Assembly: GCF_001427865.1 (NCBI RefSeq)
Contig: NZ_LMHH01000001.1
Location: 496,001-560,000 of the forward strand
Direction: 5' to 3'
Origin: Altererythrobacter sp. Root672
GTDB lineage: Bacteria > Pseudomonadota > Alphaproteobacteria > Sphingomonadales > Sphingomonadaceae
DNA: 64,000 nt
The position numbers were made by a program, and so were the translations under genes. Under the pieces are notes generated by a model. It had not been told where the DNA came from, ran no database searches, and saw only the letters and a list, made by a program, of their open reading frames with translations. Shown here piece by piece: positions 1 through 64,000 of the stretch (its first letter is position 1; each line of letters begins with the position of its first letter).

Positions 1-1
1 C

Positions 2-307
2 GCGATGGAGCAGAACCCGCAGAAGCGCGGCGTTTGCACTCGCGTGTACACCACGACCCCGAAGAAGCCGAACTCGGCGCTTCGCAAGGTGGCCAAGATC
101 CGTCTGACCAACCAGCGCGAAGTCATCGCCTACATTCCGGGTGAAGGCCACAACCTGCAAGAACACTCCGTGGTCCTGATCCGCGGCGGCCGTGTGCGCG
201 ACCTTCCCGGTGTGCGCTACCACGTGCTGCGCGGCGTGCTCGACACACAGGGCGTCAAGGATCGCCGCCAGAGCCGTTCGAAGTACGGCGCTAAGCGTCC
301 GAAGTAA
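2..307 (+). CDS. rpsL: 30S ribosomal protein S12, 5' end cut off
   Basis: This is the C-terminal part of S12, the decoding-centre protein of the small subunit and the classic streptomycin-resistance target. The visible reading frame enters from the left edge (codon GCG at 2-4, then [11 protein letters not shown]) and runs about 101 residues of the usual ~123. The conserved [16 protein letters not shown] and [17 protein letters not shown] segments are present, so only about 22 N-terminal residues are missing. The Met at position 5 is internal and not the start. It heads the str operon, 74 nt before rpsG. Confidence 0.97.
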
Positions 308-381
308 GCGTTCGCGCTTTAGCTGGTTTCGGCCGCGCGCCCCTGGTTGGCTGGTGCGGCCCAAAATAAGGAATTAGTCCG

Positions 382-852
382 ATGTCACGTCGTCGTCGTC
401 CCGAGAAGCGGGAAATTCTGCCGGATCCCAAGTTCGGTGATCTCATCCTGTCGAAGTTCATGAACAACCTCATGCTCGACGGTAAGAAGTCGGTTGCCGA
501 GCGTATCGTTTACGGTGCTCTCGAAACCGTCGAGAACCGTGCCAAGGCCGATCCGGTCGCGCTGTTCCACGATGCGCTGGCGAACGTTTCGCCGCAGGTG
601 GAAGTGCGTTCGCGCCGTGTTGGTGGTGCGACCTACCAGGTTCCGGTCGAAGTCCGTCCGGAGCGTGCCCAGGCGCTCGCCATCCGCTGGCTGATCAACG
701 CGGCCCGTGGCCGTGCGGAAACCACCATGGCTGCCCGTCTCTCGGGCGAGCTGATGGATGCGGCGAACAACCGCGGCAATGCTGTGAAGAAGCGTGAAGA
801 CGCGCACCGCATGGCCGACGCCAACCGCGCGTTCTCGCACTACCGCTGGTAA
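382..852 (+). CDS. rpsG: 30S ribosomal protein S7
   Basis: The 156-residue product matches the normal S7 length and begins [18 protein letters not shown]7 nucleates assembly of the 16S rRNA 3' domain and lines the E site. The conserved [12 protein letters not shown] segment and the C-terminal AFSHYRW ending are visible. It lies between rpsL and fusA in the usual str order. A 7-bp inverted repeat (CCGTGCC at 870-876, GGCACGG at 889-895) sits in the spacer before fusA; it has no T-run, so I do not call it a terminator. Confidence 0.97.
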
Positions 853-921
853 TCTTTTTCGGTCCCTGTCCGTGCCGGGCATAGTCGAGGCACGGGCGGG
901 GGGCCCTTCGGAGTAAGTAAA

Positions 922-3015
922 ATGGCCCGCAGCCATCCTATCGAGCGCTATCGTAACTTCGGCATCATGGCGCACATCGACGCCGGCAAGACCACGACGA
1001 CCGAGCGCATCCTCTATTACACCGGCAAGTCCTACAAGATCGGCGAAGTCCATGACGGCGCCGCGACCATGGACTGGATGGAGCAGGAGCAGGAGCGTGG
1101 CATCACGATCACCTCCGCCGCGACCACCTGCTTCTGGCAGGCCGAAGACGGCGAGGGCCCCGAGCACCGCCTGAACATCATCGACACCCCCGGACACGTC
1201 GACTTCACCATTGAAGTCGAGCGTTCGCTGCGCGTCCTCGACGGTGCGGTTGCCGCTTTCGACGGCGTTGCCGGCGTTGAGCCGCAGTCGGAGACCGTGT
1301 GGCGCCAGGCTGAGAAGTATGGCGTGCCGCGGATGTGCTACGTCAACAAGCTCGACCGTACGGGCGCTGACTTCTACTATTGCGTGCAGACGATCATCGA
1401 TCGCCTGGGCGCTGTCCCGGCGGTGCTTTACCTGCCGATCGGTGCCGAAGGTGACTTCAAGGGCCTGGTCGACCTGGTCAACGACCGTGCGATCATCTGG
1501 CAGGACGAGAGCCTGGGCGCGAAGTTCGACTATGTCGAAATTCCGGCCGACCTCGCCGACAAGGCTGCCGAGTACCGCTCGAACCTCATCGAACTCGCCG
1601 TCGAACAGGACGACGAGATCATGGAAGCGTACCTCGAGGGTAACGAGCCCGATGTGGCCACGCTGAAAAAGCTGATCCGCAAGGGTACGCTGGCGCAGAA
1701 GTTCGTGCCGGTACTGTGCGGCTCGTCGTTCAAGAACAAGGGCGTGCAGACCCTGCTCGACGCGGTTGTCGACTACCTGCCGAGCCCGGTCGACGTTCCG
1801 GCGATCAAGGGCGTGAAGCCCGACAGCGACGAAGAAGACAGCCGTCCGTCGAGCGACGACGCGCCGTTCGCTTCGCTGGCGTTCAAGATCATGAACGACC
1901 CGTTCGTCGGCTCGCTGACCTTCACGCGCATCTACTCGGGCCGCTTGTCCAAGGGTTCGTACCTGAACTCGGTCAAGGACAAGAAAGAGAAGATCGGCCG
2001 CATGCTGCTGATGCACTCCAACAACCGTGAAGACATCGATGAAGCCTTCGCGGGCGACATCGTGGCGCTGGCCGGTCTGAAGGAAACCACCACCGGCGAT
2101 ACGCTGTGCGATTCCGCGCACCCGATCATCCTCGAGCGGATGGAATTCCCCGAGCCGGTTATCGAGCTGTCGGTGGAACCGAAGACCAAGGCCGACCAGG
2201 AAAAGATGGGCCTCGCCCTCTCGCGCCTGGCTGCCGAGGATCCCTCGTTCCGCGTTTCGACCGACCACGAATCGGGCCAGACGATCATCAAGGGCATGGG
2301 CGAGCTTCACCTCGACATTCTCGTCGATCGCATGAAGCGCGAGTTCAAGGTCGAGGCCAACGTCGGCGCGCCACAGGTGGCGTACCGTGAGTACCTCGCG
2401 AAGCCGGTCGACATTACCTACACCCACAAGAAGCAGTCGGGTGGTTCGGGTCAGTTCGGCGAGGTCAAGGTCAAGCTCACCCCCGGTGAGCGCGGCCAGG
2501 GCATCAACTTCATCGACAACATCAAGGGCGGTAATATTCCTCGCGAATATATCCCGTCGGTCGAGAAGGGCATGCGCGAGACGGCTGCAACCGGTTCGCT
2601 CATCGGCTTCCCGATCATCGATTTCGATATCGAGCTGCTCGACGGTAAGTACCACGACGTCGACTCGTCGGCCCTGGCCTTCGAAATCGCCGGTCGCGGT
2701 GCGATGCGCGAAGCTGCCCAGAAGGCAGGCATCAAGCTGCTCGAGCCGATCATGAAGGTCGAAGTCGTCACCCCTGACGAATACATGGGCGACGTGATCG
2801 GCGACCTTAACTCCCGCCGTGGTCAGATCCAGGGCACCGACTCGCGCGGCAACGCGCAAGCCGTGGAGGCGATCGTGCCGCTCGCCAACATGTTCGGCTA
2901 CGTAAACGAGCTCCGCTCGTTCACGCAGGGCCGCGCCCAGTACACGATGCAATTCTCGCATTATGACGAGGTGCCGGCGAACGTCGCAGCAGAGGTCAAG
3001 GAGAAGCTTGCCTAA
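922..3015 (+). CDS. fusA: Translation elongation factor G
   Basis: The 697-residue GTPase catalyses ribosomal translocation. The P-loop [19 protein letters not shown] lies near residues 17-35, followed by the [10 protein letters not shown] switch I motif, DTPGHVDF switch II and NKLDRTGAD. Domain IV and V signatures ([24 protein letters not shown]) are intact and the length fits a single-copy bacterial EF-G. It sits in the normal str position, 96 nt before tuf, so coexpression with S12, S7 and EF-Tu is expected. Confidence 0.98.
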
Positions 3016-3111
3016 GCCAGGCACAGCGTTTAGGGGCGGCGCCTGATCTAAGGGGCGCCCGTCCCGTTCTCCGTCAGAATTCCAAATTCGAAGAACAGAA
3101 GGTTATAGGAA

Positions 3112-4287
3112 ATGGCCAAGGAAAAGTTCCAGCGGAACAAGCCGCACTGCAACATCGGTACCATCGGTCACGTCGACCATGGCAAGACCACGCTTACCGC
3201 GGCAATCACCAAGGTGCAGGGCGCGCCGGTTGACTTCTCGAACATCGACAAGGCACCGGAAGAGCGTGAGCGCGGCATCACCATCTCGACGGCTCACGTT
3301 GAGTACGAGACCGACGCGCGTCACTACGCTCACGTCGACTGCCCGGGTCACGCCGACTACGTGAAGAACATGATCACCGGTGCGGCGCAGATGGACGGCG
3401 CCATCCTGGTGGTGAACGCTGCCGACGGCCCGATGCCGCAGACCCGCGAGCACATCCTGCTCGCTCGTCAGGTCGGTGTGCCGGCTCTGGTCGTGTACAT
3501 GAACAAGGTCGACCAGGTTGACGACGCCGAGATCCTCGAGCTCGTCGAACTGGAAGTCCGCGAGCTGCTCTCGAGCTACAACTTCGACGGCGACAACATT
3601 CCGATCATCAAGGGTTCGGCTCTGGCCGCTCTTGAAGGCCGTGATGACGAAATCGGCAAGAACTCGATCATCGAGCTCATGAAGGCCGTTGACGAGCACA
3701 TCCCGCAGCCGCCGCGTCCGACCGACAAGCCGTTCCTGATGCCGATCGAAGACGTGTTCTCGATCTCGGGCCGCGGCACCGTGGTGACCGGCCGTATCGA
3801 GACCGGCATCGTCAAGGTTGGCGACGAAGTCGAGATCGTGGGTATCCGCGACACGCAGAAGACCATCGTCACCGGCGTGGAAATGTTCCGCAAGCTGCTC
3901 GACAGCGGTGAAGCTGGCGACAACGTCGGCGCGCTTCTCCGTGGTACGGGTCGTGACGACGTTGAGCGTGGTCAGGTTCTGGCCAAGCCGGGTTCGGTCA
4001 ATCCGCACACCGAGTTCAGCGCCGAAGTCTACGTGCTGTCGAAGGACGAAGGTGGCCGTCACACGCCGTTCTTCGCCAACTACCGCCCGCAGTTCTACTT
4101 CCGCACCACCGACGTGACTGGCGAAGTGATCCTCCCTGAGGGCACCGAGATGGTCATGCCGGGCGACAACGTCACGATCGGCGTCAAGCTGATCGCTCCG
4201 ATCGCGATGGATGAGGGTCTTCGCTTCGCAATTCGCGAAGGCGGCCGCACCGTCGGTTCGGGGGTTGTCAGCAAGATCACGAAGTAA
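3112..4287 (+). CDS. tuf: Translation elongation factor Tu
   Basis: EF-Tu delivers aminoacyl-tRNA to the ribosome as a GTP complex. The P-loop [14 protein letters not shown] switch I motif, DCPGHADYV switch II and NKVDQVDD are visible, and domains 2-3 are complete through the [15 protein letters not shown] ending. The protein has 391 residues, against 394 in E. coli. Between TAAIT and APEE it has 14 residues where E. coli has 19, a five-residue shortening next to switch I, partly offset by two extra residues later. The ATG follows an A-rich AGGAA leader. Only this copy is in the window; many proteobacteria have two. Confidence 0.98.
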
Positions 4288-4337
4288 TATAGGCGCCGCT
4301 CCGGGCGGGTCCCAAGGGATTCGCCCGGTCGGTATTC

Positions 4338-4415
4338 ATGGGGGCCGCCCCTTCCCAGGACTTGCATCGCAAGGCTGGTGAGGCGGGGCGGTCTCTTGTT
4401 TTTTGGTGGCCCCCC
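4338..4415 (+). promoter_or_regulatory. Structured leader upstream of rpsJ, terminator-like with an alternative pairing
   Basis: Between tuf and rpsJ, CCGCCCC (4345-4351) can pair with GGGGCGG (4385-4391), with an inner CTTGC/GCAAG stem. A TTTTTT run (4399-4404) follows seven bases later. GGGGGCC (4340-4346) can instead pair with GGCCCCC (4408-4414), sharing two bases with the first stem. This could be the tuf terminator, an S10-operon attenuator, or both. No -10/-35 pair was convincing. The pairings are read by eye and no folding energy was computed. Confidence 0.45.
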
Positions 4416-4451
4416 AGGATCACCTTGGCTCTTTCGCATCGGTAGTAGGAC

Positions 4452-4763
<312 letters not shown>

Positions 4764-4772
4764 GCCAGTATG

Positions 4773-4954
4773 CCCCCGCCCAGGCGGGGGTGCTTGATCG
4801 GTCGGCCAAATGGCTTGCTGATCTAGACTTAGGGATACCGCCGGCAATCTGCCGGGCCGCGTCCCCCGTCTCGCCTCCCTCGGGAGGCACTCAGCCCGGA
4901 CGGGGCGATGCACGACAATTTGGGCTGACAAGCCTGTCGGATGGTCCGGCAGGC
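4773..4954 (+). other. Hairpin-rich spacer between rpsJ and rplC
   Basis: The spacer has a CCCCCGCC/GGCGGGGG stem-loop (4773-4790) just after the rpsJ stop, a GCCTCC/GGAGGC hairpin near 4872-4887, and a GCCTGTCGG (4932-4940)/CCGGCAGGC (4946-4954) stem with loop ATGGT about 20 nt before the rplC start. None has a T-run, so they look like 5'-leader or processing structures. A leader controlled by a ribosomal protein is possible but not shown. Confidence 0.4.
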
Positions 4955-4975
4955 CTCTGTTGAAGGAGCTGGATC

Positions 4976-5866
4976 ATGCGCACTGGCGTGATCGCAAAGA
5001 AAGTCGGGATGACCCGCCTGTTCCAGGAGGACGGCCGCCATGTGCCCGTCACCGTCCTGGCGCTGGAGGATTGTCAGGTTGTTTCCCATCGTACGTCGGA
5101 GCGTGACGGTTACGTCGCTCTCCAGGTCGGTTCGGGAGAGGCCAAGCAGAAGAACGTTGCCAAGCCGCAGCGCGAACATTTCGCCAAGGCTCAGGTTCCG
5201 CTCAAGAAGAAGGTCGCTGAATTCCGTCTCGACAATGAGGACGCGCTCCTCCCGGTCGGCGCGACGATCAGCGCAGAGCATTTCGTTGCCGGTCAGATGG
5301 TCGATGTCTCGGGTCACACCCAGGGTAAGGGCTTCCAGGGCGGCATGAAGCGCTGGGGTTTCGGCGGTATGCGCGCCACCCACGGTGTCTCGATCTCGCA
5401 CCGTGCACTCGGTTCGACTGGTCAGCGCCAGGATCCGGGCAAGGTCTTCAAGAACAAGAAGATGGCCGGCCACATGGGTGACAAGCAGCGCACCCAGCAG
5501 AACCTCGAAGTCGTCCGAACCGACGCGGTCCGTGGCCTGATCTTCGTCAAGGGCTCCGTCCCTGGCGCGAAGAACGGTTGGCTGCTGGTCCGTGACGCGG
5601 TCAAGCTTCCGGTTCCCGAAGGCGCGCCGTTCCCAGGCGCCATCCTGGAAAAGACGAGCTCGCTCCCTGAGCATGCAGAAGCTCCGGCCGGCATGGTCGA
5701 AGCAGCTGCCGAGCACGAAATCGACACCGGCCCGACCGCCGAGGAAGCCGCCGCTCTGCTCGCCGAGCAGCATGCGGGTGCCGCGACCGACGCTGAACAG
5801 GCTGTGGAACAGAACAACGAAGCCGAGGGCAATGCGCCCGAAGCTGACGCAGGCAAGGAGGGCTGA
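4976..5866 (+). CDS. rplC: 50S ribosomal protein L3 with long acidic tail
   Basis: L3 is an early-assembly protein next to the peptidyl transferase centre. The start [16 protein letters not shown] and the core motif [15 protein letters not shown] are typical. The protein has 296 residues, whereas E. coli L3 has 209. The family core ends near residue 225 ([13 protein letters not shown]) and the remaining ~65 residues are Glu/Ala-rich ([20 protein letters not shown]). The tail shares the codon style of the rest of the gene, so it is probably a lineage-specific extension and not a frameshift. AAGGAG precedes the ATG and rplD follows after 3 nt. Confidence 0.96.
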
Positions 5867-5869
5867 TCC

Positions 5870-6493
5870 GTGAAGGTTAAGGTTCAGCAACTCGACGGCA
5901 AGGCCGCCGGCGACATCGAACTTAACGATGCCGTCTTCGGTGTGGAGCCGCGCGCAGACATTCTGCATCGCGTCGTCACCTGGCAGCTCGAGAATCGTCG
6001 CGGCACTGCCCGCCCGACCCGTGAGCGTTCGGACGTTGCACGCACCGGCAAGAAGTGGGGTCGCCAGAAGGGCGGCGGCACGGCTCGTCACGGTGACCGC
6101 AGCGCCCCGATCTTCATCGGCGGTGGTAAGGCTCACGGTGCGCGCAAGCGTGACTTCGAGCAGTCGCTCAACAAGAAGGTCCGTGCACTCGGTCTGAAGA
6201 TGGCTCTTTCGGCCAAGGCGAAGGACGGCCTCGTTGTCGTCGACAGCCTCGAGCTCAAGGACGCCAAGACCAAGGCGCTCAAGGGTACCTTCGACAAGGC
6301 CGGCTGGAACGGCAAGGTCCTGGTGATCGATGGTGACTCGGTGAACGACGGTTTCCGTCTGGCCGCCGGCAACCTTCCGGGCGTGAACGTGCTCCCGGCC
6401 ATCGGCGCCAACGTCTATGACATCCTGAAGCATGACACGCTGGTGCTGACGCGCTCCGCTGTCGAAAAGCTGGAGGCGCGGTTCAATGGCTAA
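5870..6493 (+). CDS. rplD: 50S ribosomal protein L4
   Basis: The 207-residue protein matches L4, which lines the exit tunnel. The extended tunnel loop ([22 protein letters not shown]) and the [19 protein letters not shown] ending are intact. Translation starts at GTG 5870 (GTGAAGGTTAAG), 3 nt after the rplC stop and with GGAGGG upstream. The last 8 nt overlap rplW, indicating translational coupling. In E. coli L4 represses its own operon, but that leader is gammaproteobacterial and should not be assumed here. Confidence 0.97.
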
Positions 6494-6797
6494 GAAGCAG
6501 GAAGTGGATGCGCGTCACTACGACGTCATCCTCAGCCCCCACATCACCGAGAAGTCGACGCTGCTCTCCGAGCATAACGCGATCGTCTTCAAGGTCGCCA
6601 AGACCGCGAGCAAGCCGCAGGTCAAGGAGGCTGTCGAGGCGCTTTACGACCGCAAGGTCGCAGGCGTGAACATCATTGTCCAAAAGGGCAAGACCAAGCG
6701 CTGGAAGGGGCAACCCTACAAGCGCACCGATGTGAAGAAGGCGATCGTGACCCTGGCTGAAGGCCAGGAGCCGATCGACATCACCAGCGGTATCTGA
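6486..6797 (+). CDS. rplW: 50S ribosomal protein L23
   Basis: The 103-residue protein ([19 protein letters not shown] near the start) is L23, which sits at the tunnel exit and is the docking point for trigger factor and SRP. The [20 protein letters not shown] region is the usual rRNA-binding part. It overlaps the end of rplD by 8 nt and is followed 12 nt later by rplB. Confidence 0.97.
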
Positions 6798-6809
6798 GGC
6801 TAGAACAAG

Positions 6810-7646
6810 ATGGCACTCAAGAACTATAACCCGACCAGCCCCGCACGCCGCGGCCTGATCCTGGTCGACCGCTCGGCGCTCTATAAGGGCAAGCCGGTCA
6901 AGGCGCTTACCGAAGGCAAGCGCAAGACCGGTGGCCGTAACAACAAGGGTCACGTGACCTCGCGCGGTATCGCCGGCGGCCACAAGCAGAAGTACCGCTT
7001 CATCGACTTCAAGCGTCGCAAGTGGGACATGGCTGCTACGGTCGAGCGGATCGAATACGATCCCAACCGGACCGCGTTCATCGCCCTCATCAAGTATGAG
7101 GACGGCGAACTGGCCTACATCCTCGCCCCGAACCGTCTCGCCCCCGGCGATCAGGTCATCGCGGGTGAGCGCGTGGACACCAAGGTCGGCAACGCGATGC
7201 TTCTCGGCCAGATGCCGGTCGGCACGATCTGCCACAACGTCGAGATGAAGCCGGGCAAGGGTGGCCAGATCGCCCGTTCGGCCGGGACTTACGTCCAGCT
7301 CGTTGGCCGCGACCGCGGCATGGTGATCGTCCGCCTGAACTCGGGCGAACAGCGTTACCTGCGTGCAGACTGCATGGGTACGGTTGGCGCGGTTTCGAAC
7401 CCCGACAACTCCAACCAGAACTTCGCCAAGGCTGGCCGCAAGCGCTGGATGGGCGTGCGTCCGCTGACGCGCGGTGTCGCGAAGAACCCGGTCGACCACC
7501 CGCACGGTGGTGGTGAAGGCCGGACCTCTGGTGGTCGCCATCCGGTGACCCCGTGGGGCAAGCCGACGAAGGGTGCCCGCACTCGTCATAACAAGCAGAC
7601 GGACAAGATGATCATCCGTTCGCGCCACGCTAAGAAGAAGAGGTAA
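6810..7646 (+). CDS. rplB: 50S ribosomal protein L2
   Basis: The 278-residue protein is a full-length L2, needed for subunit joining and peptidyl transferase activity. The conserved C-terminal [20 protein letters not shown], with the functionally important histidine, is present, as is [21 protein letters not shown]. It lies between rplW and rpsS with short spacers, consistent with one S10 transcript. Confidence 0.98.
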
Positions 7647-7651
7647 GCGAC

Positions 7652-7927
7652 ATGGCTCGTTCCGTCTGGAAAGGTCCGTTCGTCGAACTGCAGCTGCTGA
7701 AGAAGGCAGAAGAGGCTCAGGACAAGGGTGCGCGCGCGCCGATCAAGACCTGGTCGCGCCGCAGCACGATCCTGCCGCAGTTCGTCGGCCTGACCTTCAA
7801 CGTCTACAATGGACAGAAGTTCATCCCCGTGTCCGTCAACGAGGACATGGTTGGCCACAAGCTCGGAGAGTTTTCGCCCACGCGCAACTTCCCCGGCCAC
7901 GCTGGCGACAAGAAGGGTAAGCGCTGA
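7652..7927 (+). CDS. rpsS: 30S ribosomal protein S19
   Basis: The 91-residue protein begins [20 protein letters not shown] and contains the invariant [13 protein letters not shown] segment. S19 works with S13 in the 30S head, where it contacts A-site tRNA. It starts 5 nt after rplB and its TGA overlaps the ATG of rplV by 1 nt. Confidence 0.97.
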
Positions 7928-8307
7928 TGAGCAAGCAGAAAGCTCCCCGCCGCGTAGCCGAGAACGAGGCGCTGGCTGTTGGCACCACCATTCGTGGTTC
8001 CGCCCAGAAGCTCAACCTCGTCGCTGCGCTGATCCGTGGCCGCAAGGCCGAAGAGGCGCTGAACATCCTCAGCTTCTCGACCAAGGCGATGGCTGTTGAC
8101 GCCCGCAAGGTGCTCGCCAGCGCGATCGCCAATGCGGAGAACAACCACAACCTCGACGTCGACGCCCTCGTCGTTGCCGAGGCCAGCGTTGGCAAGTCGA
8201 TCACCATGAAGCGTTTCGCAACGCGCGGCCGTGGCAAGTCCACGCGCATCCTCAAGCCCTTCAGCCGGCTGCGGATCGTCGTGCGCGAGCAGGAAGAAGA
8301 GGCTTAA
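7927..8307 (+). CDS. rplV: 50S ribosomal protein L22
   Basis: The 126-residue protein has the L22 helical domain ([20 protein letters not shown]) and the beta-hairpin ([20 protein letters not shown]) that reaches into the exit tunnel and is a site of macrolide resistance. The ATG overlaps the rpsS stop and rpsC starts 1 nt after its TAA. Confidence 0.97.
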
Positions 8308-8308
8308 G

Positions 8309-9004
8309 ATGGGTCAGAAGAGCAATCCGATCGGCCTGCGCCTGCAGATCAACCGTACCTGGGACAGCCGGTGGTACGCCGAAGGGCGCAACTACAGCCA
8401 GCTGCTCAAGGAAGACATTGAGCTGCGCAAGTACATCATCGCGACCCTGCCGCAGGCAGCGATCTCGAAGGTGGTGATCGAGCGTCCGGCCAAGCTGTGC
8501 CGCATCTCGATCTACGCTGCGCGTCCCGGTGTCATCATCGGCAAGAAGGGCGCGGACATCGAAAAGCTTCGTTCGAAGCTGGCCACGATGACCAACAGCG
8601 AAGTGAAGCTGAACATCGTCGAGATCCGCAAGCCGGAAATCGACGCCAAGCTCGTCGCTCAGGGTGTCGCCGACCAGCTGGTTCGCCGCGTGGCTTTCCG
8701 CCGTGCGATGAAGCGCGCTGTTCAGTCGGCTCTGCGTCTCGGCGCAGAGGGCATTCGTATCACTTGCGCTGGACGTCTCGGCGGTGCCGAAATCGCCCGC
8801 GTCGAGTGGTATCGCGAAGGCCGTGTGCCGTTGCACACGCTGCGTGCGAACGTCGACTATGCCGAAGCTGAGGCACTCACCGCCTACGGGATCATCGGCA
8901 TCAAGTGCTGGATCTTCAAGGGCGAGATCCTCGGCCATGATCCGATGGCGCAGGACCGGCTGATGATGGAGGCTCAAACCTCCGGCGTCCGCCCGGCCCG
9001 TTGA
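8309..9004 (+). CDS. rpsC: 30S ribosomal protein S3
   Basis: The 231-residue protein starts [20 protein letters not shown]. The KH domain with [13 protein letters not shown], which is part of the mRNA entry channel and helicase activity, is visible, as is the C-terminal [20 protein letters not shown]. The frame stays open 26 codons upstream inside rplV, but the family N terminus fixes the start at 8309, one base after the rplV stop. Confidence 0.97.
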
Positions 9005-9019
9005 GCTGAGTAACAGACC

Positions 9020-9454
9020 ATGTTGCAACCTAGAAAAACCAAGTACCGCAAGGCCTTCAAGGGCCGCATCAGCGGCGACGCGAAGGGCGGCACGGCGCTC
9101 AACTTCGGCTCGTACGGCCTCAAGGCCATGGAACCGGAGCGGATCACCGCGCGCCAGATCGAAGCGGCTCGCCGCGCGATCACTCGCCACATCAAGCGCC
9201 AGGGCCGTCTTTGGATCCGCGTGTTCCCCGACGTTCCGGTGTCGAAGAAGCCGGCCGAAGTCCGTCAGGGTAAGGGCAAGGGTGCCATCGAATATTGGGC
9301 TGCTCGCGTTAAGCCGGGCCGCATCCTGTTCGAACTCGACGGCGTTCCCGGCCCGCTCGCTGCTGAAGCGTTCGAGCGTGCGGCGATGAAGCTGCCGATC
9401 AAGACCAAGGTTGTTGCCCGTCTCGGCGACAGCTCGCACCTGGGAGGCGAATGA
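9020..9454 (+). CDS. rplP: 50S ribosomal protein L16
   Basis: The 144-residue protein begins [19 protein letters not shown], the usual L16 N terminus, and has the [20 protein letters not shown] region that contacts the A-site tRNA elbow. Its TGA overlaps the rpmC start region, which suggests translational coupling. Confidence 0.97.
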
Positions 9455-9666
9455 TGGCCCAGAAGAAATTCGAGGACCTGCGCACCAAGACCGACGATCA
9501 GCTGGCTGACCAGCTCGTCGAGCTGAAGCGCGAGCAGTTCAACCTGCGTTTCCAGTCCGCGACTAACCAGCTCGAACGCCCTGCGCGGATAAAGGAAGTC
9601 CGCCGTGCGATCGCGCAGATCAAGACCCTGCAGACCGAGCGTTCGCGCCCGGCCGTGAAGGCGTAA
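9454..9666 (+). CDS. rpmC: 50S ribosomal protein L29
   Basis: The ~70-residue helical protein ([17 protein letters not shown], then [18 protein letters not shown]) is L29, a tunnel-exit neighbour of L23. Two ATGs are in tandem at 9451 and 9454. I chose the second because the GGAGG at 9443-9447 is 6 nt away from it and only 3 nt from the first. Both overlap the rplP stop. Confidence 0.95.
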
Positions 9667-9677
9667 GGAGCTAGACG

Positions 9678-9968
9678 ATGCCGAAACGCATCCTTATCGG
9701 GACCGTCGTCTCCGACAAGACCGACAAGACCGTGACCGTGAAGGTCGAGCGCAAGGAAAAGCACCCGCTTTACGGGAAGATTATCCGCCGCTCGAAGAAG
9801 TATCACGCTCACGACGAAGCGAATGAATACAAGCCCGGCGACACCGTCCGTATCGAGGAGACGCGTCCGATCTCCAAGACCAAGACGTGGCGCGTGCTCG
9901 ATCGTGTCCAGGCCGGCAAGGGCGTGGCGATCGAGGCCGACCTCGAGGTCGAAGCCGCGGGCAACTGA
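9678..9968 (+). CDS. rpsQ: 30S ribosomal protein S17
   Basis: The 96-residue protein has the S17 OB-fold sequence ([53 protein letters not shown]). S17 is a primary 16S rRNA-binding protein. The last ~15 residues are acidic and lie beyond the usual core. It starts 11 nt after rpmC. The next gap (79 nt, to rplN) contains two clean stem-loops. Confidence 0.97.
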
Positions 9969-9974
9969 GTTAAG

Positions 9975-10023
9975 CCCCGCTTCGGCGGGGACAGGATTTG
10001 GAACTGCCGGACTCGTTCCGGCA
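9975..10023 (+). other. Two tandem stem-loops between rpsQ and rplN
   Basis: The first stem is CCCCGC (9975-9980) and GCGGGG (9985-9990) closed by a TTCG tetraloop. The second is TGCCGGA (10005-10011) and TCCGGCA (10017-10023) with loop CTCGT. They occupy most of the only sizeable spacer in this part of the operon. There is no T-run. They may mark RNA processing or control of the downstream spc half; this is inferred from position only. Confidence 0.45.
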
Positions 10024-10047
10024 AGCCATTGAGAAGGAACCGGATCG

Positions 10048-10416
10048 ATGATCCAGATGCAGTCCAATCTCGACGTCGCGGACAACAGCGGCGCTAAGCG
10101 CGTCCAGTGCATTAAGGTGCTGGGCGGGTCGAAGCGTCGTACCGCTGGCGTCGGCGACGTGATCGTCGTCTCCGTCAAGGAGGCGCAGCCACGTGCTCGC
10201 GTGAAAAAGGGTGACGTTCACCGTGCGGTGATCGTGCGTACCCGTAAGGACGTTCGCCGTCCCGACGGTAGCGTGATCCGCTTCGACAGCAACGCCGCGG
10301 TTCTCGTGAACAAGAACGAGGAGCCGATCGGCACCCGTATCTTCGGACCGGTCGTGCGCGAGCTGCGCTCGAAGGGTTTCATGAAGATCATCTCGCTTGC
10401 TCCGGAGGTGCTGTAA
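10048..10416 (+). CDS. rplN: 50S ribosomal protein L14
   Basis: The 122-residue protein begins [20 protein letters not shown] and ends with [13 protein letters not shown], which is L14 end to end. L14 forms an intersubunit bridge with 16S rRNA and is the target of the silencing factor RsfS. AAGGA precedes the ATG, and the stop overlaps rplX by 1 nt. Confidence 0.98.
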
Positions 10417-10736
10417 TGAGCGCTGCAAAGATCAAGAAGGGTGACCAGGTCGTAGTCCTGTCCGGCAAGGACAAGGGCCGCACCGGTACCGTAAGCAAGG
10501 TTCTGCCCAAGGACGGCAAGGTCGTGGTCGATGGCGTCAATGTCGCCGTCCGTCACCGCAAGCCGAGCCAGGCGAACCCGCAGGGCGGCATCGACCGCTC
10601 GCCCGCTCCGATGGCGATCAGCAAGGTCGCCGTGGCCGATCCCAAGGATGGCAAGCCCACCCGCGTCCGCTTCGAAGAGCGTGACGGAAAGAAGGTGCGC
10701 GTCGCCGTCAAGTCGGGGGAAAAGATCGATGGCTGA
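10416..10736 (+). CDS. rplX: 50S ribosomal protein L24
   Basis: The 106-residue protein has the KOW motif ([18 protein letters not shown]) near the N terminus and the [20 protein letters not shown] segment typical of L24, an assembly initiator at the tunnel exit. It overlaps rplN by 1 nt and rplE by 8 nt, so the three are probably translationally coupled. Confidence 0.97.
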
Positions 10737-11310
10737 CAAGTACACTCCGCGCCTCAAGAAGGCTTACGAGGATCGCATCGCCAAGGCGATGACCGAGAAG
10801 TTCGGCTACACCAACGCGCTTCAAGTTCCGAAGCTGGAGAAAGTCACGCTCAACATGGGCGTTGGCGAAGCCAGCCAGGACAAGAAGAAGGTCCAGGTTG
10901 CAGCTGAAGAAATGGAGCTGATCGCCGGTCAGAAGCCGGTAATCACCAAGGCGAAGAAGTCGATCGCGCAGTTCAAGCTGCGTGAAGGCATGCCGATTGG
11001 TTGCAAGGTTACCCTGCGCAGCGATCGCATGTTCGAGTTCGTCGACCGTCTGGTGACCATCGCGATGCCCCGCATCCGCGACTTCCGTGGTCTGAACCCG
11101 AAGTCGTTCGATGGTCGTGGCAACTACGCGATGGGTCTCAAGGAACAGATCGTGTTCCCCGAGATCAGCTACGACAAGATTGAGAAGGTGCGTGGCATGG
11201 ACATCATCGTCACCACCACCGCTAACACCGATGAGGAAGCCCGTGAGCTGCTCCGCCTCTTCGGTTTCCCGTTCCCGGCCGAGCAGGCTGAAGAGAAGGA
11301 GGCGGCGTAA
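10729..11310 (+). CDS. rplE: 50S ribosomal protein L5
   Basis: The 193-residue protein begins [20 protein letters not shown] and carries [16 protein letters not shown] and [20 protein letters not shown], the L5 signatures. L5 binds 5S rRNA and contacts P-site tRNA. The frame is open upstream through rplX, but the family N terminus sets the start at 10729, 8 nt inside rplX. The ~10-residue tail EQAEEKEAA is acidic. Confidence 0.97.
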
Positions 11311-11334
11311 GCCGCCTCAGGAGAGCTTAAGTCC

Positions 11335-11640
11335 ATGGCGAAACTGAGTTCGATCAACAAGAACGAGCGTCGTAAGAAGCTCGTTAAGAAGTACGCGGCG
11401 AAGTACGCGAAGCTGAAGGCTATTGCCGATGACGAATCGCTAGATGATGGCGAACGTCTGATCGCGCGCCTGAAGCTCGCGGAGGTTCCGCGTAACGGCA
11501 ACCCGACGCGTGTGCGCAACCGCTGCAACACCACCGGCCGCCCCCGCGGCGTTTATCGCAAGTTCGGCCTCAACAGGATCGAGATCCGGAATCTGGGCAA
11601 CAAGGGCCTGATTCCCGGTCTGACCAAGTCGAGCTGGTGA
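11335..11640 (+). CDS. rpsN: 30S ribosomal protein S14, zinc-free form
   Basis: The 101-residue protein ([20 protein letters not shown], then [20 protein letters not shown]) is the long type of S14. Only one Cys is present, so it lacks the CxxC-CxxC zinc site of the short paralogue, as is usual in proteobacteria. It lies between rplE and rpsH with short spacers. Confidence 0.97.
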
Positions 11641-11652
11641 GGATCTGACGAA

Positions 11653-12048
11653 ATGGCATTGACCGATCCCCTGGGTGATATGCTCACCCGTATCCGCAAC
11701 GGCCAGCAGGCGAAGAAGGACACCGTCCTTTCGCCGGCGTCCAAGCTGCGTGCCAACGTTCTGGAAGTGCTCCAGCGCGAAGGCTACATCCGCGGCTATT
11801 CCGAGGACACCACCGGCAAGCACCCGGCGCTGCGGATTGAACTGAAGTACTTCGAAGGCGAACCGGCGATCAAGCACGTGTCTCGCGTTTCGAAGCCTGG
11901 CCGCCGCGTCTACTCGGGCAGCAAAGAGCTTCCGACCGTGCGCAACGGCCTTGGCATCACCATCGTCTCGACGCCGCGCGGCGTGCTCTCGGATGCCGAA
12001 GCACGCGCCCAGAACGTCGGCGGCGAAGTGCTGGCGGAGGTGTTCTGA
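11653..12048 (+). CDS. rpsH: 30S ribosomal protein S8
   Basis: The 131-residue protein begins [20 protein letters not shown] and ends with the [20 protein letters not shown] region that binds 16S helix 21. In E. coli S8 is the repressor of the spc operon; no copy of its 16S-like target was searched for here. The TGA overlaps the rplF ATG by 1 nt. Confidence 0.97.
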
Positions 12049-12581
12049 TGAGCCGCATCGGCAAAAAGCCGGTAGCGATCCCGAGCGGGGTCACTGCCGC
12101 GATCGAGAACGGATCGCTCAACGTGAAGGGCCCGAAGGGCACGCTCGCGCTGGGACTGTCCGAGCTCGTCAGCTACAAGCTGGAAGACGGTTCGATTGCG
12201 ATCCAGCCGGCCAATGACTCCAAGGCTGCCCGCAGCCACTGGGGCATGCAGCGCACGCTGGTGTCGAACCTGGTCGATGGCGTCACCTCGGGTTTCTCCA
12301 AGGTGCTCGAGATCACCGGTGTTGGTTATCGTGCTGCGGCGCAGGGCAACAAGCTCAAGCTGCAGCTCGGCTACAGCCATGACGTTGAGCTCGACATTCC
12401 GGCTGGCCTGGAGGTGAAGACCCCGGACCAGACGACCATCGAAATCAGCGGTATCGACAAGCAGGCCGTTGGCCAGTTCGCCGCCGAAGTCCGCCGCTGG
12501 CGGAAGCCTGAGCCCTACAAGGGCAAGGGCATCAAGTATCGCGGCGAGTACATCTTCCGCAAGGAAGGGAAGAAGAAGTAA
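12048..12581 (+). CDS. rplF: 50S ribosomal protein L6
   Basis: The 177-residue protein ([20 protein letters not shown] at the start, [18 protein letters not shown] near the end) is a normal-length L6, located near the sarcin-ricin loop and the GTPase-factor site. It overlaps rpsH by 1 nt and is followed 1 nt later by rplR. Confidence 0.98.
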
Positions 12582-12582
12582 G

Positions 12583-12927
12583 ATGGCAAAGCTATCCCTG
12601 TTCGAACGCCGCCGTCGCCGGGTCCGTACTGCGCTTCGTAAGCGCTCGGGCCTCCGTCCGCGGCTCTCGGTCCACCGCACGGGCCGGCACATCTACGCGC
12701 AGATCATCGACGACGCAGAGGGCCGCACCGTGGCCGCTGCTTCGACGCTGGGCGCGAAGGCAGCCGGTGCCAATGTCGATGCCGCCATCCAGGTGGGCAA
12801 GGACATTGCCGCGGCTGCCAAGAAGGCAGGCGTGACTACTGTCGTGTTCGATCGCGGCGGTTACCTGTTCCATGGTCGCGTCAAGGCGCTGGCCGATGCC
12901 GCCCGCGAAGGCGGGCTGGAGTTCTGA
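12583..12927 (+). CDS. rplR: 50S ribosomal protein L18
   Basis: The 114-residue protein begins [20 protein letters not shown] and ends with [19 protein letters not shown], which is L18, the 5S rRNA-binding partner of L5. The frame stays open upstream within rplF, but family length and N terminus fix the start at 12583, just after the rplF stop. Its TGA overlaps the rpsE ATG. Confidence 0.97.
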
Positions 12928-13655
12928 TGATGGCTGACGAGACCAACCAGGAAAACACGGCGGTTGAAACCGTCGAGGCCGTAGAGGCCACCACCAGTGC
13001 TCCCGAACAGCGCGAAGGTCGGGGCCGTGGCGGCCGCGGCGGACGTGATCGGGGCGGTGACCGTGATGGCGGCCGTGGCCGTGGTCGTGGCCGTCGTGAC
13101 GAACGTCGCGAGGAAGAAGGCGACGAGCTGATCGAGAAGCTGGTCCACATCAACCGCGTGTCGAAGACCGTTAAGGGCGGCAAGCGCTTCGGTTTCGCAG
13201 CGCTGGTCGTGGTCGGTGACGGCAAGGGCCGCGTGGGCTTCGGCCACGGCAAGGCTCGCGAAGTGCCGGAAGCGATCACCAAGGCGACTGCCGCTGCCAA
13301 GAAGAAGATGATCCGCGTTCCCCTCAAGGAAGGCCGCACGCTGCATCACGACGGTCTGGGCAAGTTCGGCGCCGGTCACGTGAATGTCCGTTCGGCTCCG
13401 GCCGGTACCGGCATCATCGCCGGCGGCCCGATGCGCGCCGTCTTCGAAAGCCTGGGCGTTGCCGACGTCGTCACCAAGTCGATCGGCACTTCCAACCCCT
13501 ACAACATGATCCGCGCCACTTTCGACGCGCTGGCCACCCAGACTTCGCCGAAGTCGGTTGCTCAGCGTCGTGGCAAGAAGGTCGCCGACCTGCTGGGTCG
13601 CGGCGGCGCGAGCGAAGCTGAGGCGGAAGCCGAAGCTGCTGCGATCGCGGAGTAA
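12927..13655 (+). CDS. rpsE: 30S ribosomal protein S5 with Arg/Gly-rich N-terminal extension
   Basis: S5 lines the mRNA entry channel and affects decoding fidelity. The core starts near residue 70 ([20 protein letters not shown]) and is complete, with [20 protein letters not shown]. The protein has 242 residues against 167 in E. coli. The extra N terminus is an acidic stretch (residues 1-30) followed by ~35 residues of almost only Arg, Gly, Asp and Glu ([20 protein letters not shown]). An Ala/Glu tail follows the core. Tandem ATGs at 12927 and 12930 are both plausible. Such an RGG-like segment could bind RNA, which is inference. Confidence 0.96.
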
Positions 13656-13660
13656 GAACG

Positions 13661-13837
13661 ATGGCGAAGATCAAGATCAAGCAGATCGGTTCGCCGATCC
13701 GTCGGCCGGAATCGCAGAAGCAGACGCTCATCGGCCTCGGCCTGGGCAAGATGCATCGCGTGGTGGAGCTCGAGGATACCCCCGAGGTCCGCGGTGCGAT
13801 CGCCAAGCTGCCGCACATGGTCGAAGTGATCGGCTAA
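13661..13837 (+). CDS. rpmD: 50S ribosomal protein L30
   Basis: This 58-residue gene reads [20 protein letters not shown] and then [19 protein letters not shown], which is L30 over its whole length. It starts 5 nt after rpsE and is followed by a strong terminator-like hairpin and not directly by rplO. Confidence 0.96.
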
Positions 13838-13860
13838 GCCGGTCGCCAACGAACAACACG

Positions 13861-13891
13861 AAGGCCCTGGCAGTGATGCCGGGGCCTTTTT
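13861..13891 (+). terminator. Intrinsic terminator or attenuator between rpmD and rplO
   Basis: GGCCCTGGCA (13863-13872) pairs with TGCCGGGGCC (13877-13886), 10 bp with one T-G wobble, closed by loop GTGA and followed directly by TTTTT (13887-13891). It lies 24 nt after the rpmD stop, inside what is usually one spc transcript. The 130 nt that follow, up to rplO, would have to contain a promoter if termination is complete; I could not pick a convincing one. Confidence 0.8.
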
Positions 13892-14021
13892 GTATCAGCG
13901 GTTCCTCTTGGGTCGTTCGCGGAGGTCGCGGACCGTCTCAGAGGGGTGACAAAGCGGGCAGCCTCGGCTAGGGGCGCCGCTTCCCATCAGCGCGAATCAA
14001 GCGAAAGCGAGTGCAAACGAC

Positions 14022-14552
14022 ATGAAACTTAACGACATCCGCGACAATCCCGGCGCCCGCAAGGAACGCATGCGCGTCGGCCGTGGCATCGGCTCGGGCA
14101 AGGGCAAGACCGGCGGCCGAGGCCAGAAGGGCCAGAAGAGCCGTTCGGGCGTCTCGATCAAGGGCTTCGAAGGCGGCCAGATGCCGCTGCACATGCGTCT
14201 GCCTAAGCGCGGCTTCAACAACCCGTTCGGCAAGGACTATGCTGAGGTCAACATCGGCCAGATCCAGAAGCTGGTCGAAGCCGGCAAGCTCGACGCCAAG
14301 AAGGTCATCGACCATGAGGCGCTCCAGGCTGCTGGCGTGGCTCGTGGCGGCAAGGACGGCGTGCGTCTGCTCGGCAAGGGCGAGATCAGCACCAAGCTCC
14401 AGTTCAAGGTCAACGGCGTTTCCAAGGGCGCCCAGGCTGCGGTTGAGAAGGCCGGCGGTTCGGTCGAAGTGATCGTGGCCAAGGATCCCGCGGCGCTGGC
14501 AGCGGCGAAAAAGGGCACCGTCAAGGCTGCCAAGAAGGCTGCCGCCAAATAA
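14022..14552 (+). CDS. rplO: 50S ribosomal protein L15
   Basis: The 176-residue protein begins [20 protein letters not shown] and has the long [20 protein letters not shown] arm and [19 protein letters not shown], all L15 hallmarks. It is ~30 residues longer than E. coli L15 because of a Lys/Ala-rich tail ([17 protein letters not shown]). A terminator-like hairpin separates it from rpmD, so it may start a new transcript with secY. Confidence 0.97.
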
Positions 14553-14564
14553 TCCAGTAGGAAT

Positions 14565-14598
14565 TGCCGGATGGGGGTTCTTGCATCCTCATCCGGCA
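14565..14598 (+). other. Stem-loop in the secY leader
   Basis: TGCCGGATG (14565-14573) is perfectly complementary to CATCCGGCA (14590-14598), giving a 9-bp stem with a 16-nt loop, 12 nt after the rplO stop. No T-run follows, only ACCTATATGGGC, so it is not a standard terminator. It may adjust secY expression or mark RNA processing. Confidence 0.4.
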
Positions 14599-14668
14599 CC
14601 TATATGGGCTGACCTGAAGAGGGGGCCCGGGCAACTTTCGCCCAGCCAGGCAAGGCATTTTAAGACTC

Positions 14669-16033
14669 ATGGCATCACGCGCGGACAATATCGCGAGCAA
14701 TCTCAGTCTCGCCAATTTCTCCAAGGCAACTGAGCTCAAGCAGCGCATCTGGTTTACGATCGGTGCGCTGATCGTGTTCCGGTTCCTCAGCTTCGTCCCG
14801 CTTCCGGGTGTGAACCCGCTGATCCTGGAGTCGCTCTACGACCAGACGCGGGGTGGTATCCTCGATCTGTTCAACACTTTCTCAGGCGGCAGCCTTGAGC
14901 GCATGAGTCTCATCGCGCTCGGCGTCATGCCCTACATTACCGCATCCATCGTGGTGCAGCTTGCGGCTGCCCTGCATCCCTCGCTGGTAGCTCTCAAGAA
15001 AGAGGGCGAGGCAGGACGCAAGAAGCTCAACCAGTACACCCGTTACGGCGCGGTGTTCCTCTGCGCTATCCAGGGCTGGTTCCTCGCGGCGGGCCTTGAG
15101 GCTTACGGCGCGCAGAGCGGCCTTCAGGCGGTGGTCAACCCCGGCATGATGTTCCGCGTCGTTGCGGTCATCAACCTCGTCGGCGGGACCATGTTCCTTC
15201 TCTGGCTGGGTGAGCAGATCACTAGCCGGGGTATCGGCAATGGCGTGTCGCTGATCATCATGGCCGGCATCGTCGCCCAGTTCCCGACCTTTATTGCCAA
15301 CCTTTTCGAAGGCGGCCGCACGGGCTCGATCAACGTTTTCGTGATCGTCGGCCTGGTGGTGATGATCGTGGGCCTGGTGCTAGCGATCTGCTTCATGGAG
15401 AGGGCGCAGCGACGATTGCTAGTGCAATATCCCAAGCGAGCGAGCGCTCGCGGGATGATGCAGGCCGATCGCAGCCACTTGCCGCTCAAGCTCAACACCG
15501 CGGGCGTGATCCCGCCGATCTTCGCCAGTTCGTTGCTGCTGCTGCCGCTGACGATCAGCCAGTTTGCTGGCAACTCGGTCAGCACGGGGAGCGCGTTCTA
15601 CGGCGTGATCCAGACGCTGAACCAGTACCTTCAGCATGGGCAGCCGCTCTATCTGGCGTTCTATGCCACGGGCATCATCTTCTTCTGCTTCTTCTACACG
15701 GCCGTCGTGTTCAATCCGGAAGAGACGGCGGAGAACCTGAAGAAGAATGGCGGCTTCATCCCCGGCATTCGACCGGGCAAGCGAACCGCGGAATACCTCG
15801 ACTACGTGCTGACTCGCATCACGGTGATCGGCGCGATCTACCTGACGGTGGTCTGCGTGCTGCCGGAGTACATGATCGCGCAGACGGGCATTCCGCTGTT
15901 CCTCGGCGGAACCAGCCTGCTGATCGTGGTGAACGTCACGGTCGATACGATCAGCCAGATCCAGTCGCACTTGCTTGCGCACCAGTACGGTGACCTTATC
16001 AAGAAGGCGAAGCTGAAGGGCCGGCTGCGTTAA
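14669..16033 (+). CDS. secY: Preprotein translocase subunit SecY
   Basis: The 454-residue inner-membrane protein is the channel-forming subunit of SecYEG. About ten hydrophobic segments are visible, beginning with RIWFTIGALIVFRFLSFVPL; RGIGNGVSLIIMAGI and the cytoplasmic loop PKRASARGMMQADRSHLPLK are typical. It ends GDLIKKAKLKGRLR. It follows rplO after a 116-nt spacer with a stem-loop and precedes adk by 55 nt, the common alphaproteobacterial order. Confidence 0.98.
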   Translation: MASRADNIASNLSLANFSKATELKQRIWFTIGALIVFRFLSFVPLPGVNPLILESLYDQTRGGILDLFNTFSGGSLERMSLIALGVMPYITASIVVQLAAALHPSLVALKKEGEAGRKKLNQYTRYGAVFLCAIQGWFLAAGLEAYGAQSGLQAVVNPGMMFRVVAVINLVGGTMFLLWLGEQITSRGIGNGVSLIIMAGIVAQFPTFIANLFEGGRTGSINVFVIVGLVVMIVGLVLAICFMERAQRRLLVQYPKRASARGMMQADRSHLPLKLNTAGVIPPIFASSLLLLPLTISQFAGNSVSTGSAFYGVIQTLNQYLQHGQPLYLAFYATGIIFFCFFYTAVVFNPEETAENLKKNGGFIPGIRPGKRTAEYLDYVLTRITVIGAIYLTVVCVLPEYMIAQTGIPLFLGGTSLLIVVNVTVDTISQIQSHLLAHQYGDLIKKAKLKGRLR

Positions 16034-16088
16034 GCAGCCGGAGGCTTCGGAACTGGCGGGGCCAGGGCGAGGCAAACGGGGGAGCGTA

Positions 16089-16739
16089 GTGAACATCATT
16101 CTTCTTGGCCCACCGGGGGCGGGTAAGGGCACACAGGCTCAGCGCCTGGTCGAGGGCCGCGGCATGGTCCAGCTTTCGACCGGCGACATGCTGCGCGAGA
16201 CGCGCAAGGCCGACACGCCGCTGGGCCGCCAGGTAGCCGACGTCATGGATTCGGGTGCGCTGGTCTCTGACGAGATCGTCACCGCGATGATCGACGAGAA
16301 GCTCGCTAGCCTCGATCCGGCGACCGGAGTGATCTTCGACGGCTATCCGCGCACCTCGGCCCAGGCCGAAACGCTCGACAAGATCCTTGCCGGCCGCGGC
16401 CGCAAGCTCGACCGGGTGATTGAGCTCGGCGTGGACGAGGATGCCTTGGTCGAACGCATCGTTGGCCGCTACACCTGCGCCACTTGCGGCAAGGGCTATC
16501 ACGACAAGTTCGAGCGGCCCAAGGTAGAGGGCACGTGCGACAAGTGCGGCGGCCACGAGTTCAAGCGCCGGGCTGACGACAACGAAGAGACCGTCCGCAC
16601 CCGCATGGGCGAGTACCGCGCCAAGACCGCGCCGATCCTGCCGTATTACGAAGCGCAGGGCCTGGTGAGCCGGGTCAATGGCATGGCGCCGATCGACGAG
16701 GTGACGAGCGCGATCGAGGAAATCCTCGACGCCGATTGA
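16089..16739 (+). CDS. adk: Adenylate kinase with Cys4 zinc lid
   Basis: The enzyme interconverts ATP + AMP and 2 ADP. The P-loop GPPGAGKGTQAQRL is at residues 7-20, the AMP-binding GYPRTSAQA in the middle, and the lid carries CATCGKGYH and CDKCGGHE, a Cys4 zinc-type lid, as expected for a 216-residue long-form kinase. Translation starts at GTG 16089, preceded by GGGGAG. It sits downstream of secY as in many bacteria. Confidence 0.97.
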   Translation: MNIILLGPPGAGKGTQAQRLVEGRGMVQLSTGDMLRETRKADTPLGRQVADVMDSGALVSDEIVTAMIDEKLASLDPATGVIFDGYPRTSAQAETLDKILAGRGRKLDRVIELGVDEDALVERIVGRYTCATCGKGYHDKFERPKVEGTCDKCGGHEFKRRADDNEETVRTRMGEYRAKTAPILPYYEAQGLVSRVNGMAPIDEVTSAIEEILDAD

Positions 16740-16782
16740 TCGTCGAGCCGGTCTGGGTCACACTTCCGCACGGAGGTGGTCC

Positions 16783-17325
16783 ATGCGTGGTTCCCTTTAC
16801 TGCTTCGTCGCCGCACTGACCCTGGTCGGCTCAGCACCTGCAATCGCTGAAGTTAAGTCTGCGAGCGAGGCGGGCTTTGTCTCGCACAACGAGGCGCTGG
16901 TTCGAGCATCGCCCGAACAGGCTTGGGCCGCGCTGATCGCCCCATCACAGTGGTGGAACAGCGGGCACACCTATTCCGGTGACGCGGCGAACCTGTCGCT
17001 CAAGGCCGCCGCCGGCGGCTGCTTCTGCGAGCGCGTCCCAGCGAAGTCCGGGCCCGACGGCGAAGTCGAGCACATGCGGGTGATCTACATGACGCCCTAT
17101 TCCGCCCTGCGCCTGCGCGGCGGGTTGGGGCCGTTGCAGTCCGAGCCGGTGAATGGCGTCTTGACGGTAACCCTGAAGCCCGAGGGGGAGGGGACGAGGA
17201 TTGCCTTCGACTATGCCGTCGGCGGCTACATGCGGATGTCGATGACAGAGATGGCACCGCTGGTGGATGGCGTGATCGGCGAGCAGGTGCAGCGGCTCGC
17301 GGAACGCCTCGGAAAAGTGAACTGA
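16783..17325 (+). CDS. Exported SRPBCC-fold protein
   Basis: This 180-residue protein has a clear signal peptide (MRGSLYCFVAALTLVGSAPAIA) followed by a START/SRPBCC-like domain, suggested by ALVRASPEQAWAALIAPSQW at its start, the GGCFCERVP strand and the long C-terminal helix VDGVIGEQVQRLAERLGKV. The family binds hydrophobic ligands in a helix-grip cavity; the ligand here is unknown and a periplasmic location is inferred. GGAGGTGG precedes the ATG. The gene lies between adk and rpsM, where ribosomal operons normally run on directly, so it is an insertion into the core block. Confidence 0.8.
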   Translation: MRGSLYCFVAALTLVGSAPAIAEVKSASEAGFVSHNEALVRASPEQAWAALIAPSQWWNSGHTYSGDAANLSLKAAAGGCFCERVPAKSGPDGEVEHMRVIYMTPYSALRLRGGLGPLQSEPVNGVLTVTLKPEGEGTRIAFDYAVGGYMRMSMTEMAPLVDGVIGEQVQRLAERLGKVN

Positions 17326-17636
17326 CGCGAACGGCTAATTTTTGACGACACCCCTGATTTGTTGTACGCGGGTGAAATCGAGCTGGCGGCCTGCATCAGT
17401 GCGGTCGATCCAGTTCTGCGCGCGTTTCGCTGTTGACGGCGACGGCGATTCGTCTTAAGCGCGCCCCTCATTCGACACTTGCAGGTCAGTTCGGCAGGCG
17501 GGCCAGGTGCTTGTCCAACCGGACTTATTGCCATTGGTGCAATGCCCTGCTGGGGTCGATGAGCAAAAGCGATGAGATAGGGGGCTCTTTTCCGCCCGCC
17601 GGAACAGCCGGTCCCCTGTGGAGCATGGAGAATTAA
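17326..17636 (+). other. 311-nt gene-free spacer before rpsM
   Basis: I see no convincing gene here. A 67-codon open frame (17433-17636) ends with TAA touching the rpsM GTG, but it has no family-like sequence and no good start. The stretch probably contains the promoter of the rpsM-rpsK-rpoA-rplQ unit: TTGACG at 17432-17437 is a possible -35, but no clear -10 follows. GGAG at 17627-17630 serves the rpsM GTG. Confidence 0.4.
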
Positions 17637-18005
17637 GTGGCTCGTATTGCCGGGGTAAACCTCCCCACCAACAAGCGCGTGATCGTCGCGCTGACCTATA
17701 TCCATGGTATTGGCCCGACCACGGCGAAGAAAATCGCCGACAAGCTGGGCATCGATCATAGCCGCCGCGTTCAGGATCTCTCGGACGCCGAAGTCCTTCA
17801 GATTCGCGAAACCATCGACGCCGACCACACGGTCGAGGGTGACCTTCGTCGCGACACCGCGATGAACATCAAGCGTCTGATGGACCTGGCCTGCTATCGC
17901 GGCCTGCGTCACCGCAAGGGTCTGCCCGTTCGCGGTCAGCGCACGCATACCAACGCCCGTACCCGCAAGGGCAAGGCCAAGCCGATCGCCGGCAAGAAGA
18001 AGTAA
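17637..18005 (+). CDS. rpsM: 30S ribosomal protein S13
   Basis: The 122-residue protein ([20 protein letters not shown] at the start, [20 protein letters not shown] later) is S13, which forms bridges to the 50S subunit and contacts P-site tRNA. Translation starts at GTG 17637, six nt after GGAG. It opens the alpha operon: rpsM, rpsK, rpoA, rplQ. rpsD is absent from the cluster, as is common in alphaproteobacteria. Confidence 0.97.
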
Positions 18006-18060
18006 GCGCGCCCTTACAGGCAGCAGCTTGCTCTTTCAGGATTAGGACAGGACACGAACA

Positions 18061-18450
18061 ATGGCACGCGAACCCCAGCGCATCAAAAGGCGGGAGCGCA
18101 AGAACATCTCGAGCGGCGTCGCGCACGTGAACGCTAGCTTCAACAACACCATGATCACCATCACCGACGCGCAGGGCAATGCGATCAGCTGGTCCAGCGC
18201 CGGCATGATGGGCTTCAAGGGCAGCCGCAAGTCGACTCCCTATGCCGCCCAGGTTGCTGCGGACGATGCCGGCAAGAAGGCCGCCGAACACGGCGTCCGT
18301 ACGCTGGAAGTGGAGATCAAGGGTCCGGGTTCGGGCCGCGAAAGCGCGCTCCGGGCCTTGCAGGCCGTCGGCTTCACCATCACATCCATCCGCGATGTGA
18401 CCCCGATCCCGCACAACGGGGTCCGGCCGTCGAAGCGCCGCCGCGTCTGA
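18061..18450 (+). CDS. rpsK: 30S ribosomal protein S11
   Basis: The 129-residue protein ([20 protein letters not shown], then [20 protein letters not shown], ending [11 protein letters not shown]) is S11, part of the platform at the mRNA exit. It lies 55 nt after rpsM and 104 nt before rpoA. Confidence 0.98.
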
Positions 18451-18554
18451 TCGAACCTGCTGGCGGCCTTAGGGCTGTCATTTGAATTCGGATCGGCCGC
18501 GGGGCTCCCAGCGCTCCAAGGCCGTTCCACCCGAAACACCTTTAGGGGAAGTCC

Positions 18555-19610
18555 ATGTCCGTCAACACCAAGAACTGGCAGGAACTCAAGAAACCCAACA
18601 GCCTCGACATCAAGAGCGGCGGCGACGCGAAGCGCAAGGCGACTTTCGTGGCCGAACCGCTCGAGCGCGGTTTTGGCCTGACGCTCGGTAACGCACTCCG
18701 TCGCGTGCTCCTGTCGAGCCTGCAGGGCGCAGCAATCACCTCGATCCGTATCGAGAACGTGCTGCACGAGTTCTCGTCGCTCGCCGGCGTGCGCGAGGAC
18801 GTGACCGACATCGTCCTCAACGTGAAGCAGATCGCCCTCAAGATGGAAGGCGAAGGCCCCAAGCGGCTGCAGCTTTCGGTCACCGGCCCCGCCGACGTGA
18901 CTGCCGGTGACATCGCCGTTTCGGGTGACATCGAAGTCCTCAACAAGGACCTCGTGATCTGTCACCTCGACGAAGGCGCGACGCTCAACATGGAGCTGAC
19001 TGCCGACACCGGTAAGGGCTACGTCCCGGCCGTTTCGAACCGTCCGGTCGACGCGCCGATCGGCCTGATCCCGATTGACTCTCTCTACTCGCCGATCCGT
19101 CAGGTCAGCTACAAGGTCGACAACGCCCGCGTCGGGCAGGAACTTGACTACGACAAGCTGTCGATCACGGTCGAAACTGATGGCACCGTCACCCCGGAAG
19201 ACGCCGTGGCTTATGCCGCGCGCATCCTCCAGGACCAGCTGACGCTGTTCGTGCACTTCGAAGAAGGCATTCCGCAGCCGTCCAGCCCGATGATCGGTGT
19301 GGCCGCGCAGCCGGAAGAGAGCGACGCCAACCAGCTCAACCGTTACCTTCTCAAGAAGGTCGACGAGCTCGAGCTGTCGGTCCGTTCGGCCAACTGCCTC
19401 AAGAACGACAACATCATCTACATCGGCGATCTGGTCCAGAAGACCGAAGCCGAGATGCTGCGCACGCCGAACTTCGGCCGCAAGTCGCTCAACGAGATCA
19501 AGGAAGTGCTGTCCAGCATGGGTCTGCGCCTCGGCATGGACATCCCGGGCTGGCCGCCTGAGAACATCGAAGAAATGGCCAAGAAGCTCGAACAAGAGCT
19601 GCTCGGCTAA
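18555..19610 (+). CDS. rpoA: RNA polymerase alpha subunit
   Basis: The 351-residue protein has the N-terminal dimerisation domain ([20 protein letters not shown] near residues 33-52) and the C-terminal DNA- and activator-binding domain ([20 protein letters not shown], then [16 protein letters not shown]). It assembles the polymerase core and contacts UP elements. The start ATG follows AGGGGA. It precedes rplQ by 115 nt, and a GC hairpin lies in that gap. Confidence 0.98.
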
Positions 19611-19617
19611 GAATAGA

Positions 19618-19641
19618 CCTCCCCGGGTTCGCTCGGGGAGG
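19618..19641 (+). other. GC stem-loop between rpoA and rplQ
   Basis: CCTCCCCG (19618-19625) and CGGGGAGG (19634-19641) form a perfect 8-bp stem with loop GGTTCGCT, 8 nt after the rpoA stop. GACAACGG follows, not a T-run, so this is more likely an RNA-stability or partial-attenuation structure than a true terminator. Confidence 0.45.
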
Positions 19642-19725
19642 GACAACGGGTGATTGGGCGGCGACCCGAACTGCCGCCTGGATCGGGGTACCTGACACGG
19701 CCCCCCTACAAACGGAGTACATGAA

Positions 19726-20142
19726 ATGCGTCACGGTCACGGCGGCCGCAAGCTGCAGCGCAAGTCCGGCCATCGCGCCGCCCTTCTGCGTAACATGGCA
19801 GCGGCTCTCATCAAGCACGAGCAGATCCAGACCACCACGCCGAAGGCGAAGGAACTGCGTCCCTACGTCGAAAAGCTGATCACGCTGGCCAAGCATGGCG
19901 GCCTTTCGAACCGTCGTCTCGCGCACAGCCGCATCCTCGACGAAACGCAGGAAAAGAAGCTGTTTGACGTACTCGCGGCTCGCTACGCCGGCCGTGAAGG
20001 CGGCTACACCCGCATCATCAAGGCCGGCATCCGCGCCAGCGACGCTGCCCCGATCGCGATCATCGAGCTCGTCGACCGCGACGTCGACGCCAAGGGCCAG
20101 GACAGCGGTCCGGTGCTGAACGAGGAACTGGAAGAAGCGTAA
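19726..20142 (+). CDS. rplQ: 50S ribosomal protein L17
   Basis: The 138-residue protein begins [20 protein letters not shown] and contains [20 protein letters not shown] and [20 protein letters not shown], which identify L17. It is the last gene of the ribosomal block and is followed by a strong intrinsic terminator. Confidence 0.98.
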
Positions 20143-20168
20143 GGCTCCGGTTCATCTAGAAATTTGCA

Positions 20169-20206
20169 AAGGCGGTTGCGATTGTTACGATCGCAGCCGC
20201 CTTTTG
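20169..20206 (+). terminator. Intrinsic terminator of the alpha operon
   Basis: AAAGGCGGTTGCGAT and ATCGCAGCCGCCTTTT form a ~15-bp stem (one T-G pair) with a short TGTTACG loop, the 3' arm ending in TTTT (20203-20206). It lies 27 nt after the rplQ stop and 18 nt before the next start, so the oligopeptidase gene needs its own promoter, or some read-through. Confidence 0.85.
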
Positions 20207-20223
20207 CTTTTCCGGAGCCCTTG

Positions 20224-22353
20224 ATGCGTTTTCCCGTTCTCGCCACGGCACTGTCTGCCTTGGTTCTTTCCGTTCCCTTGCAGGCCCAGGACATGACCGC
20301 TCCGAAATACCCTGAAACCCGCCGTGACGATGTGGTCGAGACGCTGTTCGGCGAGAAGATCGCCGATCCCTATCGCTGGCTCGAAAACGACGTCCGCAAC
20401 GACGCCGAAGTCGCCGCCTGGGTCGAAAAGCAGAACGCGCTTACCGATACCTACCTCGCCAAGTTGCCGATGCGTGATTGGTTTAAGCAGCGGATCGGGC
20501 AGCTTTACGACTACGAACGCTTCTCGACCCCGGTGAAGCGCGGCGACCGCTATTTTTACACCCGCAATTCCGGCCTTCAGAACCAATCGCCGCTCTACGT
20601 CCGCGATGGATTGGGTGGCGCACCGCGACTGCTGATCGACCCGAACACCTGGGCCAACGACGGCGCGACCGCGCTCGACGCCTGGCGTGCCTCGCCCGAT
20701 GGCTCGAAGGTGCTCTACAGCGTGCAGGACGGTGGCAGCGACTGGCGTATCATTCGCGTGCTCGATGCCGCCACTGGCAAGCAGCTGAGCGAAGAGATCC
20801 GCTGGGCCAAGTTCACCGACCTGGCCTGGGTCGGCGAAGAGGGCTTCCTCTACTCTCGCTTCCCGGAGCCCGAGCAGGGTCAGGACTTCCAGGCTCTAAA
20901 CTACGACCAGGCTGTCTATTTTCACCGCCTCGGCACGCCGCAGAGCGAGGACCAGTTGGTCTATTCGACGCCGGCGAACCGCGATTACAACCATAGCGCC
21001 AGCGTCACGAGTGACGGGCGCTGGGCCGTCATTACGACTTCGATCGGCACCGATGCCCGCTACGAGATTCGCGCAATCGACCTCGCGGCGCGCGGCACGA
21101 GCGGTTGGGCCACTCGTACGCTGGTTACAGGGTTCGATAACGCCTGGAGCCTGATCGATGGGGTGGGCGGAAAGCTGTGGTTCTCCACCAACAAGGGCTC
21201 GCCCCGTTATCGGGTCGTTTCGATCGACCTCGATAATCCCGCCGGCGACTGGGCCGAGATCGTGCCTGAGAAGGAACAGCCGATCGATGGCGCGTCGATC
21301 GTGGGTGATCGACTGGTCCTGTCCTATCTCAAGGACGCCACCGCACTGGCGCGTACCTTCGACTTGGCGGGCAAGGAGTTGGCGCCGGTTGAGCTGACCG
21401 GGCTCGGCTCGGTTTCGGGTTTCACCGGCAAGCCGGGCGATCCTGAGACCTTCTACAGCTTTGCCAGCTTCAACCGCCCCGCCACGATCTACCGCCTCAA
21501 CGTCGCGACCGGCGAAAGTTCGGTTTTTGCGCAACCGGAGCTCAAGTTCGATCCCGAGACGATCGCGGTCGAGCAGCGGTTCTACACCTCCAAGGACGGC
21601 ACCCGCGTGCCGGTGTTCATCGTGCGCCGCAAGGATGTGACCGGCCCGGCGCCGACGCTGCTCTATGGCTACGGCGGGTTCGACATCTCGCTGACGCCGA
21701 CATTCTCGCCCTCGCGCCTGGCGTGGATCGAGGCTGGCGGCGTGTTTGCGCTCGCCAACATTCGCGGCGGCGGGGAATACGGGAAGGCCTGGCATGACGG
21801 CGGCCGACTGAACAACAAGCAGAACGTGTTCGACGACTTCATCGGCGCTGCCGAGTTCCTCAAGGCGGAGAACGTGGCCAGCCAGGTCGCGGTGCAGGGC
21901 GGTTCCAATGGCGGCCTGCTCGTGGGTGCCGTGGTCAATCAGCGACCCGACTTGTTTGCTGCCGGCAACGCCCAGGTTGGCGTGATGGACATGCTGCGCT
22001 TCGACCGCTGGACTGCGGGCCGCTACTGGGTCGACGACTACGGCTACCCGGATCGGGAAGCGGACTTCAAGGTGCTGCGTAAGTACTCACCGTACCACAA
22101 CATTCATTCGGGCACCGAGTACCCGGCGGTGATCGTCACGACCGCCGATACCGACGACCGCGTGGTTCCTGGGCACAGTTTCAAGTACACCGCCGCGCTC
22201 CAGGCTGCCGAAGTCGGCGACAAACCACACCTGATCCGGATCGAGACCCGCGCGGGCCACGGTTCGGGCAAGCCGACCGACAAGGCGATCGAGGAAGCAT
22301 CCGACATCATGGCCTTCCTGGGCAAGTGGGCCGGGCTTGCTGTTCGGCAGTGA
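20224..22353 (+). CDS. Prolyl oligopeptidase (S9A family), exported
   Basis: The 709-residue serine peptidase should cleave after proline in short peptides. A signal peptide (MRFPVLATALSALVLSVPLQAQ) implies a periplasmic site. The DPYRWLEN motif typical of S9A lies near residue 48, the beta-propeller fills the middle, and the alpha/beta-hydrolase domain carries the nucleophile in GGSNGG (Ser561), TADTDDRVVP, and the catalytic His in RAGHGSG (His679). The frame is open upstream across the rplQ terminator, but the signal peptide sets the start at 20224. Confidence 0.93.
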   Translation: MRFPVLATALSALVLSVPLQAQDMTAPKYPETRRDDVVETLFGEKIADPYRWLENDVRNDAEVAAWVEKQNALTDTYLAKLPMRDWFKQRIGQLYDYERFSTPVKRGDRYFYTRNSGLQNQSPLYVRDGLGGAPRLLIDPNTWANDGATALDAWRASPDGSKVLYSVQDGGSDWRIIRVLDAATGKQLSEEIRWAKFTDLAWVGEEGFLYSRFPEPEQGQDFQALNYDQAVYFHRLGTPQSEDQLVYSTPANRDYNHSASVTSDGRWAVITTSIGTDARYEIRAIDLAARGTSGWATRTLVTGFDNAWSLIDGVGGKLWFSTNKGSPRYRVVSIDLDNPAGDWAEIVPEKEQPIDGASIVGDRLVLSYLKDATALARTFDLAGKELAPVELTGLGSVSGFTGKPGDPETFYSFASFNRPATIYRLNVATGESSVFAQPELKFDPETIAVEQRFYTSKDGTRVPVFIVRRKDVTGPAPTLLYGYGGFDISLTPTFSPSRLAWIEAGGVFALANIRGGGEYGKAWHDGGRLNNKQNVFDDFIGAAEFLKAENVASQVAVQGGSNGGLLVGAVVNQRPDLFAAGNAQVGVMDMLRFDRWTAGRYWVDDYGYPDREADFKVLRKYSPYHNIHSGTEYPAVIVTTADTDDRVVPGHSFKYTAALQAAEVGDKPHLIRIETRAGHGSGKPTDKAIEEASDIMAFLGKWAGLAVRQ

Positions 22354-22442
22354 TGTTCAGAAAACAAAGTTGAAACCTGAACGGAATCTGTCAGCGGCAT
22401 TCAGGCATCGCATATCGCGCCAGTGATAGCTCCTGACTCGGC

Positions 22443-22461
22443 AAGGGACATCGAGTCCCTT
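22443..22461 (+). other. Small stem-loop in the 5' leader of the next gene
   Basis: AAGGGAC (22443-22449) pairs with GTCCCTT (22455-22461) around loop ATCGA, about 22 nt before the start at 22484. It could affect translation of that gene; nothing more can be said. Confidence 0.3.
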
Positions 22462-22483
22462 CGAGAGTTGAGAGGAGCAGACC

Positions 22484-23077
22484 ATGACGTCTTTTTCCAA
22501 AGCCCTGATCGGGACCGTCGCGGCTGGCGCGATGGCGGTGACCGCGACTGTTCCTGCACAAGCACAGTCGCGCAACAACCGCGATAACGATGGCATCGAT
22601 GCCGGTGACATCATTGCCGGTGCGCTGATCATCGGCGGCATTGCCGCGGTGGCGACGGCGGTCGGCCGCGACAACGGTCGCTACGATGGTAGAGACTATC
22701 GGGGTGATTATGGCCGGAATGATCGTGGCTATGACAATGGCTATGCCCGCGCCGGTAACCCGCGCCAGGCCGTTGAGCAGTGCGTCAACGCGGCCGAGCG
22801 CGGTGCGAACCGCTCCTATCGCGGCAACTCGCAAGTGACCGATATCCGCAATATCGATCGCAGGCGGGACGGCTACACGGTCAAGGGCCGCATCGCGGTC
22901 AACACCGCTGGTCGTGAGTGGCGCCGGGGTGATGCAAACTATGGTCGTGGCTGGAACGGCGACTACCGCGGGTGGAACAACAACTACCGTGGTTATGACG
23001 CTGGCAGCTTCACCTGCAAGGTGCGCTACGGCCAGGTTGTCGACCTCGACTACAACGGAATCCGCGGCCTCGGGTAA
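22484..23077 (+). CDS. Exported Gly/Arg/Asn-rich protein of unknown function
   Basis: This 197-residue protein has a signal peptide (residues 1-28, cleavage near VPAQAQ) followed by a hydrophobic Gly/Ala segment (DIIAGALIIGGIAAVATAVG, residues ~42-61) resembling a glycine zipper. Next comes a low-complexity stretch of RDY/GRN repeats (DYRGDYGRNDRGYDNGY), and a C-terminal part with two Cys (C104 and C189) that could form a disulphide. Similar secreted proteins of unknown role are frequent in sphingomonads. GAGAGGAG precedes the ATG, and a terminator follows. Confidence 0.75.
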   Translation: MTSFSKALIGTVAAGAMAVTATVPAQAQSRNNRDNDGIDAGDIIAGALIIGGIAAVATAVGRDNGRYDGRDYRGDYGRNDRGYDNGYARAGNPRQAVEQCVNAAERGANRSYRGNSQVTDIRNIDRRRDGYTVKGRIAVNTAGREWRRGDANYGRGWNGDYRGWNNNYRGYDAGSFTCKVRYGQVVDLDYNGIRGLG

Positions 23078-23104
23078 CCCCCTTCCCCCGAGGGCTGCGT
23101 CAGG

Positions 23105-23132
23105 CGGCCCGGGCTCATCGCCCGGGCCGTTT
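23105..23132. terminator. Bidirectional terminator between convergent genes
   Basis: CGGCCCGGGC (23105-23114) pairs perfectly with GCCCGGGCCG (23120-23129), loop TCATC, followed by TTT. The hairpin sits between two convergent genes (stops at 23077 and 23136) and so may serve both. The T-run is weak. Confidence 0.6.
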
Positions 23133-23135
23133 GCG

Positions 23136-23753
23136 TTATGGATCCCGCGAATAAGCGGGCAGCTCGATATTCCAGATCAGCGCCGCGCCACGCAGGCAGA
23201 ACCCGGCGGCGGCGGCAGCAGCCCAGACCGGAAACAGCGGCAATCCCGCCAGCGTCCCTAGCGCGCACAGTGAGGCGGAGAGCGCCGCCGCTGTGACGTA
23301 GAGCTCCGGCCGCATGAGGATCGAGGGCCTCCCCGCCAGGACATCGCGAATGATGCCGCCGACGCACCCGGTGATCACGCCCATCAGGATAGCCGGTACC
23401 GGCGCCACGCCATAAGCGAGCGCCTTGGCCGTCCCCAGCACCGAATAGACCGCTAGGCCGACGGCATCGGCCCAATCGAGCATCTTGCCGTCCCACCAGC
23501 GGCTCGGCGTGAACCAGGTGATGAAGGCGATCATCAGGATCACCGGCGCGACCCACGGATCGCGCACCCAGAACACCGGCGCGTCGATCAGCAGGTCGCG
23601 CACCGAGCCACCGCCTACGCCGGTCACGAGGGCGAAGAATATCACCGAGACAATCGTCTGCCGCATCTTCGCGGCCAGCAGCGCGCCGCTGAGCGCGAAG
23701 ACCGCGATACCGGCGAGGTCGAGCAGCGGGGGCAGGGCTGGCGGTGGCGTCAT
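23136..23753 (-). CDS. TRIC-type (UPF0126) membrane cation channel
   Basis: The 205-residue protein has about seven hydrophobic segments and two related halves. Each contains the GG(S/I)xRD motif: GVGGGSVRDLLID near residue 45 and CVGGIIRDVLAGRPSI near residue 130. This duplicated motif is the hallmark of the bacterial TRIC/UPF0126 family, which forms trimeric monovalent-cation channels. The frame is open 54 codons further upstream, but the ATG at 23753 overlaps the previous stop in an ATGA arrangement, which decides the start. Confidence 0.88.
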   Translation of the reverse strand: MTPPPALPPLLDLAGIAVFALSGALLAAKMRQTIVSVIFFALVTGVGGGSVRDLLIDAPVFWVRDPWVAPVILMIAFITWFTPSRWWDGKMLDWADAVGLAVYSVLGTAKALAYGVAPVPAILMGVITGCVGGIIRDVLAGRPSILMRPELYVTAAALSASLCALGTLAGLPLFPVWAAAAAAGFCLRGAALIWNIELPAYSRDP

Positions 23754-24436
23754 GCCTTCACACGCGCCTTGCGCCGGCGGAACAGCAGAGTGCAGCCGAG
23801 CATCGCTCCGAACACGGAGAGAGCGGCGAATATGATCAGAATCGGGTGATGCGCATTCTCCCGGGTCTGCAAGTCCATGATGTGCAGTCCCCACATCACG
23901 TCGTAGAGCCGCCATTGCGGCGTGCGCAGCGCTAGAACCTCGCCAGTCGCGTCGTCGATATAGACGTGCGTACCGTCGGCGTAGGTGGCCTGCCAGACCG
24001 CCGCCTTGGAGCGGGCATCGTTCGGAGCCTCGCCCGGCGGGAAATAGGTGACGGCTTCACGAGCCGCTTTCCCGGCATAGGCCGTGTCGGCGATCCTGCC
24101 GGCCTCGTCCTTCACGACAGGAGGCAGGGCTGCGCTTCCGTCTGCGGAATACCGCCAGACGCTTCCCTGGGCCGAGGTGATGACCCAGACCGGCCCGCTC
24201 GGCAGCGAGACCAAGCGTGCTTCGCGGATCGGTTCGCCCAGGGTCGAGGGAAAGCTGACGGCCGCCGGGTCGATCACGGATCGTTCGGCGCGCAGCTGAT
24301 CCCCGCGCACTTCCTCGATTGGCCGTGCCGCCATGTAGAGCCCGGTCACCGTCCACATCAGGATCGGAAAGCCTACCAGCCAGCCGAGCCAGATGTGCCA
24401 GCGTGCGAACTGCTGCATGATGCGAAGTCGTGCCAT
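23750..24436 (-). CDS. PepSY-domain membrane protein
   Basis: The 228-residue protein has an N-terminal transmembrane helix (WHIWLGWLVGFPILMWTVTG), a periplasmic domain with a PepSY-like segment ending in YIDDATGEVLALRT, and a C-terminal helix followed by a basic tail (FRRRKARVKA). This is the layout of PepSY-associated TM proteins, often linked to iron-reductase or TonB systems. It lies 9 nt after its upstream neighbour and overlaps the TRIC gene by 4 nt, so the three form an operon. Confidence 0.82.
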   Translation of the reverse strand: MARLRIMQQFARWHIWLGWLVGFPILMWTVTGLYMAARPIEEVRGDQLRAERSVIDPAAVSFPSTLGEPIREARLVSLPSGPVWVITSAQGSVWRYSADGSAALPPVVKDEAGRIADTAYAGKAAREAVTYFPPGEAPNDARSKAAVWQATYADGTHVYIDDATGEVLALRTPQWRLYDVMWGLHIMDLQTRENAHHPILIIFAALSVFGAMLGCTLLFRRRKARVKA

Positions 24437-24445
24437 GGCGAGGAG

Positions 24446-24925
24446 TTACTCCGGGATGGTGCGATCCGCCAGCAGCTCAGGAGCGAGCGGTGGATAGGGC
24501 AGGGGCAGCCGGTCGGGCTCGACCCACTCGCGCCGGGCGACGCGGCTCATCAACCGGGCCTCGGTCCAGTAGGGCAGTAGCCAGCGAGACTGGCCCAGCG
24601 GACTGGCGAGCAACTGCTCGAGGATCGGCGCCAGTTCGGCATCGGGCCCCGCTTCGGCCAGGAAGCTCGCCGTCGCGCGCAGCGAGGCGATGGTGATCGT
24701 GGCGTGATAGCCGCGGGTCTGGGTGTTGGGCACGCCGACTGCATCGTTATAGCCGCGGATGATTGGCCCCATGCCTCCGTGCTGCAACAGCACGTCCGGA
24801 TGGCGCAGCAACCACAGCGCCGTGGCGAAATGCGCGGCGTGGGTCCACTCGGCATAAGGATGCGTCCGGTCGAGCACGCCTGCGGCGATGCGCTCGATAT
24901 CAGACTCGGAATATGGGGAAATCAT
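24446..24925 (-). CDS. Conserved protein of unknown function
   Basis: This 159-residue, probably cytosolic helical protein has no signal peptide or membrane helix. Notable segments are EWTHAAHFATALWLLRHP (residues 26-43), GYHATITIASLRA and ASPLGQSRWLLPYWTEARLM. The several conserved His suggest a metal or small-ligand site, but I know no assigned function. I recognise the pattern as a widespread proteobacterial family. It is the first gene of an operon with the PepSY and TRIC genes. Confidence 0.72.
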   Translation of the reverse strand: MISPYSESDIERIAAGVLDRTHPYAEWTHAAHFATALWLLRHPDVLLQHGGMGPIIRGYNDAVGVPNTQTRGYHATITIASLRATASFLAEAGPDAELAPILEQLLASPLGQSRWLLPYWTEARLMSRVARREWVEPDRLPLPYPPLAPELLADRTIPE

Positions 24926-25125
24926 TGGGGTCGTTCCTGTTCGGGAAGGTCCGACCGGTTTGCTGTCCGGCCAGGTGGGGCCGGGTGAGGCTGGGAGGAG
25001 GCGGGCTGGTTACCCGCGGACCGTCCGCACGCACACCCGCGATACCGCCTGTTGGCGGCCCGCGGCTTGGGTGCAGAAGATGAGCTTGCTCACGCTGTGG
25101 GGCTTAGGAACCCCACGACCGCGGG
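24926..25125. other. GC-rich spacer with stem-loops
   Basis: No gene is seen in this 200-nt spacer. It contains GCGGG/CCCGC around 25000, TGAGC/GCTCA (25081-25092) and a perfect GTGGGG (25097-25102)/CCCCAC (25111-25116) hairpin just after the VOC gene end. The last could terminate minus-strand transcripts, although it has no T-run, and the rest should hold the promoter for the minus-strand operon at 24925. I checked for tRNA and SRP-RNA signatures and found none. Confidence 0.35.
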
Positions 25126-25545
25126 TCAATCCTTGGCGAAAAGCTGTCCCAGGTCGGGGAAGGCCTTCATCTCGATCGCATTGCCGCTGGGATCGCGGAA
25201 AAACATCGTCGCCTGTTCGCCTGGCTGGCCCTTGAAGCGGATGTGCGGTTCGATGACGAATGCGGTGCCGGCGGCGGTGAGGCGGTCGGCCAGGGCCTGC
25301 CAATCTTCCAGGGTGAGGACGATGCCGAAGTGCGGCACCGGGACGTCGTGGCCATCGACTGGGTTAGAGGCGGTGTCACCCGCAGCTTCGGCCAGGTGCG
25401 CGACGATCTGGTGGCCGTAGAAGTCGAAGTCGATCCACTCGTTGCTGCTGCGCCCTTCCGGGCAACCGATAGTCCCGCCCCAGAAGGCGCGGGCGGCTTC
25501 GAGGTCGTGGACCGGGAAGGCGAGGTGGAACGGGCGCAGGGTCAT
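25126..25545 (-). CDS. VOC (glyoxalase/bleomycin-resistance) family protein
   Basis: The 139-residue protein shows the two beta-alpha-beta-beta-beta modules of the vicinal oxygen chelate fold: [20 protein letters not shown] at the start, then [17 protein letters not shown], and [15 protein letters not shown] near the end. Candidate metal ligands are His8, His61-region residues and the Glu of NAIEMK. The substrate is unknown. Its ATG overlaps the stop of the M20 gene upstream by 4 nt, so the two are translationally coupled. Confidence 0.88.
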
Positions 25546-26897
25546 TGGGCGTTTCCAGGTGCAGCGGTCTCGGGTCGCACGCCACCGACGATTGCCATCA
25601 CGATAGCGCTGACGCCTGCGCGAATAGTGGGATCGGGCCGCGGCGCAAAGTAGGGCGAGTGGTTGACGGGAAGGGGCGTGCCGCTGGCGCGGGCCTGAGC
25701 GATCGGCTCCGGATCGTAGCCGCCTATGCCGAAGAACAACGACGGGACGCCTGCTGACACGAACTCCGAAAAGTCCTCGCTGGCGGCAACCGGCGGGGCA
25801 GTCGGAGGCACGAGTTGCACTTGCTCGCCGTAGAGCGGCTTCAGTACCGTTGCTGCCTGCTGCACCATGCTGGCATCGTTGATCAGCGCTGCCGTGCCGC
25901 CGAGGTAGCTGATGGTCGGCTCTTCAGCCCGCGCCATTGACGCGACGGCCTTGGCGGTGCGCGTCATTCCATCGGTCAGCAAGGAACGCACTTCGGGCGA
26001 ATGCGAGCGCATGTTGACCTTCACCACCGCGTCGTCCGGGATGATGTTGGCGACGGTACCCGCCTGGAACGCGCCGATAGTCAGCACGCCAAAGGCGGCG
26101 GCATCCTTTTCGCGGCTGATGACGGTCTGCACGTCGCTGACGAAGTGCGCGCCCATGGCGATCGGATCGATGGTCGCGCTCGGCATCGAGCCGTGGCCAC
26201 CGCGGCCGTGGAAGGTGATTTCGTAACTGTCGGAAGCCGCTCCCGCCGCGCCAGAGCGTAAGTAGATCGTGCCGGCGGGCTCGCTGCTGACATGCGCGGC
26301 GAAGCCGAAGTCCGGCTTGGGAAACCGTTCGAACAATCCGTCGGCGAGCATGGCACGGGCGCCGCCCAGATTCTCCTCGGCGGGTTGGCCAATGAACAGC
26401 AAGGTGCCGTGCCACTTGTCCTTCATCGCCACCAGCGCTCTCGCCGCGCCGACCCACCACGCCATGTGAATGTCGTGCCCGCAGCTATGGGCGGTGAAGG
26501 TCTCGGCCCCTTCGAAGCTCTGCTTGGTGCGGCTGGCGTAGGGGAGGCCGGACTTTTCCTCCATCGGCAGGCCATCAAGTTCGGTGCGGACCAGAATGGT
26601 CGGACCGTCACCGTTGCGGAACACGCCGACGATGCCGGTATCACCGACCCCTTCGGTCACTTCGAAGCCCGCCGACCTCAACTGGCCGGCGAGCAGCGCG
26701 GCGGTGCGTGTCTCGTGCATTGCCAGTTCGGGGTGGGCGTGGATATCGCGGTAAAGCGCTTCGAGCTCAGGATAAGTCCTGTCGAGAAGAGCATCGAGCT
26801 GGGCCCGCGCGGCGGCGAGGTCGGCCGGCTGCGCTTGCGCGGAACTCGTGCCGGCAAGCGCCAGGCCAAGGGCGATCCAGAGGCCGACCTTTTTCAT
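25542..26897 (-). CDS. Exported M20-family amidohydrolase
   Basis: The 451-residue zinc hydrolase belongs to the M20D amidohydrolase/aminoacylase group. A signal peptide ([23 protein letters not shown]) suggests the periplasm. Typical motifs are [13 protein letters not shown] (residues ~51-63), [11 protein letters not shown] with metal ligands, [10 protein letters not shown], and the lid segment starting [10 protein letters not shown]. It probably removes acyl groups from N-acylated amino acids, but the substrate cannot be read. The open frame extends 61 codons upstream into lpdA territory; the signal peptide sets the start at 26897, 14 nt after lpdA. Confidence 0.9.
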
Positions 26898-26911
26898 TAC
26901 GCGCCGGTCCC

Positions 26912-28312
26912 TCAGATATGGATCGGCTTGCCCTGAACCGCCATTGCCGCTTCCTTCAAAGCCTCCGAGTGCGTCGGGTGGGCGTGACAGGTGTAAGCGA
27001 TGTCCTCGCTGGTGGCGCCGAATTCCATCGCTTGCGCAGCCTGGGCGATCATCGTGCCGGCGACCGAGGCGATGATCCACACCCCGAGCACTCGGTCGGT
27101 CTTCGCATCGGCGACGACTTTCACGAAGCCATCGGGCTCGTGGTTGGTCTTGGCGCGGCTGTTGGCGAGCATCGGGAACTTGCCGACCTTGACCTCGTGC
27201 CCGGCCTCCTTGGCCTGCTCTTCGGTGAGGCCCACGCCCGCGATCTCGGGCATGGTGTAGACTACGCTCGGGATCACGGCGTGGTTCACGATGCCGGTCT
27301 GTCCGGCAATGTTCTCGGCGACGGCAATGCCCTCGTCCTCGGCCTTGTGGGCGAGCATTGGGCCGGGGATCACGTCACCGATGGCCCAGACTCCATCCAC
27401 CTTGGTAAGGAAGTCGTGGTCGGTTTCGATCTGGCCGCGCTTGTTGAGTTCGAGGCCGATAGCTTCGAGACCGAGGCCCTCAGTGTTGGGCCGCCGACCG
27501 ATCGAGACCAGCACGCAATCGGCTTCTAGCGTCTCGCTGGTGCCGCCCGCGGAGGGCTCTAGCGTGATAGTGGCCTTCTTGCCCTTGACCGTGACGCCGG
27601 TGACCTTGGTCGAAAGGCGCAGCTCCATGCCCTGCTTCTTGAACAGCTTGGCCGCTTCCTTGCGGACCTCGCCGTCCATACCCGGGAGAAGCTGGTCCAA
27701 AAACTCTACAACGGTAACTTCTGAGCCAAGCCGGCGCCACACGCTGCCGAGCTCCAGCCCGATGACGCCGCCACCGATCACGACCATCTTCTTCGGTACC
27801 GAAGCGAGCTCGAGCGCGCCGGTGGAATCGACCACGATGCCCTTCAAGTTGTCGACTTCGACGCCTGGGAGCGGGGTGACCGAGGAGCCGGTGGCGATGA
27901 CAATGTTCTTGGCGGTGACCTTCTGTCCGCCCACGTCCACGGTGTGCGTGTCCTGGAACTTCGCCAGGCCCTTCACCCAAGTGACCTTGTTCTTCTTGAA
28001 CAGGTATTCGATCCCGCCGGTCAACTGTTTGACCGCATCGAGCCGCTGGCCGTGCATGGTCGCCAGGTTGAGCTTGGGCGTGACCTCTACCCCTAGCTTG
28101 GCCATCGCGCCGCTAGCCGCGGCTTCGAAGTATTCGGAGGCATGCAGCATGGCCTTTGACGGAATGCACCCGACGTTGAGGCAAGTGCCACCGAGCGTCT
28201 CACGGCTATCGGCGCAGGCGGTCTTGAGCCCAAGCTGTGCCGCGCGAATGGCCGCGACGTAACCGCCGGGACCGGCACCGATGACAAGAACGTCGTAATC
28301 GTATTCAGCCAT
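26912..28312 (-). CDS. lpdA: Dihydrolipoyl dehydrogenase (E3)
   Basis: The 466-residue flavoprotein reoxidises dihydrolipoamide with NAD+ for the 2-oxoglutarate (and possibly pyruvate) dehydrogenase complex. The FAD motif GAGPGGYVAA is at residues 12-21 and the redox disulphide in GGTCLNVGC is Cys44/Cys49. The NAD motif GGGVIGLELG and the catalytic HAHPTHSEA are also present. It follows odhB on the same strand, with a repeat pair in the 114-nt gap. Confidence 0.96.
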   Translation of the reverse strand: MAEYDYDVLVIGAGPGGYVAAIRAAQLGLKTACADSRETLGGTCLNVGCIPSKAMLHASEYFEAAASGAMAKLGVEVTPKLNLATMHGQRLDAVKQLTGGIEYLFKKNKVTWVKGLAKFQDTHTVDVGGQKVTAKNIVIATGSSVTPLPGVEVDNLKGIVVDSTGALELASVPKKMVVIGGGVIGLELGSVWRRLGSEVTVVEFLDQLLPGMDGEVRKEAAKLFKKQGMELRLSTKVTGVTVKGKKATITLEPSAGGTSETLEADCVLVSIGRRPNTEGLGLEAIGLELNKRGQIETDHDFLTKVDGVWAIGDVIPGPMLAHKAEDEGIAVAENIAGQTGIVNHAVIPSVVYTMPEIAGVGLTEEQAKEAGHEVKVGKFPMLANSRAKTNHEPDGFVKVVADAKTDRVLGVWIIASVAGTMIAQAAQAMEFGATSEDIAYTCHAHPTHSEALKEAAMAVQGKPIHI

Positions 28313-28330
28313 GAGGCCTCCGTGGCGCGG

Positions 28331-28418
28331 GTTCGCCCTTCGACAGGCTCAGGACGAACGGCAATTGCCTTGCCGTGACGTCTGCCGTTCGTGGTGAGCC
28401 TGCCGAACCACGAACGGC
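28331..28418. repeat. Inverted pair of a sphingomonad-type dispersed repeat
   Basis: One copy runs from 28331 to 28361 (core CGACAGGCTCAGGACGAACG). The second, inverted, runs from 28385 to 28417 (core CGTGGTGAGCCTGCCGAACC). The second copy can also fold on itself, since CCGTTCGTGG and CCACGAACGG are complementary. This GACAGGCTCA/CGAACGG element recurs in many sphingomonad genomes, from general knowledge. Located between odhB and lpdA, it would fold into a large hairpin in the TCA operon mRNA and may reduce expression of, or protect, one side. Confidence 0.75.
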
Positions 28419-28426
28419 GCACGACC

Positions 28427-29668
<1,242 letters not shown>

Positions 29669-29728
29669 CGTGCACCATCCCAAAGTCCGAACATCCGTTC
29701 GACACGAACGGACGAGAATTGATCCCAA

Positions 29729-32518
29729 TCACAACCCGAGCGCCTCGGCGACGAGCGCCTCTTGCTGTTCCTTGTGCCGGCTGGCCAGGCCCGTAGCGGG
29801 CGAGGCCGAGGCGTCGCGGCCGGCGTAGCTCGGGCGCATGCCCTTGTGTCCGGCCTCGGTCAGCGCGTCTTCAATCTGGCCGTCGACAAAGAACCAGGCA
29901 CCGTTGTTCTTCGGCTCTTCCTGGCACCACACGACTTCCTTGAGGTTGGTCATGCGCGCTAGGCGGGCCGCGAGCGGTTCGCCCGGGAACGGATAGAGCT
30001 GCTCGAGGCGGACGATCGTGACGTCCTGGAGCTGCTCCTTCTCGCGCGTTTCCATCAGGTCGTAGGCGACCTTGCCGCTGCACAGCACCACGCGCCGCAC
30101 CTTGTCGTCGGCGATCTCCACGCGGTCCGAAAGGATGCGCTTGAAGTGGCTGGTGGCGACGAACTCGTCCGCGCTGCTCTTGGCCATCGGGTGGCGGAGC
30201 AGCGACTTGGGCGTCATGATGACCAGCGGCTTGCGGAACGAGCGCAGCATCTGCCGGCGCAGCACGTGGAAGTAGTTCGCCGGGCTGGTGATGTTGCACA
30301 CCTGGATGTTGTCGTCGGCGCAGAGCTGCAGGAAGCGTTCGAGACGGGCGGAGGAGTGCTCCGGCCCCTGGCCTTCGAAGCCATGCGGCAGCAACAGCAC
30401 CAGGCCGTTGGCGCGCAGCCACTTGGCCTCGCCCGCGGCGATGTACTGGTCGATGATGATCTGCGCGCCGTTGGCGAAATCGCCGAACTGCGCTTCCCAC
30501 AGCACCAGCGTCTTGGGATCCGCCGAAGCGAAGCCGTACTCGAAGCCGAGCACGCCGTATTCGCTGAGCGGGCTGTCGTAGACTTCGAACTTCCCGTGCG
30601 GCAGCTGGCAGAGCGGGATGAACTTGCGCTCGGTCTGCTGGTCGACCCAGATCGCGTGCCGCTGGCTGAAAGTACCGCGGCCGGAATCCTGGCCGGACAG
30701 GCGGACACCGAACCCTTCGGTCACCAGGCTGCCGAAGGCGAGCGCCTCGGCCGTCGACCAGTCGAAGCCTTCGCCAGTCTCGAACATCTGCCGCTTGGCA
30801 TCGATCACTCGGGCCAGCGTCTTGTGGATCTGCAGGTCGTCCGGAACGGTGGTCAGCGTGCGGCCGAGGCTGTCGAACAGCTTGCGGTCGACTGCGGTCT
30901 CGATGTTCCGGCGCGCGGTTTCAGGATCGGCTGGCTTGTGCAGCCCGCTCCAGCGGCCACCGAACCAGTCGGCTTCGTTCGGCTTGTAGCTCTTGCCCGC
31001 GTCGAACTCGCCGTTGAGCAGGCCTTCGAACTCATAGCGCATGTGCGGCGCGGTCTGGCCGTCGATCACGCCTTCGGCAATCAGGCGGTCGGCGTATACC
31101 TCGCTCACGCGCTGGTGCTTGCGGATGCGGTCGTACATCAGCGGCTGGGTGAAGCTCGGCTCGTCGCCCTCGTTGTGGCCGAAGCGCCGGTAGCACCACA
31201 TGTCGATCACGATGTCGCGGCGGAACTTCTGGCGGTATTCGATCGCCAGCTTGCAGGCGAAAGTCACCGCTTCGGGATCGTCGCCGTTGACGTGCAGGAT
31301 CGGCGCCTGGATGCCCTTGGCCACGTCCGAGGGGTAGGGCGAAGAGCGCGCGAACTGCGGGCTGGTGGTGAAGCCGATCTGGTTGTTGATGATGAAGTGC
31401 AGGCAGCCGCCGGTGTTGTAGCCGCGCACGCCGGAAAAGCCGAAGCACTCCCATACAATGCCCTGGCCGGCGAAAGCCGCGTCACCGTGGATCAGCACCG
31501 GCAGGACCTGCTCGTGCTGCGTCAGGTCGTCGCGGATCGCCTGCTGCGCGCGGGTCTTGCCGAGCACGATGGGGTCAACCGTTTCGAGGTGGCTCGGGTT
31601 CGGTACCAGGCTCATGTGCACCTTGGTCCCGTCGAACTCGCGGTCGGTGCTGGTGCCGAGGTGGTACTTCACGTCGCCCGATCCGCCGACATCCTCGGGG
31701 TTGGCGGTGCCGCCCGAGAACTCGTGGAAGATCACGCGATAGGGCTTGGCCATCACGTTCGCGAGGACGTTCAAGCGGCCCCGATGGGCCATGCCGTAGA
31801 TGATCTCGCGCACGCCGAGCTGGCCGCCGTACTTGATCACGGCTTCGAGCGCCGGGATCATGGACTCGCCGCCGTCGAGGCCGAAGCGCTTGGTGCCGAC
31901 GTACTTCTTGCCGAGGAACTTCTCGTATTCCTCGCCCCGGATCACCGCGCCCAGGATCGCCTTCTTGCCCTCGGGCGTGAAGGTGATGACCTTGTCCTTG
32001 CCCTCGATGCGGTCCTGCAGGAAGCGGCGCTCGTCGACGTCGGCGATGTGCATGTATTCGAGGCCGACGTGGCCGCAGTAGTTCTTGCGCAGGGTCTCGA
32101 CCAGCTGGCGCACCGTGCCCCACTGGAAACCGAGTGTACCGCCGAGATAGACCGGACGGTCGAGCGCTTCGCCGCTGAAGCCGTGGTATTCGGGCGTCAG
32201 ATCCTCGGGCAGTTCGTGCTTGGTCAGGCCGAGCGGATCAAGCTCCGCCGCCAGGTGACCACGCACACGATAAGTGCGTACGAGCATCATCGCCCGGATG
32301 GAATCGTCCGCCGCGCGTTCGATCGCGCCTTCGTCCACCGGCTTGCCCGCCTTGGCTGTGGCTTCCTTGACCGCCAGCCGCATCGCGGTCGGGTCCATGG
32401 CCTGGGTCAGGTCGCCGCCATCGTCGAGCGGCCAGCGGCTGTTGGCCCAGCTCGGCCCGGGTTGCGGGCCGTCCTGAGCGGCTAGCTCGGGGAGGAAATT
32501 CTGCGCTTCGTTACCCAT
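29729..32518 (-). CDS. odhA: 2-oxoglutarate dehydrogenase E1
   Basis: The 929-residue thiamine-diphosphate enzyme decarboxylates 2-oxoglutarate and passes the succinyl group to OdhB. Visible features are the N-terminal E1 segment (MLVRTYRVRGHLAAELDPLG), GMAHRGRLNVLANVM, the ThDP-binding GDAAFAGQG, and the C-terminal transketolase part (HGFEGQGPEHSSARLERFLQ). The length fits the alphaproteobacterial enzyme. It lies between sucD and odhB on the minus strand. The symbol sucA is equally used. Confidence 0.97.
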   Translation of the reverse strand: MGNEAQNFLPELAAQDGPQPGPSWANSRWPLDDGGDLTQAMDPTAMRLAVKEATAKAGKPVDEGAIERAADDSIRAMMLVRTYRVRGHLAAELDPLGLTKHELPEDLTPEYHGFSGEALDRPVYLGGTLGFQWGTVRQLVETLRKNYCGHVGLEYMHIADVDERRFLQDRIEGKDKVITFTPEGKKAILGAVIRGEEYEKFLGKKYVGTKRFGLDGGESMIPALEAVIKYGGQLGVREIIYGMAHRGRLNVLANVMAKPYRVIFHEFSGGTANPEDVGGSGDVKYHLGTSTDREFDGTKVHMSLVPNPSHLETVDPIVLGKTRAQQAIRDDLTQHEQVLPVLIHGDAAFAGQGIVWECFGFSGVRGYNTGGCLHFIINNQIGFTTSPQFARSSPYPSDVAKGIQAPILHVNGDDPEAVTFACKLAIEYRQKFRRDIVIDMWCYRRFGHNEGDEPSFTQPLMYDRIRKHQRVSEVYADRLIAEGVIDGQTAPHMRYEFEGLLNGEFDAGKSYKPNEADWFGGRWSGLHKPADPETARRNIETAVDRKLFDSLGRTLTTVPDDLQIHKTLARVIDAKRQMFETGEGFDWSTAEALAFGSLVTEGFGVRLSGQDSGRGTFSQRHAIWVDQQTERKFIPLCQLPHGKFEVYDSPLSEYGVLGFEYGFASADPKTLVLWEAQFGDFANGAQIIIDQYIAAGEAKWLRANGLVLLLPHGFEGQGPEHSSARLERFLQLCADDNIQVCNITSPANYFHVLRRQMLRSFRKPLVIMTPKSLLRHPMAKSSADEFVATSHFKRILSDRVEIADDKVRRVVLCSGKVAYDLMETREKEQLQDVTIVRLEQLYPFPGEPLAARLARMTNLKEVVWCQEEPKNNGAWFFVDGQIEDALTEAGHKGMRPSYAGRDASASPATGLASRHKEQQEALVAEALGL

Positions 32519-32550
32519 GGGGGCGTTCCTTGAGACCTAATCCGAGAGGG

Positions 32551-33441
32551 TCAGGCGAGTTCCTTCAACAGCGCGTCGAGAGTGGTGCCGAGTTCGCTGG
32601 GCGAAGCGGCGACACGCACGCCGGCCTCTTCCATCGCCGCGATCTTGTCATCGGCGCCGCCCTGGCCGCCCGAAACGATCGCACCGGCATGGCCCATGCG
32701 GCGGCCCGGAGGGGCGGTGCGGCCGGCGATGAAGCCAACCATCGGCTTGCGGCGTCCGCGCTTGGCTTCGTCCTTGAGGAACTGCGCCGCTTCTTCCTCG
32801 GCGCTGCCGCCGATCTCGCCGATCATGATGATCGACTTGGTGTCGTCGTCAGCCAGGAACAGCTCGAGCACGTCGATGAAGTTGGTGCCGTTGACCGGGT
32901 CGCCGCCGATGCCGACGGCGGTCGTCTGGCCAAGGCCGATCTGCGTGGTCTGGAACACCGCTTCGTAAGTGAGGGTGCCCGAGCGGGAAACAACCCCGAC
33001 CGAACCCTTCTTGAAGATCGAGCCCGGCATGATGCCAATCTTGCACTCTTCCGGCGTCAGCACGCCCGGGCAGTTCGGGCCGATCAGGCGCGACTTGGAG
33101 CCCGACAGCGCGCGCTTGACCCGCACCATGTCGAGCACCGGGATACCCTCGGTGATGGCGACGATCAGCTCGATCTCGGCGTCGATCGCCTCGAGGATCG
33201 AGTCCGCCGCGAACGGCGGCGGCACGTAGATCACGCTGGCGGTGGCGCCGGTGGCGTGCTTGGCCTCGGCCACGGAGTTGAACACCGGCAGGCCGATATG
33301 CGTCTGCCCGCCTTTTCCCGGCGTGACGCCGGCGACCATCTGGGTCCCGTAGTCGAGCGCCTGCTGAGTGTGGAAAGTGCCGGTGTCACCGGTCATCCCT
33401 TGGGTGATGACCTTGGTGCTTTTGTTGACCAGGATGCTCAT
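32551..33441 (-). CDS. sucD: Succinyl-CoA synthetase alpha subunit
   Basis: The 296-residue protein binds CoA and carries the phosphohistidine of succinyl-CoA synthetase. The CoA-binding Rossmann start ([20 protein letters not shown]), [20 protein letters not shown], and the active-site [10 protein letters not shown] near residue 245 are intact. The beta subunit gene sucC, usually just upstream, is not here; a 93-codon membrane-protein gene and mdh stand in its place. sucC must be elsewhere in the genome for the enzyme to work. Confidence 0.97.
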
Positions 33442-33477
33442 GTGACTTCCTTCGAATTCGTCAATGATTCACGCCGC

Positions 33478-34736
<1,259 letters not shown>

Positions 34737-34852
34737 TCAAGCTGCGCGGGCGCTTCAGGCTTTCGGGTCCGGCGCCAGCCCGCGTCCGCAGGGGGAGGGC
34801 GCCCGATATTCGGCGCTCGACCTAGGCCTGCTCGGCGGGGTTTGCAACTGCG

Positions 34853-34877
34853 AAAAACCCTGATTCATCAGGTTTTT
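34853..34877 (-). terminator. Terminator between the GGDEF-EAL gene and mdh
   Basis: AAAAACCC-TGAT (34853-34864) pairs with ATCAGGTTTTT (34867-34877), leaving one bulged C. A-runs and T-runs flank the stem, so it would work in both directions. Its natural job is to end the minus-strand GGDEF-EAL transcript (stop at 34981) before the mdh promoter. Confidence 0.72.
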
Positions 34878-34980
34878 ATGATATCAGTTCGCAATAGCAT
34901 TAAAGAGAGCGAAGCGCTATTCTTTGGTAGGGATTTGGTAATTGGAACAATGACACAGGCGAAGGCCTGCGGTCTTGAAT

Positions 34981-36939
34981 TCAGCTTGCGAGACGGGCCG
35001 CGGTTCCGTCCTTGGTGCGGTCCTGCTCCTGCGACAGCAGCATCGCCGCCAGGTAGTCCGGCACGGCACGACTGAAGTAATAGCCCTGGCCGAGCGTGCA
35101 GCCGGCATCGCGCACGACCTGCACCTGTTCGATCGTCTCGAGTCCTTCGGCGACGATGTCCATGCCTAGCGTGGCGCCCATCTCGGCCACGGCGCGGATG
35201 ATGGCGTCGCTCTTCTTGCCGATGTTCGGGCCTGACACGAAGCTGCGGTCGACCTTGATCTTCTTGAACGGGAACTTGTTGATGTAGCCGAGCGAGGAAT
35301 AGCCGGTACCGAAGTCGTCGAGCGCGAAGCGGACACCGCAGGATGCCAGCTCGTCCATGAAGCGCGCGGTGTTGTCGTTGTCGTCGAGGAACAGGCTCTC
35401 GGTCACTTCGAGCTCGAGGCGGTGCGGGTCGAGGTTGGCTTCGCGCAGGGCGTTGAGGATGCCGAGCGCGGCACCCGGGGCTCGGATCTGCGCGGGCGAG
35501 AGATTGACCGCGACTGTCACGTGTTCCGGCCAGCCGGCACAGGCTTTGGCAGCTTGCGCGGTGATCCAGTTGCCGAGGGTGATGATGACGCCGGTCTCTT
35601 CGGCCACCGGAATGAACTCGTCGGGTCGCAGTTCACCCTTCTCGGGGTGGAACCAGCGCACCAGCGCTTCGAAGGTACGGATGCGTCCGGTTTCGAGGTC
35701 GACGATCGGCTGGAAGAAGATCGACAGCTCGTCACGCAGGATGGCGGCGCGCAGTTCGGTTTCGATCTGCTTCTTGCGCACGAGGTCGCGGGTCATCGCG
35801 TTGTCGAAGAAACAGATCTGCCGGCGGCCGCCGGTCTTGGCGTGGTAGAGCGCGAGGTCGGCGCCTTGCATCAGGGTGTCGATGTCCGGCCCGTCGTCGG
35901 GGAGCAGGGCCACGCCCATCGAGGCCGAGGTATCGATGCGCTGGCCGTCGATCCGGGCGGAGCGACAGATTTCGTGGTTCATCGAACGGGCCAGCCGCTC
36001 GCTCTCGGCACGGTCGAACACTTCGGCCACGACGATGAACTCGTCCCCGCCGAAGCGGGCAAGAGTGGAGGCTTGCGGGGTGGACGAACGCAAGCGGTTG
36101 GCGACTTCGGCCAGCACCTTGTCGCCGATCGTGTGACCCAGGGTGTCGTTGATTTCCTTGAACCGGTCGAGGTCGAGCCAGAACAGGGCGAGTTGTTTTC
36201 CTTCGGTCAGGTTAGTGACCATCTCCGCCAGGTCGTGATTGAGACCGGCGCGGTTGACGAGGCCGGTGACGACGTCGGTGCGGGCGAGCTCGCGCATCTT
36301 CTCGGCCATCTGGGCGCTGGCTTCGGCGGCGAAGATTTGTTCCTTCAGAGTACGGAACACGTTGAACGTGATCGACATGACCCCGAAGATCACGAAGAAC
36401 ATCGTGATCGAAAGCACGTAATAGACGATCCCACCCACGATCGGCCCGACCACCATGATCGGCAGGGCGGAGAGGATCAGCTGTCCAACCGCGATCACCG
36501 GTCGTCCGGCGTTGCGCGCCGAAATGCCGACGCCATAAACGAGGGCGTAGGCGACCGTGAGGGTCTGAATGTGGCCGCCGGTTGTGTCGTAGACCGTCAG
36601 CGCTGCCAGAATGCCGGCGAGGAGGGCGTAAGTGTAGGCGAGGACCTCGTAGGTCTTTTCGAGGCGGCGGGCGTCGAGTGCGTCGGCAGCCTTGCGCGCA
36701 TGCCAGCCAGCCTGGAATACTCGGAACAATGCCGTGACGATCATCAGGCCGCCGACAATATTTATCGCCTTGTTTTCGCTGACGAGAATCGCGGTCGCGG
36801 CGCTGGCGATCCCGGCCATCGCACCAACGGCGAGACTGGTCGGCTGGGTATAGAGCGTATCCACCAGTTTACGGCGCACGACTTCGTCGCGGTCATCACC
36901 GCCAAAATAACCCGTAAAGATCTGACCCAGACGCAGGAT
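34981..36939 (-). CDS. Membrane GGDEF-EAL protein (c-di-GMP turnover), unusual start
   Basis: The protein has about six membrane helices (first ~180 residues), a GGDEF domain with RFGGDEF and an EAL domain with FEALVRW, NLSPAQIR, LDDFGTGYSSLGYI, KVDRSF and AEGLE, so both catalytic sites look intact. The RxxD inhibitory site before GGDEF is missing. The only usual start codon is GTG 36879, which has no ribosome binding site. The frame stays open 20 more codons (LRLGQIFTGYFGGDDRDEV) up to ATC 36939, which has GAGGAG exactly 6 nt upstream, and an in-frame TAA lies just before. I therefore favour the ATC (or the adjacent CTG) as the start. Confidence 0.8.
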   Translation of the reverse strand: MLRLGQIFTGYFGGDDRDEVVRRKLVDTLYTQPTSLAVGAMAGIASAATAILVSENKAINIVGGLMIVTALFRVFQAGWHARKAADALDARRLEKTYEVLAYTYALLAGILAALTVYDTTGGHIQTLTVAYALVYGVGISARNAGRPVIAVGQLILSALPIMVVGPIVGGIVYYVLSITMFFVIFGVMSITFNVFRTLKEQIFAAEASAQMAEKMRELARTDVVTGLVNRAGLNHDLAEMVTNLTEGKQLALFWLDLDRFKEINDTLGHTIGDKVLAEVANRLRSSTPQASTLARFGGDEFIVVAEVFDRAESERLARSMNHEICRSARIDGQRIDTSASMGVALLPDDGPDIDTLMQGADLALYHAKTGGRRQICFFDNAMTRDLVRKKQIETELRAAILRDELSIFFQPIVDLETGRIRTFEALVRWFHPEKGELRPDEFIPVAEETGVIITLGNWITAQAAKACAGWPEHVTVAVNLSPAQIRAPGAALGILNALREANLDPHRLELEVTESLFLDDNDNTARFMDELASCGVRFALDDFGTGYSSLGYINKFPFKKIKVDRSFVSGPNIGKKSDAIIRAVAEMGATLGMDIVAEGLETIEQVQVVRDAGCTLGQGYYFSRAVPDYLAAMLLSQEQDRTKDGTAARLAS

Positions 36940-37168
36940 GACTTACTCCTCGACACTGTCGCCTTAATTGGAAGAGGTCACCGAGTGGTTAAGCGGGGTG
37001 TAACCGCGGTCACGTAGGTGCCCGGCCGCCTGGACGGCGCGCCAGGCCTGCTCCTATGATGACGTCAAGACGCCTTCCCGCGTCCCGCGGTTGGCGGGTC
37101 CGGCGGTGACGCGCTTCTCCGAGCGCGCCGTTTAGTTGGCCGATGGTTCCATCGGCCTGCTCATGGCT

Positions 37169-37507
37169 TCAGATTGCGCTGAGATCCGAGCTCGCGGGTG
37201 CGGCTTCTTCGGCCATCGCCAACCCCAGGTCTTTCGCCATGCGCCGGTCGAGCGCGCGGCATATCTCGAGCCACCAGTCGTAACCCTGTCGGTCTCCTGC
37301 GAAGAAGGCCGCCTCGGCCTGCTTGCGCGCCCGATGGGCCGCGGCCAGGCCGTGCTCGGCAAAATGGCGGAGCGCGGCGTGGAGCAGGGCATCGCTCTGA
37401 TCGTCGCGGCCGTTGTCGTTACTGGGAATGCCACAGACCTCGCGGATTACCGCCGCGCTGAGGCGCGGGCGCAGTCTACCGGGAGGTAAGGCAAGACGGA
37501 TGGTCAT
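37169..37507 (-). CDS. Small conserved protein of unknown function
   Basis: The 112-residue protein begins MTIRLALPPGRLRPRLSAAV. Its C-terminal two thirds is helical, with DALLHAALRHFAEHGLAAAH and FFAGDRQGYDWWLEICRALD, rich in aromatic and charged residues. There is no signal peptide or membrane segment. An alternative TTG start lies 5 codons upstream. I do not recognise a named domain. A perfect ATTTAC-N8-GTAAAT repeat lies ~90 nt upstream. Confidence 0.62.
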   Translation of the reverse strand: MTIRLALPPGRLRPRLSAAVIREVCGIPSNDNGRDDQSDALLHAALRHFAEHGLAAAHRARKQAEAAFFAGDRQGYDWWLEICRALDRRMAKDLGLAMAEEAAPASSDLSAI

Positions 37508-37598
37508 TCGGCGTCCGATCAAGAATCCAGACGACGGAACTTAAGGCTGTGCACCTAAGCGAAGGTTTGGACGAATGGTTTCCGGAACCTGCCCGGAG

Positions 37599-37618
37599 AT
37601 TTACCATCTCTCGTAAAT
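37599..37618. promoter_or_regulatory. Operator-like inverted repeat
   Basis: ATTTAC (37599-37604) and GTAAAT (37613-37618) are perfectly complementary with an 8-bp spacer, in an AT-richer patch between the SleB-like gene end and the start at 37507. The geometry suits a dimeric regulator. The regulator is unknown and chance cannot be excluded. Confidence 0.3.
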
Positions 37619-37652
37619 TGCTGAACTCAGACCAAAAATTCAGCGTGAGAAC

Positions 37653-38717
37653 TCAGGGCTCGCGCAACCATTGTCCGCTGCGAGCATATTCTTCACGGAC
37701 CTGTCCGGACCCGGCCAATGCCGGGAGCGCCTCGGCGCTGCGAGTCTCGGCCTCAGGCGCGCGTTGGGCGGCCGGAGCGGCTCTCGCGGTTTGCTTGAGC
37801 GCCGCTTCGTAAGCGCGGGCGAGTGCGAGGGGGTCGGCCGGATCCGGCGTGTTGACCACAGAGCGCGGGTGAGGAGCGGCGAGGGGCTCGCCGCCGCGGT
37901 AGAAGTCGCTGAAAGCGGCAGCTGTTCCGGCTGCCCCGCGCCAGCGGTAGAAGCGGTGCGCCCCGATGGTGCCGACAGTCGCGAGGCTGTCGGCCCAATA
38001 GGGATGGATTTGTACGGTGTGGTAGTGCGTGGCGAGTCCGGCTGGGGCGTAGACCGCTCCGGCCAGCGCGGCACGGGCGACCTTGGCCGCCCGGTCCCAC
38101 CACTGGCGGGCCGGCTTGCGAGCCAGCGAGCCGTCGCAAGTGAAGCTGAACTGGCAACCCGTCGTGCGCTCGGAGCCCTGGAAGACCACGCCGCAGACGG
38201 TGTTGGGATAGTTCGGGTGCGCCACGCGGTTGAGCACGACTTGCGCCACGGCGCGCTGGCCGGCGTCGGGCTCGTTCGCGGCTTCGTAGTAGATGGCCAG
38301 GGTCAGGCACTGCTGGGCCCGCAACCGGTCGGTTGCGGTGCCGGCAAAGTGCAGCGGGTTGGCGACGGGGCTGGTATCAAGCCGGCCAGTGGACGGGCGA
38401 AGGGCAAGTTTCGCGCCGTCCACCGGCCGGCCGCTTGCCGTCGCCGGCAAGTTCGGTTGGTCGGCCAGGTAATAGAAGGCCGAGCCGGGAAAGCTCTCGC
38501 CCGGAGTCTCGAAGCCCATCGGCTTCACGACTTGCTGGGCGATGTCGGAAGATTGCTGCCACTCGGGCGCTGCCATTGCGGGCACCGCGATCGCCAGCGC
38601 CAGCACGGCCAGGCGCCGGCCGAAGTGGCCGCGGGCGCGCTTTGGGTATGCGGTTGAAGGCAGGCGATAATTCGTTGGCACGACCCGGCGCCTAGACCGG
38701 GCGGCGGGGCTTCGCAT
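37653..38717 (-). CDS. SleB-like cell wall hydrolase
   Basis: The 354-residue protein has an N-terminal signal or anchor (GRRLAVLALAIAVPAMAAPEW, after a basic start) and a Hydrolase_2/SleB catalytic domain around residues 130-255. That domain shows LTLAIYYEAANEPDAGQRAV with the catalytic Glu, VLNRVAHPNYPNTVCGVVFQ, CQFSFTCDG and the ATHYHTVQIHPYW segment. It should cleave peptidoglycan glycan strands. The ~90-residue Ala/Pro-rich tail is of low complexity. It has no operon partner. Confidence 0.88.
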   Translation of the reverse strand: MRSPAARSRRRVVPTNYRLPSTAYPKRARGHFGRRLAVLALAIAVPAMAAPEWQQSSDIAQQVVKPMGFETPGESFPGSAFYYLADQPNLPATASGRPVDGAKLALRPSTGRLDTSPVANPLHFAGTATDRLRAQQCLTLAIYYEAANEPDAGQRAVAQVVLNRVAHPNYPNTVCGVVFQGSERTTGCQFSFTCDGSLARKPARQWWDRAAKVARAALAGAVYAPAGLATHYHTVQIHPYWADSLATVGTIGAHRFYRWRGAAGTAAAFSDFYRGGEPLAAPHPRSVVNTPDPADPLALARAYEAALKQTARAAPAAQRAPEAETRSAEALPALAGSGQVREEYARSGQWLREP

Positions 38718-38771
38718 CCTCCGCGCAGGCGCCGTGCCAAAGCTGGACAGGCTGAGGCGGGAGTCTCAATC

Positions 38772-38804
38772 AAATCCTCCCCGAGCGAGCTCGGGGAGGA
38801 TTTT
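38772..38804 (-). terminator. Terminator of the M3 peptidase gene
   Basis: AAATCCTCCCCGAG (38772-38785) and CTCGGGGAGGATTT (38790-38803) are perfectly complementary over 14 bp with loop CGAG. On the minus strand the stem ends in ATTTGATT. It lies 4 nt after the stop at 38808, exactly where the peptidase transcript should end. Confidence 0.82.
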
Positions 38805-38807
38805 GTC

Positions 38808-40979
38808 TTACTTACCCGTCAAACCCCGCGCCTCAAGCAGCGGGTCAACCTGCGGCTCACGCCCGGCGAAGTCGCGGAAGGCCTTGAAGTAATCTTCCGT
38901 GCCGCCCTTGCTCAACACCGTCTCGCGGTAATGATCGCCGTTGGCGCGCGTCAGGCCGCCGTTGGCCTGGAACCAGGCGCGGCTGTCGCGGTCGAGCATC
39001 TCGGTCCACAGGTACGAATAGTAGCCCGCCGAATAGCCCGCCGGATCCGAGAAGATGTGGCGGAAGTACGAGCTGCGATAACGCGGCGGAACCAGGCCGA
39101 CTTCGAGCCCGAGCCGCTTGAGCGCGGCGGCCTCGAACTCATCGACCTTGGCCGGCGTGTCGATCGCGGCGGCTTGCGCCGGGGTCAGCGCGTGCCACTC
39201 CATGTCGAGCAGCGCAGCTTCGACCACTTCGCCGAACTCGTAGCCCTGGTTCCACTTGGAGGCGGCGTTGATCTTGTCGATCAGCTCGAGCGGGATCGTG
39301 GCGCCGGTCTGGTAGTGCTTGGCGTAATTCGCCAGCACTTGCGGGTCGCTGGCCCACATCTCGTTCACCTGGCTCGGATACTCGACGAAGTCGCGCGCGA
39401 CGTTGCCGCCCGAGGCGTAAGTCAGGTCCGACAGCAGATAGTGCAGCGCGTGGCCGAACTCGTGGAACATCGTGTTGACGTTGTCCCAGCTCACCAATTG
39501 CGGCTGGCCGTCGGCGGCCTTGGGGATGTTGAGCACGTTGTAGGCGACCGTCTTGGTGCCCTTGAGCTTGCTGAAGTCGACCAGGGTCGACATCCACGCA
39601 CCACCGCGCTTGCTGTCACGCTGGTAGGGATCGAAGTAGAACAGGCCGAGCTCGGAACCGTCGCGATCATAGACGGTGTAGGCCCACACGTCCGTATGCC
39701 ACACAGGCAAGTCGGTGCGCGGCTTGAAGCTGAGGCCGTAGAGCTTGTTGGCGGCGAAGAACACGCCGTCTTCCAGCACGTGACGGATCTCGAAGTAGGG
39801 CTTCACCGTCTCTTCGTCGAAGGCGTAGCGCTCCTTTTTCACCTTGTCGGCGTACATCTGCCAGTCCCACGGCTGGACCTGGAAGTTCTTGCCGTCGGCG
39901 GCGATGGCGGCGTTGAGCACGCCGGCCTCGGCACGCTGGCTCGCCGCGAGGGCGGGGACCATCTGGCGCATGAAGTCGAGCGCGGTCTTCGGCTCCTTCG
40001 CCATGCGGTCGTACATCGTGTATTCCGCCCAGCTGGAGTTGCCGAACAGTGCCGCTTTCTGGGCGCGGAGTTGCATGATCTCGGCGAGCAGCATGCGGGT
40101 GTCGTTGTCGCCGCCGGCGTCGGCGCGGTGCACGCTCTTCTCAAAGAGGGCCTCACGCGTGGCGCGGTCGGTCAGGGTCGAGAGCGAGGGCTGCTGCGTC
40201 GTGTTCTGCAGCGGGATCAGGTATTTCCCGGTGAGCCCGCGAGCCTCGGCCGCCTTTCCAGCTGCCGTGATCTCAGCCTCGCTGAGGCCAGCGAGTGCGG
40301 CCTTGTCGGACACAACCAGCGCGCTGGCGTTGGTCGCTTCGGTCAGTTTCTGTGAGTAGGCGGTGGTCAGTTCCGAAAGCTTGGCGTTGATCGCCTTGAC
40401 CTGCGTCTTCTGCGCTTCGGTCAGCTGGGCGCCGGCGTGGACCATGTCCTCGTAAGTGTTTTCGAGCAGCCAGGCGTCTTCAGGTGTCAGCGTCATGGCT
40501 GCGCGGTTGTCATAGACAGCCTTGACCCGGGCGAAGAGCGCGGGGTCGAGCTGGATCGCGTCAAAGTGCGCGGTCAGCTTGGGCGACATCTCCGCCTCGA
40601 CCGCATCGAGCGTGTCGTTGGTGTTCGCACCGATCAGCGTGTTGAACGCTGCGCTGACCCGGTTGAGCATCTCGCCCGACTGGTCGAGCGCGACGATCGT
40701 GTTCGCAAAGGTCGGGGCTTCCGGATTGGCGACGATCGCGGCGATTTCTGCCGCCTGGATTGCCATGCCCTGTTCGAAGCCGGGCTTGTAGTCGCCGTCC
40801 TGGATCTTGCTGAAGTCGGTCGTCTTGAACGGCAGCGTGCTTTCCTGCGCGAACGGGCCGGTCGCTTGCGGAAGGGCGGCAGCAGAGGCGGCAGTCATCG
40901 GCATCGGGGTCTCCGCGAGGGACGGGCTCGCAATCATCAACGCGCCAAGGGCAACGCCGGCGAATAAACGGATCATCAT
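38808..40979 (-). CDS. Exported M3 family peptidase (dipeptidyl carboxypeptidase type)
   Basis: The 723-residue zinc peptidase has a signal peptide (MMIRLFAGVALGALMIASPSLAE) and the M3 motif FHEFGHALHYLL near residue 510, with Glu further on (VEYPSQVNEMWA). The long helical N-terminal half and the GLFYFDPYQRDSKRGGAWMS region match Dcp/oligopeptidase A relatives. It probably removes dipeptides from C termini in the periplasm. A strong terminator follows. Tandem ATGs make the exact start uncertain by one codon. Confidence 0.93.
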   Translation of the reverse strand: MMIRLFAGVALGALMIASPSLAETPMPMTAASAAALPQATGPFAQESTLPFKTTDFSKIQDGDYKPGFEQGMAIQAAEIAAIVANPEAPTFANTIVALDQSGEMLNRVSAAFNTLIGANTNDTLDAVEAEMSPKLTAHFDAIQLDPALFARVKAVYDNRAAMTLTPEDAWLLENTYEDMVHAGAQLTEAQKTQVKAINAKLSELTTAYSQKLTEATNASALVVSDKAALAGLSEAEITAAGKAAEARGLTGKYLIPLQNTTQQPSLSTLTDRATREALFEKSVHRADAGGDNDTRMLLAEIMQLRAQKAALFGNSSWAEYTMYDRMAKEPKTALDFMRQMVPALAASQRAEAGVLNAAIAADGKNFQVQPWDWQMYADKVKKERYAFDEETVKPYFEIRHVLEDGVFFAANKLYGLSFKPRTDLPVWHTDVWAYTVYDRDGSELGLFYFDPYQRDSKRGGAWMSTLVDFSKLKGTKTVAYNVLNIPKAADGQPQLVSWDNVNTMFHEFGHALHYLLSDLTYASGGNVARDFVEYPSQVNEMWASDPQVLANYAKHYQTGATIPLELIDKINAASKWNQGYEFGEVVEAALLDMEWHALTPAQAAAIDTPAKVDEFEAAALKRLGLEVGLVPPRYRSSYFRHIFSDPAGYSAGYYSYLWTEMLDRDSRAWFQANGGLTRANGDHYRETVLSKGGTEDYFKAFRDFAGREPQVDPLLEARGLTGK

Positions 40980-41148
40980 GCAAAAGTCTCCAGGCCGCCG
41001 GGCAATTTGGCAAAGGCGGTTTCTCGGGAAACTTCCTTAGCGGTCACGCAAAAGCCACGTCAACCGCGCAGGGAAGTGTTTTCGTCTCGAATCCGAAATG
41101 GAGCGGGTTGTGCTTTTCGTTGAAATTCAAATGGGTTAACAATCTGGA

Positions 41149-41364
41149 ATGGCCGCACACACAGACGTTAAGGAACTCAATCTCCAACAACAGCTCGCTT
41201 CGATCCGTCGGGATCAGGCAGAGATTGATCAGTTGCAGGCCGAAGTTCGCAAACTCGCAGCCGAGACGAAAGTCATCTCGCCTGCGGTCATATTTCAGGG
41301 AATGATTGCCACCGCTGCCCTACTCGGCGCCGGCGCTGCGATTGCGAAGCTCTTCTTCCCCTAG
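41149..41364 (+). CDS. Small tail-anchored coiled-coil protein
   Basis: The 71-residue protein starts MAAHTDVKELNLQQQLASIR, continues with a Glu/Gln-rich helix of heptad character (residues 8-42, QAEIDQLQAEVRKLAAET), and ends in one hydrophobic helix (FQGMIATAALLGAGAAIAKL). That is the layout of a small membrane-anchored coiled coil. No clear ribosome binding site precedes the ATG. Its stop abuts the stop of the convergent thpR. Function unknown. Confidence 0.55.
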   Translation: MAAHTDVKELNLQQQLASIRRDQAEIDQLQAEVRKLAAETKVISPAVIFQGMIATAALLGAGAAIAKLFFP

Positions 41365-41910
41365 TCACTCCGGCGCAATGCCCTGCAACGGGTACTCCGC
41401 GATCGCTTCGTAGTGCGCACCCGTATGGCCGAGGTGGCTTTCGTAGAGCGTGAAGCCGTGGATATCCCACTCGGCGTGCATGTCTCCGAAAGAGGCGAGC
41501 CAGGCCCCGACCGGTCCGCTCGCGCGATTGAGGCGGGCTAGGGTTATGTGTGGAGTGAACTTGCGAGTCTCGCGCTCGAAGCCGACACTTTCGCACGCCC
41601 GCTCGACCTTCTGCCGCAGTGTCTCCAGCGGATCGGACGGCACGATCCGGGCCCACAGCGCGTGCGGATGGCCCTTACGCTCGAAGTGACCAACTCCCTC
41701 GATCCGGGCGGTGAAGGGCGGGGCCGAGATCCGCTCCAGCGCGGTTGCAAGGTCGTTGGCAACGGGCCGCCCGACTTCGCCGATGAACCGCAGGGTAAGG
41801 TGCAGGTTCGCCTCGTCCTGCCACCGCGCGCCTTCGATTCCCTCCATCGCATCGAGCAGCAGGTCGCCAACGTGCTCGGGCGGGCGGATGCCGATGAACA
41901 GCCTGTGCAT
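41365..41910 (-). CDS. thpR: RNA 2',3'-cyclic phosphodiesterase (LigT/ThpR)
   Basis: The 181-residue 2H phosphoesterase has both HxTx motifs, HLTL at residues 37-40 and HITL at 121-124, and the typical start MHRLFIGIRPPEHV. It opens 2',3'-cyclic phosphates on RNA ends. The frame extends 26 codons upstream with unlike sequence, so the start is set at 41910. It converges on the small coiled-coil gene with no gap. Confidence 0.92.
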   Translation of the reverse strand: MHRLFIGIRPPEHVGDLLLDAMEGIEGARWQDEANLHLTLRFIGEVGRPVANDLATALERISAPPFTARIEGVGHFERKGHPHALWARIVPSDPLETLRQKVERACESVGFERETRKFTPHITLARLNRASGPVGAWLASFGDMHAEWDIHGFTLYESHLGHTGAHYEAIAEYPLQGIAPE

Positions 41911-42066
41911 GTTCGTTCCCCTACGCCCTGGCGCGATCACTGACGAGCCCGGTTGGGTATAGCGCGCGCGCAATCTTTTCTCGTGCATCCGCTTATGTTT
42001 AGAGTAGCTTCCAAGCGGGTCGAGAGTCTTGCCAAAGCCACGGCGCTTGGCGGGCCAGGAGGGTCA

Positions 42067-42582
42067 GTGGGGCAGGTTCACTTCGAGAACGAAATGCTGC
42101 TGGCGGATCTCACCGCCAAGCAGCGTGACGTGCTCGATCTACTGATCGAACATAAGACCTCGAAGGAAATTGCCCGGCTGCTCGAGATCTCGCCGCACAC
42201 CGTCGATCAGCGCATTCAGTTCGCCAAGGATAAGCTCGGCGCTCGCTCGCGTAACGAGGCCGCGGCCGTCTATCGTCGGCTGGTCGAGACATACGGCCAA
42301 ATGACATATGAGAATTCCTGTATCGCCCTGACGGACATTGCGTTGGACAACGGTGCCGGGACGCAGGGTCCGCCCCCCAATTGTAGCCTTGGGGGGCGGA
42401 TTCAATCCGGCCAACCCGACAGTGCCGAGGTGGAATACCGGGTCGTCCCAGAGTTGTTCGATGGACGTTACGGGACGTTGGTCAGGCTAGGAGCGATCGT
42501 TGCGATCGCGCTGTTCCTGGTCTTTCTCGTGCTGGGCGGACTGGCCATCTTCTCCCAGCTCTCGGAGTTGATGGCCGCGTAA
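42067..42582 (+). CDS. Membrane-anchored LuxR-type HTH regulator
   Basis: An N-terminal LuxR/GerE DNA-binding domain (LTAKQRDVLDLLIEHKTSKE, then ISPHTVDQRIQFAKDKLGAR) occupies about residues 14-74 of 171. After a linker comes one C-terminal membrane helix (VRLGAIVAIALFLVFLVLGG), so it probably regulates from the membrane. There is no receiver domain. I chose the GTG at 42067 because AGGAGG lies 4 nt before it; ATG 41995 and TTG 41953 are open in frame but lack a binding site. A perfect 12-bp palindrome lies in the linker. Confidence 0.8.
   Translation: MGQVHFENEMLLADLTAKQRDVLDLLIEHKTSKEIARLLEISPHTVDQRIQFAKDKLGARSRNEAAAVYRRLVETYGQMTYENSCIALTDIALDNGAGTQGPPPNCSLGGRIQSGQPDSAEVEYRVVPELFDGRYGTLVRLGAIVAIALFLVFLVLGGLAIFSQLSELMAA
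42369..42400. repeat. Perfect 12-bp inverted repeat inside the LuxR-type gene
   Basis: TCCGCCCCCCAA (42369-42380) and TTGGGGGGCGGA (42389-42400) are exact complements around loop TTGTAGCC. The repeat falls in the linker between DNA-binding domain and membrane helix (encoding GPPPNCSLGG), where sequence can drift freely. No T-run follows. It may be an inserted mobile palindrome or an mRNA element. Confidence 0.65.
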
Positions 42583-42636
42583 CCAAGTTCGGACAACTCA
42601 TCGTCAAGCGATTTGGCCCACGCCAAGGGGGATACT

Positions 42637-42957
42637 ATGCCGATGACTGTTCCAGTTGCGCAGATGCGCATTGCTCGCGACATCAACGAAGCCGAAAAGG
42701 CGTTGGACGAGGCGCTCGTTCGCCAATCGTCGTTGTTCACTGCCATGGTGACGGCACGCCGCGAAACCGGGTGTGACCCATTTCTCGGGCACGAGGCACT
42801 TCTGCGCCTGGCGAAGTCGCAACAGGCGCTGCTTGAAGCGGGCGGCAACCTCGCCCGTGTGCACGGATCGTTGCTTGAGGTGCAAAAGGAAGTCTGCGGC
42901 GTGGACGAGTGTCCGCCCGACGGCGAGCGCAAGGCAACGAGCGCGCGTGCCGCCTAA
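42637..42957 (+). CDS. Small conserved protein next to the LuxR-type gene
   Basis: The 106-residue protein begins MPMTVPVAQMRIARDINEAE and is largely helical (LDEALVRQSSLFTAMVTARR, HEALLRLAKSQQALLEAGGN, LARVHGSLLEVQKEVCGVDE). There is no membrane segment. AAGGGGG 5 nt upstream fixes the ATG at 42637. It follows the anchored regulator by 54 nt on the same strand and may be its partner or target. Function unknown. Confidence 0.62.
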   Translation: MPMTVPVAQMRIARDINEAEKALDEALVRQSSLFTAMVTARRETGCDPFLGHEALLRLAKSQQALLEAGGNLARVHGSLLEVQKEVCGVDECPPDGERKATSARAA

Positions 42958-42997
42958 ACTTTTGATTTACGGCGGCAAGGCAGGCTAAGTCGCGAAC

Positions 42998-43447
42998 GTG
43001 TTCGGGTCCGCCAGCATCGTTTTCGCTCTCGTCCTTGCCGCCGGAGCCTTCGCCTTTCGTCGCGGAGGCCCGCCGGAGAAATACGCCGCGGCGATCATTG
43101 TCAGCTGGATCGCCGCGGATGCCGTCTATCACATGCTCATGGGCCCTTCCGGCTTTGACGAAGTCGATCCGGTGCACGTGGTGCTCGACGGTGCGGAGCT
43201 CGTCGCCATCGTGTGGCTCGCCCTCCGCGCCAACCGGTTCTGGCCGCTGTGGGCCGCTGCCGCTCAGCTGATCTGCGTGTCCGGCCACCTCGCGGCCTTC
43301 ATCGAGCCGGGCGGAATGCGCCGGGCTTACTGGGCCATGACCCAGCTACCGCAATACATCCAGCTCACCGCGCTGATATTCGGCGCGCTGGCACATGCCA
43401 GGAGGAAGCAGCGCCTGGGGCCTTACCGGAGCTGGCGGCTCGCCTGA
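42998..43447 (+). CDS. Four-helix membrane protein of unknown function
   Basis: The 149-residue protein begins at GTG 42998 and has about four hydrophobic segments: SIVFALVLAAGAFAF, AAAIIVSWIAADAVYHML, GAELVAIVWLALRANRFWPL and YIQLTALIFGALAHA. Between helices it has charged and His/Pro-containing loops. It follows the small helical protein by 40 nt. I do not recognise the family. Confidence 0.6.
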   Translation: MFGSASIVFALVLAAGAFAFRRGGPPEKYAAAIIVSWIAADAVYHMLMGPSGFDEVDPVHVVLDGAELVAIVWLALRANRFWPLWAAAAQLICVSGHLAAFIEPGGMRRAYWAMTQLPQYIQLTALIFGALAHARRKQRLGPYRSWRLA

Positions 43448-43528
43448 GGCGAGCTGAAGCGCATACCTCTCAGCCTCTGGACAGCGCCTAATGGTATCGT
43501 TAGCGCGCGTCTCAATAGGGAGGGGCGC

Positions 43529-44848
43529 ATTCAAAAAATCTGTTGGCTCGTCGCAGCCGCGCTTGCGGTCGCGACGCCCTGCGCTGCGCAGGATTCGCCG
43601 GAGGCTTCTGTCAAACTGACCGCGGTGGAGCTGTTCGGCTTCGCCGATCGCGCGCGTGCAGCCGGCGATTACACCGCGGCCGAAACCGCTTATCTCGCCC
43701 TCGCGCAAGACCCCGACTTGGAGTTGCAAACTGAGGCGCGCTTCCGCCTGGCGACGCTTTATGCCGACCAGATGGATCGCAAGCGTGATGCGGCGGTCCT
43801 GCTGCGCAGGATTCTCGACGACAAGCCAGAGGCAGCGCCGGTCAGGCTGAAGCTTGCCCAGATCCTCGCCGAATTGGGAGAATACCAGGCTGCCCGGCGA
43901 GAACTGCGTGCAGTGCAGGCCGGCGGCCTGCCGCCCGAAGTCGCCCAACTCGTCCGCTTCTACTCGAATGCGCTCAGCGCCACCAAACGCCTGGGCGGCA
44001 GCCTCGATGTGGCCATTGCGCCCAGCACCAATATTAACCGTGCCACTCGGTCCGATACGCTCGGCACCGTGATCGGCGACTTCACGCTCAGCGACGACGC
44101 GCAGGCGCAGTCGGGTGTCGGCCTTTCGCTCAAGGCACAAGGCTATGGTCGCGTGCCGCTCGACGCGAAGACGGACTTGCTGGTGCGGGTGAACGCCGCT
44201 GGCGATCTCTACCGCCGCTCGGAGTTCGACGATGTCACGCTGTCGGTGCAAGCGGGGCCGCAGTTCATCTCGGGCCGGGATCGCCTGGCACTGTCCGTCA
44301 CGGCCGGGCATCGTTGGTACGGGCTCGATCCTTACTCGGTATTCTACGGTGTGTCCGGTAACTGGGAGCACCCGCTCGACGACAAGACCCAGGTTCGCAT
44401 CGATGCCAGCGCGCTCAAGGACGACAACACGGTCAACCGCTTGCAGGATGCCGACCGCTTCACCGCCGCTGTAGGACTCGACCGGGCATTCGGCAGCACG
44501 ACCGGGGGAGGGGTGCGCCTGTTCGGCTCACGCGACGACGCACGCGACCCGGGCTATTCCAACACTTCGGGCGGCGGCAGTGTCTACCTCTACAAGGACG
44601 TGGAACGCACGACGGTGGTGGTCAACGCGGCCTACCGCCGGCTGGAAAGCGATGCCCGGCTGTTCCTCTATCCGGAGCGGCGCAAGGACGACAATCTCGA
44701 CCTGTCGCTCTCGGCCACCTTCCGCAGCCTGACCGTCAGCACTTTCGCCCCGCTCACGCGCGTTCGCTACGAGCGCAACTGGTCGACCGTCGGGATCTAC
44801 GACTACGACCGGGTTGCGGTCGAGTTCGGGGTGGTGTCGGCGTTCTAG
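43529..44848 (+). CDS. Slam/DUF560-like outer-membrane protein, ATT start likely
   Basis: The protein has an N-terminal TPR-like region (YTAAETAYLALAQDPDLELQ, then LRRILDDKPEAAPVRLKLAQ) and a C-terminal beta-barrel of ~280 residues ending in Phe (EFGVVSAF). This is the layout of surface lipoprotein assembly modifiers. The first usual start, GTG 43625, would leave no signal peptide. Upstream, the frame is open and encodes a good one (KICWLVAAALAVATPCAAQ) beginning at ATT 43529, with GGGAGGGG ending 3 nt before it and its GGAG core at 6 nt. No ATG, GTG or TTG in frame has such context, so I use the ATT. Length from there is 439 residues. Confidence 0.78.
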   Translation: MQKICWLVAAALAVATPCAAQDSPEASVKLTAVELFGFADRARAAGDYTAAETAYLALAQDPDLELQTEARFRLATLYADQMDRKRDAAVLLRRILDDKPEAAPVRLKLAQILAELGEYQAARRELRAVQAGGLPPEVAQLVRFYSNALSATKRLGGSLDVAIAPSTNINRATRSDTLGTVIGDFTLSDDAQAQSGVGLSLKAQGYGRVPLDAKTDLLVRVNAAGDLYRRSEFDDVTLSVQAGPQFISGRDRLALSVTAGHRWYGLDPYSVFYGVSGNWEHPLDDKTQVRIDASALKDDNTVNRLQDADRFTAAVGLDRAFGSTTGGGVRLFGSRDDARDPGYSNTSGGGSVYLYKDVERTTVVVNAAYRRLESDARLFLYPERRKDDNLDLSLSATFRSLTVSTFAPLTRVRYERNWSTVGIYDYDRVAVEFGVVSAF

Positions 44849-45066
44849 GGGGAGCGGCGCCTGGGCCCGTTCGGTATCGAATGTAGCGCTCTATTTCATG
44901 CCCAAGATCTGACCTGATTCCTCCGCACAGCTCCATCCCACCAAAAGGCCGGCCTGCTTACAAGAGTCGGCCTGCCCATTCTGCATCTAGGTAGTTGAAC
45001 TTATTGATAAAGCTCTGTCCCGGACCGACTGGAGCAGTTCAGCTGTCTAAACGAGGTGCGCTTGTG

Positions 45067-45996
45067 ATGATCAGACGTTCCCCGGGAGCCACTCTGACGG
45101 TCGCCGCCGGCCTAGCGTTGCTCGCTGCGCCGGCCACCGCGCAAGAACGCGCGGGCACTCTGGAAATCGGGCCTGAGTTCACCATCAGCGCATCCGTTAA
45201 TGGTGCGCCGATCACACTGCTTGTGCAGCCCGAATACACTGAGGCGCTGCGCCTTCTGAATGCCTCTAAGGCCCAGGAAATCGGCCTCAAACCTTCGATG
45301 ATGTACCTCGTCGAGAACGTTGGTCCGATCGAGCTTCTTGGCAAAAGCAAGAAGGTGACGCTGACGATCGAGGGCACGACGCACGACAAGCGGGTGGCGT
45401 GGTACGACACCGAGGTCACGACCAAAGCCGATGGAGTAATGACCCCCGGCGCGCTCCCTTACAGCCGAGTGGTCTTCCAACTCCGATCACCGACCGAAGG
45501 TGAGCAGGTGACAACCTTGCCGCTCGATCCAGTCCGCGAACGCTCATTCAAAGGTGGCCAAGCCTGGACCACCATCGCGGGACGCAAGGTCACTATCGCG
45601 TTCAATTTCGAGCGAGCACCAACACTCACCAATGCTTCCACCGGCAAGTTGCTTCTCGATGCCAGTGGCGGAAGCGTGGATACGCAAGGCATGGAAACTG
45701 AGGTCCGCTTGGGACTGATGAGACCGACCAATCTCATGCAGCTGAATTCACCTGTCAGCATCGGCGGCTTGGATCTGTCGATCCTAGCCGTGAGGACGGC
45801 TGACGACGGGCAGCTCGATCCGGGCACCGTGCGCCGTTCACCCGATGAGAATGAGATCGTGGTCGAAGCTGCGCCCGGCAAGACGCCCGATTACGAAATC
45901 GTCGTGGGAAGTGAGGACCTGAAACATTGCTCGAGCCTCACATATGACTTCGATGGAGGCACGCTGGCGATGAGCTGCATGCCTAGAGGAGGCTAG
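45067..45996 (+). CDS. Secreted protein resembling a retropepsin without the catalytic motif
   Basis: The 309-residue protein has a signal peptide (MIRRSPGATLTVAAGLALLA, cleavage near ATAQ). The segment SASVNGAPITLLVQPEYTEA followed by ASKAQEIGLKP has the strand pattern of a retropepsin-like domain, but where D(T/S)G is expected it reads QPEYT. The C-terminal part, IVVGSEDLKHCSSLTYDFDG then GTLAMSC, looks like the second conserved strand pair of such folds. It is therefore probably an inactive relative or a binding protein. Its end overlaps the convergent M50-like gene by 14 nt. A GTG one codon upstream is an alternative start. Confidence 0.6.
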   Translation: MIRRSPGATLTVAAGLALLAAPATAQERAGTLEIGPEFTISASVNGAPITLLVQPEYTEALRLLNASKAQEIGLKPSMMYLVENVGPIELLGKSKKVTLTIEGTTHDKRVAWYDTEVTTKADGVMTPGALPYSRVVFQLRSPTEGEQVTTLPLDPVRERSFKGGQAWTTIAGRKVTIAFNFERAPTLTNASTGKLLLDASGGSVDTQGMETEVRLGLMRPTNLMQLNSPVSIGGLDLSILAVRTADDGQLDPGTVRRSPDENEIVVEAAPGKTPDYEIVVGSEDLKHCSSLTYDFDGGTLAMSCMPRGG

Positions 45997-46762
45997 ACCA
46001 CTCCGCTTGCAGCTCCTGCCAGATGGCCCAACCGTCGTGTCCCTGCAGAGGGGCCATTGCCATCATCGCCCTTAGCTGACCAACGACCGCTGCAGGGAAC
46101 AGGACCGAGGGCCAACAGCCAATTCCTGCAAGCCCAACGAGGATGCCGCAGAACGCCGAGTGGATCGCTGGCCCAAACGCGTATGCGAGAATCCTGTCCG
46201 ACCGCGAAGCCTGACCAATCGGAGTGATGTCGACCACGAACGATGGTCCAACCCGCGAGACCCCTGCTCTGATCGACCCGACCGCGCCGGTCTTCGACAG
46301 ACAGACGGCGGCATGCCCCATTTCATGAGCTAGCCCGCCGGCGACGATAGCCAGGACGATTCCGGCAACGGCGCCTGCCCAATTGAGTGCCGTGACCAAG
46401 GGGAACGCCACAAGCGTGGCGGCCCACATGCCGGCACTGAACGCAAGCGTAATCCAAAGGGCCGGCCAGCCAACAACTCGTGTGAAGGGGGCGCACGCCA
46501 GCTCAACAATGTAAGAGGGCACCCGCAACACTCGGGCCCGCGGAACGACACCCTCACTGATAGCGCCTGCTGCCCATAAAGCGTTGAAGAGCGCCCGGCG
46601 AAAATCGTTCCGATCGACAGGCTGAAATCGGCGCAGGCGTTCAAGAACAAGCAGGTCCTCCCGGCCAAGGCCGCTCAGCTTCTTTCGCAGGGTTCCGATC
46701 GCCAAAACGGCAAAGCCCGGCCCCAGAAGAATGTCGTCACCTCTAAATGTGAATGAGGGCAT
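45983..46762 (-). CDS. Membrane HExxH protease, M50-like, with N-terminal winged-helix-like domain
   Basis: The 259-residue protein has HEMGH at residues 146-150 inside a hydrophobic segment, and PLQGHDGW near 238-245, the place of the third zinc ligand (DG motif) in M50 site-2 proteases. Hydrophobic helices cover about 83-145 and 195-235. The first 70 residues (FTFRGDDILLGPGFAVLAIG, then RNDFRRALFNALWAAGAISE) read like a small beta-hairpin plus winged-helix domain, reminiscent of RiPP recognition elements; this is inference. It overlaps the acyltransferase-like gene by 20 nt, so the two are cotranslated. Confidence 0.72.
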   Translation of the reverse strand: MPSFTFRGDDILLGPGFAVLAIGTLRKKLSGLGREDLLVLERLRRFQPVDRNDFRRALFNALWAAGAISEGVVPRARVLRVPSYIVELACAPFTRVVGWPALWITLAFSAGMWAATLVAFPLVTALNWAGAVAGIVLAIVAGGLAHEMGHAAVCLSKTGAVGSIRAGVSRVGPSFVVDITPIGQASRSDRILAYAFGPAIHSAFCGILVGLAGIGCWPSVLFPAAVVGQLRAMMAMAPLQGHDGWAIWQELQAEWSSLL

Positions 46763-47645
46763 CTATCCTCGCCGCGGTGCGCCTGGCAATCCAGTCCAGG
46801 ACGGCCTTGTCACGGCACACCCTCTCATCCGGCAGGTGATCGAGCGGAGAGCCCGAGCCGATACGGAAGGTTTTGCCGCGTTGAAGCTCAAAGAACAGTC
46901 GATCGCTTCCTCTCCGATAGCTCAAGCCGAAAGCAACGGCCCTCGCCGGGCGGAACATCCGATGCAGCTTGAGCAGGCGCTCGTACTCCCACGGCCTTTG
47001 GCGCAGCGAGTCATAGAGCGTGGCGAAATACCCTTGCATCCCGTTAAACAGGCGGCACCGAATAACGAACGAACCCCCTTCGTCTTCGACTACCTCGGCT
47101 TCGATCGGCGACGAATCCAGCAGGCCGATGAGGCGCACGAGGGTGCTTCGCGTGAAGAACGAACCGGACGGAAAGGCAAACTCAAGGTCTTCTTCGGCGG
47201 GTGACTGCGACCAGGCGTCGGGCAACATGACCACGACCGACCCCGCAGCCAGCGCCTTGCGGCACTCGACAATCAGCCGACGTGTCGGATGGATGAAATC
47301 AATCGAGAAGCCGCGCCTCGAGGCAAGCGAAGCAAGCTCCCGTTCGTACTGCGTGCCCTGATCTCCCACGATGGCGGATACGCGCGGCCCATCGGAACCA
47401 GCCCCTGCGAAGGCGCAATAGAGGAGCGCGAACAGACCGTTGTGACTGCCTACAACAAGACGTCCTGCAAAATCAGAAGCCTGCTCAACTCGGAAGTCCG
47501 GACTGGTCGTGCCGTGAAGAATGGCGTGATAACGCGCTTGAGTATCCAACCAGGTGTCCGGCATGCGCAGCGCTAGATCGTCGGCGATGCCCAGCTCCAT
47601 CAGCCTCATCGAGATGACTGCGCGACTGAAGTTGTCGATCTTCAT
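46743..47645 (-). CDS. LpxL-like (LPLAT superfamily) acyltransferase homologue
   Basis: The 300-residue protein resembles LpxL/HtrB lipid A acyltransferases. It has RLVVGSHNGLFALLYCAFAG with His68 where the catalytic His sits, and VVVMLPDAWSQSPAEEDLEF then PSGSFFTRSTLVRLIGLLDS, matching the LPDQ and FFG-x-LA blocks. The acidic partner expected about 5 residues after the His is Ala here, and no N-terminal membrane helix is seen, so activity and substrate are uncertain. It follows the small peptide gene and overlaps the membrane protease. GC content looks lower than in surrounding core genes, which may reflect transfer. Confidence 0.62.
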   Translation of the reverse strand: MKIDNFSRAVISMRLMELGIADDLALRMPDTWLDTQARYHAILHGTTSPDFRVEQASDFAGRLVVGSHNGLFALLYCAFAGAGSDGPRVSAIVGDQGTQYERELASLASRRGFSIDFIHPTRRLIVECRKALAAGSVVVMLPDAWSQSPAEEDLEFAFPSGSFFTRSTLVRLIGLLDSSPIEAEVVEDEGGSFVIRCRLFNGMQGYFATLYDSLRQRPWEYERLLKLHRMFRPARAVAFGLSYRRGSDRLFFELQRGKTFRIGSGSPLDHLPDERVCRDKAVLDWIARRTAARIDALIHI

Positions 47646-47656
47646 GAGCGATTGAA

Positions 47657-47686
47657 CCCATGCCTACCCATTTCGACCGGCATGGG
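47657..47686 (-). other. Stem-loop between peptide gene and its downstream operon
   Basis: CCCATGC (47657-47663) and GCATGGG (47680-47686) pair perfectly over 7 bp around a 16-nt loop, between the end of the 35-codon gene and the start of the acyltransferase-like gene. In peptide operons such a structure often allows much more precursor than enzyme to be made, by partial termination or mRNA protection. There is no T-run. Confidence 0.5.
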
Positions 47687-47702
47687 CCGGATCAACGCTG
47701 GT

Positions 47703-47810
47703 TTAGCAGCGGCAGATCTCTTGCTCGAAAAGGCGGAAGACCCACTCAGCGGCTTCTACGGTCTCGATCTCTTCCACTTCGATTTCGGCTACTTCATTGG
47801 CTTCGAGCAT
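47703..47810 (-). CDS. 35-residue acidic peptide, candidate precursor peptide
   Basis: The frame from ATG 47810 to TAA 47703 encodes 35 residues, starting MLEANEVAEIE and ending FEQEICRC. The first 22 residues hold nine Glu and no basic residue, like a leader peptide. The last 13 are aromatic and basic with two Cys in CRC at the C terminus. GGAGGG lies 5 nt before the ATG, a better ribosome binding site than most genes here have. The AT-rich promoter-like DNA upstream and the coupled enzyme genes downstream support a real gene. It matches no peptide family I know. Confidence 0.62.
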   Translation of the reverse strand: MLEANEVAEIEVEEIETVEAAEWVFRLFEQEICRC

Positions 47811-48180
47811 TGAGGCCCTCCATGTCTTGAACACTTGACCGACAGGGCCAAGCTGGTTCCAAATAACAGCAGAGCAGAGAAAATAAATGATTCTTTTTCA
47901 GATATTTAGATGAATAAATGCGACAGCACATTGATCCGTCGGCCGGCCTTTCTATGCCTGGGGCGATGGTCCATAGTAGCCCCACGTTCAAAGAGCAGTC
48001 GTTTCCGATCGGCAGGTGCTTCGCCCGTTTCCAGCGATTCGGTGATCTACACCTCTGAGACCGTACGACCGGCAGCACATTGCACCGCCGCCCCTCCACC
48101 CCCACATGGCTCTGACGCCTGTGGGGCCGCGTTGGCGCGCCTCTTGACCAACGCGAACATTTGCGGAACATCCTGCATCC
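47811..48180. other. 370-nt divergent spacer between the peptide operon and uvrA
   Basis: No gene is seen. Bases 47865-47935 are strikingly AT-rich for this genome (on the minus strand CATTTATTCATC and AATCATTTATTTT) and probably hold the promoter of the minus-strand peptide operon; several TAAATA/TTATTT hexamers fit a -10 but none is decisive. The uvrA-proximal end carries the SOS box. The middle has short open frames on both strands with no family-like sequence. Confidence 0.5.
48155..48169 (+). promoter_or_regulatory. Alphaproteobacterial LexA (SOS) box upstream of uvrA
   Basis: GAAC (48155-48158), seven bases, GAAC (48166-48169): this is the reverse complement of GTTC-N7-GTTC, the direct-repeat LexA operator of alphaproteobacteria. 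It ends 11 nt before the uvrA ATG, so LexA bound here would block transcription or early elongation. uvrA is a standard SOS gene, which supports the call. Confidence 0.85.
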
Positions 48181-51089
<2,909 letters not shown>

Positions 51090-51093
<4 letters not shown>

Positions 51094-51572
51094 TCCTCCC
51101 CGACGGGGAGAGCAGCAACCCCGTTCCGGTCTTCGACGACGCGGCTTACCGTACGGAGAACCTCGACGACCCCGATCTCGTGGCGGCCTACGAGATCGAG
51201 AACGAAGCGGTCCGGCTCGACCGCGAAACCATCGGTGCCGCCTGGGTGCTTGGGCTTATTCCGCTGGCGCTGGTGCTGGCTCTGCTGTCGGCGTTGCTCG
51301 GCGATTGGATATGGCGCCTGCTACCGGCGATCTTCATCGCGGTGGGCGTCGGCCTGCCGCTGATGTCGCTCGGGCGACGGTTCCAGTCCAACCTGCCGCT
51401 TCACCTGCCGGGCTATGGGGTCTTCACCGGTTCGGCCAAAAAGCGACTGATTCTCAAGGCCGCCGCGTTCGGCGGACTGGTGCTGCTGGTCTACAACCTG
51501 AGCGGACCCATTCAATTGTGGATCCAGCGATGGGTGGAAGAGTGGCTCGCGAATGGCGTCTGGCCTTTCTGA
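51090..51572 (+). CDS. Membrane protein coupled to uvrA
   Basis: The 160-residue protein starts at GTG 51090, whose GTGA overlaps the uvrA stop. An acidic N-terminal region (residues 1-50) is followed by three hydrophobic segments ([38 protein letters not shown] and [18 protein letters not shown]) and an amphipathic end ([18 protein letters not shown]). Coupling to uvrA suggests SOS co-induction, but I do not recognise the family. Confidence 0.68.
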
Positions 51573-51664
51573 CGCTCTTCACTGATGCCGGATCGAGCAA
51601 TCATCGTTCGTGATCGGTTTCCGTTTAATCGATTGGTGACGGCCGTGCGCCAAGGCTCCCGGCC

Positions 51665-52009
51665 ATGGCCTCCACGCAAGCCCCCAAAGGATTCGCCCTG
51701 CTCTTCGCCGTCGTCGGAATCCCCTTGATCTTGTGGCAATCCTGGGGGGCGAACGAAGAGCTGAAGGCGCTCGACACCACCGAAGCGCGTCAGGCGCGGT
51801 GCGTCGAACAAACCGCCTCCGTGCAGCTATCGCGCGAAGACGCCCAAGGCGTTTGCCGATGCATGGTGTTGGAGGCCGAAAAGCGCGGCATCACCAAGGC
51901 TCATGGAAGCTATGACATGGACGCGCTGAAGTCTGTGGTCGAAAGGTGCTTCGACGCCCACGTCCTGCAGCAGACGGCACCCTCTAGCCCTTCGCCGAAC
52001 CCGGCATGA
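51665..52009 (+). CDS. Small membrane-anchored protein with Cys-containing outer domain
   Basis: The 114-residue protein has one N-terminal hydrophobic helix (GFALLFAVVGIPLILWQSWG) acting as signal anchor, then an ~85-residue exported part with four Cys (ARCVEQT, GVCRCMV and ERCFDAH), probably two disulphides, and a Ser/Pro tail. No named family is recognised and the ribosome binding site is weak. Confidence 0.55.
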   Translation: MASTQAPKGFALLFAVVGIPLILWQSWGANEELKALDTTEARQARCVEQTASVQLSREDAQGVCRCMVLEAEKRGITKAHGSYDMDALKSVVERCFDAHVLQQTAPSSPSPNPA

Positions 52010-52138
52010 CGTAGCTCCCGGACTTTGGTGGGCCAATTATCAGGGAGAGAGCACCATCCCCGTACACCTACGTATTGCCGCAGCCCCGCATCCGCCGAAA
52101 GATGGCCCCGAACTTCCAAAGGGCAGGGCGGCACACCA

Positions 52139-52873
52139 GTGACGGGCAACATAGTCGAGGTCAAAATCGCGCCGTGGCGGTCTTATCCGGAGGCCTTCCG
52201 CACGGTGATGCGGACGCAGAAGCTCTGCGCCAATGTCCCGATGGTCATCGGGCTTGTGCTGCTGGGGCTCGGTATCTTGCCCTCACTGGTCCAGCTCAAG
52301 GTCTTCTCGGCGATCTTCGGCGGCATTGTTTCGCTGATCATGGCGGGGATCATCATCTGGATCGTGGACGCGGTCGTGCTCAATCCGCTGAAGAACAGCC
52401 GCTTCCGCTTCGTGGCGAAGACCTTGCTGGCGGACATGTGCGCCATGCCGCAGGCGGTTTCGCAGACCTTGTCGTGGTACAGCCCCGTGCCCGGCGCGCT
52501 CGTGGTGACGCAGCGGGGGAATCTGGTGATTGTCGACCGTTCGACCAACTACGACGAGATCTGGCTTCATCCCTCGCAGGTCCTGAACGTCAGTGTGGAG
52601 CGCGAGGAAACATTCGTCACGAACACCAAGCATGGCAGCAGTTTCAGCCTGGGAAGCGTGTCGCCCGGCTGGATGTTCGCCAGCTATAATTCCCGCAGCA
52701 AGTCCAAGTCGGTCACACACAAGCTCGAAACGGCCTTCCTCGAAATCCGCTATCAGGTCGAACGGAACGGCGCGGTCCATACGGCGGTCATTCCGTTCGG
52801 GGACGACCGCCTTGGAGCGGACGCCTGGCGCGCGACCTTGAGCGGCCTGAGCTATGTCGAGGAAGTGGCCTGA
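52139..52873 (+). CDS. Two-helix membrane protein with a PH-like C-terminal domain
   Basis: The 244-residue protein has two membrane helices ([20 protein letters not shown] and IVSLIMAGIIIWIVDAVV) after a short basic N terminus, then a beta-rich domain (ALVVTQRGNLVIVDRSTNYD, VLNVSVEREETFV, FLEIRYQVERNGAVHTAVIP). The strand pattern resembles bacterial PH-like domains. I take GTG 52139 as start because GGGCAGGGCGG lies upstream; the frame is open 38 codons further with unlikely sequence. Function unknown. Confidence 0.6.
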   Translation: MTGNIVEVKIAPWRSYPEAFRTVMRTQKLCANVPMVIGLVLLGLGILPSLVQLKVFSAIFGGIVSLIMAGIIIWIVDAVVLNPLKNSRFRFVAKTLLADMCAMPQAVSQTLSWYSPVPGALVVTQRGNLVIVDRSTNYDEIWLHPSQVLNVSVEREETFVTNTKHGSSFSLGSVSPGWMFASYNSRSKSKSVTHKLETAFLEIRYQVERNGAVHTAVIPFGDDRLGADAWRATLSGLSYVEEVA

Positions 52874-53025
52874 CCGCTGGTGGCTGCTCCCCGTGACGGG
52901 CAGGAATTGGTGCACGCAGACCCTTACGCGCCGTCACCGCCTGCGCCGTTCCATCAGTCCCATCTTGACCGCGCCAACCTCTAGGTTACCTCTTGCACCG
53001 AATTAAGAAGAGAGAGGGAGAATCC

Positions 53026-53439
53026 ATGTTCGATGCGATCATGAAGCGCGGTCTTGCTACTCTTGGCCTGCTGGCCTTGGCGGCACCTGCTGCGGCACAG
53101 TTCGGTGGGCCGCCGCCGCCGCCCAATACCGGCGTGCCGGTCTATACCCGGCTGACCGGTGCCCAGGCCGGCGGCAGCTTCACGGGGGTGATCGATCCGC
53201 CGAAGGGGCAGTTCTGCTACATCATGAACGTGACGGGCACGAATGCCCCGACTGCGGCAAGCATCAACGGCGATAACGGCGCTTCGGTGCTGTCGCTGGG
53301 CGCGCTGAGCGGCAACTCGAGCGGCGGCTGCCAGCCGATCGCGGCCGATCTGGCGGCGGCCATCCTGGCCAATCCCTCCGCCTACTACGTAAGCGTGCCG
53401 ACTGCGGTCGGCGCGATTCAAGGGCGGTTGTCGAAGTAG
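53026..53439 (+). CDS. Exported CHRD-like domain protein
   Basis: The 137-residue protein has a signal peptide (MFDAIMKRGLATLGLLALAA, cleavage near AAAQ), a Pro-rich linker and a domain with CYIMNVTGTNAPTAASINGD, a second Cys in GGCQPIAADLAAAIL, and NPSAYYVSVPTAVGAIQGRL. The Cys pair and the NPxxYYV...GAIQGRL ending match the C-terminal half of CHRD domains, with the usual His of that motif replaced. GAGGGAG sets the start. Function unknown. Confidence 0.7.
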   Translation: MFDAIMKRGLATLGLLALAAPAAAQFGGPPPPPNTGVPVYTRLTGAQAGGSFTGVIDPPKGQFCYIMNVTGTNAPTAASINGDNGASVLSLGALSGNSSGGCQPIAADLAAAILANPSAYYVSVPTAVGAIQGRLSK

Positions 53440-53488
53440 GAAGTTAGGTCGCGGGGGAGGGCTGAGCCTTCCTCCGCCACCAGTGGGC

Positions 53489-54016
53489 TTAGTCGTCGCC
53501 GAGTACGGCGAGCTCAACCCGGCCGCTGCCCGCGCTGCGAATGCCGAGATCCTCGGCAGCGGCCTGGCTGAGGTCGATCACGCGGCCGCCATGGAACGGG
53601 CCGCGATCATTGATACGGACGACCACCGAGTGGCCATTGCGCGACACGCGGACCTTGCTGCCGAAAGGCAGGGTGCGGTGCGCCGCAGTGTATTCGTCGG
53701 GATCGAAGCGTTCGCCGCTCGCCGTGCGGCGGCCTTCGAACTCGCGGCCGTACCAGCTGGCGACGCCGCCGCTGATCTCGCGAGCTTCTTCTTCCTCGGC
53801 CAGCGGCTGAACCACGGCTTCCTGGAAAGTGACGATCGAGGCCTCGGCCGAATTGGTCGAGGGCACGAAGTGAGGGAGCTCAGCATTGGTGGTGGCAGCA
53901 GCGACCGACGTGGCCGGAGCCGTTGCGGTCTCAGCGGTCACTTCGGCCAAAGCCGGAGCGATCGAGCCACTCAGGGCAGCCAGGGCAAGCCCGGCCAGCG
54001 CCATGCGGAGCTTCAT
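53489..54016 (-). CDS. rlpA: RlpA-like septal peptidoglycan transglycosylase
   Basis: The 175-residue protein has a signal peptide (MKLRMALAGLALAALSGSIA) and a double-psi beta-barrel domain with ASWYGREFEGRRTASGERFD, HRTLPFGSKVRV and VVRINDRGPFHGGRVIDLS, the RlpA catalytic elements. It probably cleaves denuded glycan strands at the septum. No SPOR domain and no lipobox are present, so it is a short soluble form. The frame is open upstream, but the signal peptide fixes the start at 54016. Confidence 0.88.
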   Translation of the reverse strand: MKLRMALAGLALAALSGSIAPALAEVTAETATAPATSVAAATTNAELPHFVPSTNSAEASIVTFQEAVVQPLAEEEEAREISGGVASWYGREFEGRRTASGERFDPDEYTAAHRTLPFGSKVRVSRNGHSVVVRINDRGPFHGGRVIDLSQAAAEDLGIRSAGSGRVELAVLGDD

Positions 54017-54280
54017 GGTGGTATTCCCGTCCATGGGCTGTGCAATAGGCGCCACTTCGCAAGTGCGTAACCCGTCCAGGGTCGCTTCACCCCGCCTTCG
54101 GCTCGACTCATCCCTTTGTCCGGAACTGTTAACTATGAACCACATCGGCTCAACGCTGGCACGAAACGAGTCGTCGGGGTGAGATGCGGCTGACCGGTCC
54201 GCCCTCGGCCGGTTGAGGGCCCGAGTCGCGGCGGTTGGGATGCGGAAGGGAGCAATTGCCGATGAGATCGTGGCACCGGG

Positions 54281-54320
54281 GCCCCAAAAGGAAATGGGGC
54301 CAGCCCGGAGGCTGACCCCA
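54281..54320 (-). terminator. Minus-strand intrinsic terminator
   Basis: TGGGGCCAGCC (54295-54305) pairs with GGCTGACCCCA (54310-54320), one C-A mismatch, loop CGGA. Read on the minus strand, the stem is followed by TTTCCTTTT. It lies 550 nt after the argG stop, which is far for an argG terminator and fits an independent RNA or a very long 3' UTR. Confidence 0.65.
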
Positions 54321-54799
54321 CTCTCACCGGCGTGTGGGCCCCGAGGGGCACTTGACGCCTGGCGCCTTCAATACCGTCCATTAGACGGTGTCTCCATCGC
54401 CCGGCGCTCGCGCCGGTGCCGGTTCCATCGGGGGGCTTGATGAAGACCGCGAGGGTCTTCTCCATGGCCATCCGTTGGTCCCGAGATCGGATCTTCGGAC
54501 TGGGCCTCGAGCGGTTCCTGCGCTGCCCGTGAGCATTGCTGAAACCTCGGCGCCAGGCCGGAACACCCGACCTTCCGACTGCGATACCTTGCGGCTAAGT
54601 TGTCAGAGGCTTGGATTTGCCCGAAGGCTATCCCCGTCCTGTCCCTCCACCGTGCGGCCCTCGCCGTCGCGTCGATCCAGTTGCCGTTCCCACCTTCCAC
54701 TCGGGCCTTGCGGCCTTTGATCCGGCGGAGACTTTTCCCCGTTTCGATGATTGGAGGATGCGTCGGTCGACCGATTCGGGCAACAGCGCAACGGGCCAG

Positions 54800-54842
54800 T
54801 TATCCACTTTTGGCGATTTCGCCAGTGGACAAGGGTGGATAA
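54800..54842. promoter_or_regulatory. Pair of inverted DnaA-box-like sites
   Basis: TTATCCAC (54800-54807) and its reverse complement GTGGATAA (54835-54842) face each other 27 bp apart. Each matches the DnaA consensus TTATNCACA in 8 of 9 positions. Between them TGGCGA/TCGCCA forms a small palindrome. The site lies just beyond the argG stop. It could titrate DnaA or control a transcript. A replication origin is unlikely, because no AT-rich unwinding element is seen. Confidence 0.45.
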
Positions 54843-54870
54843 CTCAACGGCCCGTCGCGAATGCCGCGAT

Positions 54871-56088
<1,218 letters not shown>

Positions 56089-56161
56089 TTCTTGCTCCGC
56101 CGGGGATTCGCCGGCGGCGGTTATCAGGCTCTTCCCCGTCCGGCAACTTGGCTGGAGGCGC

Positions 56162-56713
56162 TTACTTGATTGGTTTGGCCCCGAGCTGCGGATTGAGGGT
56201 CCCGATGTAGTTGAGCCAGGCCTTGGGTTTGCGAAGCATTTCCTTCGGATAGGCCACCTTCAGCCCGCCCAGCTCGGCGATCCGGCCGACGAAGTGGATG
56301 CAGTTGCGGGTATCGAGGTCGTAGTACTTTCCCGGCGCATCCCGCCAGGCTGCCACTTCCTGTTTCATGCGGTGATAGGTGGCGTCCGATACGGTGATCG
56401 AAAAATGCGTGTTGGTGCTTTTCAAGTACTTCTCGTCCTCCACCCAGATCACGTGTTCGACAGGGCCGGCGAGGATCGAAGGTCCCACGCTCTTGGCCGA
56501 GAACCCGAAGTTTTCGTGGATCACCTGTCCGGTATCATCGAGCTTGCCGTCGAAGACCACGAAGGTGTGCGGGTATCGGCCGATCAGCACCGAGCCGTTG
56601 AAGCTATGGAAGGTGACCGTGACCGTGGCAAACGCCGGGCCGTGCCAAAGGGAGAGGGCCAGAAAGACAAGGGACAGCCGGGCGAGAACGCGGCGAATGG
56701 ACGACCAGGGCAT
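56162..56713 (-). CDS. Exported protein with permuted NlpC/P60-like fold
   Basis: The 183-residue protein has a signal peptide ([20 protein letters not shown]). In the mature part, [20 protein letters not shown] with a candidate catalytic His comes first, and [20 protein letters not shown] with a candidate Cys comes later. His before Cys is the order of permuted papain-like (YiiX/LRAT-type) hydrolases. It may be an amidase or thioesterase; the substrate is unknown. Confidence 0.6.
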
Positions 56714-56805
56714 GCGATCCGCTTTACTAAGAATGGGCTTGCCGCACCGCTAGACGACGGCACTGACCACGACAACCGCGCCGGAACCGCTATCCCTTAT
56801 CGCGA

Positions 56806-58020
56806 TCATGGGGAGGGCTCTATGCGCAGGACGGCATTCTCCGGGCCGTCGGTCAGCACATAGATCAGGCCGTCCGGCCCTTGCGCAAAGTCGCGCACGC
56901 GCTGGTGGAGGTCGGTCAGGAGGGTTTCCCTGCGGAGTTCTCCGAAGTCTGCGCCGAAGGCCACGCGTTCGAGGCCGCCGGTGCCGGGAATTTCGCCACG
57001 CCTGCCGCTACCGACGAAGAGGTTGCCCTTCCACTTGGGGAAGCGATCGCCGTCGTAGATCATGAGCCCGGTGGGTGCGATCGAGGGCAACCACACCAGC
57101 AGGGGTTTCTCGATGCCCGGAACCAGCGGCATTTCGGCGAGGTGCGAGCCGTCGTACTGCCGGCCGTAAGTGTAGGTGGGCCAGCCGTAGTTTGCGCCCG
57201 GGCGGATTCGGTTGACCTCGTCACCACCGTTGGGCCCGTGTTCGGCCGAGAACACCGTGCCTGTCGCAGCATCGACCATCAGGCCGTGCTGATCGCGGTG
57301 GCCGTAACTGTAGATCGCCGGATTCGCCCCTTCGCGGCCCACGAAGGGATTGTCGGCCGGGATCGAGCCATCGTCGTTGAGGCGCAGGACCTTGCCGTAG
57401 ATGTTGCCCAGGTCCTGCGCGATGTCCCCGAACGCCCCGCCGGTGGTCACGAACAGCTTGCCGTCCTTGCCGAAGGCGAGCCTTGATCCAAGGGCGGCCG
57501 ATGGGCCGCCAGTCAGCAAGGTTTCGACGTTCGAGACCCGTCCATCCTCGAGCTTGGCCCGCATCAAGGTCAGCCGGGCGTAACGATAGATGCTGGTGTC
57601 GCTTTCGGGTTTCGGAGCTGGGTCGTTGTAAGTGAAATAGATCAGGTGATTGCGCGCGAAATCCGGGTGGAGCGCGATGTCCTGGACGCCGACACTGAAA
57701 GTCCAGTCATCGGTCGGAACCGGGAAGCCCGCGACCGGCTGCGGATCGAGTTGAGCGCCGGACTTGGTGGCCTGCCGCAAGATCCGGAGCCCCATGCCGC
57801 GCTCGACGATCAGCAGGTCGCCATCGGGCAGGAACTCGATCGCGAAAGGCCTGGCGAACCCTTTGGCGAGTACGGTGGCCTTGATGCCGTGCTGTTCGGC
57901 GGTGTCGAAGACGTAGGGTGCGCTGCCGAGCGTAACCGGGGCGATGCCTATGTCGGGAGTCTGAGCGAAGCCTGCTGCCGAAATCAGCAGCGCGGAGCCG
58001 GCGATCCATCTCTTCACCAT
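56806..58020 (-). CDS. Exported PQQ-dependent sugar dehydrogenase (YliI/Asd type)
   Basis: The 404-residue protein has a signal peptide (MVKRWIAGSALLISAAGFAQ) and a six-bladed propeller of the soluble aldose dehydrogenase family. Characteristic segments are ARPFAIEFLPDGDLLIVERG, GVQDIALHPDFARNHLIYFT, SYGHRDQHGLMVDAATGTVF with the catalytic His, and EHGPNGGDEVNRIRPGANYG. It oxidises sugars in the periplasm using PQQ. The frame is open 71 codons upstream into cfa, but the signal peptide fixes the start, 26 nt after cfa. Confidence 0.9.
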   Translation of the reverse strand: MVKRWIAGSALLISAAGFAQTPDIGIAPVTLGSAPYVFDTAEQHGIKATVLAKGFARPFAIEFLPDGDLLIVERGMGLRILRQATKSGAQLDPQPVAGFPVPTDDWTFSVGVQDIALHPDFARNHLIYFTYNDPAPKPESDTSIYRYARLTLMRAKLEDGRVSNVETLLTGGPSAALGSRLAFGKDGKLFVTTGGAFGDIAQDLGNIYGKVLRLNDDGSIPADNPFVGREGANPAIYSYGHRDQHGLMVDAATGTVFSAEHGPNGGDEVNRIRPGANYGWPTYTYGRQYDGSHLAEMPLVPGIEKPLLVWLPSIAPTGLMIYDGDRFPKWKGNLFVGSGRRGEIPGTGGLERVAFGADFGELRRETLLTDLHQRVRDFAQGPDGLIYVLTDGPENAVLRIEPSP

Positions 58021-58046
58021 CGCCGGCCCCCCATCCTGTCGTCTGT

Positions 58047-59327
58047 TTACTCGGCCGCCTGAGCCAGGTGCCAGGCCGGCGGTTCTTCGCTTTCGCGCAG
58101 CCGTTCGCTCTCTTCGTACATGTAGTCGCGCGTCATCGGGATGGCGGCGCGATCCTTCACGTAGAGCATCTGCCAGTTGACCAGGCGTCCGTGACGGAAG
58201 CTCTGTTCGGCCCCGGCGAGGTAGAACTGCCACATGCGGTAGAACGTCTCGTCATACATCTCGACGATCTCGTCCTTGTGCATGACCGTGCGGTTGTACC
58301 ATTCCTCCAGCGTGTGGCTGTAGTGGAAGCGCATGCCTTCCACGTCCATGATCTGCCAACCGGCCTTCTCGCTTTCCTTCACCAGTTCGGACAGCGACGG
58401 GATGTAGCCGCCCGGGAAGATGTACTTGCGCGTCCAGGCGTCGGTGAAGCCCGGAGGGCCCGCGCGGCCGCAGCAGTGCGAGAACATCACCCCATCGGGC
58501 TTGAGCAGCCGATTGGTGTGCTGGAAGAACTGCGGATAGTGCGGCGTGCCGACGTGTTCGAGCAGGCCGACCGAGCTGATCCGGTCGAATTCGCCCTGGA
58601 CATCGCGATAGTCCATCAGCGCGAACTTGACCTTGTCTTCCACGCCCGCTTCCTTGGCGCGTTCCTTACAGAAGGCGATCTGGTCTTCCGCCAGGGCCAC
58701 GCCGAGCACTTCGCAGTCGTAATGCCGGTTCAGGTAGAGCGCGAGACCGCCCCAGCCGCAGCCGATGTCGAGCACTTTCATGCCCGGCTTGATGTTCAGC
58801 TTGGCCGCGATGTGCGCCTTCTTGTCGAGCTGCGCTTTTTCGAGGCTGTCGTTGAGATCGCGGTGGTAGCCCATCGTGTACTGCCGGTCCTCGTCGAGGA
58901 ACAATTCGTACAGGCGGCGGGTCAGGTTGTAGGTGTGTTCGGCATTCTTGCGAGCCTTGCCGCGCAAGTTGACACTGTCGATCTTGGCGAGGGTTCTTTG
59001 CACCGCCTTCCGGAACGGGCCCTTGGCGCCGAGGGTAGTGTGGCTCTTCACCTTGGCGTTCATGGCCACGTAAAGCACCATGTCGCGGATGTCGTAAGGC
59101 TCGTCGACCACGAGCCAGCCCCACATATAGGCCTCGCCCGCGCCGACGGCCGGATACCTGGCGATATGGTTGGCGGCCTTCTTGTTCGTCAGCCGGATAT
59201 GCATCGGGCTGCCGTGTTCCATTCCTTCCGGTCCGGGGCCGTATTCGTAAACCTTGCCATCGTAATCAGTGATGACCAGACGGCCGACTTTGATGATCTT
59301 CGTAAGGAACTTATTCAACAGCCACAT
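58047..59327 (-). CDS. cfa: Cyclopropane-fatty-acyl-phospholipid synthase
   Basis: The 426-residue SAM-dependent enzyme converts unsaturated acyl chains of phospholipids to cyclopropane chains. The SAM motif VLDIGCGWGGLALYLNRHY is near residue 186, followed by ISSVGLLEHVGTPHYPQFF and HCCGRAGPPGFTDAWTRKYI, which are family landmarks. The N-terminal domain (residues 1-140) is also typical. It stands just upstream of the PQQ dehydrogenase and diverges from the DUF1801 gene across an 81-nt spacer. Confidence 0.93.
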   Translation of the reverse strand: MWLLNKFLTKIIKVGRLVITDYDGKVYEYGPGPEGMEHGSPMHIRLTNKKAANHIARYPAVGAGEAYMWGWLVVDEPYDIRDMVLYVAMNAKVKSHTTLGAKGPFRKAVQRTLAKIDSVNLRGKARKNAEHTYNLTRRLYELFLDEDRQYTMGYHRDLNDSLEKAQLDKKAHIAAKLNIKPGMKVLDIGCGWGGLALYLNRHYDCEVLGVALAEDQIAFCKERAKEAGVEDKVKFALMDYRDVQGEFDRISSVGLLEHVGTPHYPQFFQHTNRLLKPDGVMFSHCCGRAGPPGFTDAWTRKYIFPGGYIPSLSELVKESEKAGWQIMDVEGMRFHYSHTLEEWYNRTVMHKDEIVEMYDETFYRMWQFYLAGAEQSFRHGRLVNWQMLYVKDRAAIPMTRDYMYEESERLRESEEPPAWHLAQAAE

Positions 59328-59408
59328 TCTGCAGCACTCCCCTCAATCCCTTTGGAGGCAGTAGAACCGCCGCTTTGCGACCTGTCAATCGTGGGTTATC
59401 CTCTCACC

Positions 59409-59846
59409 ATGGCCGAAGCGAAGACCAAGCCGACGCAAGCCAGCGTCGAAGACTTCATCGCCGCCGTCGAACCGGCGAGCAAACGGGAAGACGCGCCGGT
59501 GCTCGACGCACTGTTCCGCAAGGTGACGGGCGTGGCGCCGGAGATGTGGGGGCCGACCATCATCGGCTACGGCGAATACAACACCGTCTACGACAGCGGA
59601 CGCAAGGTGCGCTGCTGCCGGCTGGGCTTTTCGCCGCGCAAGGCCAAGCATTCGCTCTACTTGCTGCCGTGCGACGACGATGGGTCGAAGGAAGAGTTCG
59701 ATGCCTTGCTCGCCCGGCTCGGCAAGCATTCGTTGGGGCAGGGGGGCTGTCTCTACGTCAACAAGGCCGCGGACATCGATCTCGGCGTGCTCGAAGAGAT
59801 GATCGTACTGGCGTGGAAGAACTCGTTCGCCCGCTACCCTGACTAA
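59409..59846 (+). CDS. DUF1801 domain protein
   Basis: The 145-residue cytosolic protein begins MAEAKTKPTQASVEDFIAAV and has the DUF1801 core (PEMWGPTIIGYGEYNTVYDS, then RLGFSPRKAKHSLYLLPCDD). The family resembles YdhG/frataxin-like small domains of unknown function. The frame is open far upstream antisense to cfa, but the family start at 59409 is clear. The C-terminal ~15 residues are an extra helix. Confidence 0.85.
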   Translation: MAEAKTKPTQASVEDFIAAVEPASKREDAPVLDALFRKVTGVAPEMWGPTIIGYGEYNTVYDSGRKVRCCRLGFSPRKAKHSLYLLPCDDDGSKEEFDALLARLGKHSLGQGGCLYVNKAADIDLGVLEEMIVLAWKNSFARYPD

Positions 59847-59861
59847 CCCAGGCGCCCCCTT

Positions 59862-60809
59862 TCAGAGCGGCATGATGCCTTTCTCGATCAGCCACAGGAA
59901 GCAACTGACGGTGATGAATGACGCGCCGACCGCCAGCAGCAAGGCGACGGCGCCAAGCCGCTCGTTGCCGTGGCGCGAGGCCAGCAGCGGATAGATGCTG
60001 AGCATCGGCACCGCCGCGTAGAGGATGGCGGCGGCGGCTAAGGCCGGGTCTTTGATCGGCACCAGCAGTATTGCCAGCGCCACCATCAGCGGATGGAGCA
60101 GGAGCTTGGCGGATGCGATCGCTCCGGCGGCCGGCCCGTCCTGGCCGATCTTCACGCTCACCAGGCTCCCGCCGATTACGAACAAGGCCACCGGGGCCGA
60201 AGCACGCGCCAGCATCTCGATCGGAAGGGCGGCAACTTCGGGCAGAGGCAGTCCGGTGGCGGAGAAAGCGGCGCCCAAAATCATCCCCAGGATCAGCGGC
60301 ATTTTCAGCAGGTTGACCAGCGTTCTTGACAGGATGACGAGGATTCTGGCGCCGCGGTGTTCGGTCACTTCGGCGACGGCCAGCGCGAGCGGGATCACGA
60401 TCAGGTTCTCGATCACCATGGTGTGAGCCAGCGCGACGGCGGCAGAGCTGCCGACGAGTTGGAACACGATCGGATAGCCCATGAAAGCGCTGTTGGATGA
60501 ACTGGCGCCGAGCGCCAGAATGGCGGCGCGACCGGTGTCTTGCCGGGCGGCAAAGCGGATCACGAGGAGCGCCAGCAGGAACATGGCCACTGAGCCCAGA
60601 CCGTACGCCGCGAGATAGGCCGGCTCGAAAATCTCCGCCAACGGCCTGCGCGCCAGAGTGTCGAAGGTCAGCGCGGGCAACGCGAACTGCAAAACGAACT
60701 TTCCCATGCCGCGGAACTGGTCGGCCGAGAACAGGACCGCCCGCCCGGCGCCAAAGCCAAGCGCGACGATGACAAAGACCGGAATTGTTAGGGCGAGGAT
60801 GGAGAGCAC
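59862..60809 (-). CDS. AEC family transporter
   Basis: The 315-residue membrane protein has about ten hydrophobic helices. It begins at GTG 60809 with LSILALTIPVFVIVALGFGA, and the C-terminal half has FVIGGSLVSV and MVALAILLVPIKDPALAAAA. The family (auxin efflux carrier type) exports small organic acids or similar compounds. The frame runs 62 codons further upstream with non-membrane sequence, so the GTG at the first helix is preferred. Confidence 0.87.
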   Translation of the reverse strand: MLSILALTIPVFVIVALGFGAGRAVLFSADQFRGMGKFVLQFALPALTFDTLARRPLAEIFEPAYLAAYGLGSVAMFLLALLVIRFAARQDTGRAAILALGASSSNSAFMGYPIVFQLVGSSAAVALAHTMVIENLIVIPLALAVAEVTEHRGARILVILSRTLVNLLKMPLILGMILGAAFSATGLPLPEVAALPIEMLARASAPVALFVIGGSLVSVKIGQDGPAAGAIASAKLLLHPLMVALAILLVPIKDPALAAAAILYAAVPMLSIYPLLASRHGNERLGAVALLLAVGASFITVSCFLWLIEKGIMPL

Positions 60810-60945
60810 GCAGACCTGAGGGGCAGAGAGGGGGCTGACTTTCGGACGCGATGGAGTCCGAGATAATTGACTATGACACCGGTTACCTAAGAACCTGATC
60901 GAGCAATTACAAGGGGCGGTAAGGCAGCGATTTATTGAGAGGGGG

Positions 60946-61683
60946 TTAGACCCCCGCGTACCACTGGTACCCTTTGTCTTCCCAGTAACCGCCACCGCCG
61001 TTGCCGATGCCCTCGAGGGTATCGACGGCTTCGATCGCGGTCAGGTACTTGGCGTGCTTGTAACCCAGCTGGCGTTCGATCCGCATCCTCAGTGGCGCGC
61101 CATTGGCCACCGGCAGGGCCTCCCCGTTGAGCTGGTGAGCGACAATGGTTTGCGGATGCATCGCATCGTTGAGGTCGCAGCTCTCGTAGTATGGCGTGTC
61201 CCCGAAGCTGTCGGCGCAGCGGAAGACGATGTAGCGTGCCTCCGGCTTGAGCCCGGCCTGTTCGAGGATCGCCGAAAGCTGCGGTCCGGTCCACTGGCCG
61301 ATCGCGCTCCATCCCTCGACGCAGTCGTGGCGGGTGATCTGGGTTCGTTGGGGCAGGGCGCGAACGTCTTCGAGCGTGAGGCTGAGCGGCCGTTCGACGA
61401 GCCCCCCGACGTTCAGCCGCCAGTCGGCGAACCCTGCCGCGAGATGGGCGCGATAATCGTCGCTATCGACTTCGGTATTGCCGTTGCCGCGGAACGAGGG
61501 GGAGATGTCGGCGAGGGTATATTCCCGCGCCAGCGCCTGAGCGCCGCCGAGCATCCGTTGCGCGCCCTTGTGAAGCTTCTCGGCGCCATCGACGAGGCCG
61601 GTGAAGGTCTCGCTCTTGCTGATCTTGGTGCAGCCCGCGGTAATGAACGCGGCGAGGCCTACGAGGACGTTACGCCGTTCCAT
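60946..61683 (-). CDS. Molybdopterin-dependent oxidoreductase (SUOX fold)
   Basis: The 245-residue protein starts with a twin-arginine-like leader (MERRNVLVGLAAFITAGC), whose Cys may be a lipid anchor. The sulfite-oxidase-type molybdenum ligand is the Cys of RHDCVEGWSAIGQWTGPQLS near residue 120, and ESCDLNDAMHPQTIVAHQLN and YKHAKYLTAIEAV complete the domain. It overlaps the cytochrome b gene by 14 nt, an arrangement like MsrPQ, but it is shorter than MsrP, so the substrate is open. A GGGGGT/ACCCCC hairpin covers its stop codon. Confidence 0.88.
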   Translation of the reverse strand: MERRNVLVGLAAFITAGCTKISKSETFTGLVDGAEKLHKGAQRMLGGAQALAREYTLADISPSFRGNGNTEVDSDDYRAHLAAGFADWRLNVGGLVERPLSLTLEDVRALPQRTQITRHDCVEGWSAIGQWTGPQLSAILEQAGLKPEARYIVFRCADSFGDTPYYESCDLNDAMHPQTIVAHQLNGEALPVANGAPLRMRIERQLGYKHAKYLTAIEAVDTLEGIGNGGGGYWEDKGYQWYAGV

Positions 61684-62356
61684 CGGCCGTCCCTCCGGTA
61701 ATCATCTCGCCCACGTTCTTGGCGGGCTTGTTGAGCAGAACCAGTATCACATGCACCACGAAGAATCCGAACAGCGTCCAGGCGATGATGAAGTGGATCG
61801 AACGTGCGCTCTGTCGTCCTCCGAACATTTCGCTGAGGAACGACCAGGCGGCGTCCATGCCCGGACTCATCGCCATACCTGTCACGATCATTAGCGGCAG
61901 CAGGATGAACATGACCAATCCGTAGGCCAGCTTCTGCAGGAAATTGTACTTCGCCCCGGCGTGGTCGAACTGGAGCCGCAAGTGAGCACGCACGTCGGCC
62001 CAGATCGCATTAGGGCGCCAGTCCCTGGGGCGGGTCACGATGTCGCGCCTGAAGTGGCCGTTGAGGACCCCGACCAGCAGGAACAGTAGCAGCGAGATCG
62101 AGAAGACCCAGGCGAACAGCACGTGCCATTCCCGCGCGATGGCCAGGCTGTAGTAGCCGGGGATCGTCGCCCAGCCGGGGAACTTGGGGATGAACGCCCA
62201 GGCCTGCTCCGGCGCGAAGCCCCATTCGCCCCAGTAAAGGCGACGGTGGGCGTTCGAGATGTTGAGGCCAGACATGAACAGCACGATCACACTGAACGCG
62301 TTGACCCAGTGCCACAGACGCGTGCTGAGCAGGTGCCGCTTCCTTGGACGGGTCAT
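61670..62356 (-). CDS. Cytochrome b561-type membrane electron donor
   Basis: The 228-residue membrane protein has four main helices with candidate haem His in RLWHWVNAFSVIVLFMSGLN, REWHVLFAWVFSISLLLF and SIHFIIAWTLFGFFVVHVIL. This is the b561/formate-dehydrogenase gamma layout. Being translationally linked to the molybdopterin protein downstream, it probably passes electrons from quinol to it. It overlaps the SDR gene by 4 nt upstream. Confidence 0.88.
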   Translation of the reverse strand: MTRPRKRHLLSTRLWHWVNAFSVIVLFMSGLNISNAHRRLYWGEWGFAPEQAWAFIPKFPGWATIPGYYSLAIAREWHVLFAWVFSISLLLFLLVGVLNGHFRRDIVTRPRDWRPNAIWADVRAHLRLQFDHAGAKYNFLQKLAYGLVMFILLPLMIVTGMAMSPGMDAAWSFLSEMFGGRQSARSIHFIIAWTLFGFFVVHVILVLLNKPAKNVGEMITGGTADGTA

Positions 62357-63117
62357 GCGGCGGGATCTTCCATGCCGGCCAGATACATCACGTCGCGCGG
62401 CTGGGCGAGGAGATGCTGGCCGGAATCGACGAATATCGACTGTCCGCTGGCGAGGGGGCCGGTGGCGAGGAACAGCGCCGCATCCGCGACTTCGCTAGCG
62501 TCAGTGCGGCGGCCGAGCAGGTTGAGACGGTGAGTCATTTCGGCCTGGTCTTCGGATTGTTCGTGGCTGGCAAGGATGGCTCCTGGGGCGAGGCCGTAAA
62601 TGCGGTCGCCCGGTTCGGCGGCCATGGCCAGGATCGGGATGGTGGCGGCGAGAGCATGCTTGCTCATGGTGTAGCTGAAGAAGTCGGGGTTCGGGTTGGC
62701 GACTTTCTGGTCGGTGACCTGGATCACGCGCCGGCCGGTCGAAGAGCGGGCGAGGCGAAGGTAGGCTTGGGCCATCATCGTGGGAGTGACGGCATTGACC
62801 TGCATCGCTTCCCAGTTGGTCCCTACATCGATCATCGCGACATCGTCTGGCCTGAAGACCGAAGCCGAATTGACCAGCACGCGCCAGTCTTCGAGCCGGG
62901 CGGCGAGGTCTTCGATCATGGCCAGGGCCGCGTCGCCATCTGCCAGGTCGCAGCGGACCACTTCGGCGCTTGGCAGTTCGTCAGCCAGCGCTTGCGCCTC
63001 CGTCCACGAGCGGCAGCAGTGGATCACCACATGCCAGCCGGCCTCGGCGAAGCGGCGCGAGATCACTGCTCCGATACGCCGCGCGCCGCCGGTTACAAGG
63101 ACCGCAGGGCGGGTCAC
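62353..63117 (-). CDS. Short-chain dehydrogenase, pteridine-reductase-like
   Basis: The 254-residue NAD(P)-dependent enzyme has the glycine motif TGGARRIGAVISRRFAEAGW (residues 9-28), where the Arg-Arg favours NADPH. VNSASVF replaces the usual NNAG, and YTMSKHAL carries the catalytic Tyr/Lys. TGGARRIG together with NSAS is common in FolM/pteridine-reductase-like SDRs, so dihydromonapterin or a related pterin is a possible substrate. It is the first gene of the minus-strand operon with the cytochrome and molybdopterin genes. Confidence 0.85.
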   Translation of the reverse strand: MTRPAVLVTGGARRIGAVISRRFAEAGWHVVIHCCRSWTEAQALADELPSAEVVRCDLADGDAALAMIEDLAARLEDWRVLVNSASVFRPDDVAMIDVGTNWEAMQVNAVTPTMMAQAYLRLARSSTGRRVIQVTDQKVANPNPDFFSYTMSKHALAATIPILAMAAEPGDRIYGLAPGAILASHEQSEDQAEMTHRLNLLGRRTDASEVADAALFLATGPLASGQSIFVDSGQHLLAQPRDVMYLAGMEDPAA

Positions 63118-63285
63118 CAGCTGGGCTTACGCTTGCTAGGGGTGATGACTTGAAGAGAAGGCCATAACCTTCTGGATTTATATAAGAATGTTCCGAACTT
63201 CCGCCGCATGAGAGCAATCAAGCACATCAGGTCGGTGTAGGAAAGCGGAATGGCTGCGTTCTGCCGAAGAGCCGCAACGAGGAAA

Positions 63286-63320
63286 GGCCCTCTCCCCTTG
63301 GGAGACGGTTGGGTGAGGGC
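63286..63320. repeat. Dispersed-type palindromic repeat
   Basis: TCTCCC/GGGAGA forms an inner hairpin and GCCCTC/GAGGGC an outer one, in a sequence of the CCCTCTCCC...TTGGGTGAGGG kind seen repeatedly between genes in many proteobacteria. It lies between the SDR gene and the end of merR. Only one copy is in the window, so its repeat status rests on general knowledge. Confidence 0.4.
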
Positions 63321-63348
63321 GAGTGGCGCAACCCCGCCGACCCTCGCC

Positions 63349-63759
63349 TTACTCTCGATGTCCCGCGCCCTCGAACGACGCGATGATCGGACAGGGCCCG
63401 TCACCTCCGCCAGCGCACTCCTTGGCCAGCTTCGACAACGACTGCCGCGCAGCCTGCAACCGCGCGATCTGCTCATCGAGGGCGGCTATCCGCGTACGGG
63501 CCATCTCACGGGCGCGTGGCCGGTCATCGCTGGAATCCAGCCGCAGCAGTTCCCCGATTTCCTCCAGGGTGAACCCGGCGTCCTGCGCCGAGCGGATGAA
63601 GCGCAGCCGCCGCGCTTCGTCCGGGCCATAGTGACGGATCCCGCCCGCACCGGTCTTCTGCGGCCGCGGGTCCTCCAGCAGTCCGCGCCGCTGGTAATAA
63701 CGTACCGTTTCCACGCCGACTCCGGCGCCGCGGGAGAGTTCGGAAATACTCATCGCCAT
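63349..63759 (-). CDS. merR: MerR-type mercury-responsive regulator
   Basis: The ~136-residue protein has the MerR DNA-binding domain (SELSRGAGVGVETVRYYQRR, then YGPDEARRLRFIRSAQDAGF), a dimerisation helix, and the C-terminal metal loop with Cys in ECAGGGDGPCPIIASF. With the Cys at the end of the LDSSDD-RP region replaced, only two of the three MerR mercury ligands are obvious, so the metal should be tested. Start codons GTG 63762, ATG 63759 and ATG 63753 are all possible. It diverges from the glutaredoxin-like gene across a classical mer operator. Confidence 0.85.
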   Translation of the reverse strand: MAMSISELSRGAGVGVETVRYYQRRGLLEDPRPQKTGAGGIRHYGPDEARRLRFIRSAQDAGFTLEEIGELLRLDSSDDRPRAREMARTRIAALDEQIARLQAARQSLSKLAKECAGGGDGPCPIIASFEGAGHRE

Positions 63760-63764
63760 CACGC

Positions 63765-63795
63765 TTGACTCCGTACCATAGTACGGACCTTATAT
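63765..63795 (+). promoter_or_regulatory. mer-type operator/promoter
   Basis: TTGACT (63765-63770) is the -35. CCGTAC (63771-63776) and GTACGG (63781-63786) form a perfect dyad with a 4-bp centre, and TTATAT (63790-63795) is the -10. The 19-bp spacing, longer than the usual 17, is the hallmark of promoters that MerR twists into activity. TTGACTCCGTAC plus GTACGG is essentially the known mercury operator. It drives the rightward gene and overlaps the merR start. Confidence 0.88.
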
Positions 63796-63806
63796 AGTCA
63801 TTCATC

Positions 63807-64000
63807 ATGACCGAACAAACCCGAATCCAGGCCGCCGCACCGGCTGGCGGCAGCAAGTTTGCCATTCTCCATCGGATGGTGATGCCCGGGCACGTCTGCC
63901 CCTATGGTCTGAAGGCGAAGCACTTGCTCGAAAGCCAGGGCTACGTCGTCAAGGATTGCTGGCTGACGACCCGCGAGGACGTTGACCGGTTCAAGGCTCA
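63807..64000 (+). CDS. Glutaredoxin-like protein, 3' end cut off
   Basis: The first 64 residues are visible, beginning MTEQTRIQAAAPAGGSKFAI. The segment MVMPGHVCPYGLKAKHLLES carries a CPYG glutaredoxin-type active site with one Cys. Proteins with this start often continue into a MauE/DoxX-type membrane domain in mercury or redox operons, but the rest lies outside the window. Expression should be under the mer-type promoter immediately upstream. Confidence 0.75.
   Translation, partial: MTEQTRIQAAAPAGGSKFAILHRMVMPGHVCPYGLKAKHLLESQGYVVKDCWLTTREDVDRFKA

Follow-up and report, generated by a model that had tools for sequence, protein, structure and literature searches.

A probable RiPP-type peptide-maturation cassette with an LPLAT-fold protein in Altererythrobacter sp. 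Root672

The window analysed here is a stretch of 64,000 nucleotides from the genome of Altererythrobacter sp. Root672. Three genes packed into less than 2 kb of its minus strand form a cassette that encodes a small acidic peptide, a protein with the fold of the lysophospholipid acyltransferase-like LpxL superfamily (LPLAT) and an M50-type membrane protease. An earlier, sequence-only reading had placed these genes at 45983–47810. Its coordinates, including those of the 35-codon peptide gene, were exact, and the strong ribosome binding site, the stem-loop and the 20-nt overlap that it described are all present (Table 1). A fourth, convergent gene beside the cassette was absent from that reading. 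Scans of Pfam and NCBIfam gave no trustworthy match for any of the three cassette products, and the LPLAT-like protein is single-copy in its own genome. The cassette contains no dedicated exporter, and a scan for sigma-70 promoters found nothing.

Table 1. Features of the cassette and of the adjoining gene (positions in the window).
Feature	Position	Strand	Remarks
Precursor-like peptide gene, 35 aa	47703..47810	(-)	MLEANEVAEIEVEEIETVEAAEWVFRLFEQEICRC; ATG start
Shine-Dalgarno sequence GGAGGG	47816..47821	(-)	5 nt ahead of the peptide ATG; read from the sequence
Hairpin between peptide and LPLAT genes	47646..47702	(-)	Folding compared with shuffles
LpxL-superfamily (LPLAT-fold) protein gene, 300 aa	46743..47645	(-)	
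Overlap of LPLAT and protease genes, 20 nt	46743..46762	(-)	Identical length in Q. aestuarii
M50-type intramembrane metalloprotease gene, 259 aa	45983..46762	(-)	RiPP-maturation (daptide/epipeptide) branch, by sequence
HEMGH zinc motif, protease residues 146–150	46313..46327	(-)	Second motif DG, residues 243–244
Candidate RRE, N-terminal ~75 residues of the protease	46538..46762	(-)	AlphaFold model
Convergent fourth gene, secreted degenerate retropepsin-like protein	45067..45996	(+)	Homologue likewise next to the cassette of Q. aestuarii

Protein and profile searches returned exactly one full-length relative of the LPLAT-like protein, in Qipengyuania aestuarii GH1 (L003/L009). For each of four ranks (order, class, family and phylum) about 400 genomes were searched, in draws that partly overlap, and the 60 species of the second genus were searched in full. 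Among the roughly 1,000 species covered overall, the close cassette family occurs in two only, and searches of plasmids, phages and viral contigs gave no match to the close LPLAT. The Q. aestuarii locus has the same order of peptide, hairpin, LPLAT-like protein and protease, with enzyme identities of 25% and 30%. Because it repeats the order, the overlap, the hairpin and a similar peptide, we conclude that a rare but coherent cassette exists. The sequence-only reading had asked whether the three genes always co-occur in sphingomonads. All three are present in both cassette-bearing species, which is uninformative because the cassette is so rare. Its association of a small peptide gene with the two enzyme genes is borne out in this sole close relative found, where such a gene lies upstream of both.

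Acidic residues make up at least 31% of the cassette peptide and of no other product among the 314 ATG-started frames of 30–60 residues in the window. We divide it into a putative acidic leader (about residues 1–21) and a putative core with a C-terminal ICRC. The Q. aestuarii peptide has 44 residues and is likewise acidic. The two peptides contain ...AEWVFRLFEQEICRC and ...GIDLFPGDGVICRTT, each behind a leader rich in Glu, Val and Ile, and 33 of 5000 composition-preserving shuffles reach the score of their likeness. The frame is thus conserved at the amino-acid level as the sequence-only reading supposed, weakly but above shuffles. More distant precursors share a leader core, represented by IQLDELEDRIEF, SIVELEDRFET, AAVELDQRFEM and FKVEELEERLEM. 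The Q. aestuarii peptide carries IQLEEVEVRELE, and its score for this distant-leader motif was reached by 377 of 5000 shuffles (p ~0.08). The window peptide gave no significant match to the motif (2616 of 5000 shuffles). Several peptides have a cysteine behind the leader (ICRC, VICRTT, FICSPS, GLCSGG), and no Pfam or NCBIfam family fits the peptides scanned.

For the 57-nt gap on the 3' side of the window peptide gene the computed folding energy is -25.5 kcal/mol (z -3.1, none of 200 shuffles as stable). A strong hairpin was found behind the peptide gene in five of five loci tested, the others being those of Q. aestuarii (z -6.9) and of three more distant loci described below, from Lysobacterales (z -4.1), Roseateles (z -5.0) and Pelomonas (z -4.3). 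The hairpin sequences are unrelated and Rfam contains no family for the hairpin, which is a probable expression-ratio or mRNA-stability element.

The protease of Q. aestuarii (P0007) matches the Pfam M50 family PF02163 with 29.8 bits at a cut-off of 27.2; the window protease (P0003) gave no match to PF02163 over the curated cut-off. In NCBIfam the Q. aestuarii protein hit NF041824 (daptide_HExxH, 1.7e-8) and NF058609 (epipeptide LiaK, LiaK/YydH, 3.9e-5). Since both hits lie far below the equivalog cut-offs, we regard it as kin and not as a member of these families. All ten more distant relatives scanned matched both NF041824 and NF058609, with values up to 4e-45. The HExxH and DG motifs are invariant in 31 protease sequences, the Q. 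aestuarii version of the former being HELGH. On these comparisons the window protease belongs to the RiPP-maturation (daptide/epipeptide) kinship.

The window protease was modeled with AlphaFold (pLDDT 81), and structural alignment of the model with RseP, SpoIVFB and MjS2P gave Z-scores of 8.4–10.4. As modeled, the protein has a site-2-protease fold, with the HExxH and DG motifs in transmembrane helices. Its N-terminus is built from three strands followed by two helices, which is the order of an RRE (moderate confidence; the underlying alignment held RRE-bearing relatives). The Foldseek/VIA matches spanned residues 82–258, barely covered the N-terminal domain and included no RRE. Most relatives of the protease bear an N-terminal RRE, and in the distant ones this domain was identified as PqqD/RRE by profile comparison (E 1.5e-9, none of 150 shuffles). 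The same profile gave no signal on the protease N-termini of the close pair. Judging from the model, the N-terminal domain of the window protease is likely an RRE.

A protease-based scan of the genome collection yielded at least 34 loci, one of them Q. aestuarii itself. The loci of Roseateles subflavus (L020) and Pelomonas (L021) contain a peptide gene, a hairpin, an RRE-M50 protease, an LPLAT and a radical SAM protein. A metagenome-assembled Lysobacterales genome (L029) has the order of the window, with three tandem peptide genes followed by a hairpin, an LPLAT and an RRE-M50 protease, while Galbibacter (L022) has two peptide genes and an RRE-M50 protease, then an α/β hydrolase and an LPLAT. 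Three of these LPLATs, from L020, L022 and L029, score above the cut-off of PF03279 (Lip_A_acyltrans). In 4 of the 34 matches listed (three of them independent) a PF03279 gene lies within 6 kb. With one to three PF03279 genes per genome, we estimate the chance expectation at <1%, and by this estimate the association is well above chance. The plasmid-borne M50 homologues showed no convincing LPLAT neighbours. The combination of peptide, LPLAT and M50 protease, the last with a likely RRE in the window and an RRE in the distant loci, recurs in at least four lineages.

Further RRE-M50 loci were noted. On two Hymenobacter plasmids (L148 4575-6902, L150 4582-7178) and at L011 2687-5600 an RRE-M50 gene stands beside a small peptide whose leader motif is of the EALDQRLET type (DG01) and a gene that by eye looks isoprenoid-synthase-like. 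This scaffold of peptides may thus be served by a second lipid-type enzyme. A Dysgonomonas locus (L019 3245-6780) encodes three peptides in tandem, which contain Cys and have leaders of the ELETRLET type, together with an RRE-M50 protease and, judged by eye, a probable radical SAM protein.

The window LPLAT-like protein (P0002) has no direct Pfam match, neither to PF03279 nor to GNAT. Together with its Q. aestuarii counterpart (P0004) it could be aligned over the catalytic core with 23 LpxL-family proteins, and none of 300 column shuffles was as good. Against a profile of LpxL plus the RiPP-associated LPLATs the pair gave an hhalign E of 7.9e-5 (none of 200 shuffles), and the LPLAT-superfamily assignment made from the sequence holds by this profile comparison. 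An AlphaFold model built from the two-sequence alignment was set aside (pLDDT 37; LpxM at Foldseek ranks 14-15, E ~0.3). The window protein keeps His68, Asp143 and the C-terminal YE..xxHR motif and has a C-terminal extension of about 70 residues. All RiPP-associated LPLATs keep H-x-G, the central-strand Asp and [YW]E..xxHR, with Tyr replacing the His of the latter in L020 and L021. The acid of the HX4(D/E) motif is lost: the window protein reads H68-N-G-L-F-A73, the Q. aestuarii protein H-Y-G-F-Y-P, and the acid is also missing in L020, L021, L022 and L029. The residues found at H+5 are Ala, Pro, Ala, Ala, Lys and Arg, compared with Asp or Glu in LpxL proteins. The LPLAT of L029 has a C-terminal RRE-like domain (profile E 0.0022, none of 150 shuffles), which ties this type of enzyme to a peptide substrate. 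The PqqD/RRE profile gave no signal on the C-terminal extension of the close-pair LPLATs. None of the 40 genomes most closely related to that of the window contains PF03279, compared with 47 of 50 genomes sampled from the phylum; the window LPLAT is therefore not a stray lipid A gene.

Based on the computed gene set and its recurrence, the protease family with its intact active-site motifs, the LPLAT homology and the acid loss, we think that the locus is probably a RiPP-type peptide-maturation cassette with an LPLAT-fold maturase. The sequence-only reading as a RiPP-like operon is thereby supported in part; it gains from the protease kinship, the conserved peptide and the independent loci. Against it stand the small number of close members (two), the insignificant match of the window peptide to the distant leader motif, the lack of an RRE signal in the sequences of the close pair, the lost LPLAT acid and the want of a dedicated exporter. 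As to substrate, sequence of steps, chemistry and role of the product, we infer the following. The 35-residue product would be a precursor, its N-terminal part an acidic leader and its C-terminal part a short core (~...WVFRLFEQEICRC), and the hairpin would keep its message in excess of the enzyme message. Guided by the leader, the LPLAT-fold protein would act on the core, the likeliest chemistry being an acyl transfer to a peptide cysteine or to the N-terminus that does not rely on the canonical HX4(D/E) acid. The N-terminal domain of the M50 protease, probably an RRE, would bind the leader, and the protease would then cut within the membrane, remove the leader and release the mature peptide, which could serve as a membrane-active bacteriocin or a signal. 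A true acyl transfer to the peptide seems possible to us, if somewhat doubtful. The suggestion of an acylated peptide in the sequence-only reading keeps the LPLAT homology in its favor, but is weakened by the loss of the acid from all RiPP-associated members identified. Because of this loss we keep another reaction or a carrier role of the LPLAT-fold protein in play.

In the carrier case the LPLAT-fold protein would be a non-catalytic carrier or scaffold for peptide or lipid, M50 cleavage would be the sole chemistry and the peptide, set free by intramembrane proteolysis, would stay unmodified. The lost acid is compatible with such a role, as is the epipeptide M50 protease EpeP, which is thought to perform both cleavage and export (PMC10885120). 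However, the His, the Asp and the C-terminal [YW]E...HR are largely kept across four lineages, which is unusual for a dead scaffold, and an RRE-like domain as in L029 is expected of a modifying enzyme. We therefore judge a mere carrier rather unlikely.

A good deal less probable is a role of the short frame as a regulatory leader, acting as an attenuator or by translational coupling. The two proteins would in that case belong to an envelope-lipid or stress system and leave the peptide untouched. The frame does lie in the mRNA leader with a hairpin behind it, and the hairpin alone would suit attenuation. Yet the peptides of two species resemble each other above shuffles while their enzymes are only 25–30% identical, L022 and L029 have two or three tandem copies of the peptide, the proteases fall into a RiPP-maturation family, and the absence of PF03279 from the 40 nearest relatives makes a role in lipid A unlikely. 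A mobile LPLAT-M50 pair that met unrelated small frames by chance is strongly disfavoured: the very rare, patchy distribution and the low third-position GC of the cassette (0.67–0.71 compared with ~0.75–0.92 in most neighbours) point to horizontal transfer, but one arrangement with its 20-nt overlap is shared by two genera and the set of small peptide gene, LPLAT and RRE-M50 protease recurs in three further lineages.

The RiPP-type cassette that we favor resembles several known systems in part. Daptide biosynthesis employs MpaP, an RRE-M50 protease (PMC10036551); common to both is an intramembrane M50 protease of a homologous family (NF041824) beside a small precursor gene, RRE-dependent in daptides and probably so in the cassette. 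The oxidative decarboxylase, aminotransferase, methyltransferase and MpaB-like protein of daptides were not recognised among the window frames inspected (41–52 kb), an LPLAT-fold protein is present in place of these enzymes, and the window peptide ends in Cys, whereas daptide precursors have a C-terminal Thr. With the epipeptides EPE/YydF (EpeP/YydH) the cassette shares a small precursor and an M50 protease of the same branch (NF058609). No radical-SAM epimerase was recognised among the same frames, and the cassette contains no ABC transporter. Pearlins combine a small scaffold peptide with a membrane M50 protease (TglG/TmoG; PMC10885120); their PEARL (LanB-like) and MNIO enzymes are absent from the cassette, which has the LPLAT-fold protein. 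LpxL and LpxM (PF03279) share the fold core, H-x-G and the central-strand Asp, with QYxWxHRRF in the position of [YW]E..xHR; the cassette type differs by the lost HX4(D/E) acid, a C-terminal extension of ~70–150 residues and the peptide gene alongside. Selidamides, attributed to Hubrich et al. 2022, are reportedly fatty-acylated RiPPs made by GNAT acyltransferases. The idea of a fatty-acylated ribosomal peptide is common to these and other acylated RiPPs, but the candidate of the cassette is by profile an LPLAT, a different superfamily.

No RiPP system with an LPLAT is named in NCBIfam, Pfam or the literature searched (subscription papers lay outside the search), and within that scope the statement that no described family has this gene set stands. 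That the loci of at least four lineages represent a separate RiPP class, with an acid-less LpxL-fold maturase on a leader-guided core and leader removal by an RRE-M50 protease, is a distinct possibility that falls just short of an even call. If so, they would make the first LPLAT-acylated ribosomal peptides or use a new reaction on the LpxL fold, and a lipid-acyltransferase fold would join the toolbox of ribosomal-peptide modification; confirmation of the chemistry would establish a new RiPP class. An acid-less PF03279 homologue, an RRE-M50 protease and a small peptide gene followed by a hairpin would then constitute a searchable signature. The cassette raises the question of which activity is left to an LpxL-fold enzyme that has lost its catalytic acid, and its three genes are few enough for direct reconstitution.

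The fourth gene is a neighbour of the cassette in both close members; its orientation is convergent in the window and co-directional in Q. aestuarii. Its product is secreted and retropepsin-like, degenerate and without the catalytic DTG; the two cassette-borne proteins have no match in Pfam or NCBIfam. We dropped this gene as an obligate partner and regard it as accessory at most, because its family (L065-L081) is widespread among sphingomonads that lack the cassette, sometimes in several copies (five in G025).

Elsewhere in the window, at 43625-44848 (+), lies a gene for a Slam-type outer-membrane protein with no adjoining substrate gene. In a congener (G004, L114 2358-6354) the Slam gene is followed by one for an 893-residue TbpB-like lipoprotein, probably the Slam substrate, which is located between Slam and uvrA. 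In the window the cassette has taken the place of this lipoprotein gene. Next to the cassette of Q. aestuarii (L047 6452-14301 (-)) we observed genes for a small GG-motif peptide, an asparagine-synthetase-like protein, HlyD and an ABC exporter with a C39 peptidase, together with an S9 peptidase weakly similar to lasso-peptide isopeptidases. This region looks like another peptide cluster.
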